Positions 1-64,000 of a stretch of 64,000 nucleotides of DNA are shown here, in pieces (positions within the stretch are counted from its first letter, which is position 1; each line of letters starts with the position of its first letter). The DNA comes from Gammaproteobacteria bacterium (GTDB lineage: Bacteria; Pseudomonadota; Gammaproteobacteria; Pseudomonadales; Litorivicinaceae). The notes beneath the pieces are model-generated. The model searched no databases, was not told the origin of the DNA, and worked only from the letters and a program-made list of their open reading frames with translations. The stretch is taken from assembly GCA_024640985.1 (NCBI GenBank), contig JAHEDY010000006.1, positions 1-64,000 on the forward strand, in the 5' to 3' direction. The position numbers and the translations under genes are program-made.

Positions 1-1
1 A

Positions 2-61
2 AGACCTTTAGATGTACACAGATGGAGTGATCATCCTGAAGTGAAGCAGTTGATTAAATAG
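2..61 (+). CDS. 3' end of an upstream gene (partial)
   Basis: An open frame enters from the left edge and stops at TAG (59-61). The 19 visible residues, RPLDVHRWSDHPEVKQLIK, have a composition typical of a real protein rather than of noise. Too little is present to name a family. A short AT-rich gap follows before the lipoprotein gene. Confidence 0.4.
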   Translation, partial: RPLDVHRWSDHPEVKQLIK

Positions 62-135
62 TTGTACACTAGCCTAACAGACCAAAATTTTGTTTTTCCT
101 ATGCGACGATTGTCCGAGAGTTTTTGGAGAATAGA

Positions 136-435
136 ATGAAGCTGATTTTTAATAGTGTAGTCGTTTTATTAATGCTAACAGGTTGCTCGGGTAGCGGATT
201 AAAGATGAGTTCTTGGTTAGGTGTATCCGAACAGCAGTTAGTGAATCAGCTTGGCGTTCCTCACGAAATTGATGAACAGCAGGCTCAGAAAAATTTGATT
301 TGGTTTCGCTATATTGAAGAGACTCCAACATGCGAAGACCGTTTTACGATTCGGAACGATAGGGTCACCACGTACTTTTCTGATTGTGGCATTTGGGGTG
401 GATTTAATGGCCCTGTTTACCAAGGCAAAAGATAG
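136..435 (+). CDS. Small outer-membrane-type lipoprotein, BamE/SmpA-like fold possible
   Basis: A 99-residue protein of unknown function. It begins with a classical lipoprotein signal: a lysine, a hydrophobic stretch, and a lipobox LTGC with the lipidated cysteine at residue 17, followed by a Gly/Ser-rich tether. The mature part contains a segment of the form WLGVSEQQLVNQLGVP, which resembles the helix-turn motif opening BamE/SmpA-like domains, and two further cysteines (in PTCED and SDCGI) that could form a disulfide in the periplasm. I chose ATG 136 over a TTG at 124 because GGAGA sits just upstream of the ATG and the signal peptide then has normal proportions. It stands alone, between the end of an unidentified gene and a gene remnant on the other strand. 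Confidence 0.7.
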   Translation: MKLIFNSVVVLLMLTGCSGSGLKMSSWLGVSEQQLVNQLGVPHEIDEQQAQKNLIWFRYIEETPTCEDRFTIRNDRVTTYFSDCGIWGGFNGPVYQGKR

Positions 436-559
436 AAATATCTAGAACCTGCTCAAACTTACCAGCGGCTAAATTCAAAGGGCTAGAGCATAGCCTCTGA
501 TGTAATTGATTTACGTTGGTTTGGCTAAGACAGGGGTTGAGTACGTCAAAAGAAAGAAG

Positions 560-588
560 CAGAGGGTTAGCCACCTACAAACCCTCTG
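560..588 (-). terminator. Rho-independent terminator of the fragment at 602-991
   Basis: Nine-base-pair hairpin CAGAGGGTT/AACCCTCTG with an 11-nt loop. On the minus strand it is followed by the pyrimidine-rich CTTCTTTCTTTTG. It lies 14 bp past the stop codon of the leftward frame, which argues that this frame is the true 3' end of a gene. Confidence 0.6.
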
Positions 589-601
589 TGCCGCTCATCT
601 G

Positions 602-991
602 TCAAATAACAAGACTTAACAAGTTATCAGACACTGTACCGGTTCCTATGATTTGGATATCTCCAACAACTGTTGAGTCAGCTGATGCGATCAAAGAACC
701 ACCATTACCGACGAAGATGTCTGGAATTCCATCACCAGCAATACCCATCTGTAAACTGCCACCATTAGCGATAGTCACACTACCGGTCGCTCCAGCATAG
801 CTATCAGCTGTATTACTACCCGAATACATCCCTTCAGGCATTTCTCCGATAGACATCTGAGCTAGTTGATCGCCCATAACTAGACTGGATGATCCATCAA
901 TGACTAACGTTCCCGAACCATTGGAAAATTCACCAACAATTAGCTGGCCCACCTGTTCACCCCCTATGTGACGCATAAGTGGTTTATTCAC
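602..991 (-). pseudogene. Remnant of a beta-helical adhesin/autotransporter-passenger-like protein
   Basis: A 129-residue frame made of Gly/Ser/Thr-rich segments alternating with short hydrophobic strands, for example GSGTLVIDGSSSLVM, GSVTIANGGSLQM and VGNGGSLIASA. This resembles the passenger-associated repeats of autotransporters and similar parallel beta-helix surface proteins. There is no signal peptide, no beta-barrel domain and no sorting motif. In-frame stops lie just upstream of its GTG start (991), so it looks like the 3'-terminal piece of a larger gene whose 5' part has been lost. A terminator hairpin follows the stop. Alternatively it is a short expressed protein; an internal ATG at 976 exists, but no convincing ribosome binding site is seen. 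Confidence 0.4.
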
Positions 992-1221
992 TAAGATGGA
1001 AATACATCGTCATTGCTTCACACGCAGATGAAGCATTTGGTGTGAGGCATAAGTGAGTGGGTACTGATAAGAGTTAGCAAGATTCACAGCACGTGCACAA
1101 ATGGTAGATCATTTATCGGTATTGACTGTGAACTCATACCCAGTGAACACTAGCAATTGCAGGTAATCATTGAAGCATTGGTGCTGTGCACAGGAATCAG
1201 GTCCCTCTCTGGCCACGATCT

Positions 1222-1243
1222 TTTCCAGGATCCTGACTGGAAA
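1222..1243. repeat. Inverted repeat TTTCCAG/CTGGAAA
   Basis: Perfect 7-bp arms (1222-1228 and 1237-1243) separated by 8 nt. It sits in gene-free DNA ten bases before a second, longer inverted repeat. Neither arm is followed by a T-tract, so a terminator role is not obvious. Confidence 0.5.
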
Positions 1244-1252
1244 CATAAATCC

Positions 1253-1296
1253 AGGCTTCGACCATACAGTGTGATTTCCCCAACCTGTCGAAGCCT
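1253..1296. repeat. Perfect 10-bp inverted repeat AGGCTTCGAC/GTCGAAGCCT
   Basis: The arms at 1253-1262 and 1287-1296 are exact reverse complements with 24 nt between them. They could form a long-looped hairpin, bind a dimeric protein, or be the ends of a small decayed element. Function unknown. Confidence 0.55.
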
Positions 1297-1353
1297 ATTC
1301 ACCGCTTGCATTTCTTGAAATCAAAACCGACGAATCATCGACTTGAAAATAAA

Positions 1354-1383
1354 ATATGCGCAGATATTGCGTTATGCACATAT
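1354..1383. promoter_or_regulatory. Imperfect palindrome overlapping a promoter (possible operator)
   Basis: ATATGCGCA (1354-1362) and TGCACATAT (1375-1383) are inverted copies with one mismatch. The palindrome covers the -35 region of the promoter proposed for the 51-residue protein gene, a typical place for a repressor site. Confidence 0.35.
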
Positions 1384-1395
1384 TGCCAGTATAAA
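1367..1395 (+). promoter_or_regulatory. Putative sigma-70 promoter of the small gene at 1434
   Basis: TTGCGT (1367-1372), a 17-bp spacer, then TATAAA (1390-1395). The start codon at 1434 would leave a 5' leader of about 30 nt carrying the ribosome binding site. Confidence 0.4.
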
Positions 1396-1433
1396 TATTA
1401 AACGTTGTCTGCGAACCACGAAGGAGAAAGGAA

Positions 1434-1589
1434 ATGATTCCAGTCGGTGTTGGTCGCGGATTGCTCGGTTCATACGCGAGAATCGTTGAGCAAGAGATCC
1501 AAGACCAGAAAAAAAGAAGAATGCTGTCTAACCATCAGATCGGGAAGAAAGGATTAATTGCGCGATTCCTATTAGGAATTAAATTTTAA
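1434..1589 (+). CDS. Small basic protein of unknown function (51 aa)
   Basis: A short frame preceded by AAGGAGAAAGGA, with AGGAG (1422-1426) 7 nt from the ATG, one of the best Shine-Dalgarno sequences in this window. The product begins MIPVGVGRGLLGSYARIVEQ. It then has a highly charged stretch rich in Lys, Arg and Gln around residues 19-30, and ends in a hydrophobic/basic segment, GLIARFLLGIKF, that could be an amphipathic membrane-binding helix. I do not recognise a family. A hairpin shared with the convergent genes on the other strand follows the stop. The combination of promoter, ribosome binding site and terminator makes it a credible expressed gene despite its size. Confidence 0.6.
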   Translation: MIPVGVGRGLLGSYARIVEQEIQDQKKRRMLSNHQIGKKGLIARFLLGIKF

Positions 1590-1597
1590 TCCACAAC

Positions 1598-1625
1598 AGA
1601 CCGCCTGATATGTTTCACGCGGTCT
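1598..1625. terminator. Hairpin between convergent small genes
   Basis: AGACCGC (1598-1604) pairs with GCGGTCT (1619-1625) across a 14-nt loop. It lies between the stop of the rightward 51-aa gene and the stop of the leftward 52-aa gene, where a bidirectional terminator would be expected. The T-tract is poor on both sides (CTCTCC on the plus strand), so termination may be weak. Confidence 0.4.
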
Positions 1626-1639
1626 CTCTCCTTGATTTA

Positions 1640-1798
1640 TTACGGGTCAGATTTCACTTCCGGTAATTGACATTGACCTTTGGCGCACGCTTGGCGCGCC
1701 TGAAGACGTTCGATCGCGCGATCTATGTCGCGCGTTAGATAATATAAGGTGACGATCCACCACCATATTTTCTGAATGGGAGTGTGTTCTTCTACCAT
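1640..1798 (-). CDS. Small single-pass membrane protein (52 aa), unknown function
   Basis: Second gene of a two-gene leftward unit: it starts nine bases after the stop codon of the 44-aa gene, and the intervening AGGTAGGTG can act as ribosome binding site. The product begins MVEEHTPIQKIWWWIVTLYY. It thus has a short charged N-terminus and then a Trp/Tyr-rich hydrophobic segment (about residues 11-21) that may lie in or on the membrane. An acidic/basic helix (RDIDRAIERLQARQ) and a tail with two cysteines (C38 and C43, CAKGQC) follow. I do not recognise a family. Coupling to the FliF-tail-like gene suggests the two act together. Confidence 0.55.
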   Translation of the reverse strand: MVEEHTPIQKIWWWIVTLYYLTRDIDRAIERLQARQACAKGQCQLPEVKSDP

Positions 1799-1807
1799 GA
1801 TAGACAC

Positions 1808-1942
1808 CTACCTTTTTGGTTTTTTGTGTGCAGGTACATCCGACGTCATCCACTTTCGAATCACCGCAGCGATTCGCTTGGGATCATCTTTCACCTGTTT
1901 CCTTAATTTTAAGAACTCTCTAATCCGGTCATCGTCTGCCAT
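1808..1942 (-). CDS. 44-aa protein resembling the FliG-binding C-terminal tail of FliF
   Basis: A short frame preceded by GGGAG, 6 nt from its ATG. The central segment KDDPKRIAAVIRKWMTSD closely matches, from memory, the extreme C-terminus of the flagellar MS-ring protein FliF of enterobacteria (NDPRVVALVIRQWMSND), the part that inserts into the N-terminal domain of the switch protein FliG. The first 18 residues are charged and predicted helical, and the C-terminus is Lys/Pro rich. No other flagellar gene is present here. The family link is inferred from this single motif; the protein could instead belong to an unrelated small helical family. It forms a two-gene unit with the 52-aa membrane protein. 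Confidence 0.5.
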   Translation of the reverse strand: MADDDRIREFLKLRKQVKDDPKRIAAVIRKWMTSDVPAHKKPKR

Positions 1943-2042
1943 CTGAAACTCCCACTTGGGACTGAATTATCTACCAATTCGGATCTGACAGACCATCGCA
2001 ATCCCATAAATCTGACCTGATCTTCCCTAAATCGTTGAAATT

Positions 2043-2064
2043 ATCCTAAATAATCTCTTAGGAT
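2043..2064. promoter_or_regulatory. Inverted repeat over the promoter of the zinc-ribbon gene
   Basis: ATCCTAA (2043-2049) and TTAGGAT (2058-2064) are perfect inverted repeats. A TTGAAA at 2035-2040 and TAGGAT at 2059-2064 could serve as -35 and -10 elements with an 18-bp spacer, so the palindrome would cover the -10 region. It lies in the divergent gap between two small genes. Confidence 0.35.
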
Positions 2065-2098
2065 GCAGATACCACTGACCTTTAAAAGGAATTGAATT

Positions 2099-2410
2099 GT
2101 GCGTACATGTTCTGTCTGCGGCACCGAAATCGATAAAACAACCGCTTATACGAAAACTGGTGAACAAAAGCCCCAAGGGCGTCGTTGTGTTAACTGTGTC
2201 GATGGGGCGTCTGTCGAAGCCGAGCCAACACCTGCACCACAGACAATGACAGAAGCACCAAAATCTGCTCCTCAGGCAGGCACTAAAGCAACAACAGCCA
2301 CTGAATCGATCCCTGCGACGAATGATGCAGACGAGGAAGCGAGCTCAACAATGAAATACATCATCGGCGCAGTCGTTGTTGCCGTCGTTTTGTGGCTCGT
2401 GATTGAGTAA
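2099..2410 (+). CDS. Tail-anchored zinc-ribbon protein, unknown function
   Basis: A 103-residue protein with three clear parts. A zinc ribbon at the N-terminus is defined by cysteines 4, 7, 30 and 33 (two CxxC knuckles). A low-complexity Ala/Pro/Thr/Glu linker runs over about residues 37-80. A single transmembrane helix (MKYIIGAVVVAVVLWLVIE) fills the last 19 residues. It is thus predicted to sit in the inner membrane by a C-terminal anchor, with the ribbon in the cytoplasm. The start is GTG at 2099, with AAGGA upstream. Similar zinc-ribbon-plus-TM architectures are common in bacteria but mostly uncharacterised. It converges on the TSUP permease gene. Confidence 0.65.
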   Translation: MRTCSVCGTEIDKTTAYTKTGEQKPQGRRCVNCVDGASVEAEPTPAPQTMTEAPKSAPQAGTKATTATESIPATNDADEEASSTMKYIIGAVVVAVVLWLVIE

Positions 2411-2430
2411 TCACACCAACTGAAACTTGG

Positions 2431-3189
2431 TTACAATAGCAAGGCTGCTCCTCCTGCGAGCAGCGTCGCCGTAAATAAAAACCATCGCAGTAGTTTGGGG
2501 TCAGCATACACAGCAAGTTTGACACCGAAATAAGCGCCTGCGACATAGCCGATCGACAGAATCAATCCCGCGATCCAAGCAACCTGGTCTTGCCAAATAA
2601 AGATGGCGAGTGAGACTGCTGTGAAGACGAATGTGCAAACGAGTTTGATTGCATTTGCCCGAACAATGTCATATCGCAAAGTTCCAGCAATAGACGCCAA
2701 CAGTAAAAACCCAACGCCGGCTTGAACAAACCCACCATAAAATCCAGCCGCTAACAATCCGACACGCGCCGACGGCGTTTCACTCACTCGACGCACTTCA
2801 GTTCCAGTCGGAGGAGACACCACTGCTGGACGGAATAGAACCAACAGTGACATGCCAATCATCGTTCCAATGAGCAGAGGTTTCAGGATATCCGGCGGCG
2901 CAAATGCTGCCGCTAAAGAACCAAAAAGACCACCGATCGCCATCGGTATTAAAATCGCCTTAAGGTCAAAGGTCTCAAGTCTGTCATGTCGCTTAAATTC
3001 AGAAATGGCGACCACCGACTCGACAAAAATACCCACTCGATTCGTTGCGTTCGCGACTTCTGGAGGCATTCCCATCATCATTAATGTGGGCAACACTAAA
3101 TTCGATCCACCGCCGGCCACCGTATTGATCGCACCGGCGAGTAATGCAACAAATATCAGGATCGCTATGTCTAAGCCGGCAAGTTCCAT
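2431..3189 (-). CDS. TSUP family (TauE/SafE) membrane permease
   Basis: A 252-residue, very hydrophobic protein with about eight predicted membrane helices. The first half contains the family hallmark GAINTVAGGGSNLVLPTLM followed by NATNRVG, and the second half contains the related repeat GFYGGFVQAGVGFLLL. TauE/SafE proteins are inner-membrane transporters, mostly thought to export or import small organosulfur or organic anions, but the substrate cannot be read from sequence. It lies downstream of the PHP phosphatase gene on the same strand with a gap of about 100 bp. A second, distinct TSUP gene occurs near 50 kb. Confidence 0.85.
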   Translation of the reverse strand: MELAGLDIAILIFVALLAGAINTVAGGGSNLVLPTLMMMGMPPEVANATNRVGIFVESVVAISEFKRHDRLETFDLKAILIPMAIGGLFGSLAAAFAPPDILKPLLIGTMIGMSLLVLFRPAVVSPPTGTEVRRVSETPSARVGLLAAGFYGGFVQAGVGFLLLASIAGTLRYDIVRANAIKLVCTFVFTAVSLAIFIWQDQVAWIAGLILSIGYVAGAYFGVKLAVYADPKLLRWFLFTATLLAGGAALLL

Positions 3190-3287
3190 TGAAGACTTCT
3201 TTCAAAATCGGCAAGGATACTCACCCTTTGTTTAAACACAAAGCAATGGGCCTAGATTAAAGAGAACATCAGTGCCAATAATCGAAG

Positions 3288-4067
3288 TTACATCTCAATA
3301 ATCGGGGGCAAATCGACCTCAGCCAACCATCCCGAAAGCTCGTCGACAACCGGTTTGTCATGCTCTGCTAAAAACTCAAGAAGGCGCTTTGGGCTCATGG
3401 TCACGACCTGACTTTCAGGAAAACCAATTTGCTGAATTTTCTTGAGCGCGATATCCACATCGCCAACAGTGTAGTGAACATGCGAATCACTGGATAACGC
3501 AACTTTCCAGTCGAGCGCATGAACAGTCTCAAGAATTTCAACGCAAAAAGGTTCACTACCTAATCTCGAACTGACAAAGGATGAGTTGTTGATCTCGATC
3601 AGCACATTATGATCACGTGCGGCCCGCACGACTTCTTTGATATCAATTGGATAATTTGGATTACCAGGGTGCCCAAGAATCTGTATTAAGCCGGTTTCCA
3701 TCGCCTCAATGGCAGCTTGAGTGTGCTCTTTTCGTGTGGATGGTGGAAATACCGGCTCATGGAAGCTTGCGATTCCAAAATCCATAAAACTCATGAGCAT
3801 CTCGTTCACATCGAGCCGACGATGTTCAGATGGACAAATATTCGCCTCAACTCCACGAAGCATCGCAACCCCGTATCGAACCCGAGGAAGTACCCGCATA
3901 TTTCCAAAATGCCAAGGATGCGGTGAGTCAGGCATCTCTGGGCCATGATCGGTAATACTGAATAGCTGCAACCCTTTCTCTGACGCCGCCCGAAAATATT
4001 CTTCCACTGTTGAATAGGCGTGAGTGCTGGCAACCGTGTGTGCGTGCGTATCGGTCAGATGCTTCAT
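3288..4067 (-). CDS. PHP-domain metal-dependent phosphatase, YcdX type
   Basis: A 259-residue protein that follows E. coli YcdX along its length. It has the opening DTHAHTVASTHAYST, then FSITDHGPEMPDSPH, a GVEANI strand, FHEPVF, GHPGNPNYPID, EINNSSF and the final SSDSHVHYTVG. The histidines and aspartates in these segments are the metal ligands (typically three zinc ions) of the PHP fold, and all are present. YcdX-like enzymes hydrolyse phosphate monoesters; the natural substrate is uncertain. The start is supported by GTAGGAGGAAAG just upstream of the ATG. It is divergent from the acyltransferase gene. Confidence 0.88.
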   Translation of the reverse strand: MKHLTDTHAHTVASTHAYSTVEEYFRAASEKGLQLFSITDHGPEMPDSPHPWHFGNMRVLPRVRYGVAMLRGVEANICPSEHRRLDVNEMLMSFMDFGIASFHEPVFPPSTRKEHTQAAIEAMETGLIQILGHPGNPNYPIDIKEVVRAARDHNVLIEINNSSFVSSRLGSEPFCVEILETVHALDWKVALSSDSHVHYTVGDVDIALKKIQQIGFPESQVVTMSPKRLLEFLAEHDKPVVDELSGWLAEVDLPPIIEM

Positions 4068-4118
4068 TCTTTCCTCCTACTTGATTTCTGTAGTGTATGA
4101 AGGTTTTATTTCAGAGTC

Positions 4119-4976
4119 TTGACGTTTGATGAATTGATCTTGAAACCACAAACCATTTCATATGCTGAAGATTGGATGCCCGTCCCGCAAAGGCTTTTGA
4201 TCAAAACCATGGAAGCCCTTACCGGGCGAGGTCGCTTGATGCGGAGGTATCGTAACTTCCAATCTGCATCCACAACCTTTCAAACCCCAGATGTTTGGGA
4301 CGTCGCCATCGACCATCTCGGATGTCGTGGCCCATCAACCGATCAGTTTACGCTTCCATCGCGACGCAAAGATAAGGGCTTACTGTTGATTGCAAACCAT
4401 CCCTTTGGCGTTGCCGACGGGGTGACATTGGCATGGATCGCATCTCGGATCGATCCGAATTTTCGAGTGATCGCCAATGGTGTCTTACGACAAGAGCCAT
4501 CGTTGAATCCAAATATCCTGCCGATTGAATTTCAACCAGGTCGGCAAGCCACCAAACAGAATGTAGAAACCCGACGTCAGTCGATTCAGACACTCAAATC
4601 CGGCGGCGTTGTCGCTCTCTTCCCAGCGGGCGCAGTCTCTTGGTCACAACGCCCAGGAGCACCCGTCGAGGATGATGCATGGAAACCACTAGTCAGCCGA
4701 TTGATCAAAGCCTCAAACTGCGACGTCCTACCCATTCGTTTTGAGGGCGCCAATTCAAAACTCTTCCAGAAAGCCTCTCGGACCGCGTTAAGCTTGCGCC
4801 TTGGTCTTTACATGCACGAAATCAAGCGGCGACTCGATCAACCCATATGCTTTGAACTTCTCCCGACAATCGACTTTGAAACGATTCCCGAACTCCCAGA
4901 TCAAGCGCTTGCCCACTGGCTGAGAAATCAGCTATTTGCAGGGAGTGGAATCCATTCATCATCACCAGGGACTTGA
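4119..4976 (+). CDS. Lysophospholipid/1-acylglycerol-3-phosphate acyltransferase family protein
   Basis: A 285-residue protein carrying the acyltransferase block NHPFGVADG (about residues 93-101). The His and Asp of this HX(4-5)D motif form the catalytic pair of PlsC-like enzymes. A FPAGAVS block (about 167-173) corresponds to the phosphate-binding motif III. A preceding segment, LLLIANHP, and the lack of a long transmembrane helix suggest a peripheral inner-membrane enzyme. The exact acceptor (lyso-lipid, ornithine lipid or other) is not determined. The proposed start is TTG at 4119, because no ATG or GTG lies upstream in frame; an ATG 57 bases later is a possible alternative. It overlaps the convergent pirin gene by 49 bp. 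Confidence 0.75.
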   Translation: MTFDELILKPQTISYAEDWMPVPQRLLIKTMEALTGRGRLMRRYRNFQSASTTFQTPDVWDVAIDHLGCRGPSTDQFTLPSRRKDKGLLLIANHPFGVADGVTLAWIASRIDPNFRVIANGVLRQEPSLNPNILPIEFQPGRQATKQNVETRRQSIQTLKSGGVVALFPAGAVSWSQRPGAPVEDDAWKPLVSRLIKASNCDVLPIRFEGANSKLFQKASRTALSLRLGLYMHEIKRRLDQPICFELLPTIDFETIPELPDQALAHWLRNQLFAGSGIHSSSPGT

Positions 4977-5800
4977 TCAAAGCGCCCCCCGACCCAGTCT
5001 ATTTTCGCCTGCTCAATGCGTGCTGGATCCGAAGCCACAAAGTTCCACCACAAATACCGCGGGCCATCCAGCGGCTCCCCCCCAAAACAGAGCACACGAG
5101 CACCCACGGGGGCTTTGATCTGAACATCGCGATCAGGCGACAACACCAAAAGTTCCGATGCTGGGTAACTCACTCCGTCAACCTCAAGCGGTCCATTGGC
5201 ACTATAGATGGCTCGCTCCACCTGGCCTTTCGGATAGTGAATCCGACCCCCAGGTTGCATCTGCAGATCGACGTATAACGATTCAGCCGGGAAATCAACC
5301 GGACTTTGAAGCCCTAACCAATTACCCAATAACACTCGGCCCTCGACCTCAGACTCAGAAAAGGTCGGAAGAGAACCTTCACCATAGTGACGAAAATCTG
5401 GCTGAGTGTTTTCCATTGTCTTTGGCAACGCCAACCAGCTTTGAATACCAAATAACTGAGAGACACCCTGTCTTGATACTGAATCCGATCGCTCTGAATG
5501 CACGATTCCAGATCCAGCTGTCATCAAATTCACGGCATCAGGACCAATGATCATATCGTTGCCCAAGCTATCTCTATGCTGCATTGAGCCCGCAAACAAA
5601 TAACTCAATGTCGACAATCCAATGTGTGGATGAGGACGTACATCAAGGCCAACACCCTCTAACAATTCTCCGGGACCAAACTGATCCCAAAAAACAAAGG
5701 ATCCAACGGAACGCTTTTCTCGAGAGGGTAACGCACGTTTAACCTCTAAATTTCCGATGTCTGACGTTCGCGGAATAATTTGTAATTCAACAGAATGCAT
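4928..5800 (-). CDS. Pirin family protein (cupin)
   Basis: A 290-residue bicupin. The N-terminal domain has the pirin metal-binding histidines in [11 protein letters not shown] and the GSGIVHSE segment; bacterial pirins bind iron and include quercetinase-like dioxygenases and regulatory partners. The C-terminal cupin half is less conserved, as usual. I moved the start from 5812 to ATG 5800 because GGAGGTGTGT lies exactly upstream of that codon. It is divergent from trmL and overlaps the acyltransferase gene at its 3' end. The biological role here is unknown. Confidence 0.85.
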
Positions 5801-5931
5801 ACACACCTCCATTGTTAATGTTTAAGGACTTCAGACGAAAGAAAAAGAGCTATCTGGATGCCGGATTCGGTCCATTTTGGAAAGAAGCCAGCCTACTTCC
5901 TTTTCATCATCAACGCGCGTATCGTCTCGCC

Positions 5932-6396
5932 ATGCTCAATATCTGCCTTTATCAGCCCGAAATACCGCCGAATACAGGCAATATCATCCGCTTATGTGCA
6001 AACACAGGTAGCCAGTTGCATCTCATTAAACCTCTAGGCTTTTCTCTTGATGAAAAATCCGTGCGACGCTCGGGACTCGATTATCACGACCTTGCTCCCG
6101 TCATCGAATTTGACTCTTGGGAGCACTATCGGGACCAACAGAAAAATCGGATCTTTGCCCTCTCGACCAAAGGAAACCAACACTACGACGCGATCGATTT
6201 TCAGCCAGACGATGTATTGTTATTTGGGCCGGAAACACGGGGTCTCCCAGAGGCCATTCGGCATGACCAAGCAATCACAGAAGTGATTCGGATTCCGATG
6301 TGTCCCAATAACCGAAGTCTGAATCTTTCCAATTCCGTCGCAATCGTTCTCTATGAAGCTTGGCGTCAATTGGGCTTTCATGGAGCCATGATTTGA
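5932..6396 (+). CDS. trmL: tRNA (cytidine/uridine-2'-O-)-methyltransferase TrmL
   Basis: A 154-residue SPOUT methyltransferase that methylates the wobble base C34/U34 of tRNA-Leu isoacceptors, using S-adenosylmethionine. It begins like E. coli TrmL ([20 protein letters not shown]). It ends with the trefoil-knot motifs [27 protein letters not shown] and [11 protein letters not shown], which build the cofactor pocket. The open frame extends upstream to a TTG at 5812, but homologues begin at the methionine encoded at 5932, so I use that start although no strong ribosome binding site precedes it. The stop overlaps the presumed TTG start of the ABC-F gene, indicating a translationally coupled pair. 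Confidence 0.9.
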
Positions 6397-8282
6397 GCGT
6401 CTTATCCATTCAAAATATTCAAGTGAGCTTTGGGGGGCCTGCGATTCTCGATGACTTAAGTCTCAAGATTCAGCCCAAGGAGCGGATCGGATTGCTCGGC
6501 AGAAACGGTGCTGGAAAATCGACCCTGATGAAGTTAATCGCTGGAGAGATTCAGGCAGACTCTGGTGATATCAATCAGAGCCAAAGCCTCAAAGTCGCTC
6601 GGCTGGTGCAGGATGTGCCAACAGGGACCGACGGAACAATCTTTGAGGTGGTCGCCTCAGGCCTTGGTGACTTGACCCCGTTACTCGAGCGTTATCACCG
6701 GGTTCTAAAATCCCTCGAAAGTGATCCTTCAGACAAACACATGCAAGAGCTTGAAGACTGCCAACACGCACTGGAAGCCGCCAATGGTTGGCGTGTTGAG
6801 CAAATGGTCGATCAAACCCTATCCAGATTTGGGCTGGATCCAGAGACTCAGTTCAATGCTCTATCTGGCGGTATGAAACGTCGTGTTTTATTGGCCCGGG
6901 CATTGGTGATTGAGCCCGACTTATTACTACTCGATGAACCTACCAACCATTTGGATATCCCCGCCATCGAATGGCTTGAAGAGCAGATTCGCTTATTCCA
7001 AGGCGCGGTTCTTTTCATCACTCACGACCGCCGTTTTCTCGATGCCTTGGCGACACGAATCGTCGAACTCGACCGCGGAATTTTGCGAAGTTATGAGTGC
7101 AACTATCAAACCTACCTTGAACGACGCGATCAGGAGTTATCGGCTGAAGCTGATCAATTCGCCACCTTTGATAAAAAATTAGCCAAAGAGGAAGAGTGGA
7201 TTCGGCAAGGAATCAAAGCTCGACGCACGCGCAATGAAGGGCGTGTTCGAGCGCTTGAGCAATTAAGAAATGAACGCGCAGCACGCCGCGAGCGCCAACA
7301 GACCGCTGATCTGACACTGATGGATGCGTCCAAATCAGGGCGCCTGGTCATCGAAGCGCAGGATTTAGGCCTCACACTCAGCAACAAGCGATTGTTCGAG
7401 CATTTTTCCACGACAGTGCTGCGAGGTGATCGCATCGGTGTCATCGGTCCAAATGGCGCGGGTAAAAGTACATTAATTAAAACGCTGCTGGGGCAAATGA
7501 CGCCCACATCTGGAACAGCAAAGCTCGGAACAAACCTCGAGATCGCCGTCTTTGACCAGCTTCGCGAGACACTCGATGACGATGCCACGGTGATTGACAA
7601 TCTGCACCATGGGTCGGATTTCGTTGAAGTTGGTGGCGGTAAAAAACATGTGATTGGGTACCTGCAAGACTTTCTGTTCTCTCCAGAACGCGCTCGCGGT
7701 CCAACGCGAATGCTCTCGGGTGGCGAACGCAACCGTTTGTTACTGGCTCGGCTCTTTTTGAAACCCGCCAACTTGTTGATCATGGATGAGCCAACCAACG
7801 ATCTCGACTTAGAGACGTTAGATATCCTTCGTGACACATTACTCGGCTTCAAAGGAACGCTGATTCTCATCAGTCACGATCGCGATTTCTTGGATTCTGT
7901 TGTCACGGGGATTTGGTCGTTTGATCCAGATCACAAGCTTCGTGAGTATGTGGGCGGCTACAGCGACTGGATCAGACAACGACCCAAGGCTTCAGAACCG
8001 GCCGAACACGCTACTGCGGAAAAAACAGTCTCTCAAGACGTCAAACAACAACCGCCTAAAAAACTCGCCTTCCATGAAAAACGCGAATATGACGCCCTTG
8101 GGGCAGAAATTGAACGATTAGAAATCGAAATCAAAGCGCTCGAGGATGCAATGGCAGCTCCGGATTTTTTCCAGTCTAATCCCGAACATGCGGCATCAGA
8201 ATCCACCCGCTATCAGAGTCTTCAAACAGAGCTCGAACTCAAATTCCTGCGATTTATGGAGCTTGACGAGCGCGCGAACTGA
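6393..8282 (+). CDS. uup: ABC-F ATPase Uup
   Basis: A 629-residue soluble protein with two ABC ATPase domains and no membrane segments, typical of ABC-F translation factors that act on the ribosome. Both domains have intact Walker A (GRNGAGKST and GPNGAGKST), signature (LSGGMKRR and LSGGERNR) and Walker B ([12 protein letters not shown] and [12 protein letters not shown]) motifs. A charged linker of about 80 residues separates them. The C-terminal ~90 residues form the basic coiled-coil extension that distinguishes Uup and binds DNA or ribosomes in E. coli. The proposed start is TTG at 6393, inside the trmL stop, preceded by GGAG; an upstream TTG at 6360 would add an atypical tail. Confidence 0.9.
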
Positions 8283-8369
8283 TCTCGATCAAGTTCTCTA
8301 TCAGATCCGGCAAATCCTAGCGAACTTGGGGGCTTATCCTTCTGTCATGCAAAGATCGATGGAGCTCTT

Positions 8370-8528
8370 ATGTTTGAAATTGACACAGAAACATTCAACA
8401 CCTTATGGCCAAGCCTAATTGTTGTCGCATTAATGGTCGGCGTCATGGGCTGGGCTATCGTGAAAGCGCTTGGCTTAATCAATCAAGATCCACGCAAAGA
8501 GACAAATCATCACCGAATGAATCACTGA
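8370..8528 (+). CDS. Small membrane protein of unknown function (52 aa)
   Basis: A short frame with GGAG five bases before its ATG. The product starts MFEIDTETFNTLWPS, has one hydrophobic helix (about residues 15-36, with a Gly-x-x-x-Gly type face GVMGW), and ends in a charged tail with two pairs of histidine/asparagine residues. Predicted as a single-pass inner-membrane protein with a cytoplasmic C-terminus. It lies between uup and a secreted protein gene, all on the plus strand. I do not recognise the family. Confidence 0.6.
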   Translation: MFEIDTETFNTLWPSLIVVALMVGVMGWAIVKALGLINQDPRKETNHHRMNH

Positions 8529-8567
8529 CCTCTGTTCAGTCAGACCAAGGCTTGCTAGGCTCTTACC

Positions 8568-8915
8568 ATGATCAAACTCATTGTACTTATCAGCAGCCTT
8601 TGGCTGGTCTCAACGCAAGCGATCGCTCGAGATTTTACGAGCTCAAATATCGACCAAGAATTCTGCAAGGATATTGCCAATAACCTGAAAGAAGTTGGGG
8701 TGAGCGTCTCTCATAAATCGATGACGCAATGTTCGCTGCAAGTCCTCGGCGGGGCATCAGCAACCTTTGAACGCTCCTACGGTGGTCCAGTCAAAGTCCG
8801 CGTTAAAAGCGATCCCTACCGCATGTTCGTTACTCGTGGCGATAACGAGATTGGAACTTGCTATATCCTCCATCCGCGTAAAGTCACGCGAAAGGTTAAA
8901 GACCGGGATTGCTGA
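8568..8915 (+). CDS. Secreted/periplasmic protein of unknown function
   Basis: A 115-residue protein with a Sec signal peptide (MIKLIVLISSLWLVSTQA, cleavage near residue 20). The mature part is small, contains four cysteines (in EFCKD, TQCSL, GTCYI and the last residue), and is rich in lysine, arginine and valine near its end. The even cysteine number suggests two disulfides formed in the periplasm. No family recognised. Its stop overlaps the open frame of the following ModE-like regulator, so the two may be co-expressed. Confidence 0.6.
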   Translation: MIKLIVLISSLWLVSTQAIARDFTSSNIDQEFCKDIANNLKEVGVSVSHKSMTQCSLQVLGGASATFERSYGGPVKVRVKSDPYRMFVTRGDNEIGTCYILHPRKVTRKVKDRDC

Positions 8916-8917
8916 AC

Positions 8918-9262
8918 GTGTCGGTCCCGCGCCTCAAACTCAAGCTCGCCTTGGATGACAACGACACGCTGTTAGGGCCCGGGAAGATTGCGCTACTCAA
9001 AGCCATCCAGAAGGAACACTCGCTGTCTCAAGCAGCGAAATCCATCAATATGTCGTATCGCCGAGCTTGGCTCTTAATTCAAGAATTAAACGATTCTCTC
9101 AAAGATCCCGTTTTAATCAGCAAAACCGGCGGTCAATCTGGCGGCGGCAGTGAATTGACCGCGATGGCCAATCAAATTATCGATGTCTATGAGCAGTTGA
9201 CTCGCGAAGCAGAGCAAGCAACAGAGGCGACTCGTGAATCCATCGCCTCCTTGCTGAAGTAA
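8918..9262 (+). CDS. ModE-type winged-helix DNA-binding protein (no molybdate domain)
   Basis: A 114-residue protein matching the N-terminal DNA-binding half of ModE: a winged helix-turn-helix with GPGKIALLKAIQKEHSLSQA and the recognition-helix stretch MSYRRAWLLIQELN. The C-terminal TOBE/MOP domains that bind molybdate are missing; instead there is a short acidic helix. Such stand-alone proteins are annotated as LysR-type or ModE-like regulators with unknown effectors. GTG 8918 is preferred because GGGA lies about nine bases upstream; a TTG at 8909 in the same frame is too close to it. It converges on tpx. Confidence 0.75.
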   Translation: MSVPRLKLKLALDDNDTLLGPGKIALLKAIQKEHSLSQAAKSINMSYRRAWLLIQELNDSLKDPVLISKTGGQSGGGSELTAMANQIIDVYEQLTREAEQATEATRESIASLLK

Positions 9263-9263
9263 T

Positions 9264-9761
9264 TTATAACACTGCGAGGGCGGCCGCGTAGTCAGGCTCT
9301 TGACCGATCTCTGGAACCAGCTCGACATGTTTGACCTTGGCATCAGGGCCAATCACAACCACAGCGCGCGTTGTTAACCCAGTCAATTTACCGGACAAAA
9401 TCGTCACACCATAATCGTCTGAAAAGCTGGATCGGAAGGTCGAACCCGTCTCAACACGCTCAAGTCCTTCTGCCCCACAAAAACGCGATTGAGCAAACGG
9501 AAGATCCGCACTGACACACAATACGTGAGTATCGGCAAGTGACGAGAGTTCCTCGTTGAATCGACGAGTACTCTGCGCGCATGTCGGCGTGTCGATGGAT
9601 GGAAAAATGTTGAGAATCAGATGTTTTCCAGCGTAAGAAGCCAACGTGATTTCTGACAAATCGTTAGCGACCAATGAAAACTCAGGCGCTTTTGCACCGA
9701 CCGCTGGCAAGCCGCCGTCGACTTCGATCATGTCGCCTCGGTGGGAAATAGTCACTGTCAT
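9264..9761 (-). CDS. tpx: Thiol peroxidase Tpx
   Basis: A 165-residue atypical 2-Cys peroxiredoxin that reduces hydrogen peroxide and lipid or alkyl hydroperoxides with electrons from thioredoxin. The peroxidatic cysteine is in SIDTPTCAQSTRRFN (about residue 60) and the resolving cysteine in SRFCGAEGLE (about residue 94), the spacing typical of Tpx. The ending VELVPEIGQEPDY is also family-typical. Length equals that of E. coli Tpx. It is followed on the same strand by no gene and preceded by the exported methionine sulfoxide reductase, a second oxidative-damage function. Confidence 0.93.
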   Translation of the reverse strand: MTVTISHRGDMIEVDGGLPAVGAKAPEFSLVANDLSEITLASYAGKHLILNIFPSIDTPTCAQSTRRFNEELSSLADTHVLCVSADLPFAQSRFCGAEGLERVETGSTFRSSFSDDYGVTILSGKLTGLTTRAVVVIGPDAKVKHVELVPEIGQEPDYAAALAVL

Positions 9762-9820
9762 GGGGATTCCTTATTGTGGTTTCGGTAAATCGATCATAGG
9801 TGCAAATTCATGGCTTTCAA

Positions 9821-10891
9821 TCACTGATTGAGCGCATTCTCAAATTGGCTCAGATATTTTTCATAACCACGGGCTTTAAGATTCGCCACGGGGATAAACT
9901 CGAGCGAAGCAGAATTGATGCAGTATCGAAGTCCCGTCGGCGCAGGGCCATCGGGAAACACATGCCCCAGATGTGAATCACCAAATTTCGAACGGACCTC
10001 AATCCGCTTCATCCAGAGCTTTGAATCATCCCTTTCAACAATATGTGATGACTCAAGTGGCTGCCAAAAGGAAGGCCATCCGGTTCCCGAATCGTATTTA
10101 TGAAGCGAGCTAAATAAGGGTTCACCACTGACGATATCGACGTAAATACCGTCAGCTTTTTGATCCCAATACACGTTTTGGAAGGGGGGTTCAGTGCCAT
10201 CGTCCTGAGTGACTTGAAATTGCAATGGAGTCAATTGAGCCCGAATTTCCTCAACACTTGGTTTTCGATAGGTGCTCTCTTTCAATGCGGCTCCATCAAA
10301 TAGCCTGAATCCCGGTTGCTGCGCCCATGCCCGATCGAGAAATTGATCTCGGCCCGACCGATAGCGATAGAATTTATATTGCAAGGCATTGGTTTTGTAG
10401 TAGTCCTGATGATAATCCTCAGCCATGTAAAAAGTTGGCGCTGGGAGGATTTCCGTCACGATCGGCGCATCAAAGAGCCCTGCTTGCTCGAGCCGACGCT
10501 TCGACTCAAGAGCCAGTGCCATCTGCTCCTCATTGTGCGTAAAAATCACCGTCCGATACTGCGAACCGCGATCAACAAATTGCCCGCCAGCATCGGTTGG
10601 ATCCACTTGTTTCCAAAAGGTCTCCAACAAGGCCTGGTAGTCTACGATCCTGGCGTCATAGGTGACTTCCACGACCTCAATGTGTCCAGTGTGTCCAGCC
10701 GTCACTTCGGCGTAGGTTGGATCACTTGTCGAGCCACCCGCATAACCAGACACCACTGCGCTGACACCATGAATGGATTCAAAAGGGGGCTCCAAGCACC
10801 AGAAGCATCCGCCACCAAAGGTGGCTTTGTGTGTATCGGCCGCTGACACAGAGCTAGCTAGACAGCATAACAAGGCGAGTGCGTGTTTCAT
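9821..10891 (-). CDS. msrAB: Exported bifunctional peptide methionine sulfoxide reductase MsrA-MsrB
   Basis: A 356-residue fusion. After a signal peptide (residues 1 to about 17, ending SVSA) comes an MsrA domain, with the catalytic [13 protein letters not shown] and the substrate loop [15 protein letters not shown]. An MsrB domain follows, with [14 protein letters not shown] and the catalytic [11 protein letters not shown] near the C-terminus. The pair repairs both S- and R-methionine sulfoxide in periplasmic proteins. The MsrB part lacks the two CxxC zinc knuckles, as in other MsrAB fusions. Electrons would have to come across the membrane from a DsbD/CcdA-like donor not present in this window. 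It lies upstream of tpx with a gap of about 60 bp. Confidence 0.92.
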
Positions 10892-10918
10892 CGAAACTCC
10901 GTTTAACGATTGTTCACT

Positions 10919-11824
10919 CTAGATTTGCGACTTTAGTCGCATTTGGGCAAGTCTTGCAACTATTCGTCCATCAATGATCGCCAGTCCCAACGCAATCAAT
11001 AGATAAGCAAGGATATGCTGTATTGCCAAAACCTCGCCCAAGAAGGCGATGCCAAGCGCTGAGGCACTGACTGGAACCAAAAATGTGACCAACACAACGT
11101 TACTAGCGCCGGCGGTCTTGAGCACTCGAAAATAGATAAAAAATGCCAGCGTTGTGGATAATAAGCCGATACCCATCAAAGCCAACCAAGGACCTATTCC
11201 AGGCATTGGAAGGCTCCATGGCTGATCGATCAGACAGACAACAGGGAACATCCAGAGAGTTCCATAAAGGACCTGACCCGTCGCATTCAACATCGGGGGA
11301 TTGGACTTCAAGCGCTTTGAATACACCGACCCAAATGCGTAACAAATCGTTGCCGTTAGACCTGCTGCCATCCCAAGAAATGACGCGCCACCCTGCATTG
11401 CTGCGGGGCCAAACAACACCAAAACACCACCAAATCCAAACGCAATGCCGAAAGTCTTTCTCAAGGACAGCCGTTCATCTGTGGTCAATTGATGAGCAAC
11501 CACCGCTGTCATAATGGGCGTCGAGGCGTTGATGATTGACGCAAGAGATCCTGTAATTTCAGTCTGACCAAAACTAATCAAACTGAATGGGATCGCGTTA
11601 TTGATCAATCCAATAAAGGCAAACGAGCGCCATTGCGTCATCAAGGGTCGAAGTGGGTGCCCTAATAGTTTCAATAGGCCGACCAAGCCGGCAAGACCGA
11701 CTATTAAACGACCAAGTACACTTGTCATTGGCGGCATCGCCTCAAGCATCACTTCAACAAAGAAAAACGATCCTCCCCACACCAGAGAAAGGATCGCTAT
11801 ACGTATCCAATCAGCGACTGCCAT
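10919..11824 (-). CDS. EamA/DMT family metabolite exporter
   Basis: A 301-residue protein with ten predicted transmembrane helices formed by two EamA repeats. Recognisable features are the N-terminal SLVWGGSFFFVEVML and the second-repeat pattern ending in GEVLAIQHILAYLLIALG. Members export amino acids, nucleosides or other metabolites; the substrate cannot be assigned. It is divergent from ptrB, with only 40 bp between the two start codons. Confidence 0.85.
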   Translation of the reverse strand: MAVADWIRIAILSLVWGGSFFFVEVMLEAMPPMTSVLGRLIVGLAGLVGLLKLLGHPLRPLMTQWRSFAFIGLINNAIPFSLISFGQTEITGSLASIINASTPIMTAVVAHQLTTDERLSLRKTFGIAFGFGGVLVLFGPAAMQGGASFLGMAAGLTATICYAFGSVYSKRLKSNPPMLNATGQVLYGTLWMFPVVCLIDQPWSLPMPGIGPWLALMGIGLLSTTLAFFIYFRVLKTAGASNVVLVTFLVPVSASALGIAFLGEVLAIQHILAYLLIALGLAIIDGRIVARLAQMRLKSQI

Positions 11825-11864
11825 AAGACCTCACAATAGCGAGCGGCTAGCGTACACTAGGGTC

Positions 11865-13919
11865 ATGCAAACCCCAACGACAGAAAATCACTGGCTCAAA
11901 GCCGCAAACTGGCAAGAAGTACTCGAGGATCCTGACTCGCTACCTGCTGACATTCGCAGCTATCTGGAAACGCAAAATCAAACGGCGGACCGATGGCTTG
12001 GTGGCGACACATCCAGACAATGGATCATCGATGAACTGAAAGCGACAATCCGCGATCGGGACGACTCGGTGGCCATCTGCGAAGGAGAATTTCAATACTG
12101 GCAACGCTTTGTTGAAGGTGCCGAGCATCCTGATTTCCTGAGACAACAGGACGCTCAAGACGCACAAATTCTGTTGTGCGGCGACGAACGCGCATCCAAT
12201 CATCCTTACTACGACATTGGAGCAGCTGATCACTCACCTAACCATCAGCTGTTTGCGGTCACTGAAGACCGACAAGGATCCGAACGCTACACCCTCACCA
12301 TCTTCAATGCCGGCTCCAACCAACCATTGGAACCAGCCCTAGTCGACTGCCGTGGTGACTTTGAGTGGAGCGCTGACAGTTCGAAAATTCTTTACACACG
12401 TTTAGATGAACATCAACGGCCGAGTACCGTTTGGTGTCATCTCGTCGGCACAAGCCAAAGTGACGACCAGTTAGTCTTTCAACTCGATCATCCTGGTCGA
12501 TTCATTGGTCTTGGTAAAACCAGTTCAGAGGCTTGGATCACCATTGATATTCATGATCACCAAACCAGCCAAACCTTTCTGCTTCCTGCATCCCTCGATG
12601 ACCTCACTCTCATGACTGTGACCGATTGGATCGAGGGGTTGGAATATGAAGTTGAACATGTTGAGCCCTATTTGATCATCCGTGGCAACCAAAACCACGA
12701 AGACTTTGCACTGTTTCGAGCGCCGATTCCCACATTAACTCAGCCTAGCAACCCCGACCAATGGCACATCCTTTGGGTTCCGACACAAGGACATCTCTTC
12801 AGTGATTTCGAAATCCTGAAAAATCACTGGATCATTGAATACTCTGAAGAAGGCTGTGGCCGTTATTTCATTGCCGAACCAGATCCAGAGACCTTCAAGA
12901 TTCGACAGACCTTAGCGCTTGAATCGTCAATCCATGATGCACACCTCGATCCTTTACCGGGTTTTGAACGCGACAAGATTCGCATGCGAATCTCCACTCC
13001 CGCCATGCCGCCAGAGGTTCGCGAGATTGACTTACGAACCGGCGAATCCGTCCGATTGAAAGTCTCGTCACCGCCGAATGGCCACACAGAATCGAACTAC
13101 ATCGTCCAGCGTCATTATGGAATCTCCGGCGATGGTCAGAAAATCCCCATGACCATCGTCCGCCATCGTGATGTCACTCCAAGCGCGCAAAGTCCTGTCT
13201 TGTTGACAGGCTATGGCGCTTACGGCATGAGTCTCACACCTGGCTTCAGCGCCAGTCGCCGGACACTGTTAACTCGAGGCGTGATTCATGTGACAGCGCA
13301 TGTCCGTGGTGGCATGGAGAATGGATACCAATGGTATCGATCGGGCCGCATGGCTAACAAAGATCGATCCTTTGATGATCTCATCGGTGCTGCCGAAACC
13401 TTGATTCGCGATGGATGGACCTCGGCCGGAAACATTGTTCTACACGGTGGGAGTGCTGGTGGTTTATTGGTTGGCACCACCGTCATGCGTCGACCAGAAC
13501 TGTTTAAAGGCGTCATCGCTGACGTGCCATTTGTGGATGTGCTCGAAACCATGCTCGACGCTGATCTTCCATTGACGCCTCCAGAATGGCCCGAGTGGGG
13601 CAATCCGATCGAATCTTCCGATGCCAAGCGTCGGCTGGCTCACTTCTCGCCGACGCTGATGGTCGAGCAACGTCCGTATCCATGCATCTTGGCAACAGCA
13701 GGCCTCACTGACCCGCGAGTCACCTATTGGGAACCGGCACGCTGGATTCACCAGCTTCAAGCCATCGCCGAAGGCGGACCATTTCTGCTATACACCGAAC
13801 TCAATGCAGGACACGGCGGTCCGAGTGGACGATATGCAGGCCTTGATGATATCGCCCGAATTTATCAAGCTGTGATGCAGTTGTTTGCACTACCCAAAGA
13901 GGCACCCTATGCCCTTTAA
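11865..13919 (+). CDS. ptrB: Oligopeptidase B (prolyl oligopeptidase family, S9A)
   Basis: A 684-residue cytosolic serine peptidase that cleaves short peptides after Lys or Arg. The first ~400 residues form the seven-bladed propeller that excludes large substrates. The C-terminal alpha/beta-hydrolase domain contains GYGAYGMS, HVRGGMENGYQW, the nucleophile motif HGGSAGGLL, and the catalytic His in LNAGHGGPSGR. Length is that of E. coli PtrB. The frame is open for 264 bases further upstream, but ATG 11865, preceded by AGGG, matches the family start. Its last codons overlap the HAD gene by 11 bases, so the two are co-translated. Confidence 0.88.
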   Translation: MQTPTTENHWLKAANWQEVLEDPDSLPADIRSYLETQNQTADRWLGGDTSRQWIIDELKATIRDRDDSVAICEGEFQYWQRFVEGAEHPDFLRQQDAQDAQILLCGDERASNHPYYDIGAADHSPNHQLFAVTEDRQGSERYTLTIFNAGSNQPLEPALVDCRGDFEWSADSSKILYTRLDEHQRPSTVWCHLVGTSQSDDQLVFQLDHPGRFIGLGKTSSEAWITIDIHDHQTSQTFLLPASLDDLTLMTVTDWIEGLEYEVEHVEPYLIIRGNQNHEDFALFRAPIPTLTQPSNPDQWHILWVPTQGHLFSDFEILKNHWIIEYSEEGCGRYFIAEPDPETFKIRQTLALESSIHDAHLDPLPGFERDKIRMRISTPAMPPEVREIDLRTGESVRLKVSSPPNGHTESNYIVQRHYGISGDGQKIPMTIVRHRDVTPSAQSPVLLTGYGAYGMSLTPGFSASRRTLLTRGVIHVTAHVRGGMENGYQWYRSGRMANKDRSFDDLIGAAETLIRDGWTSAGNIVLHGGSAGGLLVGTTVMRRPELFKGVIADVPFVDVLETMLDADLPLTPPEWPEWGNPIESSDAKRRLAHFSPTLMVEQRPYPCILATAGLTDPRVTYWEPARWIHQLQAIAEGGPFLLYTELNAGHGGPSGRYAGLDDIARIYQAVMQLFALPKEAPYAL

Positions 13920-14589
13920 CATTGACTGGCGCTCAATCGACGATGTCCTGTTGGATATGGATGGAACTTTGTTGGATTTGCACTATGACGCAACCTTTTG
14001 GTTAAACAACGTCCATTCAATCGTTGCTAATCTCACCGGTGAACCGGAACACGCAATTCAGGAGCGGTTTCATCGAGAACTGAAGAAGCATGAAGGCACC
14101 TTGGCTTGGTATTGCACCGATTACTGGGCTGATTTTTTTGGCATTGATTTGATTGAAGCCAAACAGCAATTAGCGCACTTAATCCGGTTTCGTCCCCATG
14201 CTGAACAATTTTTGCAAGCGCTGAATTCGCTGCCCCTTCGCACACTGATCGCGACCAATGCACATCCCGATGTCATTCAACTCAAACTCAATGTGGTTCC
14301 ACTGGCTGACATGGTTGATGGCATTGTTTCCAGTCACCAATACGGTGTTGCTAAAGAGCATCCCGATTTTTGGCGTGCATTGTTCGATGAATATGCCATC
14401 AATCCTGACCGAGCCCTATTCATGGATGATTCACCCAAGGTACTCGATGCAGCTGATCGCGCTGGCGTTCGCGAGGTTGTCGAGATCAGACATCCAAATC
14501 TTTCTGAGCCACCGCGAACTACTTGGAGACAGGGAATCGATGATTTTGATGTCTTATTCCCGGGACTCGAGGCCTTCGGTCGACCATGA
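13909..14589 (+). CDS. yrfG: HAD-superfamily nucleotidase, YrfG type
   Basis: A 226-residue phosphatase with the HAD motifs in order: DVLLDMDGTLLDL (nucleophile Asp and acid/base Asp), TLIATNAHP (motif II), GVAKEHPDFW (motif III Lys) and LFMDDSPKVLDAA (motif IV). It follows E. coli YrfG, a GMP/IMP 5'-nucleotidase, in sequence and in genomic position directly before hslR. Substrate specificity is inferred from the homologue. It overlaps ptrB upstream and hslR downstream (ATGA). Confidence 0.87.
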   Translation: MPFNIDWRSIDDVLLDMDGTLLDLHYDATFWLNNVHSIVANLTGEPEHAIQERFHRELKKHEGTLAWYCTDYWADFFGIDLIEAKQQLAHLIRFRPHAEQFLQALNSLPLRTLIATNAHPDVIQLKLNVVPLADMVDGIVSSHQYGVAKEHPDFWRALFDEYAINPDRALFMDDSPKVLDAADRAGVREVVEIRHPNLSEPPRTTWRQGIDDFDVLFPGLEAFGRP

Positions 14590-14972
14590 GCGGTGTGAGA
14601 CTGGATAAATGGTTATGGGCTGCTCGATTCTTTAAAACCCGAGGATTGGCGCGTGATGCCGTCGATGGCGGAAAAATCCACATTGATGGTGTGAAAGCCA
14701 AACCATCGAAGATGGTGATCCCAGGCCTTGAGATTGAAATCTCTCGCGGGCAAACCGATATGATCGTCCAAGTGATCGATATTCGCGAGGATCGAAGACC
14801 GGCCGTCGAAGCACAACAACTGTACGAGGAAACGCCTGAGTCGATCAAAAAACGAGAAACCGACCGTGACCTCAATCGATTCTCAAGAGCTGGCTTTCAA
14901 CCAGCTGACCATCGACCGAATAAACGAGAGCGTCGGCAGATGACAAAGCTGAAAGGAATATTTCATGATTGA
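14586..14972 (+). CDS. hslR: Ribosome-associated heat shock protein Hsp15
   Basis: A 128-residue S4-domain RNA-binding protein. The S4 fold begins VRLDKWLWAARFFKTRGLA and continues with AVDGGKIHIDGVKAKPS. The C-terminal third is basic and unstructured, as in E. coli Hsp15, which binds free 50S subunits with a stalled nascent chain and helps recycle them. The ATG overlaps the yrfG stop as ATGA, and its own stop lies within hslO, so the four genes yrfG-hslR-hslO-pckA-like form one operon. Confidence 0.93.
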   Translation: MSGVRLDKWLWAARFFKTRGLARDAVDGGKIHIDGVKAKPSKMVIPGLEIEISRGQTDMIVQVIDIREDRRPAVEAQQLYEETPESIKKRETDRDLNRFSRAGFQPADHRPNKRERRQMTKLKGIFHD

Positions 14973-15855
14973 TTTGCCAGCTGACCATGATGCGGTCAGG
15001 AAATATCTGTGTGACGATGCTCCCGATGCACGTCTGATGACGGTGAAACTTGGCCAATCGAAAGACGACATGCTCGATCATCAAAAGATGCCGACCCCGA
15101 TTAAAACGCTCTGTGCGGAATTGGTGGCCGCAACCTGCGTGCTCGCGCATATGCTGAAATTCGATGGTGAAATGATCGTCCAGATTAAAGGTGCTGGTCC
15201 TGTGAACATGATGGTTGCCGAATGCTCTTCGAAGGGACGAATTCGAGCGACCGCTCAATGGGATGACATTGGTCACTACACCACCTTCAGTGAACTGATC
15301 GGAAAAGGCTATATGGCTGTCACAGTGGATCCAAAACAGGGCGAGCGTTATCAGGGCATCGTCCCATTGGAATCTGGATCCATTGAGGGTTGCATCAATC
15401 ACTATTTCGACAGTTCAGAACAACTCGATACCAAATTATGGCTTTCCAGTGATGTGGCCACAGTTGCTGGCTTACTGATTCAACGCATCCCGGATGAAGG
15501 TGGCAGTCGCGCAAGCAAACCATCAAATTGGGAGACACTATCGACACTTGCAGCCACCGTGACCAAAGAAGAACTCGCCTCTGATGCTGGCCCTCTGTTG
15601 GTCTACAAGCTATTCCATGAACTCAGCCCTCGAAGTTTTGACCCGTTTTCGATTCATTTTGGCTGCTCATGCACACGAGAGCGATCGTCTCGAGCAATCC
15701 GTGCTCTTGGTGAAACCGAGGTAAAACAATTGTTTGCAGAGCAACCTTCGGTAACCGTCGACTGCCATTTCTGCGGACGGGTATACCAATACGATCAGGC
15801 TGACTTAGAATGGCTTCTCTCTGATCAGCCACCGAGGTCTGACACACTACAATGA
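14965..15855 (+). CDS. hslO: Redox-regulated chaperone Hsp33
   Basis: A 296-residue holdase chaperone, activated by oxidation when its zinc-bound cysteines form disulfides. The N-terminal domain has the conserved LKFDGEMIVQIKGAGP and GERYQGIVPLE stretches. The C-terminal redox switch has the four zinc ligands in CSC (FGCSCTRER) and CHFC (VDCHFCGRVYQYD). All four cysteines are intact, so redox sensing should work. The start overlaps the end of hslR by eight bases and the stop overlaps the start of the next gene as ATGA. Confidence 0.94.
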   Translation: MIDLPADHDAVRKYLCDDAPDARLMTVKLGQSKDDMLDHQKMPTPIKTLCAELVAATCVLAHMLKFDGEMIVQIKGAGPVNMMVAECSSKGRIRATAQWDDIGHYTTFSELIGKGYMAVTVDPKQGERYQGIVPLESGSIEGCINHYFDSSEQLDTKLWLSSDVATVAGLLIQRIPDEGGSRASKPSNWETLSTLAATVTKEELASDAGPLLVYKLFHELSPRSFDPFSIHFGCSCTRERSSRAIRALGETEVKQLFAEQPSVTVDCHFCGRVYQYDQADLEWLLSDQPPRSDTLQ

Positions 15856-17366
15856 AAACTGATGGGTCGAGTCGTTACGACGACCTCACCTTAGCCGAGT
15901 TAGTTGAGCATGCGCTCGCGCTGAACGAAGGACAGCTGTCAGCCAAGGGCGCACTGGTTGTCTCAACCGAGCGCAAGACAACCGTTCAACGGTTCATCGT
16001 GAATGAGCCCTCAGTGAGCGATGTGATTCGAGCCGATGCACAGTTTCACTTACTTGACCCCCAGGTGTTCAAATCGATCTGGGAGCGCGTCAAAGATGAT
16101 GTGGTCGAACGCTCTCGATATCGTATCCACGCGCACATGGGTGTGGATCCTGACATTGCAGTTCCACTCGAAATCACCACGCTGAGCGCCTGGCATGCGC
16201 TCAGCTGTCATCACCTCTGCCACATCCCCGATACATTTAACCCACGTGAAAAACCCGAATGGAAGTTGATCTGGGCTCCATTGGCGAGTTTTGGCGATGC
16301 GGAAATCCTCAGTGACGGCGGTGGGGTCATCCTGATTCATGTGGGAAAACGCCGGATTCTCATGGGGGGCGATCTAACAACAGGCGAGATGCGACGCACG
16401 CTACTCACCCTGTTAGGACTTTTACTTCCAGAGAAAGATACCTTACCCCTGCATGGAGCTGCCGCTCAAGGTGATGGCGAAATTACGCTATTTTTAGGTC
16501 CTGCAGGTACTCAGAAAACGACCTGGGCCCTACGTTGTGGGCAATTGATCGGCGACCGAGGTCTCTCCTGGTCCAACGAAGGATTGCATCGACTTGCTGA
16601 TGGATGCCGATTGCACTTGGATCAAAACCTACCTATCAGCCTTGACGAAGCACTGCGATTTGGAACCATTGCTGAAAATTTAACGTTAGAAAGCGATCGC
16701 CAACCGCTGCTTGATGACCCAGAAACCCGTGCTGAGCTCAAGACAACTACTCATTTGGTGCTCCCCTTGAGTCGTCTGAATGCAACCGCAGAGTCCAATA
16801 CCCGAGGACCGAGTCAGTTGGTCATTCTGACCACCGATCCACTTGGCGTATTACCGCCACTCGCAAAAATTTCGCGTGAGCAGTGCTTGGCCTGGTTTAT
16901 CTTGGGCTATGGAAATCATCTTGGGCCACTGGAAGAGCGTCAGGCGGAAATTGATATCCGTTTTACACCGGGATTCATGGACACCCTGTTACCGCGGAAC
17001 CTCGATGACTATGTATTCATTCTCGAGGATTTACTGGAAGCTCATGACACGCGCTGTTTTCTTGTGAATGCTGGCTGGCATGGTGGCAAAGCGAGCAAAG
17101 GGGACCCCCTATCTGCATCTGAAGAGAGCGCTGTCATTACCGGGATGTATTACTGCACTGACTGGGAGCCGTTTGGCTCACTGGGGTTATCCGTCCCATC
17201 CGGACAATCTGAAACCGCAGGGCCCTGGCATCCAAAGGATCGGTGGCCAGAATCTGGTGAATACACCCATCACTTATCACGATTAATCCAATCGATTGCA
17301 GACGAGCTCAATCGAACCAATGACCCTGAACGATGGCTGAAAGCCTTGGAAATTGAGTGCAACTAA
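15852..17366 (+). CDS. Divergent PEP carboxykinase (PckA)-like protein, probably catalytically altered or inactive
   Basis: A 504-residue homologue of ATP-dependent PEP carboxykinase, in the place pckA occupies in E. coli (after hslO). Retained landmarks include GGDLTTGEMRR (174-182), LPLHGAAAQ with the metal-ligand His at 201, a GVLPPLAKIS block (332-341) and FLVNAGWHG (403-411). Key active-site positions differ from the family: the P-loop reads GPAGTQKTT (216-224), with Gln for the last Gly before the Lys. GDDEHGW is GDRGLSW, losing the metal-binding second Asp; the Lys pair after GEM is Arg-Arg; GRSPKDK and the ATP-contacting Arg before YPI are absent. It may be a pseudoenzyme or have a new substrate. 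Its stop overlaps the GTG start of gshA. Confidence 0.75.
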   Translation: MKTDGSSRYDDLTLAELVEHALALNEGQLSAKGALVVSTERKTTVQRFIVNEPSVSDVIRADAQFHLLDPQVFKSIWERVKDDVVERSRYRIHAHMGVDPDIAVPLEITTLSAWHALSCHHLCHIPDTFNPREKPEWKLIWAPLASFGDAEILSDGGGVILIHVGKRRILMGGDLTTGEMRRTLLTLLGLLLPEKDTLPLHGAAAQGDGEITLFLGPAGTQKTTWALRCGQLIGDRGLSWSNEGLHRLADGCRLHLDQNLPISLDEALRFGTIAENLTLESDRQPLLDDPETRAELKTTTHLVLPLSRLNATAESNTRGPSQLVILTTDPLGVLPPLAKISREQCLAWFILGYGNHLGPLEERQAEIDIRFTPGFMDTLLPRNLDDYVFILEDLLEAHDTRCFLVNAGWHGGKASKGDPLSASEESAVITGMYYCTDWEPFGSLGLSVPSGQSETAGPWHPKDRWPESGEYTHHLSRLIQSIADELNRTNDPERWLKALEIECN

Positions 17367-18931
17367 AATTACCGACCATTCCTAAGCGCGTCTTCAATGA
17401 GTGCCACACCGAATCCTTTGCTGAACGCCTCGCAGGCATGCGATTTGGCATCGAGAAAGAAGGCCTAAGGGTTCATGCGAACAACGGACAGTTGGCCGAT
17501 ACACCGCATCCCAAGGCGTTGGGCTCAGCCCTAACTCACCCGCATATTACAACGGACTACTCTGAGGCCTTACTTGAGTTTGTGACAGGGACACATGCAT
17601 CACCACAGGCTGCGATTCAGGAGTTAGAGCAACTCCATGCCTTTGCCAACTCCGTATTGCCTAACGAGCGCATCTGGCCACTATCGATGCCTTGCTGGCT
17701 GCCAGAATCTGATCAGGATATCCCGCTGGCCTATTACGGTGAGTCACATATTGGTCGACTCAAAACGGTTTACCGTCGCGGGCTCGGTTTTCGTTATGGA
17801 CGGCAAATGCAAACCATCGCTGGTGTGCACTTCAACCTCTCATTTAATGATGACTTTTGGGCCTGGAAAGCGTCGATGAATGGCCATCCCGATGGCTCGG
17901 ATGTTCGAGTCATGCGCGATTCGGGGTATTTCCAGACGATTCGGAATTTCCGGCGGATTCAATGGCTCATGATGCTCCTCACCGGCGCAAGTCCATCGGT
18001 GGATGAAAGCTTCCGTTTACTGGCAACAGACCGCTTCCGAGTGTCTGGGCGAACTCGGCTTGCCGAAGGCGCAACCAGCCTTCGCATGAGTGATCTGGGT
18101 TATCAATCGGCTGCACAAGAATCGATCAATATTTGTTTTAATCAACTCGACACATACTGTGACACCCTCGCCAAGGCGGTTCATCATCCATGGCCAACCT
18201 ATGAGGGTTTGGGACTGAAAGATGAAAACGGATTCAAGCAGCTCAACACTGCGGTGTTACAAATTGAGAACGAATACTACTCAAGCATTCGGCCAAAACG
18301 CGTGCAACAGGCAGGTGAACGTCCGGTTCGAGCGCTGATCAACCGGGGCATTGAGTATTTAGAGGTTCGAGCCATTGATCTCAATCCATTTGCCCGCAAT
18401 GGAATTTCAGACCATGAAGCATCTCTCATCACACTATTGATGACCGCCTCTGCACTTGCCGATAGCCCACCCAACAGCGATGAAGAATGTGTCTCGATCA
18501 ACGGCGTGAATGCAAGAACCAGTTGGGCCGGACGCCGAGTGGATCAACGATACGACCAGCAATCAACCTTGAAGCAAGCTGGACTTCAGTTCCTTGCGAC
18601 ACTTGACCCTGTTGCAGAAGCGCTGAATCAGAGCTTTCAAACAGAGAGTTTCACCGGTGCATTAGAGGACGCTCGTCTTCGCTTGGATGGGACCTGTCCA
18701 TTGCTCTCGGAAGAAATCGAACAAGCAGCTCTGGCCGAGGGACACCTAGCCTTTGGATTGGCTCAAGCGCATCAACATCATGAGAATTGGAAGACCGTTA
18801 CCCCATCCAAGGAACAGCTGGCGTTCATGAAAAAAGAGGCTGCAGACAGTCTTTTAGCGGAACAAGCGGTGGCTGCGTCAAACGAAGGCACATTCGATGC
18901 CTTCGTCGACGCATATATCAATCAACCCTGA
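17357..18931 (+). CDS. gshA: Glutamate-cysteine ligase GshA
   Basis: A 524-residue enzyme catalysing ATP-dependent formation of gamma-glutamylcysteine, the first and rate-limiting step of glutathione synthesis. It belongs to the gammaproteobacterial GshA family. Recognisable segments are MRFGIEKEGLRV near the N-terminus (ATP/Mg-binding Glu residues), TTDYSEALLEFVT, VHFNLSF (about residues 155-161), QIENEYYSSIRPKR and NRGIEYLEVRAIDLNPF. Length fits the family (about 520). It starts at GTG 17357, ten bases inside the previous gene, so it may be translated by coupling from the PckA-like gene. It converges on fkpA with no gap. Confidence 0.93.
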   Translation: MQLKLPTIPKRVFNECHTESFAERLAGMRFGIEKEGLRVHANNGQLADTPHPKALGSALTHPHITTDYSEALLEFVTGTHASPQAAIQELEQLHAFANSVLPNERIWPLSMPCWLPESDQDIPLAYYGESHIGRLKTVYRRGLGFRYGRQMQTIAGVHFNLSFNDDFWAWKASMNGHPDGSDVRVMRDSGYFQTIRNFRRIQWLMMLLTGASPSVDESFRLLATDRFRVSGRTRLAEGATSLRMSDLGYQSAAQESINICFNQLDTYCDTLAKAVHHPWPTYEGLGLKDENGFKQLNTAVLQIENEYYSSIRPKRVQQAGERPVRALINRGIEYLEVRAIDLNPFARNGISDHEASLITLLMTASALADSPPNSDEECVSINGVNARTSWAGRRVDQRYDQQSTLKQAGLQFLATLDPVAEALNQSFQTESFTGALEDARLRLDGTCPLLSEEIEQAALAEGHLAFGLAQAHQHHENWKTVTPSKEQLAFMKKEAADSLLAEQAVAASNEGTFDAFVDAYINQP

Positions 18932-19618
18932 TTAATTCGCTGGGTTAATTTCCAATAATTCAACATCAAACACGAGAACTGAATTCGGCGGGATTGGACC
19001 AGTTCCTGAGGGTCCATAAGCTAAGGCCGACGGAATGGTAAACTCAAACTTTGCTCCGACCTTCATCAATTGAACACCCTCAGACCAACCAGGAATCACA
19101 CCATTCAGTGGGAAGCTCACCGGCTCGCCGCGAGCAATGGAACTGTCAAAGACATCACCAGAAATCAGTCGGCCTTCATAATGCACTTTGACCGTATCAG
19201 TTGCCTTTGGAGCATCTCCGGCGCCCTCAGTGATCACACGATACTGTAGGCCTGACGCTGTGACCGTCACACCATCTTTTTTTGCGTTCTCAGCCAAAAA
19301 GGCTTCGCCCGATTTCAAATTTGCTTCAGACATAGCCTCTACCTGTTGCTCCTGTTGTGCACGAATGCGTGTTTGCGCGTCTTGAACCGCTTGATTGATC
19401 GCTGGGCGATCCAATTTCCAACTGTTGGGATCTTTCGAATCCTTCAATCCTTCAAGAACGAAGTTTGGATCCAAATCGCCAAAATCATTCTGGATGCGTT
19501 CTCCGAGGATGATTCCCAAACTGTAACTGAGTTTTTCTAAATCGGTGGAAGGTTCGTTCGCAAGCGCGGGAGTCGCCAACAACGAAGCGATCAACGCGCC
19601 CCGAAACAATGATTTCAT
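18932..19618 (-). CDS. fkpA: Periplasmic FKBP-type peptidyl-prolyl isomerase
   Basis: A 228-residue protein with a signal peptide (cleavage near ALA-NEP, residue 20). An N-terminal helical dimerisation domain (LEKLSYSLGIILGERIQND) is followed by a C-terminal FKBP domain from about residue 120, with VKVHYEGRLISGDVFDSS, VIPGWSEGVQLMKVG and PNSVLVFDVELLEI. This FkpA/Mip architecture gives a V-shaped periplasmic dimer with prolyl isomerase and chaperone activity for outer-membrane proteins. It lies just downstream of the ynjF-like gene on the same strand. Confidence 0.9.
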   Translation of the reverse strand: MKSLFRGALIASLLATPALANEPSTDLEKLSYSLGIILGERIQNDFGDLDPNFVLEGLKDSKDPNSWKLDRPAINQAVQDAQTRIRAQQEQQVEAMSEANLKSGEAFLAENAKKDGVTVTASGLQYRVITEGAGDAPKATDTVKVHYEGRLISGDVFDSSIARGEPVSFPLNGVIPGWSEGVQLMKVGAKFEFTIPSALAYGPSGTGPIPPNSVLVFDVELLEINPAN

Positions 19619-19631
19619 ACATACTCCTTAA

Positions 19632-20273
19632 TTAGGTTTCCGAAAGCCTATCAGGCTCCGGGGTTGAAATGCCACGTAAGACACGATTTCCCTCAACAAT
19701 CCTTGAACCTGTGGTCATCAAACAGAGTGCTCCAAACCCCCATGCCAACCACTCAAACCACTGTGGAAATAGACACATCAATGTCAGAACCAAGGTCGTT
19801 TCAAAACCCTCGGTCAGTCCTTGCAGATAGTAAATGGATTTCTCCTTGAGAGATTCGTTTTTCAGGCCATGGCGAGTGGCAAAAATCGAAAACGCGAGAA
19901 ATGTCGAACCTGTGCCCACAAACGAAAATAGCAAAAAAGCAGCCGCTAAAGCCACATCCGGGTCGCGGACCGCAAACGCCAATGGGATCGCACTGTAAAT
20001 CAAAAAATCCAAGGTAATGTCGAGAAATGCACCCTGTTCTGTGGGTCCCTGTTGCCTTGCCAATGCACCATCGAGGCCATCAAACAGACGATTCATGAGG
20101 AATAGTAACCCACCGAGAAGAAGTGCATCAGCCGCAATCAAGATAGCTGCAGCCAATCCAATCACTGCACCGATCAAAGTCACTTGAGTTGCCCTGATTC
20201 CCATTGCATCCAGGGATTTGGCCGCAAAAGCCAAGGGCGACTTCAGCCGCCGGACGAAAAAGGCATCAAACAT
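19632..20273 (-). CDS. ynjF: CDP-alcohol phosphatidyltransferase family membrane protein, YnjF type
   Basis: A 213-residue integral membrane protein with the diagnostic CDP-alcohol phosphotransferase signature: DGLDGALAR followed by GAFLDITLD, i.e. the DGxxAR(x8)GxxxDxxxD metal and CDP-binding motif. Six membrane helices are predicted. The match to E. coli YnjF, whose reaction is unknown, is close along the length, and it follows the same ABC transporter genes as in E. coli. Its start lies 31 bp inside the ATPase gene, implying co-translation. The alcohol acceptor is not known. Confidence 0.85.
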   Translation of the reverse strand: MFDAFFVRRLKSPLAFAAKSLDAMGIRATQVTLIGAVIGLAAAILIAADALLLGGLLFLMNRLFDGLDGALARQQGPTEQGAFLDITLDFLIYSAIPLAFAVRDPDVALAAAFLLFSFVGTGSTFLAFSIFATRHGLKNESLKEKSIYYLQGLTEGFETTLVLTLMCLFPQWFEWLAWGFGALCLMTTGSRIVEGNRVLRGISTPEPDRLSET

Positions 20274-20878
20274 ACGCTCTCTCCATCAGGTGGTCGGTCC
20301 TCACTATGATGGGTCACCAAAATACCGTATCCCAGATCCGTCTTGATTTGTTCAAATAGGGCAGACTGCACTTGTTGCCGAGTCAATGCATCCAGCGCGC
20401 TGAAAGGCTCATCTAACAGAATCACTTTTGGATGAGGCGCAAGCGCTCGCGCCACTGACACACGCATCATTTGTCCACGCGATAGCTGAAAAGGATCACC
20501 CGCGATCATCCCAGCAAGACCCAGTTGCTCTAGAAGCGCTGTGATCCGAGCAGTCCGCTGCGCCTGATCGAATCGATTCAGAGATAAGGCAATATTGGCA
20601 CCGATCGATAAGTGCGAGAACAACAAGGGGTCTTGAAACACCGTTTGCGAACATGGTGCTAGCCGCTCGACCGGATCCATGGCCCGGCCATCCATCGTCA
20701 CCTGACCAGACAGTTCCACAGAATCTTCGGGCTGAATCAGTGCCTGCAATAAGGTGGATTTTCCAAGCCCAGACGGGCCTTGAATGGTGAATATCTGACC
20801 GGGTTTCAACGCGAAAGAAATCGGGTCGAACAACGAGCGGCCGGAACGCTTCACAGAAACGTTATCGAAAATCAGCAT
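20243..20878 (-). CDS. ynjD: ABC transporter ATPase, YnjD type
   Basis: A 211-residue ATPase with Walker A GPSGLGKST, Q-loop FQDPLLF, signature-region LSRGQMMRVSVARAL, Walker B VILLDEPFSALD and switch His in VTHHSED. The signature reads LSRGQ instead of LSGGQ. It powers the dual permease encoded directly upstream (17-bp overlap). The sequence and neighbours match E. coli YnjD, part of a transporter whose substrate has not been settled; the fold of the whole system resembles thiamine and iron importers. Confidence 0.87.
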   Translation of the reverse strand: MLIFDNVSVKRSGRSLFDPISFALKPGQIFTIQGPSGLGKSTLLQALIQPEDSVELSGQVTMDGRAMDPVERLAPCSQTVFQDPLLFSHLSIGANIALSLNRFDQAQRTARITALLEQLGLAGMIAGDPFQLSRGQMMRVSVARALAPHPKVILLDEPFSALDALTRQQVQSALFEQIKTDLGYGILVTHHSEDRPPDGESVCLMPFSSGG

Positions 20879-22502
20879 AGCCCTCTCCCTGCATTCCGAC
20901 CCGATTTCGCCACGACCACTGATTCACTCGCTGCACCAAAACAAAAGCCATTAAAGGTAGTAACAGATTCATCAAGCCTGAAAAGGCAGCGATCCGTCGC
21001 TCACCGCTGACGGCCACCATCAATTCCGTCATCAATGTTTCTATCCGACCGCCGCCTAAGAGAACTGTTTGTGTGTATAGCGCACAGCTCACGCTAAACG
21101 CTAATGCCGCGGCGATTAAGAGTAATCGACTGTGTCGAGGAATCCAGATCTGTATCACCGCTCGCCATCGAGATAGCCCTGATTGACTCAAAATCATCTC
21201 ATACCGCAGATCACGAGCGAACCAGGCATCGCTCATCACAATCATCACATAAGGCAGCGCAATCAATGTGTGTCCAAGGATCACCGGTCCAAGACCAGGT
21301 GCTCCGCCCAAAAGATAAATCCAAGCCAAAAGGCCCGCCGACATTGGGAGCGCCGGCATCCAGAGAAACGCCCACCACACCCAATGCAAACGCGCATTCC
21401 CCCGACACACCTGATACTCAAGTACTGCAATCGCGAGACCCACTGACAGGAAAGTCGTCGCACAACCGATCATCAGTGACATGATCATCGGATCAATCAA
21501 AGGAGCTAATGTGGCCAGGCGAAAGGACATCACAGGCAATACATCAGCCACACTCCAGCGTTGCGTGACTGACCACAAAAGCAAACTCAGTAACGACAAG
21601 CAGACCAGACCAATCAGGCATCGATCGATCGACAACCATAACCATCCCGGCGTTTGATGCACCGGCCTCTGTTGACGCAATCGTGTCCGAAACATGCGTC
21701 GAAAAATAAGCCAAACCACGCCCAAACTTAACAATAGGATGATCAATCCCAAGGATCCGGCCTGGCGGTTTAACGGGTTCGGATCTGTCACTAACTGAAA
21801 CAATCGGACTGCAACTACCTGCGGTTGATCAGGTCCTAAAATCAAACTGACCTCAAGGTTGGTCAAACCAAACACGAAGACCACAAATAAAGCGGGCTTC
21901 ATGAGACCAAGCACTTGTGGCCAGATCAGTTGATAAAACGATTCGGTCTGCGTGAGACCCGCCTGTCGAGAGAGTGCTCGATAGGAAGCGAGCGGCAATC
22001 GTTGAGCAATTGGAATCGCAATCGCTGTCAGAAAAGCCGTTTCTTTGATGACCAAGGACGCGATGAGCCCAAGTCCCCACGGATCTCTCGGAAACAGATA
22101 TTGGCGATCAGCTGAGAGCTCGATGAATTGTGAGACCCACCGCCAACCGACTCCTCCCGAGGACAACGCCAACAATAACCCCAATGCCAAGGCACTGTGA
22201 GGAATCGCAAGTAACAAGCTTTGCCAACGTCTGACTGAGCCACTGGCAACACACTGACCAGACAGGTAGCGAGCGAGACTGATTGAGATCGCAAGCGAGA
22301 CAACGGCAACCCAAATCGACAGGACGATTGATTGAACAAGCGCCGGCTCATCCAGTAATCGATCGATACCTGCGGTCCATGATTGGTCAGAATATTGACC
22401 GAGGGCCTCATCGAATAAGCCGATAACCGGGATGACAAGAATCAGGCCAAAAACACGCTCAACCCAAGTCACTGAGCCTGTCCGAAATAGCGTGACTTCC
22501 AT
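20862..22502 (-). CDS. ynjC: ABC transporter dual permease, YnjC type
   Basis: A 546-residue protein made of two fused binding-protein-dependent permease halves, each with about six membrane helices and an EAA-like loop (for example SRQAGLTQTESFYQLIWPQ in the first half and SQSGLSRWRAVIQIWIP in the second). These loops contact the ATPase. The fused arrangement is the one of E. coli YnjC and of ThiP. It overlaps ynjB by 34 bp upstream and ynjD by 17 bp downstream. Confidence 0.87.
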   Translation of the reverse strand: MEVTLFRTGSVTWVERVFGLILVIPVIGLFDEALGQYSDQSWTAGIDRLLDEPALVQSIVLSIWVAVVSLAISISLARYLSGQCVASGSVRRWQSLLLAIPHSALALGLLLALSSGGVGWRWVSQFIELSADRQYLFPRDPWGLGLIASLVIKETAFLTAIAIPIAQRLPLASYRALSRQAGLTQTESFYQLIWPQVLGLMKPALFVVFVFGLTNLEVSLILGPDQPQVVAVRLFQLVTDPNPLNRQAGSLGLIILLLSLGVVWLIFRRMFRTRLRQQRPVHQTPGWLWLSIDRCLIGLVCLSLLSLLLWSVTQRWSVADVLPVMSFRLATLAPLIDPMIMSLMIGCATTFLSVGLAIAVLEYQVCRGNARLHWVWWAFLWMPALPMSAGLLAWIYLLGGAPGLGPVILGHTLIALPYVMIVMSDAWFARDLRYEMILSQSGLSRWRAVIQIWIPRHSRLLLIAAALAFSVSCALYTQTVLLGGGRIETLMTELMVAVSGERRIAAFSGLMNLLLPLMAFVLVQRVNQWSWRNRVGMQGEGYADFR

Positions 22503-23665
22503 GCGGCTTCGAGCGGCTCAACCCAGCTCGCGTGGGGCTCGGCTAAAGGAATGCCAAGCTCAGCTCCGGTTAACGTCGCAGGCCCCAACTCAAGCGCCTC
22601 AAATCGCTGCTGATCAGCTCCTCGCAAACGCCCCACATCAATCACCGTTGGATCACCCCAGACTGAAGGAGAAGCCTTATCCGCCTGCGCTTCAACGCTA
22701 AGGAGCAGATTGATCCAAACCTGCGCACCTGCCCGGGCCGATGCATTCCATGGAATCGCCAGGAAATGCGTATTACCGATGGTGCCAGGCTCGTGAATAT
22801 AAGTCCTGACTGTGGGCGGAAAGCGGCCATCTAAGATGCGCTGTGACGCATCATTGGGATTAAAGCTGAGCGCCATGTCCAGGAGACCATCAGCGAATAA
22901 ATCCATCATTGCCTCTGCTGAATCCGGGAATTCCCGCCCTGATCTCCAGAGGTGAGGGTGGAGCGCGTCCAAAAGCGCCCACATCGGCTCGGTGGCTGCC
23001 TGAAAACGCTCTGTTGCATAAGGCTCACTCAGCCATTGTGGGTAGAGCGTCGTTTCCAATAAAACTTGTTTGAGAAATGTCGTGCCATGGAAATTGGGCG
23101 GCTCTGGATAGGTGATACGCCCCGGATTCGCCTGAACATATTGCAAAAGCGCCTGCATTGACCGCGGGGGCGTTGGTAACCGCGCCTGATCATGCATCAA
23201 GACCAACTGCGCTCGGCCCCAGGGTGCCTCCAAACCGTCGGTTGGGACTGAAAAATCCGAAGCAATGGTTGGATCATCCAGATTGATGTAGCGCGCTGAT
23301 GGCAAACCAGAGACAAAGGGATCGCCAAGCAGTCCATCCCGTTTCATCCGGGCGAAATTTTCGCCATTGATCCAAAGCAAATCAACCGATCCCTGATCGG
23401 ATGCACCGACTCGTTTCGCGGTCTGAATTCCTTGTATCACCATCGAAATATCATCAACTTTGACATGCTCAACGTTGATCTGATGACGTTCACTGGCGAT
23501 TTGGGCCCAACGCTCAATGTATTGATTGATCGCAGGAGAGCCTCCCCAGGCATAAAAATAAACGGTCTGGCCCCGAGCCTCATGCTCAATCTCACTCCAC
23601 GATTGAGCGGTGGCTGAATAGCTCGCCATCAGCACAGTGATCAAAACAAAGAGACGAATGCACAT
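22469..23665 (-). CDS. ynjB: Periplasmic substrate-binding protein, YnjB type
   Basis: A 398-residue exported protein with a signal peptide (cleavage near SATAQ, residue 20). The mature N-terminus has GQTVYFYAWGGSPAINQYI and the following QGSVDLLWINGENFARMK, both nearly identical in pattern to E. coli YnjB. The fold is that of a class II solute-binding protein of the ThiB/iron-binding type. No clear ligand-binding tyrosine cluster like that of iron-binding FbpA could be assigned by eye. First gene of the ynjBCD-ynjF part of a leftward operon. Confidence 0.87.
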   Translation of the reverse strand: MCIRLFVLITVLMASYSATAQSWSEIEHEARGQTVYFYAWGGSPAINQYIERWAQIASERHQINVEHVKVDDISMVIQGIQTAKRVGASDQGSVDLLWINGENFARMKRDGLLGDPFVSGLPSARYINLDDPTIASDFSVPTDGLEAPWGRAQLVLMHDQARLPTPPRSMQALLQYVQANPGRITYPEPPNFHGTTFLKQVLLETTLYPQWLSEPYATERFQAATEPMWALLDALHPHLWRSGREFPDSAEAMMDLFADGLLDMALSFNPNDASQRILDGRFPPTVRTYIHEPGTIGNTHFLAIPWNASARAGAQVWINLLLSVEAQADKASPSVWGDPTVIDVGRLRGADQQRFEALELGPATLTGAELGIPLAEPHASWVEPLEAAWKSRYFGQAQ

Positions 23666-23677
23666 ATTTATCCAATC

Positions 23678-24349
23678 CTATTGATGGCGGCTCTTCAGTA
23701 CCGCAGAGACTGCTGTCAACGAACCAAGCAACACCAAAGGTAACCAGACCTCGGGGCTTTGCAAGAGATTCCAATCCGGCTCATCGCCAGCTGTGAGTAT
23801 GGTATCGAGGCCGCGACCAACAGCGACATAAATCGCCGTCCCCGGAAGGATTCCAATCAGGGTCGCAAAAAGATAGTCCCGAGACTTCATCGAGAGCAGA
23901 GCGGGCAAAATATTGACTAACCAGAAGGGGAAAAATGGAATCAAGCGCATCGTAAGAAGCCATCGGATCGGGCTTTTGGCAAAGACCGAGCGAACTCGAT
24001 CGAGCACCACATCGGCACGACTGAAAAAGAACTCCCGAGCGACGGTTGATGCCAGAATAAACACCAGAAATGCACCAGCTGTGGCCGCCAACACGATGGT
24101 GGGCAAAGCCACCCATCCGAACACTGCAGCTCCAGTCAAGGTCAGAAATGATGCGATCGGCAGCGATAGACTCACAGACGCGAAGTAACTGAGAAAGAAT
24201 AGGCTCAACGCCCACCAAAATTGATCGTCGGCGAGTCGTTTAAATTCCGCGTACTGATTTAACATCACGCTGATGCTGATGGAGTCGCGACTGATCCAAA
24301 TGACCAAGATCAAGCCAACGAGACCGACAGCCCACACCACACGTTTCAA
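23678..24349 (-). CDS. TVP38/TMEM64 (DedA-like) membrane protein, YdjX/YdjZ type
   Basis: A 223-residue protein with about five membrane helices and the family core: GAAVFGWVALPTIVLAATAG, then a charged loop, then LTMRLIPFFPFWLVNILPAL, where Arg and Pro in RxxPFxP are conserved. In E. coli two proteins of this family, YdjX and YdjZ, are encoded next to ynjA-F; here a single one leads the ynjB-C-D-F run, 12 bp from ynjB. DedA-superfamily proteins are linked to lipid scrambling or flipping and membrane homeostasis. The specific role is unknown. It is divergent from hemB. Confidence 0.85.
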   Translation of the reverse strand: MKRVVWAVGLVGLILVIWISRDSISISVMLNQYAEFKRLADDQFWWALSLFFLSYFASVSLSLPIASFLTLTGAAVFGWVALPTIVLAATAGAFLVFILASTVAREFFFSRADVVLDRVRSVFAKSPIRWLLTMRLIPFFPFWLVNILPALLSMKSRDYLFATLIGILPGTAIYVAVGRGLDTILTAGDEPDWNLLQSPEVWLPLVLLGSLTAVSAVLKSRHQ

Positions 24350-24389
24350 ACGCTGATTCCTCTCATTGTCATCAAGTCCTCATTGCTGA

Positions 24390-25466
<1,077 letters not shown>

Positions 25467-25489
25467 ACAAAAAACATAACGAGGACGAA

Positions 25490-25816
25490 ATGAGCGATCA
25501 AATTACAACTTTGACTAACGAAAACTTTGATTCAACAATCAACGATGCGCAAACCCCTGTACTTGTGGACTTCTGGGCCGAATGGTGTGGCCCTTGTAAG
25601 ATGATCGCGCCGGTCTTGGAAGAGCTTGCGACCGAATATAACGGGCGCCTAACCATTGCCAAGCTGAACGTTGACGATCATCGTGAGGCGACTGAGAAAT
25701 TCAATATCCGCGGCATTCCAACCCTCATTCTTTTCAAAAATGGTGAACCAGAAGCCACAAAAGTCGGCGCGTTGTCGAAAAGCCAGCTCGCTGCTTTTAT
25801 TGACTCAAACATTTAA
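25490..25816 (+). CDS. trxA: Thioredoxin 1
   Basis: A 108-residue thioredoxin with the active site [17 protein letters not shown] and the cis-proline loop [10 protein letters not shown]. General dithiol reductant of the cytoplasm; a likely electron donor for Tpx encoded in this window. It lies between hemB and rho, the same trxA-rho adjacency as in E. coli, and is followed by a strong hairpin. Confidence 0.96.
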
Positions 25817-25829
25817 AGGACTAGACGAG

Positions 25830-25859
25830 CACACCGAAAGCGCCTAAGCTTTCGGTGTG
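25830..25859 (+). terminator. Strong hairpin after trxA
   Basis: CACACCGAAAGC and GCTTTCGGTGTG form a perfect 12-bp stem with a 6-nt loop (GCCTAA), 13 bp past the trxA stop. A U-tract is not immediate; CCCCCTTTTG comes about 13 nt later. It may be a weak terminator, an RNA-stability element for trxA, or part of the rho leader. Confidence 0.6.
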
Positions 25860-25860
25860 G

Positions 25861-25959
25861 ATGCCCTCCATACCCCCTTTTGTATTTCAGAACTCAACGT
25901 TACCAACCAACCAAAATAGCGCCCATGGTCCGTTCCAGGGTGATTCAGAGAACACATGA
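25861..25959 (+). CDS. Possible 32-aa leader peptide upstream of rho
   Basis: An ATG directly after the trxA hairpin opens a frame whose stop TGA overlaps the rho start as ATGA. The product ([20 protein letters not shown]...) is Pro/Asn rich and unlike a domain. E. coli has a leader peptide gene, rhoL, at this place; the sequences are not similar. No good ribosome binding site precedes the ATG, so this may be chance. Confidence 0.2.
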
Positions 25960-27215
25960 ACCTCACAGAACTTAAGAAAAAATCAATGCCGCAGCTCCTT
26001 GAGATTGCGGAAAGCATGAACCTTGAAAACCTCGCACGATCTCGCAAACAGGATGTGATTTTCTCCATCTTGAAAGCTCATGCCAAAAGTGGCGAAGACA
26101 TCTATGGCGATGGCGTCTTAGAAATTTTGTCGGATGGCTTTGGATTCTTGCGGTCTGCTGACTCGAGCTATCTCGCGGGTCCAGACGACATTTACGTCTC
26201 ACCGAGCCAAATACGGCGATTCAACCTTCGCAAAGGTGACTCAATTGCTGGAAAAATTCGCCCTCCAAAAGATAGCGAACGCTACTTTGCGCTGTTAAAA
26301 GTTGATGAAATCAATTTTGATAAGCCAGAAAACGCCAAGAACAAAATTTTGTTCGAAAACCTCACGCCTTTGTTCCCAGAAGAACGAATTAAAATGGAGC
26401 AAGGCAATGGTTCAACTGAAGATTTAACAGCCCGAATCATTGATCTGGTCTGTCCGATCGGTAAAGGCCAGCGCGCACTGATTGTTTCACCACCGAAAGC
26501 TGGTAAAACGTTGATGCTTCAAAATATTGCCAACAGCATCACCAGAAATAACCCCGAATGCTATCTGATTGTCTTGTTGATCGATGAACGGCCAGAAGAA
26601 GTCACCGAAATGCAACGAACTGTTCGCGGCGAAGTCATTGCATCGACATTTGACGAGCCCCCGGCGCGGCACGTTCAGGTCGCCGAAATGGTCATTGAAA
26701 AAGCCAAGCGACTGACAGAGCACAAGCGTGATGTGGTGATCTTGCTGGACTCAATCACGCGTCTCGCTCGTGCATACAACACGGTTCAACCATCATCAGG
26801 CAAGGTTCTGACAGGTGGTGTTGATGCGCATGCCTTGGAACGACCAAAGCGATTCTTTGGTGCCGCTCGAAATATTGAGGAAGGCGGTAGTCTCTCGATT
26901 ATTGCCACTGCACTGGTCGATACCGGTTCGAAGATGGATGAAGTGATTTTCGAAGAATTCAAAGGAACAGGTAACTCTGAACTGAACTTGGAAAGACGTG
27001 CCGCAGAGAAGCGGATCTTCCCAGCGATTAACATTCGTAAATCCGGAACACGTCGCGAAGACCTGCTCACCACAGAAGAAGAACTCCAGCGGATGTGGAT
27101 TTTGCGGAAACTGCTTGATTCGATGGAAGATCTACAAGCCATCGAGTTCTTGGTCGATCGCATTAAGACAACCAAAACCAACGATGAATTCTTCCAGTCG
27201 ATGAAAAAGCGCTAA
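25956..27215 (+). CDS. rho: Transcription termination factor Rho
   Basis: A 419-residue hexameric RNA helicase. The N-terminal helical domain ([20 protein letters not shown]) and cold-shock-like primary RNA-binding domain ([20 protein letters not shown]) precede the ATPase core. That core has Walker [10 protein letters not shown], Walker [17 protein letters not shown] and the secondary-site Q and R loops ([21 protein letters not shown]). Length and sequence equal those of E. coli Rho. Rho usually limits its own expression by early termination in its leader, so the ~140-bp leader after trxA is a candidate control region. It converges on hemY with a 4-bp overlap. Confidence 0.96.
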
Positions 27216-28051
27216 GCTAGGTCTTGGAGTAAGCGGTGTCTTAAATCCTCAAGCGCCGCTGTTCGACCGGTCTCGGACTCAACACGAAGCAGTAAAACCA
27301 AGGGATTGGATGGATCCAGTTGGTTCGCGCGATCAATGTGATGTCTTGCTTCCGCCTCAAGCCCAGAAGCCAGTGCGAGTCTCGCTTGAACAACCTCCAA
27401 AGCGACCGAATCTGCCTGTGCTTTCGCCAGTGAATTTAAGCTAGCCAACCGCGACAATGGGTCATCATCGCCAACCGTTTCTAGGCCCAGAGCCCAATCT
27501 TCACGCCACTGCTTTTTCAGCGATTTCAACAACGGCTTAAATTCTGTAGGCATTGAATCGTGTTCAATCGCTTTCGGGATACTCGCCATCAAACGTTCAG
27601 CAGATTCCAAATAACGCTCGGACTCATCCAACTGCTCCAGTCGACGCGCTGCCTCAGAGGCCAACAGCCAATGTAATGCGGGTAAGGACTCTGAACTCGC
27701 ATCTTTTTTTAAGACCGAAAGCGCGCGCGCGGGCTCATCACGACGCAACCACAGCGCGCCTTCGACTAACCGAGAATCTGCTTTTCGGTGACGCATCCGG
27801 CCCCAGGCTCTCAATAGATTCAGTGGAAGCCGTCCAAGCGCACCGCCTAAACCAAACAGTACCCAAAGTGCGACCGTGATTGCGAGAAAACAAATGACAA
27901 AGGCCCAGAGTGACATCTCAATGGTGTACCCGCCATAGGCGAATAGCACATAGCCCGGGTCCGCTTTAACCCGATCGCCGAGGTACAGCCCGAGCGCCAA
28001 CAGTGCTCCGAGAATCCCAAGCCAAATGGATAATCGAATGAAACGACTCAC
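27212..28051 (-). CDS. hemY: HemY-like TPR membrane protein
   Basis: A 279-residue inner-membrane protein with two N-terminal transmembrane helices (about residues 8-25 and 42-70), followed by a cytoplasmic or periplasmic helical region with TPR-like repeats ([20 protein letters not shown]). This is the HemY of the hemCDXY operon of gammaproteobacteria, not the unrelated protoporphyrinogen oxidase also called HemY. It is shorter than E. coli HemY (about 400 residues), having lost C-terminal repeats. Its role in heme synthesis is indirect and poorly understood. Overlaps hemX by 4 bp. Confidence 0.82.
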
Positions 28052-29166
28052 TGCTTCACCTCAGTGGCGGAAACACGCTCTTGGGTCAGCGCATCACGAT
28101 ACGCCTTTAGCGCACGAAGACCTTGGGCGGCATCAGGGATTTCTCGAACGACAGGCGTTCCCTCAAGCGCACTCAGCACTGACATCACTTTGAGACCAGC
28201 ACCTGCTGTCACATCGAAAAAGTGCGCACAAAGACGCTTTGCCTGAGCCAGTCCCGCATCAAATAATGCTTGGTCTTCTCGAATCAAGGCGACCTTAATC
28301 TGCTCGAGGCTCAAACGCAGAACTTCACGTGCTCGGCCTGCATCCGATGCAGAAACCAAGGGTGTAATGGGCGCATTCACCTCACGAATCCGAATAAATT
28401 CCGATAAATCACCCAGCCACTGTTGCACATCAACTGCCTGATCCGTTGGCTTGTCGGCCATCAATCGGCGAACCGGCAACTGTAGCTCATCCAACACAGG
28501 GTCAAGAGCCAGAAGATCCGCTTGGATACCAAGCACATCAATTGTCGGGATCGAAGATAACGTATTTAAATCTTGTGCAAGCAACTCTCTGACTGACAGC
28601 AGACGACCATCTTGTAACTGACCAAACAACGCTTGTGCGGTACGCATCAAGTTGACCGCGGTTTCTGGATTGCGCTCAATCAACAATCGTTGATCAGCGA
28701 GCTTTAACAAATACTCGGCTTCCGCGAGGACATAGCTACTTCGGGTATCAACTTGTGCTTTTGCCAGCTGCTCAGCAACCATTTCCACGCGATCAATCAC
28801 GGACTGATTCCGCGCATCCGCGCGGCTCACATCGGTCTCAAGTCGCTGAATTTGTGATTCCAGCGCGCGGGTCTCAGTTTGCAACTTTTGCAGCGCCGCT
28901 AACTGAGATCCCTGTGTCTGTAGGACGGAATCCATCGATTGCACCGAGCTCCGGATCGTTTGAACTTCCGTCCAACCCAGCCAACCACCGATACCAACGG
29001 CCGCAGTCGCGACAATACTCAGTGTCAAAGAAAGCAACGCACCCGACCGATTGGCCTGAGCGGGCCTCACTGGGTCTGAAGACTCAGCGGCGACCTCCGT
29101 TTCCTCGGGGGCAACGACGACTGCCTCATCGGCTGTTTCGGGGTGTGTTTCTTCAGGCTTTGACAC
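28048..29166 (-). CDS. hemX: HemX family inner-membrane protein
   Basis: A 372-residue protein: an acidic, Glu/Pro-rich N-terminus, a transmembrane helix (LLSLTLSIVATAAVGIGGWL), then a long coiled coil (about residues 75-140) and a helical periplasmic domain with AEAEYLLKLADQRLLIERNP, typical of this family. Although often labelled a uroporphyrinogen methyltransferase, it lacks a methyltransferase fold. The start is set at GTG 29166 because AGGAGAG lies six bases upstream and the start overlaps the hemD stop by 14 bp; the open frame itself extends to 29259. Confidence 0.82.
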   Translation of the reverse strand: MSKPEETHPETADEAVVVAPEETEVAAESSDPVRPAQANRSGALLSLTLSIVATAAVGIGGWLGWTEVQTIRSSVQSMDSVLQTQGSQLAALQKLQTETRALESQIQRLETDVSRADARNQSVIDRVEMVAEQLAKAQVDTRSSYVLAEAEYLLKLADQRLLIERNPETAVNLMRTAQALFGQLQDGRLLSVRELLAQDLNTLSSIPTIDVLGIQADLLALDPVLDELQLPVRRLMADKPTDQAVDVQQWLGDLSEFIRIREVNAPITPLVSASDAGRAREVLRLSLEQIKVALIREDQALFDAGLAQAKRLCAHFFDVTAGAGLKVMSVLSALEGTPVVREIPDAAQGLRALKAYRDALTQERVSATEVKQ

Positions 29167-29875
29167 TCGGCTCTCCTTGCATCGCCAGTTCGACCGCATC
29201 AGATGTCGGTGCGGTGATTTGATAATACCGGCTTCCCGAGGGTAATTGTTCTTTCGCATCGGAACTTGTCACAAAATGCAGTATTGGCTTGATGTCCACG
29301 CGTTGTGACACTGCCGTATCCACAAATGCTTTTAACAACGCAGCAGACCCATGCACGACCGCTGTAATTTCCGAAACATCCAAATCCGATGGCTGCAGAC
29401 AACGCTCAAGAGCAAAGAGTTCCAGATGCTCAACCGGCTCGTCCACCAGATGATTGAAACCATCAAATTGACGGCCAGATCCTTGTCCGCTTGCGACGAC
29501 GATGCGACTCTGGGCTTTGACGTCGCGCTGCATTCGCTCAATGAGCGATGATGATCCGGGTTCACTGCCCTCGCGAACGCATCGAATTTCTGAGTTGAGG
29601 ATTTGCGCAGTGCCCGGGCCCACCGCCCAAAAAATCTGAGAGTCAGGCCATTGCGTCCATCGCCCAAGGATCGCGTCGATCAATAAATGCGCGGTTTCAG
29701 GTGAAGTCACGACGACATCAGAAAATCGATCAAAATCGACGATCGCAGGATGCAATGACACATCTAACGGACAAGCCTGCAGACACGAGATGGCGATCGG
29801 CTCGAAACCTGCCGAATCAAAGGCCACACTGGTTCGAGGAAATGCTGAGGGCAGTCGATTTAACCAGATTTTCAA
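29153..29875 (-). CDS. hemD: Uroporphyrinogen-III synthase
   Basis: A 240-residue, weakly conserved enzyme that cyclises hydroxymethylbilane to uroporphyrinogen III. It is recognised by position after hemC and by segments such as VVVTSPETAHLLIDAI, WAVGPGTAQIL and AVVHGSAALLKAFVD, which line the two-domain cleft of this family. The proposed start is TTG 29875, four bases past the hemC stop. The end overlaps hemX. Confidence 0.82.
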   Translation of the reverse strand: MKIWLNRLPSAFPRTSVAFDSAGFEPIAISCLQACPLDVSLHPAIVDFDRFSDVVVTSPETAHLLIDAILGRWTQWPDSQIFWAVGPGTAQILNSEIRCVREGSEPGSSSLIERMQRDVKAQSRIVVASGQGSGRQFDGFNHLVDEPVEHLELFALERCLQPSDLDVSEITAVVHGSAALLKAFVDTAVSQRVDIKPILHFVTSSDAKEQLPSGSRYYQITAPTSDAVELAMQGEPSVKA

Positions 29876-29877
29876 GC

Positions 29878-30813
29878 CTACAAACCCGCTTGAGCAAGAA
29901 GCTCTTTTGCACCCTGCGCAATTAACTCTTCGGCGACCCGAACACCGAGTGCCTCAGCCTCATCGCATTCACCCACATCGTCAGCTTTCAGTAATGTTCC
30001 GCAATCAGCGGATCCAACCAATGCACGAAGCCATAAGCGACCATCACGCTCGATCGCGTACGCAGCAATCGGAACCTGACAGCCTCCGTTTAAATGGCGA
30101 TTTAAAGCACGTTCCGCACGGCCCGCAATTTCACTGGCCTCATCTTGTAATATCATCACGATGGCTCGGGTTTCTGGATCATCCTCGCGGATCTCAATCC
30201 CTAAAATCCCTTGTCCACATGCTGGCAAGACATCCTCAGAAGCGGTCTCAAATGCGATCCGGTCACCGAGCTTCAGTCGTTTCAGTCCAGCAGACGCCAG
30301 AACTAATCCATCAAATTCACCGGCATCCAGTTTTCTCAAACGAGTTCCAAGATTTCCTCGTACTGGTGACAACTTCAAATCAGGCCGTAATGCTCGAATT
30401 TGCGCAATCCGTCGCAAACTGGACGTTCCCAAATGCGCGCCTTCGGGGATATCCGAAAACCCCGTCCATGCTGTTGTTCCGGCACGATGCACCACCGCAT
30501 CTGCTGGAGTTTCTCTCGCTGTCAGACAACACAACTCAAGCCCGGCCGGTAATTCCATCGGAACATCTTTCAGTGAATGCACCGCCAGATCAGCGCGCCC
30601 ATCATAAAGCGCGGTCTCGAGTTCCTTCACGAAAACGCCTTTTCCACCAATTTTCGTTAACGACACATCCAGGCGTTCATCGCCTTGAGTGGTCATTTCC
30701 AAAAGCTCAATGATGATCTCTGGGAATGCGGCTTGAAGACGATCACGCACGTGATACGCCTGCCATAGTGCCAGTGGGCTTTTACGCGTTGCGATAGTTA
30801 ATGTTTTTTGCAT
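29878..30813 (-). CDS. hemC: Porphobilinogen deaminase (hydroxymethylbilane synthase)
   Basis: A 311-residue enzyme joining four porphobilinogens into hydroxymethylbilane. It has the N-terminal [32 protein letters not shown], and the cysteine that holds the dipyrromethane cofactor in [14 protein letters not shown] chose the ATG at 30813 ([12 protein letters not shown]), which has AAGGA six bases upstream, over the longer frame starting at 30834. First gene of the hemCDXY operon; divergent from argH with a 52-bp gap. Confidence 0.95.
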
Positions 30814-30821
30814 GTGTGGTC

Positions 30822-30836
30822 CTTTGTTACACAAAG
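30822..30836. promoter_or_regulatory. Short palindrome between hemC and argH
   Basis: CTTTGT-TAC-ACAAAG, perfect 6-bp arms, in the middle of the 52-bp divergent gap. TATACT follows on the plus strand and could be the argH -10. A small operator shared by both promoters is possible. Confidence 0.3.
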
Positions 30837-30865
30837 TATACTGGATGCTTACAGAAGGAGTCTCT

Positions 30866-32260
30866 ATGAGTCAGGAAACCCCCAAAGCGCTATGGGGCGG
30901 TCGCTTCTCGGAATCCACCGACGCGTTCGTCCAAGCATTCACGGCATCTGTTGGATTTGATCAGCGGATGGCGCGCGAAGATATTGAAGGATCAATCGCA
31001 CACGCTTCGATGCTCGCGGAGCAGGGAATCCTGACAAGCACCGACTGCCAGACCATTATTGAAGGTCTGCGTCAAATTGAGTTAGAAATTCAGGCAGGCC
31101 ATTTCACCTGGTCAATTGCACGTGAAGATGTGCACATGAATATTGAGTCCCGCTTAATCGATTTGGTTGGCGACACGGGCAAAAAACTTCACACCGGACG
31201 GTCAAGAAATGATCAAGTCGCAACGGATATTCGATTGTGGCTTCGGGGCACGATTGATCATGCAATCAGTGAGCTCTCACGTCTGCAAAGCGGCCTGATT
31301 GATCTTGCTGAGCGCGAAGCTGAGTCAATCATGCCAGGCTTCACGCATCTTCAGGCAGCTCAACCCGTCACCTTTGGGCATCATATGCTGGCGTGGAATG
31401 AAATGCTTGAGCGTGATGCAGGCCGATTACTGGATTGTCGTCAACGGATGAATCAATGCCCCTTGGGTGCAGCTGCGTTGGCGGGTACGAGCTATCCGAT
31501 CAATCGTGAGCGGACAGCCGAACTCCTTGGCTTTGATCGACCAACAGAAAATAGTCTCGATTCCGTCTCCGATCGTGACTTTGGAATAGAATTTTTAAGT
31601 GCTGCCAGTCTGGTGATGATGCATTTATCTCGGTTTTCTGAGGAACTCATCAACTGGAATTCGACCGCTTGGCAATTCGTTGATCTTCCCGACAAATTCT
31701 GCACCGGCAGCTCCATCATGCCTCAAAAGAAAAATCCCGATGTCCCGGAGCTTGTTCGTGGAAAATCTGGACGGATATTTGGACACCTGATGAGTCTCCT
31801 GACGTTGATGAAAGGCCAGCCACTGGCTTACAACAAAGATAATCAAGAAGACAAAGAGCCGCTCTACGATGCCGCAGATACCTTACTGGGATCATTGCGC
31901 GCCTTTGCAGATATGATGCCTTCACTGGTGGTCAATCGGGACATCCTGAAAGAATCTGCCATCCGCGGCTTCTCAACCGCAACCGACCTCGCAGACTATT
32001 TGGTGCGACAAGGTCTTCCATTTCGTGATGCTCATGAGGTCGTTGGTCAGGCGGTAGCACTGGGCGTCCAAACCCAGAGAGACTTATCTGAAATGGATCT
32101 CGCTGAGCTTCAACACTTCAGTGACTTAATCGGCGATGACGTCTTTGAGGTCTTAACGGTTGAAGGATCTGTCAATGCTCGAGACCACATTGGTGGTACA
32201 GCGCCGAATCAGGTTCGAGCGGCAGCGGCGCGCGCACGGGCTCGACTGGAATCGCGTTAG
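30866..32260 (+). CDS. argH: Argininosuccinate lyase
   Basis: A 464-residue enzyme splitting argininosuccinate into arginine and fumarate, the last step of arginine synthesis. Typical segments are [17 protein letters not shown] at the N-terminus, [33 protein letters not shown] and the superfamily signature [12 protein letters not shown] carrying the catalytic serine loop. ATG 30866 follows AGAAGGAG and gives the family N-terminus; the 54 bases of open frame upstream are not needed. It converges on waaA with a 4-bp overlap. Confidence 0.95.
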
Positions 32261-33501
32261 TCAGGAGCGATTGCTGCTAAAATGGCTTGGGTTTGCAGCG
32301 CTGTCGACCCACGATGCGCCTCGACCCATGCCTCGGCCGCCGAACCCATCAGCTCGGCATTCTCCATTGCCTTGACCAAGACTTCCGATAGGTTCTCCGC
32401 ATCGGCTCGAACCATCCCACCTGCCGTCTCAAGCCCCTCGGTAATCGCCTGAAAGTTATACATTGATGGTCCAGCAACCAGAGGCTTTTTCAGTCGTGCG
32501 GGCTCGATTGGATTCTGGCCGCCTTTACCGGAAAAGCTTCCGCCAATGACAATCACATCCGACTGCGAGATATATGCGCCCATGTGACCGAAGGTATCGC
32601 CGATTAGGAGTTGCGTTCCTGGATCAAGCTTCTGTGACATCTGACAAGCAGTCAATCCAGCCGCCACTGCCGTATGGCGAATATCGGCTCCTCGCACCGG
32701 ATGTCGAGGGACGATCAATAATGCAATGTGTGGCTCTTGATGAGCCCAACGCATGAATAACGCATCATCCTCAGGGTGACTGCTCATTAAACAGACGAGG
32801 GGGCGTTTGTTTTTCCAAGCCATCACCTGATGCGACTGCTCCTCTGGAACTAGCGGTACTGGTTGATCCAACTTAATCGATCCAACCTCAGAAATCGCAT
32901 GTGCATGCACACCCAATAGGTGCGCGTGGTGAGCGTCACCAGAGAATTGCATGAGAGCGCGCGATATCTTCGACCACATCGGTTGAGTCAACCAGCCGAA
33001 ACGCAGGTAACCGCGCACAGATCGATCACTTAAACGCCCATTAGCGAGGATCACAGGAACCTCAGACTCATGACACGCAGCCACTAAATTTGGCCACAAT
33101 TCGGTTTCCATCACGATCAGCGCTTTCGGTGTTAAGCGCCTTAACCATTGACTCCAAACCCACGGAAAATCCCAAGGAAACACATGACTCTCAAATTCAC
33201 TGTCAGACAAGAGGTTCAAGCCTGAAGGCGTCGTTGCTGTGATCAAAATCTTCAGTGATGGATCCTGTGTGATCAACATTCTGGCTAGCGCCAGACCAAC
33301 TTTGCATTCTCCAAGACTACAGGCATGAATCCAGAGGGTATCCGATCGAATCATCGGGAGTTCTAACCCCAGTCGGTGGCGCACCATGGGGTCTGATTTT
33401 TCACGACGATATTTCCTCACCACGTGCCCAATCAGCAGTGGCAAGCAAAGTATCAAGATCAATGAATACAGATGTCGTCCCATAATTGAAGATGCTAGCA
33501 T
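32257..33501 (-). CDS. waaA: 3-deoxy-D-manno-octulosonic acid transferase
   Basis: A 414-residue GT30 glycosyltransferase adding Kdo to lipid IV-A on the cytoplasmic face of the inner membrane. After an N-terminal membrane anchor (about residues 7-25) come [17 protein letters not shown] (containing the catalytic Glu), [18 protein letters not shown] and the C-terminal [18 protein letters not shown], which contacts CMP-Kdo. Two starts are possible (33501, or 33483 giving MGRHLYSL); neither has a good ribosome binding site. Divergent from the FAD oxidoreductase gene, only 6 bp apart. Confidence 0.92.
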
Positions 33502-33507
33502 GCCTTC

Positions 33508-34629
33508 ATGAAAATCATCGTCGGCGGCGGGATTTCAGGGCTCTGGTTAGCAGCTGAACTGAAAGCTCGCAACATTCCATGTTGTGTCATTGAAAAAAGT
33601 GCGCTCGGCCAAGGTCAGACCCTGGCAAGCCAGGGCATGATTCATGGTGGAACTAAGTATGCACTCGACGGGCTCTTAACCAAAGCTGCTAGTGAAATCG
33701 GCGCGATGCCCAGCCGGTGGAAAAATGCGCTGAGCGGTCAGGGAACGGTCGATTTACGACAGGTGCAGCTGGAACGCAGCGATCAACTGTTATGGTCGGT
33801 GGAATCCATCACCGCCAATCTTTTGGGCTTTTTCGCGAGCAAAGCAATGCGATCGCGCATGGAACGAATAAACCCAACCGAAGAAGCCGCTTTTGATCAC
33901 CCCAATTTTCACGGTCATCTCTATCGACTCACTGAACCTGTTCTGAAACTTGATACATTAATCCAAGCATTCTCAGACATGCTCGACGGTCAATTATTCA
34001 CTGCAGAAGTCACCAATTTGATTGTTGAGAATCAGATGATCACGGGTATCGAAACAACCGCTGGTTCTTTAAAAGGTGATGTGATTCTAACTGCGGGCGA
34101 GGGAACAGAGGGTCTGCTTGCCCCACTTGATATCGAACGACCAAGGATGCAACGCCGTCCGCTAGCAATGGCTGTTTGTCAGCTAAAAGAACCCATTCCA
34201 CCCGTATTCGGACATCAACTCGGAACCGGGAGTAAACCAAAGCTCACTGTCTCAACACACCGTGTTGGTGAATCTCAGTTCTTATATCTGGGTGGACAAC
34301 TGGCTGAAGATGGCGTGGAGCAAGATGATCTCACCCTGTGCCGTCAAGCCGAACGTGCGGTCGAAGAAGCCCTCGGCTGGCTTGAACCGCAAATCCAATC
34401 CACACACGTGTTTCGAATCAATCGGGCAGAGCCCAGTACTCGTGAAGGTCATCGACCGGATACAGCGTTTGTCTCCAAGGCGCATCGCCTCATCATTGCT
34501 TGGCCAACAAAACTTGCGCTGGCGCCAGCCCTCGCAGATCAGGTCATACCATTGCTTGATCAGAATAGCGCAACGATGTCTTTTCCAGCATGGCCGAGTG
34601 CTCACGTCGGAGGCTATCCATGGGTATGA
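33508..34629 (+). CDS. FAD-dependent oxidoreductase (DAO/GlpD-like)
   Basis: A 373-residue flavoprotein with an N-terminal Rossmann motif VGGGISGLWLAAEL (Gly-rich FAD loop, residues 5-18) and then GQTLASQGMIHGGTKYAL, a pattern seen in glycerol-3-phosphate dehydrogenase and D-amino-acid oxidase relatives. The C-terminal region lacks the usual strong DAO ending. The substrate is unknown. As I remember, Pseudomonas has a similar gene paired with an aldo-keto reductase beside waaA. Here too its stop codon overlaps the start of the aldo-keto reductase gene. Confidence 0.75.
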   Translation: MKIIVGGGISGLWLAAELKARNIPCCVIEKSALGQGQTLASQGMIHGGTKYALDGLLTKAASEIGAMPSRWKNALSGQGTVDLRQVQLERSDQLLWSVESITANLLGFFASKAMRSRMERINPTEEAAFDHPNFHGHLYRLTEPVLKLDTLIQAFSDMLDGQLFTAEVTNLIVENQMITGIETTAGSLKGDVILTAGEGTEGLLAPLDIERPRMQRRPLAMAVCQLKEPIPPVFGHQLGTGSKPKLTVSTHRVGESQFLYLGGQLAEDGVEQDDLTLCRQAERAVEEALGWLEPQIQSTHVFRINRAEPSTREGHRPDTAFVSKAHRLIIAWPTKLALAPALADQVIPLLDQNSATMSFPAWPSAHVGGYPWV

Positions 34630-35402
34630 CCCGGCGTCCGCTTGGACAGACCGATTTACTGTTGAGCCCTTTAGGACTCGGCACGGTCAAAATTGGCCGA
34701 AATACCGATGTGAAATATCCCGAGGGATTTGAGCTTCCTTCAGACCAAGCGGTCGTTGATTTACTGAAACTGGCTGCTTCTCTCGGGATCAATTGTCTCG
34801 ACACAGCACCAGCCTACGGCGAATCAGAGAAACGCTTAGGTGAACTCCTTCCACACATCGATGAGTCATTTCATCTAATCACCAAAGTTGGCGAATCCTA
34901 TTCCAAAGACACCGGTAGTCATTATGACTTCTCAGAGAAAGCCATCATCCAGAGCGTTGAGCGCAGTTTGAAACGGCTCAACCGTGACCGCCTTGATGTG
35001 GTGCTGTTGCACTCAGACGGACATGATGTCGAGCATTTACAAGCAGGCGCATTGAATCCACTCATTCAGGCGCGGGACGAGGGGCTCATCACAGCTGTTG
35101 GGCTATCCGGTAAAACCATCGAAGGGGGACGTCTCGCACTCGAGCAGGGTGCCAACTGCCTGATGATTACGCTCAATCCAGAGCAACAGGACGAGCGTCC
35201 CTTAATCGCTGACGCTGAGCAATTCGGTGCAGGAATCCTGATTAAAAAAGCGCTAGGAAGCGGTCATTTAATCACATCGATGAGCGACATTTTTCATGCC
35301 CTATTCGTCCATTCACAGATCACATCCGCTATCATTGGCACCATTAATCCTGTGCACCTGCAAGATAATTGCCGCGCACTCCCAGCAGAGATCCAAACAT
35401 GA
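34620..35402 (+). CDS. Aldo/keto reductase family protein
   Basis: A 260-residue TIM-barrel oxidoreductase. It has LGLGTVKIGR near the start, the catalytic-region LDTAPAYGESEKRLGELL (Asp and Tyr), LITKVGES (Lys) and LLHSDG (His), so the catalytic tetrad appears complete. The NADP-binding C-terminus is shortened compared with typical 320-residue members. ATG 34620 is preferred since GGAGG lies six bases upstream; an ATG at 34626 overlaps the previous stop. It overlaps gmhA by 4 bp (ATGA), tying this redox pair to heptose synthesis. Confidence 0.8.
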   Translation: MGMTRRPLGQTDLLLSPLGLGTVKIGRNTDVKYPEGFELPSDQAVVDLLKLAASLGINCLDTAPAYGESEKRLGELLPHIDESFHLITKVGESYSKDTGSHYDFSEKAIIQSVERSLKRLNRDRLDVVLLHSDGHDVEHLQAGALNPLIQARDEGLITAVGLSGKTIEGGRLALEQGANCLMITLNPEQQDERPLIADAEQFGAGILIKKALGSGHLITSMSDIFHALFVHSQITSAIIGTINPVHLQDNCRALPAEIQT

Positions 35403-35977
35403 GCTTAGACGCGATTAGAGCCACTTTTCAGGCAAGCATCGACACCAAAACCCTCTTAATCAACGACGTCGAACGACTTGAAGCCTTGCTCGAAGTTGCT
35501 GGTGTCGCATCCTCAACTCTGAGGGCGGGTCATAAAATGATGCTGTGCGGCAACGGTGGTTCGGCTGCAGACAGCCAACATATTGCGGCAGAGCTGATTG
35601 GTCGTTTTGAAAAAGAGCGTCAGTCCATGGCAGCCATTGCACTGACCACCGATACATCTGCGCTCACCGCCATTGGCAATGACTATGGCTACGATCAAGT
35701 CTTTTCACGACAGGTCGAAGGACTTGGACAGTCTGGTGATTTATTGATTGGTATCTCAACCAGTGGAAACTCAAAAAATGTCGTCAAAGCCATGCAAGTG
35801 GCTCAAAGCAAAGGCATCCGAACGGTGGCTCTGGTTGGTGATAAACCAGAGGGTGCCATGCAAGCGATCGCCGACTATGTTTTGGCCGCACCTTCAACGA
35901 ACACTGCGCGTATCCAGGAATGCCATATCCTGATGATGCACACACTTTGTCAGTTGGTTGAATCCGAATCCGTTTGA
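35399..35977 (+). CDS. gmhA: Phosphoheptose isomerase
   Basis: A 192-residue SIS-domain enzyme converting sedoheptulose 7-phosphate to D-glycero-D-manno-heptose 7-phosphate, the first step to ADP-heptose for the LPS inner core. It has MMLCGNGGSAADSQHIAAEL, IALTTDTSALTAIGNDYG, FSRQVEGLG, GISTSGNSKNV and the final ARIQECHILMMHTLCQL, with the zinc-site His and the catalytic Glu and His in place. The ending and the LPS neighbours favour GmhA over the related DnaA-binding DiaA. ATG 35399 overlaps the previous stop. It converges on hldE, the next enzyme of the pathway, with a 28-bp overlap. Confidence 0.88.
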   Translation: MSLDAIRATFQASIDTKTLLINDVERLEALLEVAGVASSTLRAGHKMMLCGNGGSAADSQHIAAELIGRFEKERQSMAAIALTTDTSALTAIGNDYGYDQVFSRQVEGLGQSGDLLIGISTSGNSKNVVKAMQVAQSKGIRTVALVGDKPEGAMQAIADYVLAAPSTNTARIQECHILMMHTLCQLVESESV

Positions 35978-37365
35978 CGAATTTTTGCGATTAAGTGGCT
36001 GGTCGACAGATTCGCCACTTCACCCAAGACTTTGACTTCACCGCCATAGGCGAGTACCCGCTCAAAGCCCACCACCTCTTCGATGGATTGATAATCACCA
36101 CCCTTAACCAACACATCCGGCCGGATGGCATCAATCAAGGGAGTCGGGGTGTCATCTTCAAAAGCGATCACCGCATCAACAGCGCCAAGCCCGAAAAGGA
36201 CTTGAAGCCGTCGTTCAACAGAGTTGACTGGGCGCTCCGGGCCCTTGAGTCGCGCCACCGACGCATCCGAATTCACCGCAACAATCAGACGATCACCCAT
36301 GGAAGCCGCTTCTTTCAAGTAGGCCACATGTCCAGCATGCAAAATATCGAAGCATCCGTTGGTCATCACCACCTTTTCACCTTGTGCCCGACATTGTTCA
36401 GCCCAGAGTACCGCCTCCTCAACCGACTGAAACAGGCCATGATCGATCGATAACGCTCGCTCGAGTTCTCGGCTACTCACGGTCGCTGTTCCCAATTTCG
36501 ACACCACAATACCAGCGGCACGATTCGCCAGTTCCGCGGCTTGAGCCAGACTCATCCCAGAACCAAGGCCTGCAGCCATCGTTGCGATCACAGTATCACC
36601 AGCGCCTGTCACGTCAGCAACTTCTCTAGCAGTCGCGGCGAAATGATGAACTGCTCCGTCACGATGTAAAAGCGTCATTCCTTGCTCTGAACGGGTGACC
36701 AGCATGGACTCCAAGTCCAATGTGGTCATGAGGGCGCGCCCTTTCTCGATCAGTTCTTGGTCATTCGACCAAGTACCACAAACCGCCTCAAACTCAGCAC
36801 GATTCGGTGTCAGCAGTGTCGCACCTCGGTATTTTTCAAAATCCGTTCCTTTCGGATCAACCACGATTGGGATCCCGACTGCCTTTGCTTTTTGAATCAG
36901 CGACTGCGGCTCCAGACTTCCTTTCGCATAATCACTGAGTACGAGGGCGTTGACGCCTGTTAATAAGACAGTCTCTGCAAGGGATGAAGCATCGGTGGCA
37001 TCAAAAGGCGCTTCAAAGTCAAGCCGGATCATCTGGTGCGACTGAGCCAAAACACGTAATTTCGTAATTGTTCGATGCTCAACCCGCATCAAGACCGGAT
37101 GCACGTTATGGTTTTTTAAGGTTTGCTCCAAAAGATCGGCGTCAGAATCCGATCCAACTAAGCCCGCGCAACTCACCTGTGCACCGAGAGACGATAGATT
37201 CAACGCCACATTAGCGGCACCGCCTGGCCTCGCTTCATCATGGGTGACACGAACAACTGGAACCGGAGCCTCTGGAGAGATGCGACCTGCATCACCATGC
37301 CAATAACGGTCCAACATGACATCGCCAACCACTAAAACCCGCGACGCGGAGAACATATGTGACAC
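35950..37365 (-). CDS. hldE: Bifunctional heptose 7-phosphate kinase / heptose 1-phosphate adenylyltransferase
   Basis: A 471-residue fusion. The N-terminal PfkB-type kinase (residues 1 to about 320) has VLVVGDVMLDRYWHGD, PVPVVRV, GGAANVALNLSSLG and the catalytic DVTGAGDTVIA. The C-terminal nucleotidyltransferase (about 340-471) has MTNGCFDILHAGHVAYL with the HxGH motif and KGPERPVNS. Together they make ADP-heptose precursors for WaaC and WaaF encoded nearby. The start is GTG 37365, or an ATG three codons later. Confidence 0.94.
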   Translation of the reverse strand: MSHMFSASRVLVVGDVMLDRYWHGDAGRISPEAPVPVVRVTHDEARPGGAANVALNLSSLGAQVSCAGLVGSDSDADLLEQTLKNHNVHPVLMRVEHRTITKLRVLAQSHQMIRLDFEAPFDATDASSLAETVLLTGVNALVLSDYAKGSLEPQSLIQKAKAVGIPIVVDPKGTDFEKYRGATLLTPNRAEFEAVCGTWSNDQELIEKGRALMTTLDLESMLVTRSEQGMTLLHRDGAVHHFAATAREVADVTGAGDTVIATMAAGLGSGMSLAQAAELANRAAGIVVSKLGTATVSSRELERALSIDHGLFQSVEEAVLWAEQCRAQGEKVVMTNGCFDILHAGHVAYLKEAASMGDRLIVAVNSDASVARLKGPERPVNSVERRLQVLFGLGAVDAVIAFEDDTPTPLIDAIRPDVLVKGGDYQSIEEVVGFERVLAYGGEVKVLGEVANLSTSHLIAKIRQTDSDSTN

Positions 37366-37436
37366 AGAAGATCTCTCTTAAGATTCGAAGCTTGTTATAG
37401 TACCGAGCTTCATCACTGAACCCAACCGGATTACAC

Positions 37437-38324
37437 ATGGGCTTATCTTTCGTTCCGCTGGGACTTGGCTTGATTCGATTGCTAGCACTGATGCCTCCGG
37501 CTCTTGGTATGGCAACCGGACGACTGATTGGCCGTCTTTTATTTTACGCCGCAGCCAACAGACGGCTGGTGTGCGAGCGCAATATCGGTGTGTGCTTTCC
37601 ACATTTAAACCCAAAGGCCCAGCGTCAACTGGTGAAAGAATGTTTTGAACACAATGGGATTGGCCTGACCGAAACGGCCTGGTCTTGGCACAGACCTGCC
37701 GATTTTGTTCATGACAAACTGGTGGTCTCAGGAGGCGAGCATCTGTCCGATGCGATGCAAACGGGCCGGGGGGTGCTCTTGCTCTGCCCGCATTACAGCA
37801 TGCTCGATTTGGTTGCGCCCTTGATGCACGCCATTGCTGGGCGTTTTGTCATCAGCTACCGTCCCAATGACAACCCCCTGTTTGATCAAGCGGTGTGTCG
37901 CGGTCGTAAACGCTATGCTGAATTAGTTGACGTTCGGGCATTACGCGAGATTGTGAAACATCTCAAACAAGGTCAGATGGTGTGGTTTGGACCTGATCAA
38001 GATATGGGCCCAAAAGGGTCGGTCTTCGCGCCTTTCTTTGGTCGCCCAGCATGCACGGTGACAACACCTGCTCGACTTGCTCGCATGTCAGGTGCCGCGA
38101 GTCTCTTTCTTGATTTACACCGGAACGATCAGGGCATGTATCAGGTGCGGCTGCAACCCATGCCAGAGCATTATCCCACGGAAGACGAAGTGGAAAATGC
38201 GACACAACTGAATCAGTGCATCGAAGACGCACTGAACAACCATCCGGCTCAATACATGTGGATGCACAAACGATTCAAGACCAACCCAGATCTTACCCGG
38301 CAGACGCTCTATCAAGTTGACTGA
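37437..38324 (+). CDS. lpxL: Lipid A late acyltransferase, LpxL/HtrB family
   Basis: A 295-residue inner-membrane acyltransferase with an N-terminal hydrophobic anchor. The catalytic HX4D motif is HYSMLD in GVLLLCPHYSMLDLVAPL, and the family pattern GPDQDMGPKGSVFAPFFG follows. It transfers an acyl chain from acyl-ACP to Kdo2-lipid IV-A (or the next intermediate). Whether it is the LpxL-type or LpxM-type enzyme is not decidable by eye. It overlaps the convergent waaC gene by 32 bp and sits among Kdo and heptose genes. Confidence 0.87.
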   Translation: MGLSFVPLGLGLIRLLALMPPALGMATGRLIGRLLFYAAANRRLVCERNIGVCFPHLNPKAQRQLVKECFEHNGIGLTETAWSWHRPADFVHDKLVVSGGEHLSDAMQTGRGVLLLCPHYSMLDLVAPLMHAIAGRFVISYRPNDNPLFDQAVCRGRKRYAELVDVRALREIVKHLKQGQMVWFGPDQDMGPKGSVFAPFFGRPACTVTTPARLARMSGAASLFLDLHRNDQGMYQVRLQPMPEHYPTEDEVENATQLNQCIEDALNNHPAQYMWMHKRFKTNPDLTRQTLYQVD

Positions 38325-39255
38325 CCCACATCATCACCTCATCGGCGGCGATATCATCCATCTGACCTGTCGAACTTTTCAGAATGTGTGATTGCTCACC
38401 GATAGGACCCACTAATCCAGGTTTTGTTGGACCATACAAAGCAAGCAATGGAATACCAATGGCATCGGCAATATGCGCAAGGCCCGTATCAACCGAGACA
38501 ACAGCTCGAGCTCCTGAGATTGCAACCGCGACATCACTCAAGGACTGCTGATTCAATATACGAACGGGCAGACCCTCCGTTAATCGACTGATCGCTTCAA
38601 ATTCCGAATCGCTACCCACCGGCAGGACCACTTCGGAAAACTGAGGCAATGCATCCTCAATCACAAGTCTCCATGCCTGATCTGACCAACATTTCCGCTG
38701 ACGGCTGGCTTGCGTAATCAACACCAGTCGATCCGCTAAATCAAATGGACGCCCTAAATCAATCGAAGCATCGGGCTCTGTGTCTGGAACGGAATAGCCA
38801 AGTGCGTGAGCGAATAACTCTCGAGTTCTCGAAATCGCGTGCTTCGATCGGTCAACACGATGTTTGAGGTCATACACGCTCGCTGCCCAACCTTCTTTGG
38901 CTGATCGCCGATCAAACCCATGCTTTGGTCCATTGGTGAATCGAGTAATCAGATACGCACTTTTTAACAAACCCTGAGCATCAATCACCGCATCGTAACG
39001 CTCTGCACCCAGGACTTGTTTGTAAGCAGCAAGCTCGTTCGAGAACAACAGTCGATGGAGTCGACCTTTCCAGCGTCGTAACGGGATCGCAAGCACATCA
39101 CCCACGGATGGATGCCAATGTGGAATTTCAGCAAAAGCAGGCTCGCAAACCCAGTCAAACCGAATATCGCCCAATGCTGTGTAAGCATCCGTCAATGCAG
39201 GCAAGGTGTGAACCAAATCACCCATCGAGGATGTTTTCACCACCAAAACGCGCAT
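38293..39255 (-). CDS. waaC: LPS heptosyltransferase I
   Basis: A 320-residue GT9 transferase adding the first heptose to Kdo2-lipid A. N-terminal VLVVKTSSMGDLVHTLPAL is diagnostic of WaaC. The C-terminal part has VVSVDTGLAHIADAIGIPLLALYGPTKP, the ADP-heptose site. The start overlaps the waaF stop by one base (TAATG), the common coupled arrangement. Confidence 0.93.
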   Translation of the reverse strand: MRVLVVKTSSMGDLVHTLPALTDAYTALGDIRFDWVCEPAFAEIPHWHPSVGDVLAIPLRRWKGRLHRLLFSNELAAYKQVLGAERYDAVIDAQGLLKSAYLITRFTNGPKHGFDRRSAKEGWAASVYDLKHRVDRSKHAISRTRELFAHALGYSVPDTEPDASIDLGRPFDLADRLVLITQASRQRKCWSDQAWRLVIEDALPQFSEVVLPVGSDSEFEAISRLTEGLPVRILNQQSLSDVAVAISGARAVVSVDTGLAHIADAIGIPLLALYGPTKPGLVGPIGEQSHILKSSTGQMDDIAADEVMMWVSQLDRASAG

Positions 39256-40295
39256 TAGACGAGCCGATTCATTTGGTTTGACAGTGCCACGAACACCTCA
39301 TCAACGGACAGTTCTGACAGGCATGCTTGATGCTTTAAAGGACATTCCCGTTCAAAACATGGATGGCAAGGAACAGGATGTGTGAGCGTCACTGCCGCTT
39401 CACTGAGCGGCGGCGTATGCACAGGCGATGAAGGCCCATAAAGCGCGACCAATGGTCGGCCGGTAGCGGCAGCAACATGCATAAGACCCGAATCATGCGT
39501 CACGACTGCCTGTGTCAGGCCGATTAAATCAACAACCTCAGGAATTGAGGTTTGGCCAGTCAAGTTAACAAACTCAGATCGTTTTGACTCAGGCACCTGA
39601 TCCATAATCAACGCCACATCTTCAGCGTCATTCGGGGAGCCAAGCAACAACACTTGGTATCCCTCATCAACCAAGCGTTTTGCCAAATCAGCGAAGCGAT
39701 CTAACGGCCATTGCTTGGCCGGACCAAATTCAGCGCCAGGGCATAGCCCAACCAAACGATTGGTCTCTAAACCATGGGTTTTTATCAGTGCCGCCTGCGA
39801 GGCTTGATCGACCGCGAGCCGAGGTATTGGCGGGGCTTCAGGTAATTGATTGGCTGATAACGCGAGATTCGCTGGGAATCCAAGCGCCATATATCGGTCG
39901 ATCATCCGAGGAAATCGGGTTTCGTGGAGAACGCGAAGATCGGTCAATAATTTGTACCGATACTCACCACGCCAGCCAATGCGTCTTGGGATACCCGCCA
40001 TGACCGGAATCAAAGCCGATTTCAGTGAGTTGGGTAAAACGAAGGCACGATGGTATTTCGAATAGCGCAGTGTTCTCGCAAAAGCCCAACGTTTTTTCAG
40101 CTGAAGCTCGCCATGATTAAACGGCAGTTCAATCGCCTGATCAACTTCAGGCATCCGCCGCGCAACATCCAAACTCCACCGAGGGGCGAGCATATGAATC
40201 GGATCTTCTGGCCGTTTTGATTTTAAAAACGCAACCAACGATTGCGCCATAATCATATCGCCGACCCAGTTCGGGCCAACCACTAAGGTTGGCAT
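39255..40295 (-). CDS. waaF: LPS heptosyltransferase II
   Basis: A 346-residue GT9 transferase adding the second heptose to the inner core. N-terminal TLVVGPNWVGDMIMAQSL, CPGAEFGPAKQWP and VVTHDSGLMHVAAATGRPLVALYGPSSP are typical of WaaF. It ends with a cysteine-rich stretch (PCHPCFERECPLKHQAC) also seen in homologues. It lies between ilvE and waaC, with 3 bp and -1 bp spacing, in one operon with glnE. Confidence 0.94.
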   Translation of the reverse strand: MPTLVVGPNWVGDMIMAQSLVAFLKSKRPEDPIHMLAPRWSLDVARRMPEVDQAIELPFNHGELQLKKRWAFARTLRYSKYHRAFVLPNSLKSALIPVMAGIPRRIGWRGEYRYKLLTDLRVLHETRFPRMIDRYMALGFPANLALSANQLPEAPPIPRLAVDQASQAALIKTHGLETNRLVGLCPGAEFGPAKQWPLDRFADLAKRLVDEGYQVLLLGSPNDAEDVALIMDQVPESKRSEFVNLTGQTSIPEVVDLIGLTQAVVTHDSGLMHVAAATGRPLVALYGPSSPVHTPPLSEAAVTLTHPVPCHPCFERECPLKHQACLSELSVDEVFVALSNQMNRLV

Positions 40296-40298
40296 CGA

Positions 40299-41231
40299 TC
40301 AGTCCTTAACGAGTGTGACCCACTCGCTGAACTTTTCATGACGGCCGTGCACGACATCAAAATAATCTGCTTGCAGCATTTCGGTAATGGGTCCACGAGT
40401 GCCTGCACCGATTGGGCGTGAATCAAGTTCTCGAATCGGTGTCACTTCAGCGGCAGTTCCAGTAAAGAACGCTTCATCAGCGATCAACACCTCATCGCGC
40501 GTGATTCGTTTTTCAATCACAGTCAAACCATGCTCTTTAGCGAGCGTAAAAATTGTCTTGCGGGTAATCCCATCAAGACAACTGGTGAGTTCAGGGGTGT
40601 AGATCACGCCATCTCGGACAATAAAGAAATTCTCACCAGACCCTTCAGCAACGTAGCCCTCAGGATCCAACAATAAAGCCTCATCAGCTCCACCTGTCAG
40701 CGCCTCTTGCAACGCAAGCATGGAATTCATGTAGTTTCCATTGGCTTTGGCCTTGGTCATGGTGATGTTGACATGATGACGGGTATAGCTTGAAGTCCGC
40801 ACCTTAATCCCGCGCTTCATGTTTTCTTCACCCATGTAGGAGCCCCAAGCCCAGGCTGCAACAATCACATGTGCTTTTAATGCATCAGCTCGAAGACCCA
40901 TGCCTTCAGAACCATAAAAAACCATCGGTCGCAGGTAAGCATGGTCTAAATCGTTCGACGCAACCGCCGCTTTTTGAGCCGCATTGATCTCTTCTATCGA
41001 AAACGGGATGTGCATTCCAAGGATTTTCGCCGAATCGAACAAGCGACGCGTGTGATCTTGCAACCGAAAAATTCCGGCGCCGTTGGCCGTGTGATAAGCC
41101 CTCACACCTTCAAAACACCCAAGACCGTAGTGCAAGGTGTGGGTCAGGACGTGGACCTGACAATCCCGCCAAGGCTTGAGTTCTCCATCAAACCAAATCA
41201 AACCATCTCGATCAGCAAAGTTCGGCTGCAT
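40299..41231 (-). CDS. ilvE: Branched-chain amino acid aminotransferase
   Basis: A 310-residue fold-type IV PLP enzyme catalysing the last step in leucine, isoleucine and valine synthesis. It shows IWFDGELKPWRDCQVHVLTHTLHYGLGCFEGVRAY-type N-terminus (residues 11 onward), TKAKANGNYMNSMLA with the cofactor lysine, GSGENFF, and EAFFTGTAAEVTPI. It is co-transcribed with glnE upstream and waaF downstream. ilvD, the preceding enzyme of the pathway, lies about 5 kb away. Confidence 0.95.
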   Translation of the reverse strand: MQPNFADRDGLIWFDGELKPWRDCQVHVLTHTLHYGLGCFEGVRAYHTANGAGIFRLQDHTRRLFDSAKILGMHIPFSIEEINAAQKAAVASNDLDHAYLRPMVFYGSEGMGLRADALKAHVIVAAWAWGSYMGEENMKRGIKVRTSSYTRHHVNITMTKAKANGNYMNSMLALQEALTGGADEALLLDPEGYVAEGSGENFFIVRDGVIYTPELTSCLDGITRKTIFTLAKEHGLTVIEKRITRDEVLIADEAFFTGTAAEVTPIRELDSRPIGAGTRGPITEMLQADYFDVVHGRHEKFSEWVTLVKD

Positions 41232-41249
41232 GTTTTCTTTCCAATCAAT

Positions 41250-43877
41250 TCACAAAGACATCCACTGCGCCCAAAGCGTCTGAACCAACATCCGATCATT
41301 CTCAATCACACTTGTTTCAACCCGACCGACTCGGTCAGACAAAATGGCTTCGTGATTCAATGCCCGATAGTGGATATACGCTTTTTTTAACGCATCTGCA
41401 TCCGCAGTTGAAATACATCCGAACTCGGAGAGTCCGTCGAGCTGGCGGATATTATCCGTATACATAGCCAGCTCAGGATGTGATTCTGCATGTGCTAGAA
41501 CCTGATATTGCACCATAAATTCGATATCAACGATACCTCCTCGATCGTGCTTTAAATCAAAACCAACATCACTCGGTCCACTGCCCAGATGCGAACGCAT
41601 TTTTTCTCGCATCTCTACGACATCTTGGAGAAGCACTTGTGGCTCTCGCGACTGTTGCAAAATGTCCGTACGAAGCGCTTTCAGCATCGCGCTTAACTGC
41701 CGATCACCGGCGACCGGTCGGGCTCTGACGAATGCCTGAAGCTCCCAGGTCCACGCGGACTCGTCCAAATACTTCTTCAGCGCATCGAGTCCGATCACCA
41801 TCAGTCCCGAGCGCCCAGACGGCCTTAAACGAGTGTCGATGTCATACAATCGGCCAAAACGAGTGTTAGTCTCAATCAGTGCAATCACTCGTCGGACAAC
41901 ACGATTCACAAATACACCGCCTTCAATCGGAGTCTCACCATCAGTCAGGCGATCAGCATCAATGCCATGCACGAATACCAAATCGAGATCTGAGCCATAG
42001 CTCATTTCCAACCCACCTAATTTGCCATAACCGAGGACCGCAAGGCCGAGTGCATCCTGCTGATCAGATTCAGTGCGCACAGGATGTCCATACTTCTGAG
42101 CCACTTCGCGGTAGGCATAGTGGAGGACTTCCGTTACCACCGCCTCAGCAATCCACGTGAGCTGATCAGACACTTGCATGAGCGGAATTTCGCCACGAAC
42201 TTCAAAGACTGCGGCCCGAAACGCAAGACCCCTTGCAAACTGAACAAGCACTTCCGTCAGTCTCTCAGCATCATCAGGGTCAACGCGTTGTAGCCGCATA
42301 CTCAATTCTTGGCCAATGGCTTCGCGCGATAACACCGCCTCGCTGGGATCTAGCGTAAGCAACTCATCAAGTAACGCGGGCATTTCAATCAAGCGTTCTG
42401 TGACCCAAGAGGATCGATTCAAAATATCCAGCATCCGCTGGCGAGTTGCTGGATTCTCTGACAATAAGGACAGGTAAACACTTCGACGCGTACAAGTGCC
42501 GACGAACCGTAACATCCGCTCAGTGACTTCAACCGGATACTGCGTAAGTTCAGGGGCCAATTGATCAAGAAGCGTCACGAGGCGCGCACGCGCAATTGGC
42601 TCAAGACGCTCACAAGTCGGATTCTCACGAAGGGCATCTAAACGCTCCCGGACCGCTTCGGAGACCGGAGTCTGTTGTGGCTCGACCGATTGCTCAACAC
42701 GCATAAACGAGACAAAGGCCTCATGCACCCGATCGGTGACTTGCCGCCGAACGGTCTCAAATTGATCAGCATTTTCAAACCCTAAGACAGCAGCCAGTGG
42801 TCCACAGTCTGCGGGTAATTCTTGGGTTTGCTGGTCATTTTCCGCCTGAATGACATGCTCCACGTGCCGCAACCACAAGTAATCTTCGCGGAGTTGTCGA
42901 CCATCGTCAGCTGTTAAAATAGACTCCTCCACCAGCGCAGATAACGCCTCTAAAAACCCTGTCACTTGCAGAGCTGGAATCTGTCCGCCTCGAAGCAGTT
43001 GCATTGACTGTACGATAAATTCAATCTCTCGAATCCCACCCCGGCCGACTTTGACGTTTTGATCACGCCCGTTTCGACGGACTTCCGTTTCGATTTTCGA
43101 TTTCAAATCTCGAATAGACTCGAACACGCCGAAATCCAAATATTTTCGGTACATGAAGGGTTTCAGTGAATGAAGAAGCTCAGTGCCAAGATCTCGATCA
43201 CCGGCGACTGGCCGCGCTTTCAAAAGAGCAAATCGTTCCCATTCACGGCCGTGCACCTCATAGTAGTCTTCACAGGCAACGACAGGGATCGCCAGCTGAC
43301 CGGCCGATCCCCAAGGTCGTAATCGCTGATCCACTCGTGCCACGAAGCCATCGACAGTGAGCGCATCCAGTGACTTCGCCAATTGCTGCGTCAATCGTGT
43401 GAAATAATCTCCGTGATCTCGAACACGCGGGCCTGAGGTTTCACCATCCTCAGCAAAGACGCAAAAAATATCGATATCTGAGGAAAGGTTCAGTTCTCGA
43501 CCACCGAGCTTACCCATTCCCAAAATGGTCAATGCAGGATTTGAGGGCGCGCCAAAAGCGCTGTCCAAGATCGCTCGATGGTGAGCAAGGCTGGCATCAA
43601 GTGCGCTCTCAGCCATGTGGGTGGTCACCCGAACGGTGTCTTCAAATGTATCAAGGCCGGACAGCAATCGATAGATTAATCCCGCTTGAGTTTGATTCCG
43701 CAAGATTCGCGCATGACGATCAAATTCTGGCGTGCTCAGTGGCACACTCTTCTGCCAATCTCGACGGATGGCCGACTCTGTGGGAGCAGTGCAGCCGACC
43801 TCCTTGAGCCAGTCCTGCTCTGGATCAAATTTCTCCGTCCAACGTCTTAAAAACTGTGAATACTCAGTGGGGTGCAT
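41250..43877 (-). CDS. glnE: Bifunctional glutamine synthetase adenylyltransferase/adenylyl-removing enzyme
   Basis: An 875-residue protein with two nucleotidyltransferase domains, one for de-adenylylation (N-terminal, GMGKLGGRELNLSSDIDIF) and one for adenylylation (C-terminal, GYGKLGGLEMSYGSDLDLVF) of glutamine synthetase, linked by a helical regulatory domain that receives the PII signal. Both GS...D.D catalytic signatures are intact. It is shorter at the N-terminus than the E. coli protein (about 946). It overlaps the CYTH phosphatase gene by 14 bp, the same ygiF-glnE pairing as in E. coli. Confidence 0.93.
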   Translation of the reverse strand: MHPTEYSQFLRRWTEKFDPEQDWLKEVGCTAPTESAIRRDWQKSVPLSTPEFDRHARILRNQTQAGLIYRLLSGLDTFEDTVRVTTHMAESALDASLAHHRAILDSAFGAPSNPALTILGMGKLGGRELNLSSDIDIFCVFAEDGETSGPRVRDHGDYFTRLTQQLAKSLDALTVDGFVARVDQRLRPWGSAGQLAIPVVACEDYYEVHGREWERFALLKARPVAGDRDLGTELLHSLKPFMYRKYLDFGVFESIRDLKSKIETEVRRNGRDQNVKVGRGGIREIEFIVQSMQLLRGGQIPALQVTGFLEALSALVEESILTADDGRQLREDYLWLRHVEHVIQAENDQQTQELPADCGPLAAVLGFENADQFETVRRQVTDRVHEAFVSFMRVEQSVEPQQTPVSEAVRERLDALRENPTCERLEPIARARLVTLLDQLAPELTQYPVEVTERMLRFVGTCTRRSVYLSLLSENPATRQRMLDILNRSSWVTERLIEMPALLDELLTLDPSEAVLSREAIGQELSMRLQRVDPDDAERLTEVLVQFARGLAFRAAVFEVRGEIPLMQVSDQLTWIAEAVVTEVLHYAYREVAQKYGHPVRTESDQQDALGLAVLGYGKLGGLEMSYGSDLDLVFVHGIDADRLTDGETPIEGGVFVNRVVRRVIALIETNTRFGRLYDIDTRLRPSGRSGLMVIGLDALKKYLDESAWTWELQAFVRARPVAGDRQLSAMLKALRTDILQQSREPQVLLQDVVEMREKMRSHLGSGPSDVGFDLKHDRGGIVDIEFMVQYQVLAHAESHPELAMYTDNIRQLDGLSEFGCISTADADALKKAYIHYRALNHEAILSDRVGRVETSVIENDRMLVQTLWAQWMSL

Positions 43878-44730
43878 CCATCGACTCCAGTGATTGTCTG
43901 ATCATCCAACGAGCCAGGCCTAAGGGCAGGCCACCATCACGTAAACATGCACGAAATGTCGAGATCGCCTCGTCATCTGCAATGGCATCCAGCGCTCGAA
44001 CCGCTTGGTCGGGCGAAGGTCCAGATAAAGGGTCCAGTGCGCGACTTAACCAATGTAACCAGTCTTTCTCAGAAACCGGGGGGGGATCTTGCATCGGATC
44101 CGCCGCACGGATCAATCGATCGCCTCGCTCAGCCTTTGAGATAACAGCCATAAATGAAGGGAGCCGATTGGCCAGTAAGCAGCTCAATTCAACGAGCGGC
44201 TCGATGTCACCTGCAATCAATTCAAGCTCAAGCTCGGATACCGGTGATGTCTTCTCAGCAACACAGACAGAACCCAAATCCAGTGAAATCATCACATCAC
44301 AACCATCTAAGTTGACACGCCAGTCTGTCCGCTGAAATGCATTTTCAAACACAACATCGAGCGCGCCATCGTCGATCAATTCGACTACAGCGACAGGTAA
44401 ATCGATGCTTTTCAACAGCGTATAATCCAGAGCCGGCTCATCGATTGGAAAATTCCATTCACTCCGTTGTGTCAATCCGCCCTCATCAGGCTCTCTGATT
44501 TTCACTGTCATTTCATGTTGATCATTGATCGAGCGGGTACGAATCGCGACACCGGCTTTGTGGAGCTGACCTGACAGATCGTAATAGCGGTTAACCAAAA
44601 CCTGAGTCGTACCAGTGAGCTCTCGCCCCAAGAGGTCTCGGAGTACAGAAGAGACCGATCTCGGATCGCAATCCCTGAGCCCTAATTTCAGCTCTCGCTC
44701 AATCGTGTCTGGAGTTGATTCCCGATTCAT
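43864..44730 (-). CDS. CYTH-domain (inorganic triphosphatase-like) protein lacking most of the CHAD domain
   Basis: A 288-residue protein whose N-terminal ~200 residues form a CYTH triphosphate tunnel: ERELKLGL (the EXEXK-type metal motif), VNRYYDLSGQLHKAGVAIRTR, MTVKIRE, RSEWNF and SELELELIAGD. It matches the first half of E. coli YgiF, an inorganic triphosphatase also encoded before glnE, but only about 80 residues remain where YgiF has a ~200-residue CHAD domain. ATG 44730, preceded by AGGGA, is preferred to the longer frame from 44775, which would run into argA's leader. Confidence 0.8.
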   Translation of the reverse strand: MNRESTPDTIERELKLGLRDCDPRSVSSVLRDLLGRELTGTTQVLVNRYYDLSGQLHKAGVAIRTRSINDQHEMTVKIREPDEGGLTQRSEWNFPIDEPALDYTLLKSIDLPVAVVELIDDGALDVVFENAFQRTDWRVNLDGCDVMISLDLGSVCVAEKTSPVSELELELIAGDIEPLVELSCLLANRLPSFMAVISKAERGDRLIRAADPMQDPPPVSEKDWLHWLSRALDPLSGPSPDQAVRALDAIADDEAISTFRACLRDGGLPLGLARWMIRQSLESMDAPH

Positions 44731-44746
44731 CGCACAATTCCCTGTC

Positions 44747-44756
44747 AGGAGAGGAG
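44747..44756 (+). promoter_or_regulatory. Shine-Dalgarno sequence of argA, deciding an AUU start
   Basis: AGGAGAGGAG ends seven bases before ATT 44764. No ATG, GTG or TTG occurs in the argA frame between the upstream stop (44716) and a TTG at 44845 that lies inside the first conserved strand. Confidence 0.7.
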
Positions 44757-44763
44757 TTTCACC

Positions 44764-46053
44764 ATTCAAACGCAACCACTAGTCGCCTGGCTTCGTGAGG
44801 CAGGACCATACATCGAGCAATTCAGGGACAAAACCTTCGTTGTTTTGCTGTCTGATTCCGGCTCCACTGAATCTAACGTCAGTCGGTTGGTGGAAGACCT
44901 CGTCTTGCTCAATGCCTTAGGCGTTCATCTCGTTCTCATACAGAGTACACGTCATGCCATCGACTCGTATATTGCTGAGCAAGGTTTAGAAAGCTCCTAC
45001 CACGGCCACCGACGAATCACCGACGAATCCCTACTCGATCGGATTATTAGCCTGGTGAGTCAGCATCGGCTGACCTTTCGTGGGCTGTTTATGCGAGCAA
45101 AACACCGAAATCGAGCTCGCTCGTCTTTAATTTCAGGAAATTTTGTTTCTGCGAAACCCTTGGGTGTGCATGAAGGTATCAACCATAAGCTCACCGGATC
45201 AGTGCGCCGAATCGATACCGACGCGATCCATCGTCAGTTACAAGCTGGTTCCATCGTGTATCTCGATCACTTAGCCCACTCACCGGCGGGGGAATTGTAT
45301 AACTTAGCCAGTGAAGAGGTGGCCGCTGAGACCGCAGTTGCACTGCATGCCGATAAACTGATTCTGATGGGCGAAACACCCCATTGCGTCGATTCGCAAG
45401 GGGATCGAATCTCGGAACTTGCCTTAGCGTTAATTGGAACCACCCAGGCACACCAAAATGACGAGATGAAACGTCGGCTTGATGCCGCAGAACGGGCTGT
45501 TCGGGGTGGCGTTGGCCGCTGCCATCTGCTCGGTGCAGGGATTGATGGCGCAATTCTGACTGAACTGATGACTGCCGACGGAACAGGCACACTGATCGCG
45601 TCGCAACCGGCAGCCCCCGTTCGCCAAGCGCGAGTTGATGATTTACCTGGACTGATTCATTTACTCGCACCTTTGGAAGAAAAAGGCGCGTTGGTTCAAC
45701 GATCTCGCGACAAGCTCGAAGCGGAAATCAATCACTTCTGCATCATAGAGCAAGATGGACGGATTCTAGGATCGGCAGCGCTCTACCCGCTCGATCATGC
45801 ATCTGCAGAGCTTGCTGCCTTGGCTGTCGATCATGCAACCACCGAGCAGTCGATTGGTAGCAAATTGCTCAAACACATCGAACAACAGGCGCGCGCCTCC
45901 TCAATCACCAACCTGTTTGTCTTGACGACGCAAGCCAGTGATTGGTTCAAAGAGCGCGGCTTTGTGATGTCTTCTGTTGAAGCCTTGCCAGAAAATCGGC
46001 AGGCTTTGTATAACTACCAGCGAAATTCGCTGATCCTTAAAAAAGAACTATAG
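44764..46053 (+). CDS. argA: N-acetylglutamate synthase with apparent AUU start codon
   Basis: A 429-residue fusion of an amino-acid-kinase-like domain (residues 1 to about 275; arginine feedback site) and a C-terminal GNAT acetyltransferase domain ([38 protein letters not shown]). It makes N-acetylglutamate, the first intermediate of arginine synthesis. Codons 44764-44844 encode [19 protein letters not shown] then RDKTFVV, which align with the N-terminus of Pseudomonas ArgA (as I remember it, MPDYVNWLRHASPYI). The only start that includes them is ATT 44764. Starting at TTG 44845 would remove the first strand. It is followed by ilvD 8 bp on. Confidence 0.88.
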
Positions 46054-46061
46054 GACCCACT

Positions 46062-47738
46062 ATGACCGACAAACGTCGCCCTTATTCGTCCGTCATCGTC
46101 GATGGACTGTCACAAACCCCGTCTCGCGCAATGCTTCGTGCTGTGGGCTTTGGTGATGATGATTTTAAAAAGCCGCAGATCGGGATTGCAAGTACCTGGA
46201 GCATGGTGACTCCGTGCAACATGCACATCAACGAATTAGCGGATCATGCAGAAGCAGGCGCCAATGCTGCTGGTGCCAAAGCGGTGGTGTTTAACACGAT
46301 TACCGTCAGTGACGGGATCAGCATGGGAACCCCTGGGATGCGTTATTCACTGGTCAGCCGTGAAGTCATTTGCGATTCGATCGAAACGGTCGTGGCAGGT
46401 CAGGGATTTGACGGAGTTGTCACCATTGGTGGCTGCGATAAGAACATGCCAGCCTGTGTCATGGCGATGCTGCGCTTAAACCGTCCATCCGTTTTCGTCT
46501 ACGGTGGAACCATTAAGCCAGGCGCAGAACGTCGAGACATTGTGTCTGTGTTTGAAGCAGTGGGTCAGCGAGCAGCCGGAGCGATTGATGACGCGCAACT
46601 GATTGCTGTAGAAAAAACAGCGATTCCCGGACCTGGGTCCTGTGGCGGAATGTACACCGCCAATACCATGGCAAGTGCAATCGAAGCACTCGGCTTATCG
46701 TTGCCGAATTCATCAGCGCAAGAAGCAGTCTCTACCGATAAAAAAGAGGACTGCGAGCGCGCAGGTGCTGCGGTCATGCGAATGATTGAAACAGATCTCA
46801 AACCCTCGGATATCGTGAGCAAAAAGTCTTTCGAAAATGCGATTACCGTGGTTATTGCACTGGGTGGTTCGACGAACGCCGTGCTTCATATTCTTGCCAT
46901 GGCGCAATGTGCAGGTATCGATATCACTCTTGATGACTTCACGACCATTGGTCAACGGGTTCCAGTTCTTGCGGATGTGAAGCCGTCCGGCAAATACCTC
47001 ATGAGTGAACTCATCGAAATTGGTGGGATTCAACCGCTGATGAAGATGCTCCTGGATCGCGGGCTTTTGCATGGTGATGTGATGACCTGTACGGGTCAAA
47101 CCATGGCCGAGAATTTAGCCGACGTGCAGCCGTATCCAGAGTCGCAGGACATTGTTCATGCGTTTGAAAACCCGGTCAAAAAGGACAGCCATCTTCGGAT
47201 TCTCTACGGCAACCTGGCACCTGAGGGTGCGGTCGCTAAGATCTCTGGAAAAGAAGGGTTAACCTTCACTGGAACAGCACGTTGTTTCAACTCAGAAGAA
47301 GAGGCGCTCAAAGCCATCCTGGATGGACAGATCGAGAAAGGAACAGTGATTGTGATTCGTTACGAAGGACCAAAAGGTGGACCTGGGATGCGCGAGATGC
47401 TGTCACCAACGAGCGCCATTATGGGCGCCGGGCTCGGAAAAGATGTCGCTTTGATCACCGATGGCCGTTTTTCAGGAGGATCACACGGCTTTGTGATCGG
47501 ACACGTCACACCTGAAGCAGCGGTTGGTGGCCCAATTGGGCTCTTACAAGACGGCGATACCATTACGGTCGACGCAGAAACCAATGCACTGACTGTTGAT
47601 GTAGACCAAGCGGAAATGCAACAGCGTCAATCAACCTGGGCCATGGAGAAAGAAACCCCCAATCGCGGTGTTCTCGCCAAATATGCACGACTAGTTTCCT
47701 CAGCGAGTCTTGGCGCGGTCACTGACGGCGATCAGTGA
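46062..47738 (+). CDS. ilvD: Dihydroxy-acid dehydratase
   Basis: A 558-residue iron-sulfur enzyme, third step of valine and isoleucine synthesis. Fe-S ligand and active-site segments are [36 protein letters not shown] and [21 protein letters not shown]. The C-terminal part has [15 protein letters not shown] and [23 protein letters not shown] with the catalytic Ser. Its length (558, against about 616 for E. coli) fits the shorter family branch. It converges on folA with a 7-bp overlap. Confidence 0.95.
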
Positions 47739-48241
47739 GCGGCTCGCCGGTCCCAGATCTCGTAGCTGTGGGCCGGTGATGCATCGTCTGCTGGATGGTG
47801 ATCCACGGATGTCCGCGCAAACCGCGATGCATCCGGTGCTTCAAAAAAGGCGTCGCCATCTGGTGATGCATGCACCTGCGTGACGTACATTCGATCGACG
47901 AATTGCATCGCCTCACGATATAAAGTGGCACCACCGATCATCATCACTTCATCTGCACCATCAAGATCCGCTTGAGCACGCGCAAGCTTCAACCCATCCT
48001 CTAAGCTTGTCACCAACCGCACGCCAGGCGCAGACCAATCAGGATTGCGAGTGACAACAACATTCGTTCGGCCGGGGAGCGGCCGACCAATGGATTCAAA
48101 TGTTTTGCGCCCCATCACCACGGGTTTGCCCATCGTCACTTGCTTGAAGTACTTCAGATCACAAGGCAGATGCCAAGGGAGTTGATTGTCAACGCCAATG
48201 ACTCCGTTATCGGCTCGTGCCACGATAAGAGCGATTCGCAT
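47732..48241 (-). CDS. folA: Dihydrofolate reductase
   Basis: A 169-residue enzyme with [30 protein letters not shown] at the N-terminus (split here: the LPWHLP loop and the Asp proton donor are present), [15 protein letters not shown] and [10 protein letters not shown]. It reduces dihydrofolate with NADPH. The start codon overlaps the thyA stop by one base (TGATG), so both enzymes of the thymidylate cycle are translationally coupled. Confidence 0.95.
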
Positions 48242-49074
48242 CAGATCGCCACCGGTGCTTTGATGTGAGGATGCGGATCGTACCCCTCAATGACGATATC
48301 TTCCTCTTGGTAACCCGTGATGGCTTCAGGCGTCCGAATCAGTGATAGCGTTGGGCGCGATCTCGGTTCCCGAGTTAATTGCTCACGCGCCTGTTCCACA
48401 TGATTTTGATACAAATGCACATCACCACCGGTCCAAATGAAAGCACCAACCCCAAGACCACACTGATCAGCAACCAAATGGGTCAGTAATGCGTAGCTTG
48501 CGATGTTAAACGGCACACCTAAAAAGACATCTGCAGAACGCTGATACAGCTGACAGGACAGTTGTTGATTCGCCACATAAAACTGAAACAGCGTATGACA
48601 GGGCGCTAAAGCCATTCGTCCGGCGCGGACGTTATCTTGTGGTGACTGGGTTTCGTCTGGCAGTAGCGAGGGATTCCATGCTGAGACGAGAAGGCGACGC
48701 GAATTTGGCCGAGCTTTAATTGCCTCAACAACCTCAGTCAGTTGATCAATCACACCACCATCAGGGTTCGGCCATGAACGCCATTGCGCACCATACAATG
48801 GCCCAAGATCCCCATCCTCAGTTGCCCATTCATCCCAAATCGAAACGCCATGATCACGCAAATACTGGGTATTGGTATCACCATGAATGAACCAGAGGAG
48901 CTCATGAATGACCGATTTCAAATGCACTTTCTTGGTGGTAATGAGCGGAAATCCCTCATTCAGATCGAACCGCATCTGGTGTCCAAAGCGACTCAATGTC
49001 CCTGTTCCTGTGCGATCGCCCTTCGCTGTGCCCTCATCCAGTAACAACTTGAGTAAATCAAGATAGGCGCGCAT
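48241..49074 (-). CDS. thyA: Thymidylate synthase
   Basis: A 277-residue folate-dependent enzyme methylating dUMP to dTMP. Typical segments are [43 protein letters not shown], the catalytic Cys in [12 protein letters not shown], and [18 protein letters not shown]. Slightly longer than E. coli ThyA (264). Its start overlaps the lgt end by 17 bp and its end overlaps folA: lgt-thyA-folA is one unit. Confidence 0.96.
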
Positions 49075-49849
49075 CTAAAGATCCTTTTCGTAACATCAAT
49101 AACCAAAGACCAATCGCGATCATCGGAAGCGTCAACAGCTGACCCATCGTCATCCAATTAGCCCAAATAAATCCGAGATGCGCATCCGGCTCACGAACAA
49201 ACTCGACTGCAAACCGGGCGGCCCCATAACCGACCAAAAATAGCCCCGTCACTTGACCGCGTCTCCGCGGAGTCGACGAAAACCACCACAATAACGCAAA
49301 CAACAGGACTCCTTCCAATGCGAACTGGTAGAGCTGACTCGGATGGCGGACTAATGCATCGGCTTTCGGAAACACCATACCCCAAGGCAAATCTGTCGGA
49401 CGCCCCCACAGCTCACCACCAATAAAATTACCCAGACGGCCAAGTCCGAGCCCAATGGGAATGAGAGGAGCGAGGGCATCGCCAAGCGCAAGCGGTGCAA
49501 CCTGATGCTTGCGTGCAAATATCCAAGTCAGAGCGATCACGCCCACTAATCCACCGTGAAAAGCCATACCGCCTTCCCAGACATAAAATAATGAGAGTGG
49601 ATCCTCAATCAATCGCGCCGGTTGATAAAACAGCATATATCCCATGCGACCACCCAAGATGACGCCGAGCGCTATCCAGCTTAAAAAGTCGGACATTTGT
49701 TCACGATGAATCGGAAACATTCCGCGATCAATGCGATACAAGGCCAGCGCATAGCCGCCTAAAAATCCAAACACATACATGAGTCCATACCAATGAATCT
49801 GGATGAACCCTAAATCTAGCGCGACGGGATCAATAATTGGATAACTCAT
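49058..49849 (-). CDS. lgt: Prolipoprotein diacylglyceryl transferase
   Basis: A 263-residue inner-membrane enzyme with seven membrane helices. It attaches diacylglycerol to the lipobox cysteine of prolipoproteins such as the one at 136-435. The signature [14 protein letters not shown] is intact, along with [13 protein letters not shown] and [12 protein letters not shown] use ATG 49849 ([15 protein letters not shown]), which overlaps the TSUP stop as ATGA, instead of the longer frame to 50023. Confidence 0.95.
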
Positions 49850-50652
49850 ACAACAGCATTCCAAATCAGACGGATAGAAAGGATCGCGAGAAAACAGGCA
49901 AACAACCGTTGCAACAATTTTTGATCCAACGCATGGGCAAACCGCGCACCCAGACGCGCAGAAACCGTTGAGGTCGCGATGATGCCTAAAAACGCCGGGA
50001 GATACACATATCCAAAGGCCCAATCTGGACGATCTGGGTGATCAAGGCCTGCGAGAATAAACGACATCGCACCAGCCAATGCCGTTGGAATCCCAAAGGC
50101 GGAGGCCGTGCCAATCGCGTAGCGGACTGAAGCGCCATGTGAGGTCATAAAAGGGACGGTGAGCGCGCCGCCTGCAATCCCCATCATCGAACTGATCCAA
50201 CCGGTCAAAGTTCCTGCAAACGCAAACACAGGAATCGATGGAATACGAATCACCCCACCTTCTGGTTGCACCTGATTCTTGATGAACAACTGAAATGACA
50301 TGATCAGCAAAAAAGACCCTAACATCACAATCAATATCTGGCCGGGTAACTGATCCGCTGTCCAACCGCCGATCGCTCCACCAACGATCAAAAATGGAGC
50401 CATTTTGATCACCCACGGCCACATCACCGCTCCTTTGCGCTGATGAGCAAGGGTGGAGCTTAAGCCTGTGAATACGACACACGCGAGGCTGGTTCCAATG
50501 GCAAGATGCGCCAAGAGCTCACCGTGCATACCGATGAACTCAAACGCTAATAGCAAGACCGGAACAAAAATAATCCCACCGCCAATACCGAAAAGGCCAG
50601 CCAGAATCCCTGCGACGACACCCAATGGTAAATAAATTAAAATTTCTGTCAC
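49846..50652 (-). CDS. TSUP family (TauE/SafE) membrane permease
   Basis: A 268-residue protein with eight predicted helices, related to YfcA-like TSUP carriers. It has VVAGILAGLFGIGGGIIFVP in the first repeat and TGWISSMMGIAGGALTVPFM in the second, the paired Gly-rich hairpins of the family. The substrate is unknown. It is inserted between ptsP and lgt (4-bp overlaps at both ends), which are adjacent in E. coli. Confidence 0.85.
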   Translation of the reverse strand: MTEILIYLPLGVVAGILAGLFGIGGGIIFVPVLLLAFEFIGMHGELLAHLAIGTSLACVVFTGLSSTLAHQRKGAVMWPWVIKMAPFLIVGGAIGGWTADQLPGQILIVMLGSFLLIMSFQLFIKNQVQPEGGVIRIPSIPVFAFAGTLTGWISSMMGIAGGALTVPFMTSHGASVRYAIGTASAFGIPTALAGAMSFILAGLDHPDRPDWAFGYVYLPAFLGIIATSTVSARLGARFAHALDQKLLQRLFACFLAILSIRLIWNAVV

Positions 50653-52943
50653 GCCATCTCCACTTGGAGGGTTTCGCGTAAATTCGGTGGTACCAGCAGA
50701 CTCAGTTGCTTTTCCATGAACGCTTGAGCGACCCGTCGAAGCACGTGTTGACCGGATTCACTCTGAAGCGCTTGTTCAGCAAGCGATCGACACTCGGCCG
50801 AACTAAAGGTCCCGAGTGCTCGTTTCACGGACGCAAGTGCGCCGGAAGACATGGACAATTCATTAAAGCCCAGACCAACTAACAAAACGGCCGCCAGAGG
50901 ATCACCCGCCATTTCGCCACACAACGCCACTGGAATCTCAGCTTGCGTACCTGCCTGTGATATCGCCTGAAGTGCTCGCAAGATTGCTGGATGGAACCCA
51001 TCAAACATGTCCGCGACGCGTGCATTAGTGCGATCAACAGCGAGTAAGTACTGCGTCAAATCATTGGATCCAACCGATAGAAAGTCCGCCTCTCTCGCCA
51101 ACTCAGGCGCAATGTAAACAGCACTTGGCACTTCAATCATGACGCCGACTTCGGGAGCCGAAACCTGATGCCCCTCGGCCGTCAGTTCAAGGACAACCCG
51201 CTCAATCAGTGCTTTTGACGCTCGCAACTCGTCCAAGGTGGTGATCATGGGCAATAAAATCCGTAAATTACCAAGACCACTGTCGGCTCGAAGCATGGCG
51301 CGGATTTGGGTCAGAAAAATCTCTGGATGATCCAGAGTCACCCGGATGCCTCGCCATCCTAAAAAGGGATTTTCTTCAGCAATGGAAAAATACGGCAGGC
51401 TTTTATCCCCACCAATATCTAATGTTCTCATCACAACTGGCATTGGTGCATAGGTTGCAAGCTCAGTTCGATACTCATTTTCTTGTTCATCTTCTGTCGG
51501 AAAACGAGACCGAGCCAAAAAAATGAATTCAGTTCGATACAAACCCACGCCATCGATCCAGCTTCGTTGACGTTCAGACAGCTCACCGAATGGTCCTGCA
51601 TTCAGCATGAGCTGCACGTGCATCCCATCGGCAGTCATGGCAGTTCCAGGCCCAATTTGTTCAAGGTCCAATTCCAGAATCGCTGCATCATCAATTGCAC
51701 GCTGATATTCAGCCAGAACGTGTTCGGAGGGCTCTACAATCACCTCGCCTCGCCACCCATCCACGATGACATGCGCACCTGAGATTTCACCCAAAGGGAG
51801 ATCGACAGCACCCATCACGGCTGGAATACCAAGACTTCTTGCTAAGATGGCGACATGGGAATTTGCCGATCCTTTAATCGAAACAATCGCTTTCAATGAA
51901 TGCGTATCGACCTCGCCAAGCATCACCGGGGTCACATCTTCTGCCACCAAAATCACGTCATCGGGATACTCAAAGTGTTCGGATTGCTCATGAAGCAATT
52001 TAGCAAGAATCCGACGGCCCAAATCCAACAGATCTGTCGCACGCTCTTTTAAGTAGGCATCATCCATCGCCTCAAAGCGCGCCACCAAATCCAAAACAAC
52101 GTACTTTAATGCCGTCGGTGCAGTCTCACCGGAGCGGATTCGCTGACAGACTTCGCCGCTTAACGTGTGGTCTTCGAGCATTCTCAGATAGGTATCAAAC
52201 AATGCGGTTTCTTTGCGCGCCAGATGCTCCGCCAGTGAATCGCTGATTTGTCGCAACTCAGCTTTCACCTCACCCAAGGCCGCTTGAAACTCATCAAGTT
52301 CATGCTCGGGTTGATCGGTCCGTGCATCCTTCACTCGTCGTAAATTGGCGGGCGGCTGTCTGACGAAAGCCGTCCCCGTCGTCACCCCAGCAACGCCCGC
52401 GACTCCCTTAAAATGGATATCAATCGGCTTTTCGCCATCGGCATGACTCAGGTGCAGTCGACCAGAGACCTTCGCGTGCGCGATCAGTGCTGAAATCTGC
52501 GCAGCGACCGTGACCAATAAAGCCTCTTCGTCATCACTAAATTTTCGCTGCGTCGTTTGCTGAACAACCAAAACACCCAGAATTTGGCGTTGATGGACAA
52601 TCGGGACACCCAGAAACGACTGAAAAATTTCTTCGCCCGTTTCTTGTAAAAAGCGAAATGCCGGATGATTTGGGGCATCATCAAGATTAACCAGCTCACC
52701 TCGACTGCCAACGGTGCCGACAAGGCCTTCCGTTTTGCCGAGGCTCGCTTGACGAACTGATTCTGGATTGAGTCCATCAGTGGCCATTAATAACCACCGA
52801 TCGGTCGATTCATCGAGCAGATAGACAGAACACACACCAGTCTGCATGGTGTCTTTGATCCGAGTTACGATAATCTTGAGCGCTTCGTCCAGTGTTGCCG
52901 CATCCGTGACTGCCTGAACAAGACGCCGCAGGATATCTAACAT
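50649..52943 (-). CDS. ptsP: Phosphoenolpyruvate-protein phosphotransferase PtsP (EI-Ntr)
   Basis: A 764-residue enzyme I of the nitrogen-type phosphotransferase system. An N-terminal GAF domain (about residues 1-165), which can sense nitrogen state, is followed by the EI domains. The phosphorylated His lies in [19 protein letters not shown], and the PEP-binding domain has [33 protein letters not shown] and [16 protein letters not shown]. It passes phosphate from PEP to NPr and then IIA-Ntr. It overlaps rppH upstream by 7 bp. Confidence 0.94.
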
Positions 52944-53428
52944 GCCATGGGCCCGAACCAGCGCAATGCGGGCGCCAACTCCATCATTGCCTGACGATAC
53001 ACATCACGCTTGAAGGGAATCACCTGACCCAGTGGATACCAATAGCTCACCCATTGGTAAGCATCAAACTCTGGATGATCCGTCGCATCCAGGTCTGGCT
53101 GAGTGAAAGGATCTGTCAAAGCGAGCAAATACCAACGTTGTTTTTGACCAACACAGGTTTTTTTACCTCGCGGGCGAATCAACGATTTGGGTAGCCGATA
53201 ACGCAACCATCCAGCAGTCTGGGCTAAAACAAACACTTGATGCTTGGCAATGCCAAGCTCTTCATGAAGCTCGCGATACAAAGTGTCTTCCGGAGTCTCG
53301 CCAGCCTGCATGCCGCCTTGGGGAAACTGCCACGCATCTTCACCACGTCGACGCGCCCAGAGAACAGAGCCGGTCGGATGCGCGAGAATGATTCCCACAT
53401 TTAACCGAAAACCGTCCTGATCAATCAT
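52937..53428 (-). CDS. rppH: RNA pyrophosphohydrolase
   Basis: A 163-residue Nudix hydrolase that removes pyrophosphate from 5' ends of mRNA and thereby starts RNase E decay. N-terminal [20 protein letters not shown] and [20 protein letters not shown] followed by HEELGI form the Nudix box with all metal-binding Glu residues. The pairing rppH-ptsP is conserved in gammaproteobacteria. It is divergent from a HAD phosphatase gene. Confidence 0.95.
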
Positions 53429-53500
53429 GACTTGAAACTCCTTAAAAACCCTCGCATTCTTTCAACTTTTAACCAATCCCTCAATCAAAAGAAGTATTCC

Positions 53501-54157
53501 ATGCAACTTGCCATCTTCGACCTCGACCATACGCTCATCCCTTTCGATAGCGATAAAGCTTGGAATCAATTTTTAATCGATATCGACGCAGTCGAAGAAG
53601 AGCACTATCGGGAAAACAATGAACGATTTTATCAAGATTACTTAAATGCCGATCTTGATATCCGGGCCTATCAACGATTTGCCTGCGAGATCCTCCAGAC
53701 CTATCCAATCGATCAGGTCACTGCCTGGCGTGACCAGTACATTCAAGAAATCGTTAGGCCTCAACTGCAAACCAAAGCGCTTGAATGCATCCAATCCTAT
53801 AAAATTGAGGGATTCCATACGTTGATCATTTCGGCGACCAATACCTTCATCGTTCAACCGATCGCCAGTCTTCACGGCGTTGACAGCTACTTGGGATGTG
53901 AATTTGAAGTCATCGATGGACGCTATACGGGCGAGTTGATCGGGATCCCAACCTATCAAAGTGGGAAGATCGAGGCCCTGCATGCATGGCTCAAGACACA
54001 GCAAGACAGTGCTTCGACGATTCATTTCTATTCAGACTCGATCAATGATCGTCCGCTCCTAGAAAAAGCAGATCAAGCATTCGTGGTTGACCCAGATCAG
54101 TCGTTAGCAGAACTCGCATTGAACAAAGGTTGGCCAGTGATACAGTTTGCCGACTAA
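53501..54157 (+). CDS. HAD-superfamily phosphatase, subfamily IB (SerB-like)
   Basis: A 218-residue protein with HAD motif I LAIFDLDHTLIPFDSD, motif II TLIISATNTF, a motif III Lys in QSGKIEAL and motif IV FYSDSINDRPLLEKAD. This is the pattern of phosphoserine-phosphatase-like enzymes; the substrate is unknown. ATG 53501 gives the family N-terminus, while the frame is open back to 53432. The same HAD gene beside rppH occurs, as I recall, in Pseudomonas. Confidence 0.85.
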   Translation: MQLAIFDLDHTLIPFDSDKAWNQFLIDIDAVEEEHYRENNERFYQDYLNADLDIRAYQRFACEILQTYPIDQVTAWRDQYIQEIVRPQLQTKALECIQSYKIEGFHTLIISATNTFIVQPIASLHGVDSYLGCEFEVIDGRYTGELIGIPTYQSGKIEALHAWLKTQQDSASTIHFYSDSINDRPLLEKADQAFVVDPDQSLAELALNKGWPVIQFAD

Positions 54158-54169
54158 CTGGAGTCCGCA

Positions 54170-55105
54170 ATGAAGCAAATCGGCTATTTCACCCATTCAG
54201 ACTGCATGATCCATGACATGGGCCACATGCATCCGGAAAGCCCGATGCGCCTGCAGGCGATTGATACCCAGTTGCAAGCAGACGGGTTAATGCTTGACCT
54301 CACCCCCTTTGAAGCATTCCCGGCAGAGCAGGAGTGGATCGAACGAGCCCACCCTCATAAATATGTCCATGAGATTCACCAAATCGGCTGTAACGCGGTC
54401 CATGGCGAATTGATCCCAGTCGACGGTGACACCTCCATGGGACCAGGATCCTTGCGTGCTGCTTTACTCGCCGCAGGTGCCGGATGTCAGGCAGTTGACC
54501 GCGTCATGGCGGGTGATATTGAGCGAGCGTTTTGTGCCACAAGGCCACCTGGTCATCATGCCGAAAAATCCTTAGCGATGGGTTTTTGCTTATTCAACAA
54601 CATTGCCGTCGCCGCGCTCCATGCAATTGAACAGCATGGTTTGAGTCGTGTTGCGATCATTGATTTTGATGTCCACAACGGCAACGGAACGGTTGATATT
54701 TTTAAAGATGATGAGCGCGTTATGGTGTGCTCATCGTTCCAACATCCATTCTATCCAAATCGCCACTTCGACACGCCAGGGGAGCATCTAATTCTGACGC
54801 CGATTAACGCAGGCTCAGACGGGACCGTCTTCAGACACAAAGTGGAACAGGAGTTTCTCCCAGCCCTTGATGAATTTAAACCTGAACTGATTCTGATCTC
54901 AGCAGGCTTCGATGCGCATACCAAAGATCCGCTCGGTGAACTGAATCTTGTAGAGGATGACTACCGTTGGATCACAACCCTCATTAACGACGTCGCGAAT
55001 CGTCATTGTCAATCACGTATCGTATCTATCCTCGAAGGTGGGTATCATCTCGGAGCGTTGGGCCGTAGCGTGTGTGCCCACATCGAGATGATGCTAAATG
55101 ACTGA
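54170..55105 (+). CDS. Histone-deacetylase-like (class II) amidohydrolase
   Basis: A 311-residue arginase-fold enzyme of the HDAC/acetylpolyamine amidohydrolase superfamily. It has HPESPMRLQAIDTQL, the charge-relay TRPPGHHAEKSLAMGFCLFNN, the zinc-site VAIIDFDVHNGNGTVDIF, FDAHTKDPLGELNL, and SILEGGYHLGALG. The two His, the Asp/His/Asp zinc ligands and the final Gly-Gly-Tyr are intact, so it should be active. In bacteria such enzymes deacetylate polyamines, acetoin-like compounds or proteins. It overlaps the ArgD-type aminotransferase gene by 8 bp, which suggests a linked N-acetyl-amine pathway. Confidence 0.88.
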   Translation: MKQIGYFTHSDCMIHDMGHMHPESPMRLQAIDTQLQADGLMLDLTPFEAFPAEQEWIERAHPHKYVHEIHQIGCNAVHGELIPVDGDTSMGPGSLRAALLAAGAGCQAVDRVMAGDIERAFCATRPPGHHAEKSLAMGFCLFNNIAVAALHAIEQHGLSRVAIIDFDVHNGNGTVDIFKDDERVMVCSSFQHPFYPNRHFDTPGEHLILTPINAGSDGTVFRHKVEQEFLPALDEFKPELILISAGFDAHTKDPLGELNLVEDDYRWITTLINDVANRHCQSRIVSILEGGYHLGALGRSVCAHIEMMLND

Positions 55106-56303
55106 CTTATCGGATTATCAACAAGTTCTCACCCCCAATTACGGTGTGCCGCCAACCATCATTGTCAAAGGTGTTGGATGCGAGCTATTCGGTCAAGACG
55201 GTGCGCGCTATTTGGATTTGGCTGGCGGGATTGCTGTCAGTGCACTCGGTCACTGCCACCCAGACGTCGTGCAAGCGCTGACCGAACAAGCCAATAAAGT
55301 CTGGCACCTCTCCAATGTGCTCGCCAACGAACCTGCCATTCACTTGGCAAAAGCTTTGGTTGATGCAACCTTTGCTGACCGGGTCTTTTTTTGTAACTCT
55401 GGCGCGGAAGCCAATGAGGCCGCTATCAAAGCGGCAAGGAAAGCCGCTTTCGATGTCTATGGTCCTGAGAAAATTGAAATTATTGCATTCAATGACGCGT
55501 TTCACGGTCGGACGATCGCGACGGTCACCGCAGGTGGGCAACCTAAATATCGGACAGGTTTCGGCCCGATGCCCGAAGGCTTCACTCACTTACCGTTCAA
55601 CGACTGCAAATCCCTAGAGGCGCAGATCTCGGAAAATACCTGCGCTGTGATGGTTGAGCCGATTCAAGGAGAAGGGGGCGTAAGACCGATTTGCCCCACA
55701 TTTTTTGAAAAAATCAGAGCCGCCTGTGATCGCGTCGGTGCTGCCTTAATTGTTGACGAAGTCCAAACTGGCATGGGGCGAACTGGAAAGCTCTTTGCCT
55801 ATCAGCATAGTGATGTGTCACCGGATATTCTCAGTAGCGCCAAGAGCCTCGGTTGTGGATTTCCGATCGGCGCCATGCTTTGCAAAGAATGGATCTCAGA
55901 GCATTTAATTGCCGGCACCCATGGAAGTACTTATGGAGGAAACCCGCTCGGTACAGCAGTTGCTGGCAAAGCACTTGAATTGATTAATACACCTGAACTT
56001 CTCAGCAACGTCACTGAGCGAGGCCGTCAATTAACCCAGGGATTGAATCAACTCAACGCAAAGCATCAGTTATTTAAGGCCGTGCGGGGCCAAGGTTTAT
56101 TGATTGGCGCAGTTTTAAAAGACGAGTACGCAGGCCGCTCTGGTGAACTGGTCAAACTCACCATGAAAATGGGACTCATGACCTTGGTTGCAGGGCCGAA
56201 CGTGCATCGCTTTGCGCCACCATTAATCATTTCAGAGTCTGAGATCAACGTCGCCTTGCAACGGCTAGATCAGGCCTACGTTGCATTTAACAAACAACCC
56301 TAA
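55098..56303 (+). CDS. argD: Class III aminotransferase, acetylornithine aminotransferase type
   Basis: A 401-residue PLP enzyme. Characteristic segments are YLDLAGGIAVSALGHCHP, FFCNSGAEANEAAIKAARK, FHGRTIATVTAGGQPKY, MVEPIQGEGGVRP, LIVDEVQTGMGRTGKLFAYQ and the cofactor lysine in LSSAKSLGCGFPIGAML. Best matched to ArgD/AstC (acetylornithine or succinylornithine aminotransferase). In the usual sequence the lysine context is AKGLGGG; here it is AKSLGCG. ArgA and ArgH are also encoded in the window. Translation is probably coupled to the upstream deacetylase. Confidence 0.85.
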   Translation: MTDLSDYQQVLTPNYGVPPTIIVKGVGCELFGQDGARYLDLAGGIAVSALGHCHPDVVQALTEQANKVWHLSNVLANEPAIHLAKALVDATFADRVFFCNSGAEANEAAIKAARKAAFDVYGPEKIEIIAFNDAFHGRTIATVTAGGQPKYRTGFGPMPEGFTHLPFNDCKSLEAQISENTCAVMVEPIQGEGGVRPICPTFFEKIRAACDRVGAALIVDEVQTGMGRTGKLFAYQHSDVSPDILSSAKSLGCGFPIGAMLCKEWISEHLIAGTHGSTYGGNPLGTAVAGKALELINTPELLSNVTERGRQLTQGLNQLNAKHQLFKAVRGQGLLIGAVLKDEYAGRSGELVKLTMKMGLMTLVAGPNVHRFAPPLIISESEINVALQRLDQAYVAFNKQP

Positions 56304-56331
56304 CTGAACCGAATACGCTACACTGGACCTC

Positions 56332-56841
56332 ATGAAGATGTACCGAACCAAATCGCGCCTTTTCTTAGCAGCTTTTGCCTTCTCGTTGTCTCAAGCGTCT
56401 CTTGCTTTTGATGTCGCAGGACTTCAAATCGGCGATTCTGTCGATGATTTTCAATCGCTTGATAGCCCGGCAAAAGAGTTTTTAACGATCACGCACGATC
56501 CTGAAGGAAAAATCGTTCGTATTTTTTATCGGCAGGAAGGATTGCCCAATGATGAGAAAACGCAAGCGAAATTAGTCAATCGGATTTGTAACAAGTACGG
56601 CCGCGTCACGCCCTGTTATTCGGCACTTTCAGAAATTGAATCGAACGATAAGCAATTTTTAAGATTCTTCCATCTCTATCGAGATGACAACGAAACGCAG
56701 GAATTACGCGCACGCATTCGCCGAACCAAAGCATTTAGCCTAACGCCTGACTTAACGGTAGAAATTGACTTAATGGATTCGGCTTATGCAAAAGCATTGC
56801 GTGAACAGAAAGCAACCGCTTCCGATTTGATTGATTTCTAA
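56332..56841 (+). CDS. Exported protein of unknown function
   Basis: A 169-residue protein with a signal peptide (cleavage near SLAFDV, residue 26). The mature part starts with GLQIGDSVDDFQSLDSP, a pattern seen in small periplasmic proteins with a single-domain alpha/beta fold, and contains two cysteines (RICNKYG and TPCYSAL) eleven residues apart that could form a disulfide. The rest is acidic and rich in helix formers. No family recognised. It is followed by a bidirectional terminator shared with dsbA. Confidence 0.65.
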   Translation: MKMYRTKSRLFLAAFAFSLSQASLAFDVAGLQIGDSVDDFQSLDSPAKEFLTITHDPEGKIVRIFYRQEGLPNDEKTQAKLVNRICNKYGRVTPCYSALSEIESNDKQFLRFFHLYRDDNETQELRARIRRTKAFSLTPDLTVEIDLMDSAYAKALREQKATASDLIDF

Positions 56842-56850
56842 TGCGAAAAG

Positions 56851-56873
56851 GCCAGCTCAGTCATCGAGCTGGC
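56851..56873. terminator. Bidirectional terminator between the exported-protein gene and dsbA
   Basis: GCCAGCTC (56851-56858) pairs with GAGCTGGC (56866-56873) over a 7-nt loop. It is flanked by AAAAG on the left and TTTC on the right, so both transcripts end in U-runs (TTTT on the minus strand). Confidence 0.75.
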
Positions 56874-56881
56874 TTTCAAAA

Positions 56882-57511
56882 TCACTGTTGACGCGAGGTC
56901 TCGATCAACTCATTCAACAGTGCAAACAACTGACTCTCGCCACCGGCCTGTGATACACCCGTCACATAACGACCATTGACAACCAATGCTGGCACACCCT
57001 GGATTCCATAAGCTCGAACACGAGCATCAGCCAAGCGCAAAGCACTCTCTGTTGCAAATCCGTCAAGCTCTCGTTTCACCACAGCTGGATCGGCACCAAA
57101 TTGCTCAAAAAAGGCGATCACCTCATCGACACGTTGGAGTCTCTGGCCTTCACGGTGGATCGCGTGAAATAAAGGCTCATGAATGGTTTCTAACAACCCC
57201 AAATTTTTAGCGACCCAGAACATGCGCGCATGCATTTCCCAAGAACGACCAAACACCACAGGCATACGGACAAAATTCACATCGGCTGGGAGCTTTTGAA
57301 CCCATGCCTTCAGTGCCGGATCCAAGGAATCGCAGTGCGGGCATCCATACCAAAACAATTCCAGTACCTCAACTTTCGAGGAGTCTGATGTGACCACTGG
57401 CTTTGACAGTGTCTGATAATGAACGCCTTCCTGGAATCCATCAGCAGCACAAGCTTGATTCAGCATCAAGCTCAAACCGATCACCATTGTTGACAGGATG
57501 CGCTTGAACAT
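56882..57511 (-). CDS. dsbA: Thiol:disulfide interchange protein DsbA
   Basis: A 209-residue periplasmic oxidase that introduces disulfides into exported proteins. Signal peptide to about residue 22 (NQACA), then FWYGCPHCDSLDPALKAW with the CPHC active site, and the cis-Pro loop GIQGVPALVVNGRYVTG. It lies directly behind the cytochrome c4 gene with a 1-bp TAATG overlap, so both are translated together. Substrates encoded here may include the cysteine-containing exported proteins at 8568 and 56332. Confidence 0.94.
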   Translation of the reverse strand: MFKRILSTMVIGLSLMLNQACAADGFQEGVHYQTLSKPVVTSDSSKVEVLELFWYGCPHCDSLDPALKAWVQKLPADVNFVRMPVVFGRSWEMHARMFWVAKNLGLLETIHEPLFHAIHREGQRLQRVDEVIAFFEQFGADPAVVKRELDGFATESALRLADARVRAYGIQGVPALVVNGRYVTGVSQAGGESQLFALLNELIETSRQQ

Positions 57512-58128
57512 TACTGAAGGCCTCCAACATAACTCGCTACCGCCCGAATATCCGCATCAGAAAGGTTCTGAGCAACTCCGTTCATCATGGCATTCTCACG
57601 CGAACCCTCTCGGTAGGCTTTTAATTGAGTTTCCGTATACCCAGCCCATTGACCCTTAAGCGAAGGGAATCCCGCAGAAGCAATACCGGCTCCGGTTGGA
57701 CCATGACAGGCTGTGCAAGCGCTCACACCTTTTGCCGAATCACCAAAACGAAATAATTGTTCGCCACGAGCGACCAAGTCGGCATCAACGGCGCCACCAG
57801 ACGTTGTTTGGGTTGTGTAGTAAGCCGCCAAATCGGCGATATCGTCGTCAGACAAAGCAGCAGCCATGCCCGCCATGATGGCGTTAGCTCGCGAGCCTTC
57901 GCGATAGGCCTTCAGTGTCGATGCGAGGTAAGTCGCGTGCTGGCCAGCCAATTTCGGGTAATCAGCCGCAGCACTATTACCATCAGCCCCATGGCATGCA
58001 GCACAGGTTGCGCTTTTAGCTTTACCTTGGTCTGCGTTACCGACGTAAGTCGCGGTTGCTTCAGAGCCAGCGGCCATAGCGAGAGTTGATGATAGGGCCA
58101 ATCCAATAGCGGTGAATAAAGACTTCAT
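57511..58128 (-). CDS. Cytochrome c4 (dihaem c-type cytochrome)
   Basis: A 205-residue periplasmic protein with a signal peptide (cleavage near AMA-AGS, residue 19) and two class I haem c domains, each with a CXXCH motif (CAACHG and CTACHG) and a distal methionine in the repeated AYREGSRxNAxM segment (AIMAG and AMMNG). The domains are clear tandem copies. Cytochromes c4 carry electrons to terminal oxidases. I chose ATG 58128; an in-frame ATG three codons earlier (58137) is a near-equal alternative. It is divergent from engB. Confidence 0.93.
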   Translation of the reverse strand: MKSLFTAIGLALSSTLAMAAGSEATATYVGNADQGKAKSATCAACHGADGNSAAADYPKLAGQHATYLASTLKAYREGSRANAIMAGMAAALSDDDIADLAAYYTTQTTSGGAVDADLVARGEQLFRFGDSAKGVSACTACHGPTGAGIASAGFPSLKGQWAGYTETQLKAYREGSRENAMMNGVAQNLSDADIRAVASYVGGLQ

Positions 58129-58202
58129 TCGTTTCATCTCTTTGTTGGGAAAGCGATCCATTTTTCGATGCCGTAGTATACATTGCACCTGAGATTTATG
58201 CA

Positions 58203-58829
58203 GTGAAGGATTTGATTGACGTGCGTGATACCCAAGTCGACCCTCGGTTGGCACAAACCAAATTTTTAATCAGCGCTCCGACACTGAACCACTGCCCGCC
58301 AGAATGTGGTCCCGAAATCGGCTTCTGTGGCCGTTCAAATGCCGGTAAATCAAGCGCCCTCAATACGCTCACGGGGCAAAAAAGTCTCGCGCGAGTTTCA
58401 AAAACACCTGGACGAACCCAGCTCATCAATTTCTTTGAAGTGCCCGGAACCGGCGGGTTTTTGGTCGATTTACCCGGTTATGGTTTTGCCAAGGTTCCTG
58501 AAGCGATCAAAAAACAATGGCAACAGCATCTCGGCGAGTTTCTTGCAGAACGACGGACGTTAACCGGGCTCGTTCTTTTGATGGATGTCAGACATCCCAT
58601 GACCACACTGGATCAGCAAATGTTGTCTTTTGCTGACCACCGTGAGATGGATACCTTGTTGCTTTTGACCAAGAGTGACAAGCTCAGTCGCAACCAGGCA
58701 GCCAAATCAAGGCTGTCCGTGCAAAAAGATCGGCCGCGCTCTGTGGTGTTGAATTTTTCGAGTTTGGATAAAACTGGCATCAAAGAAGCGTCGGAATGGA
58801 TCACTCACCATCTTGAAGGCCACGCATAA
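58203..58829 (+). CDS. engB: Ribosome biogenesis GTP-binding protein EngB (YihA/YsxC)
   Basis: A 208-residue GTPase needed for 50S subunit assembly. G1 is GRSNAGKSSALNTLTG, G2-region VSKTPGRTQLINFF, G3 VDLPGYGFAKVP and G4 LLTKSDKLSRNQ, all typical. The start is most likely GTG 58203; in-frame TTG 58212 and GTG 58221 are alternatives. It faces polA across a gap that holds a predicted small RNA, the same arrangement as polA-spf-engB in E. coli. Confidence 0.94.
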   Translation: MKDLIDVRDTQVDPRLAQTKFLISAPTLNHCPPECGPEIGFCGRSNAGKSSALNTLTGQKSLARVSKTPGRTQLINFFEVPGTGGFLVDLPGYGFAKVPEAIKKQWQQHLGEFLAERRTLTGLVLLMDVRHPMTTLDQQMLSFADHREMDTLLLLTKSDKLSRNQAAKSRLSVQKDRPRSVVLNFSSLDKTGIKEASEWITHHLEGHA

Positions 58830-58914
58830 TAAAAACCCCGGTAGCTCACACCGGGGTTTCAACATCCGACAGGGGTCACGTCGGAACAACGAATGAGGGA
58901 ATCTCGTTGTCTTA
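58830..58914 (-). ncRNA. Predicted small regulatory RNA at the spf/ErsA locus
   Basis: About 85 nt, transcribed leftward after polA from a predicted sigma-E promoter (58920-58946) to a strong terminator (58833-58859). Three successive hairpins are visible: ACAACGA/TCGTTGT (58886-58910) with a C-rich loop containing TCCCTC, TCCGAC/GTCGGA (58865-58885) with loop GTGACCCCT, and the terminator. C-rich loops are what ErsA-like and other anti-Shine-Dalgarno RNAs use to block ribosome binding. Position, promoter type and structure parallel ErsA of Pseudomonas. The 5' end is estimated from the promoter. Confidence 0.6.
58833..58859. terminator. Bidirectional intrinsic terminator for engB and the predicted small RNA
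   Basis: AAACCCCGGT pairs with ACCGGGGTTT, a 10-bp GC-rich stem with a 7-nt loop. On the minus strand it ends in TTTTTATT, an excellent U-tract; on the plus strand the tail is TTTC. Confidence 0.85.
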
Positions 58915-58919
58915 CTAAG

Positions 58920-58946
58920 TAAGACTCCCTCAGTGCAAAAAAGTTC
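58920..58946 (-). promoter_or_regulatory. Predicted sigma-E/AlgU-type promoter
   Basis: On the minus strand GAACTT (58946-58941), exactly 16 bp, then TCTTA (58924-58920). The consensus for sigma-E/AlgU promoters is GAACTT-N16/17-TCtgA. The -10 lies in a 17-nt palindrome GTCTTACTAAGTAAGAC (58909-58925). Confidence 0.6.
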
Positions 58947-58966
58947 AAAAAAAATGTGAATTATTT

Positions 58967-61657
58967 TTAGTGCGCCTCGAACCAGCTCTCACCACTACCG
59001 ATGTCCACCACCAACGGAACCGATAATTCGGCAGCGGCCTCCATTTCCAATCGGATGAGCTGTCGCGCTGAATCTAGGTCGCGATCCCTGACCTCAAAAA
59101 CCAATTCATCGTGTACCTGGAGCAGCAAATTACAACCTAAATCACTCGTGGCTAATGCCTGATGCACTCTGAGCATTGCTCGCTTGATAATGTCCGCAGC
59201 TGTTCCCTGCATGGGTGCATTAATCGCTGCTCGTTCTGCCGCTTGCCGAACCGGAACTTGTCTTGCATGAATATCTGGCAACGTCAGGCGTCGTCCAAAC
59301 ACAGTCTCGACATAACCCTTCTCATGCGCCATTGCACGCGTGGAGTCCATGTAGTGCCGAACCCCTGGATAACGCTCAAAGTAGCGATCAATGTAGGCTG
59401 CCGCTTCAGCGCGTTCAATCCCAAGTTGCCGCGCCAATCCAAACGCACTCATGCCATAAATCAAACCAAAATTAATGGCTTTCGCACGCCGCCGCTGCTC
59501 ATCTGTCACGAACATTGGCTCTAAATCAAATACCTCTGCCGCTGTCGCACGATGAATATCTTCACCGCGCGCAAACGCGTCTACCAAGCTTTTGTCACCC
59601 GATAAATGCGCCATAATCCTCAGTTCAATTTGCGAATAATCGGCTGCCATCACAGACCAACCATCTGGAGCGATAAAGGCTTTACGGATGCGACGGCCTT
59701 CCTCGGTTCGAATTGGAATATTTTGCAAATTCGGATCTGACGAAGACAAACGTCCGGTCGAGGTCACTGCCTGATGAAAAGAGGTATGCACTCGTCCATC
59801 TGCTGGATCACAGTCGCCGGGAAGTCTGTCCGTGTAGGTGCCCTTGAGTTTTGAAAGACTCCGATGCTCAATCAATAGTTTCGGCAACGGATAATCAAGG
59901 GCCAATTCCTGAAGCACTTCTTCGTTCGTCGATGGCGCTCCTTTTGGAGTTTTTTTCAGGACAGGTAACTGAAGCTCATCAAATAAAATCTCTTGCAGTT
60001 GTTTCGGACTGGCTAAGTTAAATGGCCGCCCTGCCAACGCCTGTGCCTCAGATTCCAACTGCTCGAGACGCACCCCAAGAGTCACTGATTGCGCGTTCAA
60101 AATATCGACATCCAGTAAGGCTCCATGATTTTCCATTTCTCTGAGAATCTGCATCACAGGGAGCTCTAACTCTTGGTAAATCGACTGAAGCGAAGGCACT
60201 TGATTCAAACGCTCTACAAACTGGTTGTAGAGCCGTAATGTGATATCGGCATCCTCCGATGCGTAGTGCGAAGCCGGCTCGAGCGCCACTTCGTCAAACC
60301 GAATCTGCTTCGCTCCTTTTCCACAAACGTCTTCGTAAGAGGTGGTTTCTACGCCTAACAATCGTTTTGCCAGGGAATCCATATCATGACGCCCCGCTGC
60401 TGCATCTAGCACGTAACTCATGAGCATGGTGTCGGCCAATCGGCATTGCGGCAGTAACCCAACGGTTTCCAGAATCGTGAGATCATATTTCAGATTATGG
60501 CCAACCATGGTCAGAGTGGCGTCACCGAATAAGCCTGACAATGCAAAAAGAACCTGGGTCATATCCAATTGTTTGCCCTCCACATGCCCCACCGGGATGT
60601 AACAGGCCTGGCCCGCAATGCAGGACAATGACACCCCAACTAACTTGGCATGTCTGGCCACCAATGAGGTGGTCTCGGTATCCAATGCAAAGATTTTCGT
60701 TTGCCGACATTGATCCATCCAAAAGGTCAGTCGCTCAGGCGTCGTCACTAATTCATAGGATGTCTCAATGGCTTCAGGAGTTGCCAAAGATGTTTCATTT
60801 GCCTCCGGGGATTGTTGAATTCGCTTCAAAAACTGATTCAGTTCGAGATCAGAATATAACGCCGCTAACTGTTCAACGTCTGGAGCAGATCGCGCCAAAT
60901 GCTCGAGACCAACGGGTAATTCACAATCGGTTTTAATGGTGACCAATGCCTTTGATAGCGGGAGCACATGCATATGCTCCCGCAAGGTTTCACCAATTTT
61001 TCCACCAATCGACTCAGCGCCTTCCACAACGCCATCAAGTGATCCGTATGCATTTAGCCACTTAGCTGCGGTCTTTGGGCCACATTTCGGAATACCCGGT
61101 ACGTTGTCGACACTGTCTCCAGTCAAAGCAAGAAAGTCGATCATGCGCTCCGGAGGTACGCCGAATTTTTCCTCAACGCCGACCGGCGTCAAAGTGCTAT
61201 CGCTCATCGTATTCACAAGGGTGACTTGGTCTGTCACAAGCTGAGCGAGATCCTTATCACCTGTCGAGATCAACACCTCTTCACCAGCGGCCTCTGCTTG
61301 CTTTGCAAGCGTCCCAATGACGTCATCAGCCTCGACTCCCGGAACGGCCAATAGCGGAAATCCGAGTGCTCGAATGATCGAATGCAAGGGCTCAATCTGC
61401 TCCCTGAGTTCATCCGGCATCTTTTCGCGATTGGCTTTGTACTCCGCATACATGTCATCACGGAATGTTTTCCCCGATGCATCAAACACCACAACCATTC
61501 GTTTAGCGCCAGTCGAATCAGCAAGCTTATTTAACATCGAAATGACACCCCGAATCGCACCAACTGGCTGACCGGTGCTTGTCGTCAGTGGTGGTAAGGC
61601 GTGAAACGCTCGGTAAAGATAGGACGACCCATCAACTAAAACCAAAGGTGCAGGCAT
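58967..61657 (-). CDS. polA: DNA polymerase I
   Basis: An 896-residue repair and Okazaki-fragment polymerase. The 5' nuclease domain (about residues 1-290) starts with LVLVDGSSYLYRAFHALPP and includes GVEADDVIGTLAKQA and TGDKDLAQLV. The 3'-5' exonuclease domain retains its acidic motif FALDTETTS, so proofreading is expected. The polymerase domain has SSDPNLQNIPIRTEEGRRIR, the motif A aspartate in MAADYSQIELRIMAHLSG, the O helix RRRAKAINFGLIYGMSAFG and motif C LLQVHDELVFEV. Divergent from thrB; its 3' flank is the small-RNA locus. Confidence 0.96.
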   Translation of the reverse strand: MPAPLVLVDGSSYLYRAFHALPPLTTSTGQPVGAIRGVISMLNKLADSTGAKRMVVVFDASGKTFRDDMYAEYKANREKMPDELREQIEPLHSIIRALGFPLLAVPGVEADDVIGTLAKQAEAAGEEVLISTGDKDLAQLVTDQVTLVNTMSDSTLTPVGVEEKFGVPPERMIDFLALTGDSVDNVPGIPKCGPKTAAKWLNAYGSLDGVVEGAESIGGKIGETLREHMHVLPLSKALVTIKTDCELPVGLEHLARSAPDVEQLAALYSDLELNQFLKRIQQSPEANETSLATPEAIETSYELVTTPERLTFWMDQCRQTKIFALDTETTSLVARHAKLVGVSLSCIAGQACYIPVGHVEGKQLDMTQVLFALSGLFGDATLTMVGHNLKYDLTILETVGLLPQCRLADTMLMSYVLDAAAGRHDMDSLAKRLLGVETTSYEDVCGKGAKQIRFDEVALEPASHYASEDADITLRLYNQFVERLNQVPSLQSIYQELELPVMQILREMENHGALLDVDILNAQSVTLGVRLEQLESEAQALAGRPFNLASPKQLQEILFDELQLPVLKKTPKGAPSTNEEVLQELALDYPLPKLLIEHRSLSKLKGTYTDRLPGDCDPADGRVHTSFHQAVTSTGRLSSSDPNLQNIPIRTEEGRRIRKAFIAPDGWSVMAADYSQIELRIMAHLSGDKSLVDAFARGEDIHRATAAEVFDLEPMFVTDEQRRRAKAINFGLIYGMSAFGLARQLGIERAEAAAYIDRYFERYPGVRHYMDSTRAMAHEKGYVETVFGRRLTLPDIHARQVPVRQAAERAAINAPMQGTAADIIKRAMLRVHQALATSDLGCNLLLQVHDELVFEVRDRDLDSARQLIRLEMEAAAELSVPLVVDIGSGESWFEAH

Positions 61658-61674
61658 TCAAGCTCCTGAGAGTG

Positions 61675-61703
61675 TTGCTTTTGTAACTGTCGATGCATAA
61701 TAC
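61675..61703 (+). promoter_or_regulatory. Putative sigma-70 promoter of thrB
   Basis: TTGCTT (61675-61680), 17-bp spacer, TAATAC (61698-61703). The thrB ATG is 22 bp past the -10, leaving a short leader. Confidence 0.55.
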
Positions 61704-61725
61704 CGCGCTTGGACAGGACGCGGCG

Positions 61726-62691
61726 ATGAGTGTTTACACAGAATTAACTCTGCAGGAAATGCAGGACTTCACCAAACAATTTGCGTTAGGTGACTTAAAT
61801 AGCTTCCAAGGAGTGGATGCTGGTGTGGAAAACACCACCTATTTTGTCTCTTTTGAAACAACAGAAACTGTTCTGCAAATTTTTGAAGAACAAGGCTTTG
61901 ATGAAATCCCATTTTTTATCGAACTGAACCGGCGCTTGTCAGAGGATGGTGTACCGGTGGCTACTCCAATCGCTAACCAACATGGCGATCGTCTTTTTAC
62001 GATCAAAAACAAACCGGCTGCGTTGTTTACACGAATCCAAGGGTCAACGCTCGATCCGATTTCGATGAATGCCTGCCAACAAATTGGTGTTGCATTGGGT
62101 CAAATGCATGCGGCAACACAGCATTATCACGATCTCACCCGGGAAAATCATCGTTGGAACACTTGGTGGGAAAGCAATGTCGAGCGTGTCCTTGATCTTG
62201 TTCCGAAGGCGCATCAGGAAACGCTAAAGGATCAGGTCAGTCGATCAAAATTGTTTGTCGATTCCGCCCAAATGCTTCCCACAGGCATTATCCATGGTGA
62301 CCTTTTCTGTGATAACGCATTATTTCATAAGGGAAAACTGGCTGGTATCATCGATTTTTATAATGCATGTAACGGATGCCTGCTGTTCGATTTAGCCGTC
62401 ACAATTAACGACTGGTGTTCTGATCCAACAGGACGTCTTCAAGCGGATAAAACCGAAGCCTTGATGAGTGGTTACCATCAACATCGCCCACTCATTGCCG
62501 ATGAGATCGACTGTTGGCCGCTTGCCGTAGAAACTGCGGCACTCAGGTTTTGGATGCTCCGATTGGTCGCTCTCGCTCGTAAGCGTGAAGGCGGCCCGCA
62601 AGCTCCCCCACATGTCAAAGATCCAAATGACTTTTTAGAGATTCTCGTGGCCAGACGCCTCGATCCTCAATGCCAACTCATTTCAAGATAG
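61726..62691 (+). CDS. thrB: Homoserine kinase (ThrB2, APH-fold type)
   Basis: A 321-residue kinase of the aminoglycoside-phosphotransferase fold, the form of homoserine kinase found in pseudomonads and relatives and unrelated to the GHMP-type ThrB of E. coli. Segments: FQGVDAGVENTTYFV (nucleotide loop), ELNRRLSEDGVPVATPI, the catalytic loop GIIHGDLFCDNALFHKG and the metal-binding AGIIDFYNACNGCLLFDLA. It phosphorylates homoserine in threonine synthesis. ATG 61726 gives the family N-terminus (MSVYTELT). The polA-thrB neighbourhood is also found in Pseudomonas. It overlaps the MATE gene by 22 bp. Confidence 0.92.
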   Translation: MSVYTELTLQEMQDFTKQFALGDLNSFQGVDAGVENTTYFVSFETTETVLQIFEEQGFDEIPFFIELNRRLSEDGVPVATPIANQHGDRLFTIKNKPAALFTRIQGSTLDPISMNACQQIGVALGQMHAATQHYHDLTRENHRWNTWWESNVERVLDLVPKAHQETLKDQVSRSKLFVDSAQMLPTGIIHGDLFCDNALFHKGKLAGIIDFYNACNGCLLFDLAVTINDWCSDPTGRLQADKTEALMSGYHQHRPLIADEIDCWPLAVETAALRFWMLRLVALARKREGGPQAPPHVKDPNDFLEILVARRLDPQCQLISR

Positions 62692-64000
62692 CGTCGATTG
62701 CCAGACTGTGGCGGCTGGCACTTCCTTTAATTATTGCAAACATTGCGACGCCACTACTGGGGCTTGCTGACGCGGCGATCTCAGGCCACCTTGATCACAC
62801 TTATTATTTAGCCGCTGTCACGGTTGGTGCTGAACTTCTCGTGATCTTCTTCGGCACCTTTTCGTTTTTAAGAATGGGAACGACCGGCCTTGTCGCGCAA
62901 GCTGTGGGCGCCAATGATGCACTGCGGTCGGTGAGTCTGCTAAGTAATGCGGTCTTCATGGCGCTCCTCATTGGACTTACATTGATGTTGCTTGGATCAC
63001 AAGCCATCAGTCCGATTCTTCAACTGGCAAAACCAACCGTGGAAATGACTCAACCGCTTGAGCAATATTTGACAATCCGGTTGTGGGGAGCACCTGCTCA
63101 TCTGATATTACTGGCTTTAACGGGTTGGTTTATTGGGCAAGGTTTGACACAGATTGCTTTGCTTCTGGCCGTCAGCATCAATGTGTTGAACATCGGTCTC
63201 AATTATTTTCTGGCGATCGAACTCAACATGAATAGCCAAGGTATCGCCCTCGGTACCGTCATTTCCGAATATGCAGCAGTCGCTTTCGCCGTCGTCATGC
63301 TGCTCAGGCAGCTCAAACATCAGTCACTTATGCTCACCCATCCTTGGGACGTGGGACTGCAGATCCAACTGTTGAAGATTAACTTACCACTGATGCTTCG
63401 AACCATTTTGTTGCACAGCGTGTTCGTCACCCTAGCAGTCCTCTCTGCCAGATTAGGCATCATTGAAGCTGCCGCTATCGGACTCATGCTTGTCTTGCTG
63501 GCCACAGCCGCATATGCACTTGATGGTTTTGCCTATGCTGCTGAGATCGAAGCCGGACAAGCACTTGGCGAACGCCGCTTAAGTCGTTTTATCGAAAGCC
63601 TCTGGGCGGGTGCCACTTTGTCATTTGTGTCTGCTGTGTTGATCGTGGCAGCCCTGATGCTATTTCACACACACATCTTCTCGGCCCTGACCGGTTTCCA
63701 ACATGTCATTCATCAAGCGTCGGAACTGATGACCTGGTTTTACTGGATTGTCTTGGTGTTGTGTTGGTCCTATTGGCTTGATGGAGTGTTCATCGGTCTC
63801 ACGAAGTCGCTTGATATGTGCATCGCCATGGCGGTTGCGACCAGTTTCGGGTGGTTTGGGAGTCTGTGGATCCTAGAGGCCACGACGGTTGACCATTTGA
63901 TGGCAGCGTTTTTGATCTTCTCCGTCATCCGAGTGATTGCGCTCGGTATCAGACTACCAACCATGGTCGCGGAAGTTAGGCGTCTTTCGGCCCTGTCGCG
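62670..64000 (+). CDS. dinF: MATE-family efflux transporter, DinF type (3' end outside window)
   Basis: 443 complete codons are visible with about eleven membrane helices, and the frame is still open at the right edge. The N-terminal MATE hallmark is LWRLALPLIIANIATPLLGL followed by ADAAISGHL, and the second half repeats it with LMLRTILLHSVFVTLAVLSA. The FRMGTTGLVAQAVG-like stretch (here FLRMGTTGLVAQAVGAND) and GFAYAAEIEAGQALGERR are typical of DinF-like exporters. These use sodium or proton gradients to export drugs or bile-salt-like and oxidised compounds; the substrate is not predictable. The ATG lies 22 bp inside thrB. Confidence 0.88.
   Translation, partial: MPTHFKIASIARLWRLALPLIIANIATPLLGLADAAISGHLDHTYYLAAVTVGAELLVIFFGTFSFLRMGTTGLVAQAVGANDALRSVSLLSNAVFMALLIGLTLMLLGSQAISPILQLAKPTVEMTQPLEQYLTIRLWGAPAHLILLALTGWFIGQGLTQIALLLAVSINVLNIGLNYFLAIELNMNSQGIALGTVISEYAAVAFAVVMLLRQLKHQSLMLTHPWDVGLQIQLLKINLPLMLRTILLHSVFVTLAVLSARLGIIEAAAIGLMLVLLATAAYALDGFAYAAEIEAGQALGERRLSRFIESLWAGATLSFVSAVLIVAALMLFHTHIFSALTGFQHVIHQASELMTWFYWIVLVLCWSYWLDGVFIGLTKSLDMCIAMAVATSFGWFGSLWILEATTVDHLMAAFLIFSVIRVIALGIRLPTMVAEVRRLSALS

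Follow-up and report, generated by a model that had tools for sequence, protein, structure and literature searches.

We identified a predicted small RNA between polA and engB of a marine gammaproteobacterium. It is best interpreted as a sigma-E RNA of the ErsA type by position, with a sequence too diverged for the ErsA model to recognize. It is likely that this RNA of approximately 84 nt is driven by sigma-E, that its C-rich loops act on ribosome-binding sites and that it is the counterpart of Pseudomonas ErsA. Among named relatives of the source genome, Gammaproteobacteria bacterium LSUCC0096 is the closest, with a PolA C-terminus that is 95% identical; it belongs to the OM252 clade ('Candidatus Halomarinus'), classified by GTDB under Litoricolaceae, Pseudomonadales (PMC8269220). 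The source genome belongs to this marine clade, and its GTDB order is that of Pseudomonas.

The window analysed is a stretch of 64,000 nt, in which polA and engB are convergent and separated by an intergenic gap of 137 nt. The candidate RNA lies between the two genes in the same direction as polA, the slot and strand occupied by ErsA. Among the relatives searched, polA was detected in 94 of 97. The coordinates of the locus are given in Table 1.

Table 1. Features of the polA–engB locus in the window
Feature	Position	Strand	Basis and remarks
engB/yihA, GTPase, convergent downstream neighbour	58203–58829	+	ORF, stop at 58829; engB in relatives found via tblastn
Predicted small RNA, approximately 84 nt	58831–58914	−	Fold, covariation and model R1; ends predicted
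Intrinsic terminator hairpin and U tail	58832–58860	−	Fold; 97% of alignment cells paired
Hairpin 2	58866–58884	−	Loop with ACCCC (58872–58876), presumed pairing site; compensatory changes in 3 of 5 pairs
Hairpin 1	58885–58911	−	Loop UUCCCUC (58895–58901), presumed pairing site; UCCCU invariant in alignment A1
−10 element TCTTA, 16 nt 3' of the −35	58920–58924	−	Sequence; GTC invariant in alignment A1
−35 element GAACTT, sigma-E/AlgU-type promoter	58941–58946	−	Sequence; GAACTT in 18 of 19 genus gaps
polA, DNA polymerase I, upstream neighbour	58967–61657	−	ORF, stop at 58967

The sigma-E-type promoter that the initial annotation had proposed on the minus strand of this gap, GAACTT-N16-TCTTA, is present and stands directly upstream of the RNA, as the sigma22/AlgU-type promoter does in ErsA. 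This pattern occurs once in the window, against 0.35 expected from shuffling, and on a weight matrix trained on other families, ErsA loci among them, the site scores 18.2 bits. The strict pattern occurs twice in the 1.63-Mb genome, including the polA-slot site; the other site, which is not in register with any ORF, is apparently located within genes. Throughout the genome, GAACTT-N15-17-TCTNA was found two times and the same pattern read backwards 12 times, hinting at avoidance of stray sigma-E sites. We also observed a 7-bp perfect inverted repeat, GTCTTAC-TTA-GTAAGAC (58909–58925, minus strand), which spans the −10 element and the predicted start and is retained in part among relatives (GTCT..A....AAGAC). 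It is possibly an operator, or a by-product of stem 1.

The start of the RNA was set at 58914, 6 nt past the −10 element, and its 3' end at the U tract. Folding of the 85-nt stretch gives −33.9 kcal/mol, compared with −20.7 ± 3.1 kcal/mol for dinucleotide shuffles (z = −4.2), and the predicted fold agrees with the earlier description of three hairpins ending in a terminator with a T5 tail. The C-rich loops described for the first two hairpins were likewise recovered, as UUCCCUC and ACCCC. Hairpins 1 and 2 are directly adjacent; the third is a perfect hairpin followed by U5, and its loop is not C-rich. The terminator sequence forms a hairpin on the plus strand too, so it can serve engB as well. 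A simple terminator scan of the window did not list it, probably because its A-tract pairs with the T-tail. With covariance model R1, the window RNA, at 105 bits, was the only strong match in the genome.

We then analysed 19 polA–engB gaps from the same genus. The initial annotation had named a lack of conservation of the promoter or stems in relatives as refuting its reading and had proposed to look for compensatory changes in the stems; both conservation and compensatory changes were found. The gap of the cultured relative LSUCC0096 (L122), for example, contains GAACTT-N16-TCTGA together with the same RNA. The pattern GAACTT-N15-17-TCnnA was present in the sense direction in 15 of the 19 gaps and in none in antisense (mean for shuffles, 0.05 of 19), while a matrix trained only on other families gave at least 10 bits in 18 of 19, again with none in antisense. 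The sole exception is genome G014, of which the gap is degraded: its promoter (GCACTT) and terminator look decayed and the RNA is degraded, with rpoE still present, a possible case of recent loss. Alignment A1 shows no variation in the −35 element, in UCCCU of loop 1, in CC of loop 2 or in most of the terminator, and the spacer is variable; both C-rich loops are nearly invariant across the genus. Of the cells in the alignment, 91.7% pair in the three-helix structure. Six pairs were changed on both sides (shuffles, 2.9). The covariation score, 0.167, exceeded those of all 500 shuffles and that of the best slid version (0.079); as the genus sequences are related, these shuffle counts are not probabilities and overstate significance.

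Three genomes of a sister genus (L111, L113 and L118) were added in an alignment-free test of stems and loops. Their layout is unchanged and their stems are quite different. Stem 2 was found in five unrelated forms around ACCCC, namely, CCGACG/UGUCGG, GCUGGUU/GACCAGC, UCAAGCC/GGCUUGA, GCGCUGG/CCAGCGC and GAGCC/GGCUC, and stem 1 was likewise re-paired with other sequences around (U)CCCUC or CCUC. The single-sequence p-values of this test are modest (0.003 to 0.5), and the weight is carried by the repetition. Replacement of the stems with retention of the loops is the pattern expected if the loops pair with other RNAs and the stems only present them.

The genome also encodes the machinery for such a promoter. 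One RpoE-like sigma factor was detected, at 233.8 bits narrowly missing the curated cut-off (236). Two ORFs come after it, one RseA/MucA-like and one RseB/MucB-like, names assigned by reading the sequences, in an operon-like order rpoE-rseA-rseB; hfq was detected at 99.9 bits. A conserved promoter thus occurs together with a resident RpoE and its anti-sigma factor, as in the class of sigma-E-dependent small RNAs. RpoE is nearly universal among the relatives, leaving little room for a comparison of co-loss of RpoE and the RNA; in one sister-genus genome (G022, 97% complete) the promoter was present and no RpoE match was found. Within the rpoE locus of the source genome (L120), a sigma-E-like sequence, GAACTTTTTTGTAATGAACTTGTCAAA, lies at position 2059 of the plus strand, at the end of rpoE and before the anti-sigma-like gene, and judging from the sequence it is possibly an internal feedback promoter.

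Next, the window RNA was compared with known RNA families. No Rfam family reached its gathering score. In agreement with the earlier remark that no likeness to Spot 42 was apparent, neither Spot_42 (RF00021) nor ErsA (RF01719) matched the window up to E = 10, and no match was obtained with sX13 (RF02232) or alpha-r7/suhB-MmgR (RF00519). The models performed as expected on positive controls: the ErsA model gave 127 bits at L068 and 121 bits at L083, RF00021 matched L134 and L158, and RF02232 matched L191. The best sub-threshold match, Burkholderia anti-hemB (RF02837; 25.3 bits, E = 4e-4, gathering score 49.5), was rejected, as it probably reflects terminator similarity only, driven by the CCCCGG terminator.

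ErsA is a sigma22-dependent RNA with three stem-loops that works with Hfq on the mRNAs algC, oprD, amrZ and anr (PMC8575079, PMC7565897, PMC8395346), and according to a review it was originally recognized as functionally orthologous to Spot 42 (PMC8395346). The window RNA shares with it the polA–engB slot and strand, a sigma-E/AlgU promoter right after polA, the GTDB order, three stem-loops, C-rich patches and a terminal terminator. ErsA has 132 nt, with an unstructured, U-rich domain II separating SL1 from SL2 (PMC8575079), in contrast to the window RNA, which has approximately 84 nt and no such domain. It should not be classed as ErsA itself, because it fails the covariance model and lacks the length and the U-rich domain II of ErsA; it is probably a positional orthologue. 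The sX13 RNA of Xanthomonadaceae is also located downstream of polA, with three hairpins and C-rich loops, and represses mRNAs whose G-rich motifs, close to the start codon, pair with these loops (PMC3771888). Two of the three hairpins in the window carry such loops at their apex, downstream of polA as in sX13. Unlike the window RNA, which has engB as its neighbour and would probably use Hfq, sX13 has a neighbour other than engB in Xanthomonas, and it works without Hfq. The alphaproteobacterial alpha-r7/suhB-MmgR resembles the window RNA in its polA locus, three stem-loops and apical C-rich motifs (PMC3771888). Spot 42 of enterobacteria and Vibrio has the polA–engB slot in common with the window RNA but differs in promoter control, sequence and model.

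To place the promoter in a wider context, we surveyed polA loci beyond the family. Of 62 further regions lying 3' of polA in the same order, 19 carried the strict promoter in sense and none in antisense (shuffles, 0.17). Counted by family from one or two genomes each, some of them draft assemblies, a strict or near-strict promoter was present in 18 of 42 other families of the order; it was found in 16 of the 25 families in which engB is convergent and the gap measures 60 nt or more, compared with 2 of the 17 without this arrangement (Fisher p = 0.001). In two Pseudomonadaceae genomes, recognized as such by PrrF above its cut-off, RF01719 (Pseudomon-1/ErsA) matched in the slot directly past the promoter. 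Among 75 named loci of Gamma- and Betaproteobacteria, nine reached at least 12 bits on the matrix in sense and none in antisense (shuffles, 0.6); the nine include Methylococcales-type loci (L126, L135), Thiocapsa (L162), Sedimenticola (L129), Pseudidiomarina (L164) and Rhodanobacter (L136). Rfam models placed Spot 42 in the polA slot of Vibrio and Photorhabdus, and sX13 in that of a Lysobacteraceae genome. Used as a test of remote homology, R1 gave significant matches in L098 and, within the sister genus, in L111 and L118. The weaker R1 matches across the order fell mostly within the polA gap and were dropped as proof of homology, since R1 also matches terminators, including a plain bidirectional one elsewhere in the genome (L216, E = 0.018).

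Could the gap hold nothing but the polA/engB terminator and the 3' untranslated region of polA, the promoter match being due to chance? The hairpin is bidirectional, polA transcripts must stop there and the transcript itself is known only as a prediction. However, GAACTT-N16-TCnnA is kept in position and strand within the genus and in 18 other families, with controls near zero, and hairpins 1 and 2, which lie upstream of the terminator, covary and retain their loops, making the absence of a separate RNA very improbable. A diverged form of Spot 42, a catabolite-repression RNA, is hardly credible: the slot is identical, and Spot 42 does occupy it in Vibrio and Photorhabdus, but RF00021 finds no match in the window, and instead of the repression by CRP-cAMP that acts on Spot 42, the promoter here points to sigma-E.

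The relationship to ErsA can be read in two ways. A separate sigma-E RNA that arose independently in the polA slot of Litoricolaceae would explain why RF01719 finds no match and no similarity to ErsA is detectable, why length and layout differ, and why the window-family model reaches the ErsA of L068 only at E = 1.3. Such an origin is nevertheless unlikely. The same promoter occupies the same place in many intermediate families of the order, which makes repeated independent origin less likely than descent with fast divergence, and loss of similarity to ErsA is to be expected, because even among members of the family to which the window belongs the stems are fully replaced. Descent from an ancestor shared with ErsA is the simpler reading, given the shared order and the occurrence of the promoter across polA slots, including those of Pseudomonadaceae. 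The initial annotation had spoken of a third lineage at this locus; its promoter, hairpins and loops proved to be conserved, but the lineage is in the order of Pseudomonas, where the promoter is present in polA slots of many families, those with ErsA included, and a third lineage is not supported. More tentatively, with the odds somewhat against it, the slot may go back to an ancient gammaproteobacterial gene for a sigma-E-driven RNA with C-rich loops immediately 3' of polA. ErsA, sX13 and the OM252 RNA would be its descendants, along with unnamed RNAs of Methylococcales, Chromatiales and Idiomarinaceae, all too diverged to be recognized by sequence but keeping promoter, slot and loop logic, with Spot 42 as a promoter-switched branch.

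Considered as the Litoricolaceae counterpart of ErsA by position, promoter and layout, the RNA would be a free-standing transcript, made in the direction of polA from its own promoter and ending at a terminator that is probably common to polA transcripts. By analogy with ErsA and sX13, it would be made when the RpoE/RseA/RseB pathway senses envelope stress, and its loops UUCCCUC and ACCCC would pair with G-rich ribosome-binding sites of target mRNAs, lowering their translation, probably with Hfq. In searches for complements of both loops at start codons, no specific target emerged. The loop-1 complement GAGGGAA before ATG was found nine times, as was its control, showing no excess. The loop-2 complement AGGGGT before ATG was found 64 times, compared with 30 for the reversed control, an excess that Shine–Dalgarno sequences would give as well. 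As a candidate target, sdhB was rejected: most genus members retain its GGGG Shine–Dalgarno sequence, and G014, in which the RNA is lost, is among them.

The idea of a shared slot with divergent RNAs, also part of the initial annotation, is not new; a common polA slot for Spot 42, sX13 and alpha-r7 was proposed in the 2013 sX13 paper (PMC3771888). In a literature search of mainly freely accessible papers, we found neither a description of the OM252 RNA nor a statement of the sigma-E promoter as a general feature of the slot. Two things appear to be new: an RNA of OM252/Litoricolaceae unknown to Rfam, through which the ErsA-type class gains a member from an abundant marine clade, and the wide occurrence of a sigma-E promoter in the slot. 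These results suggest that the polA slot is marked by conservation of its sigma-E promoter and not of the RNA sequence. A promoter-based search is thus a practical route to counterparts of ErsA and sX13 missed by sequence models, and the published guess of a common polA-locus RNA becomes testable lineage by lineage.

Several loci showed additional features. In L106 and L098 (genomes G047 and G087), the polA–engB gap contains two successive units, each consisting of GAACT(T), a C-rich hairpin and a terminator, possibly a tandem pair of polA-slot RNAs. L050 contains two promoter sites, at positions 63 and 315. Alpha-r7 is otherwise described from alphaproteobacteria; in Pseudidiomarina marina (L164), a borderline suhB/alpha-r7 match (41.4 bits, cut-off 41) lies directly after polA at 2499–2580 of the plus strand, preceded by a sigma-E-like TGAACTA-N16-TCTGA. 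Finally, two Rhodanobacter loci (L136, L143) and the Lysobacteraceae locus matched by RF02232 (L191) contain sX13-like RNAs with three C-rich loops, preceded by the sigma-E-like sites AGAACTT-N16-TCTCA, GCAACTT-N16-TCTAA and GAAACTT-N16-TCTAT, respectively; judging from these motifs, sX13 may also be under sigma-E control.
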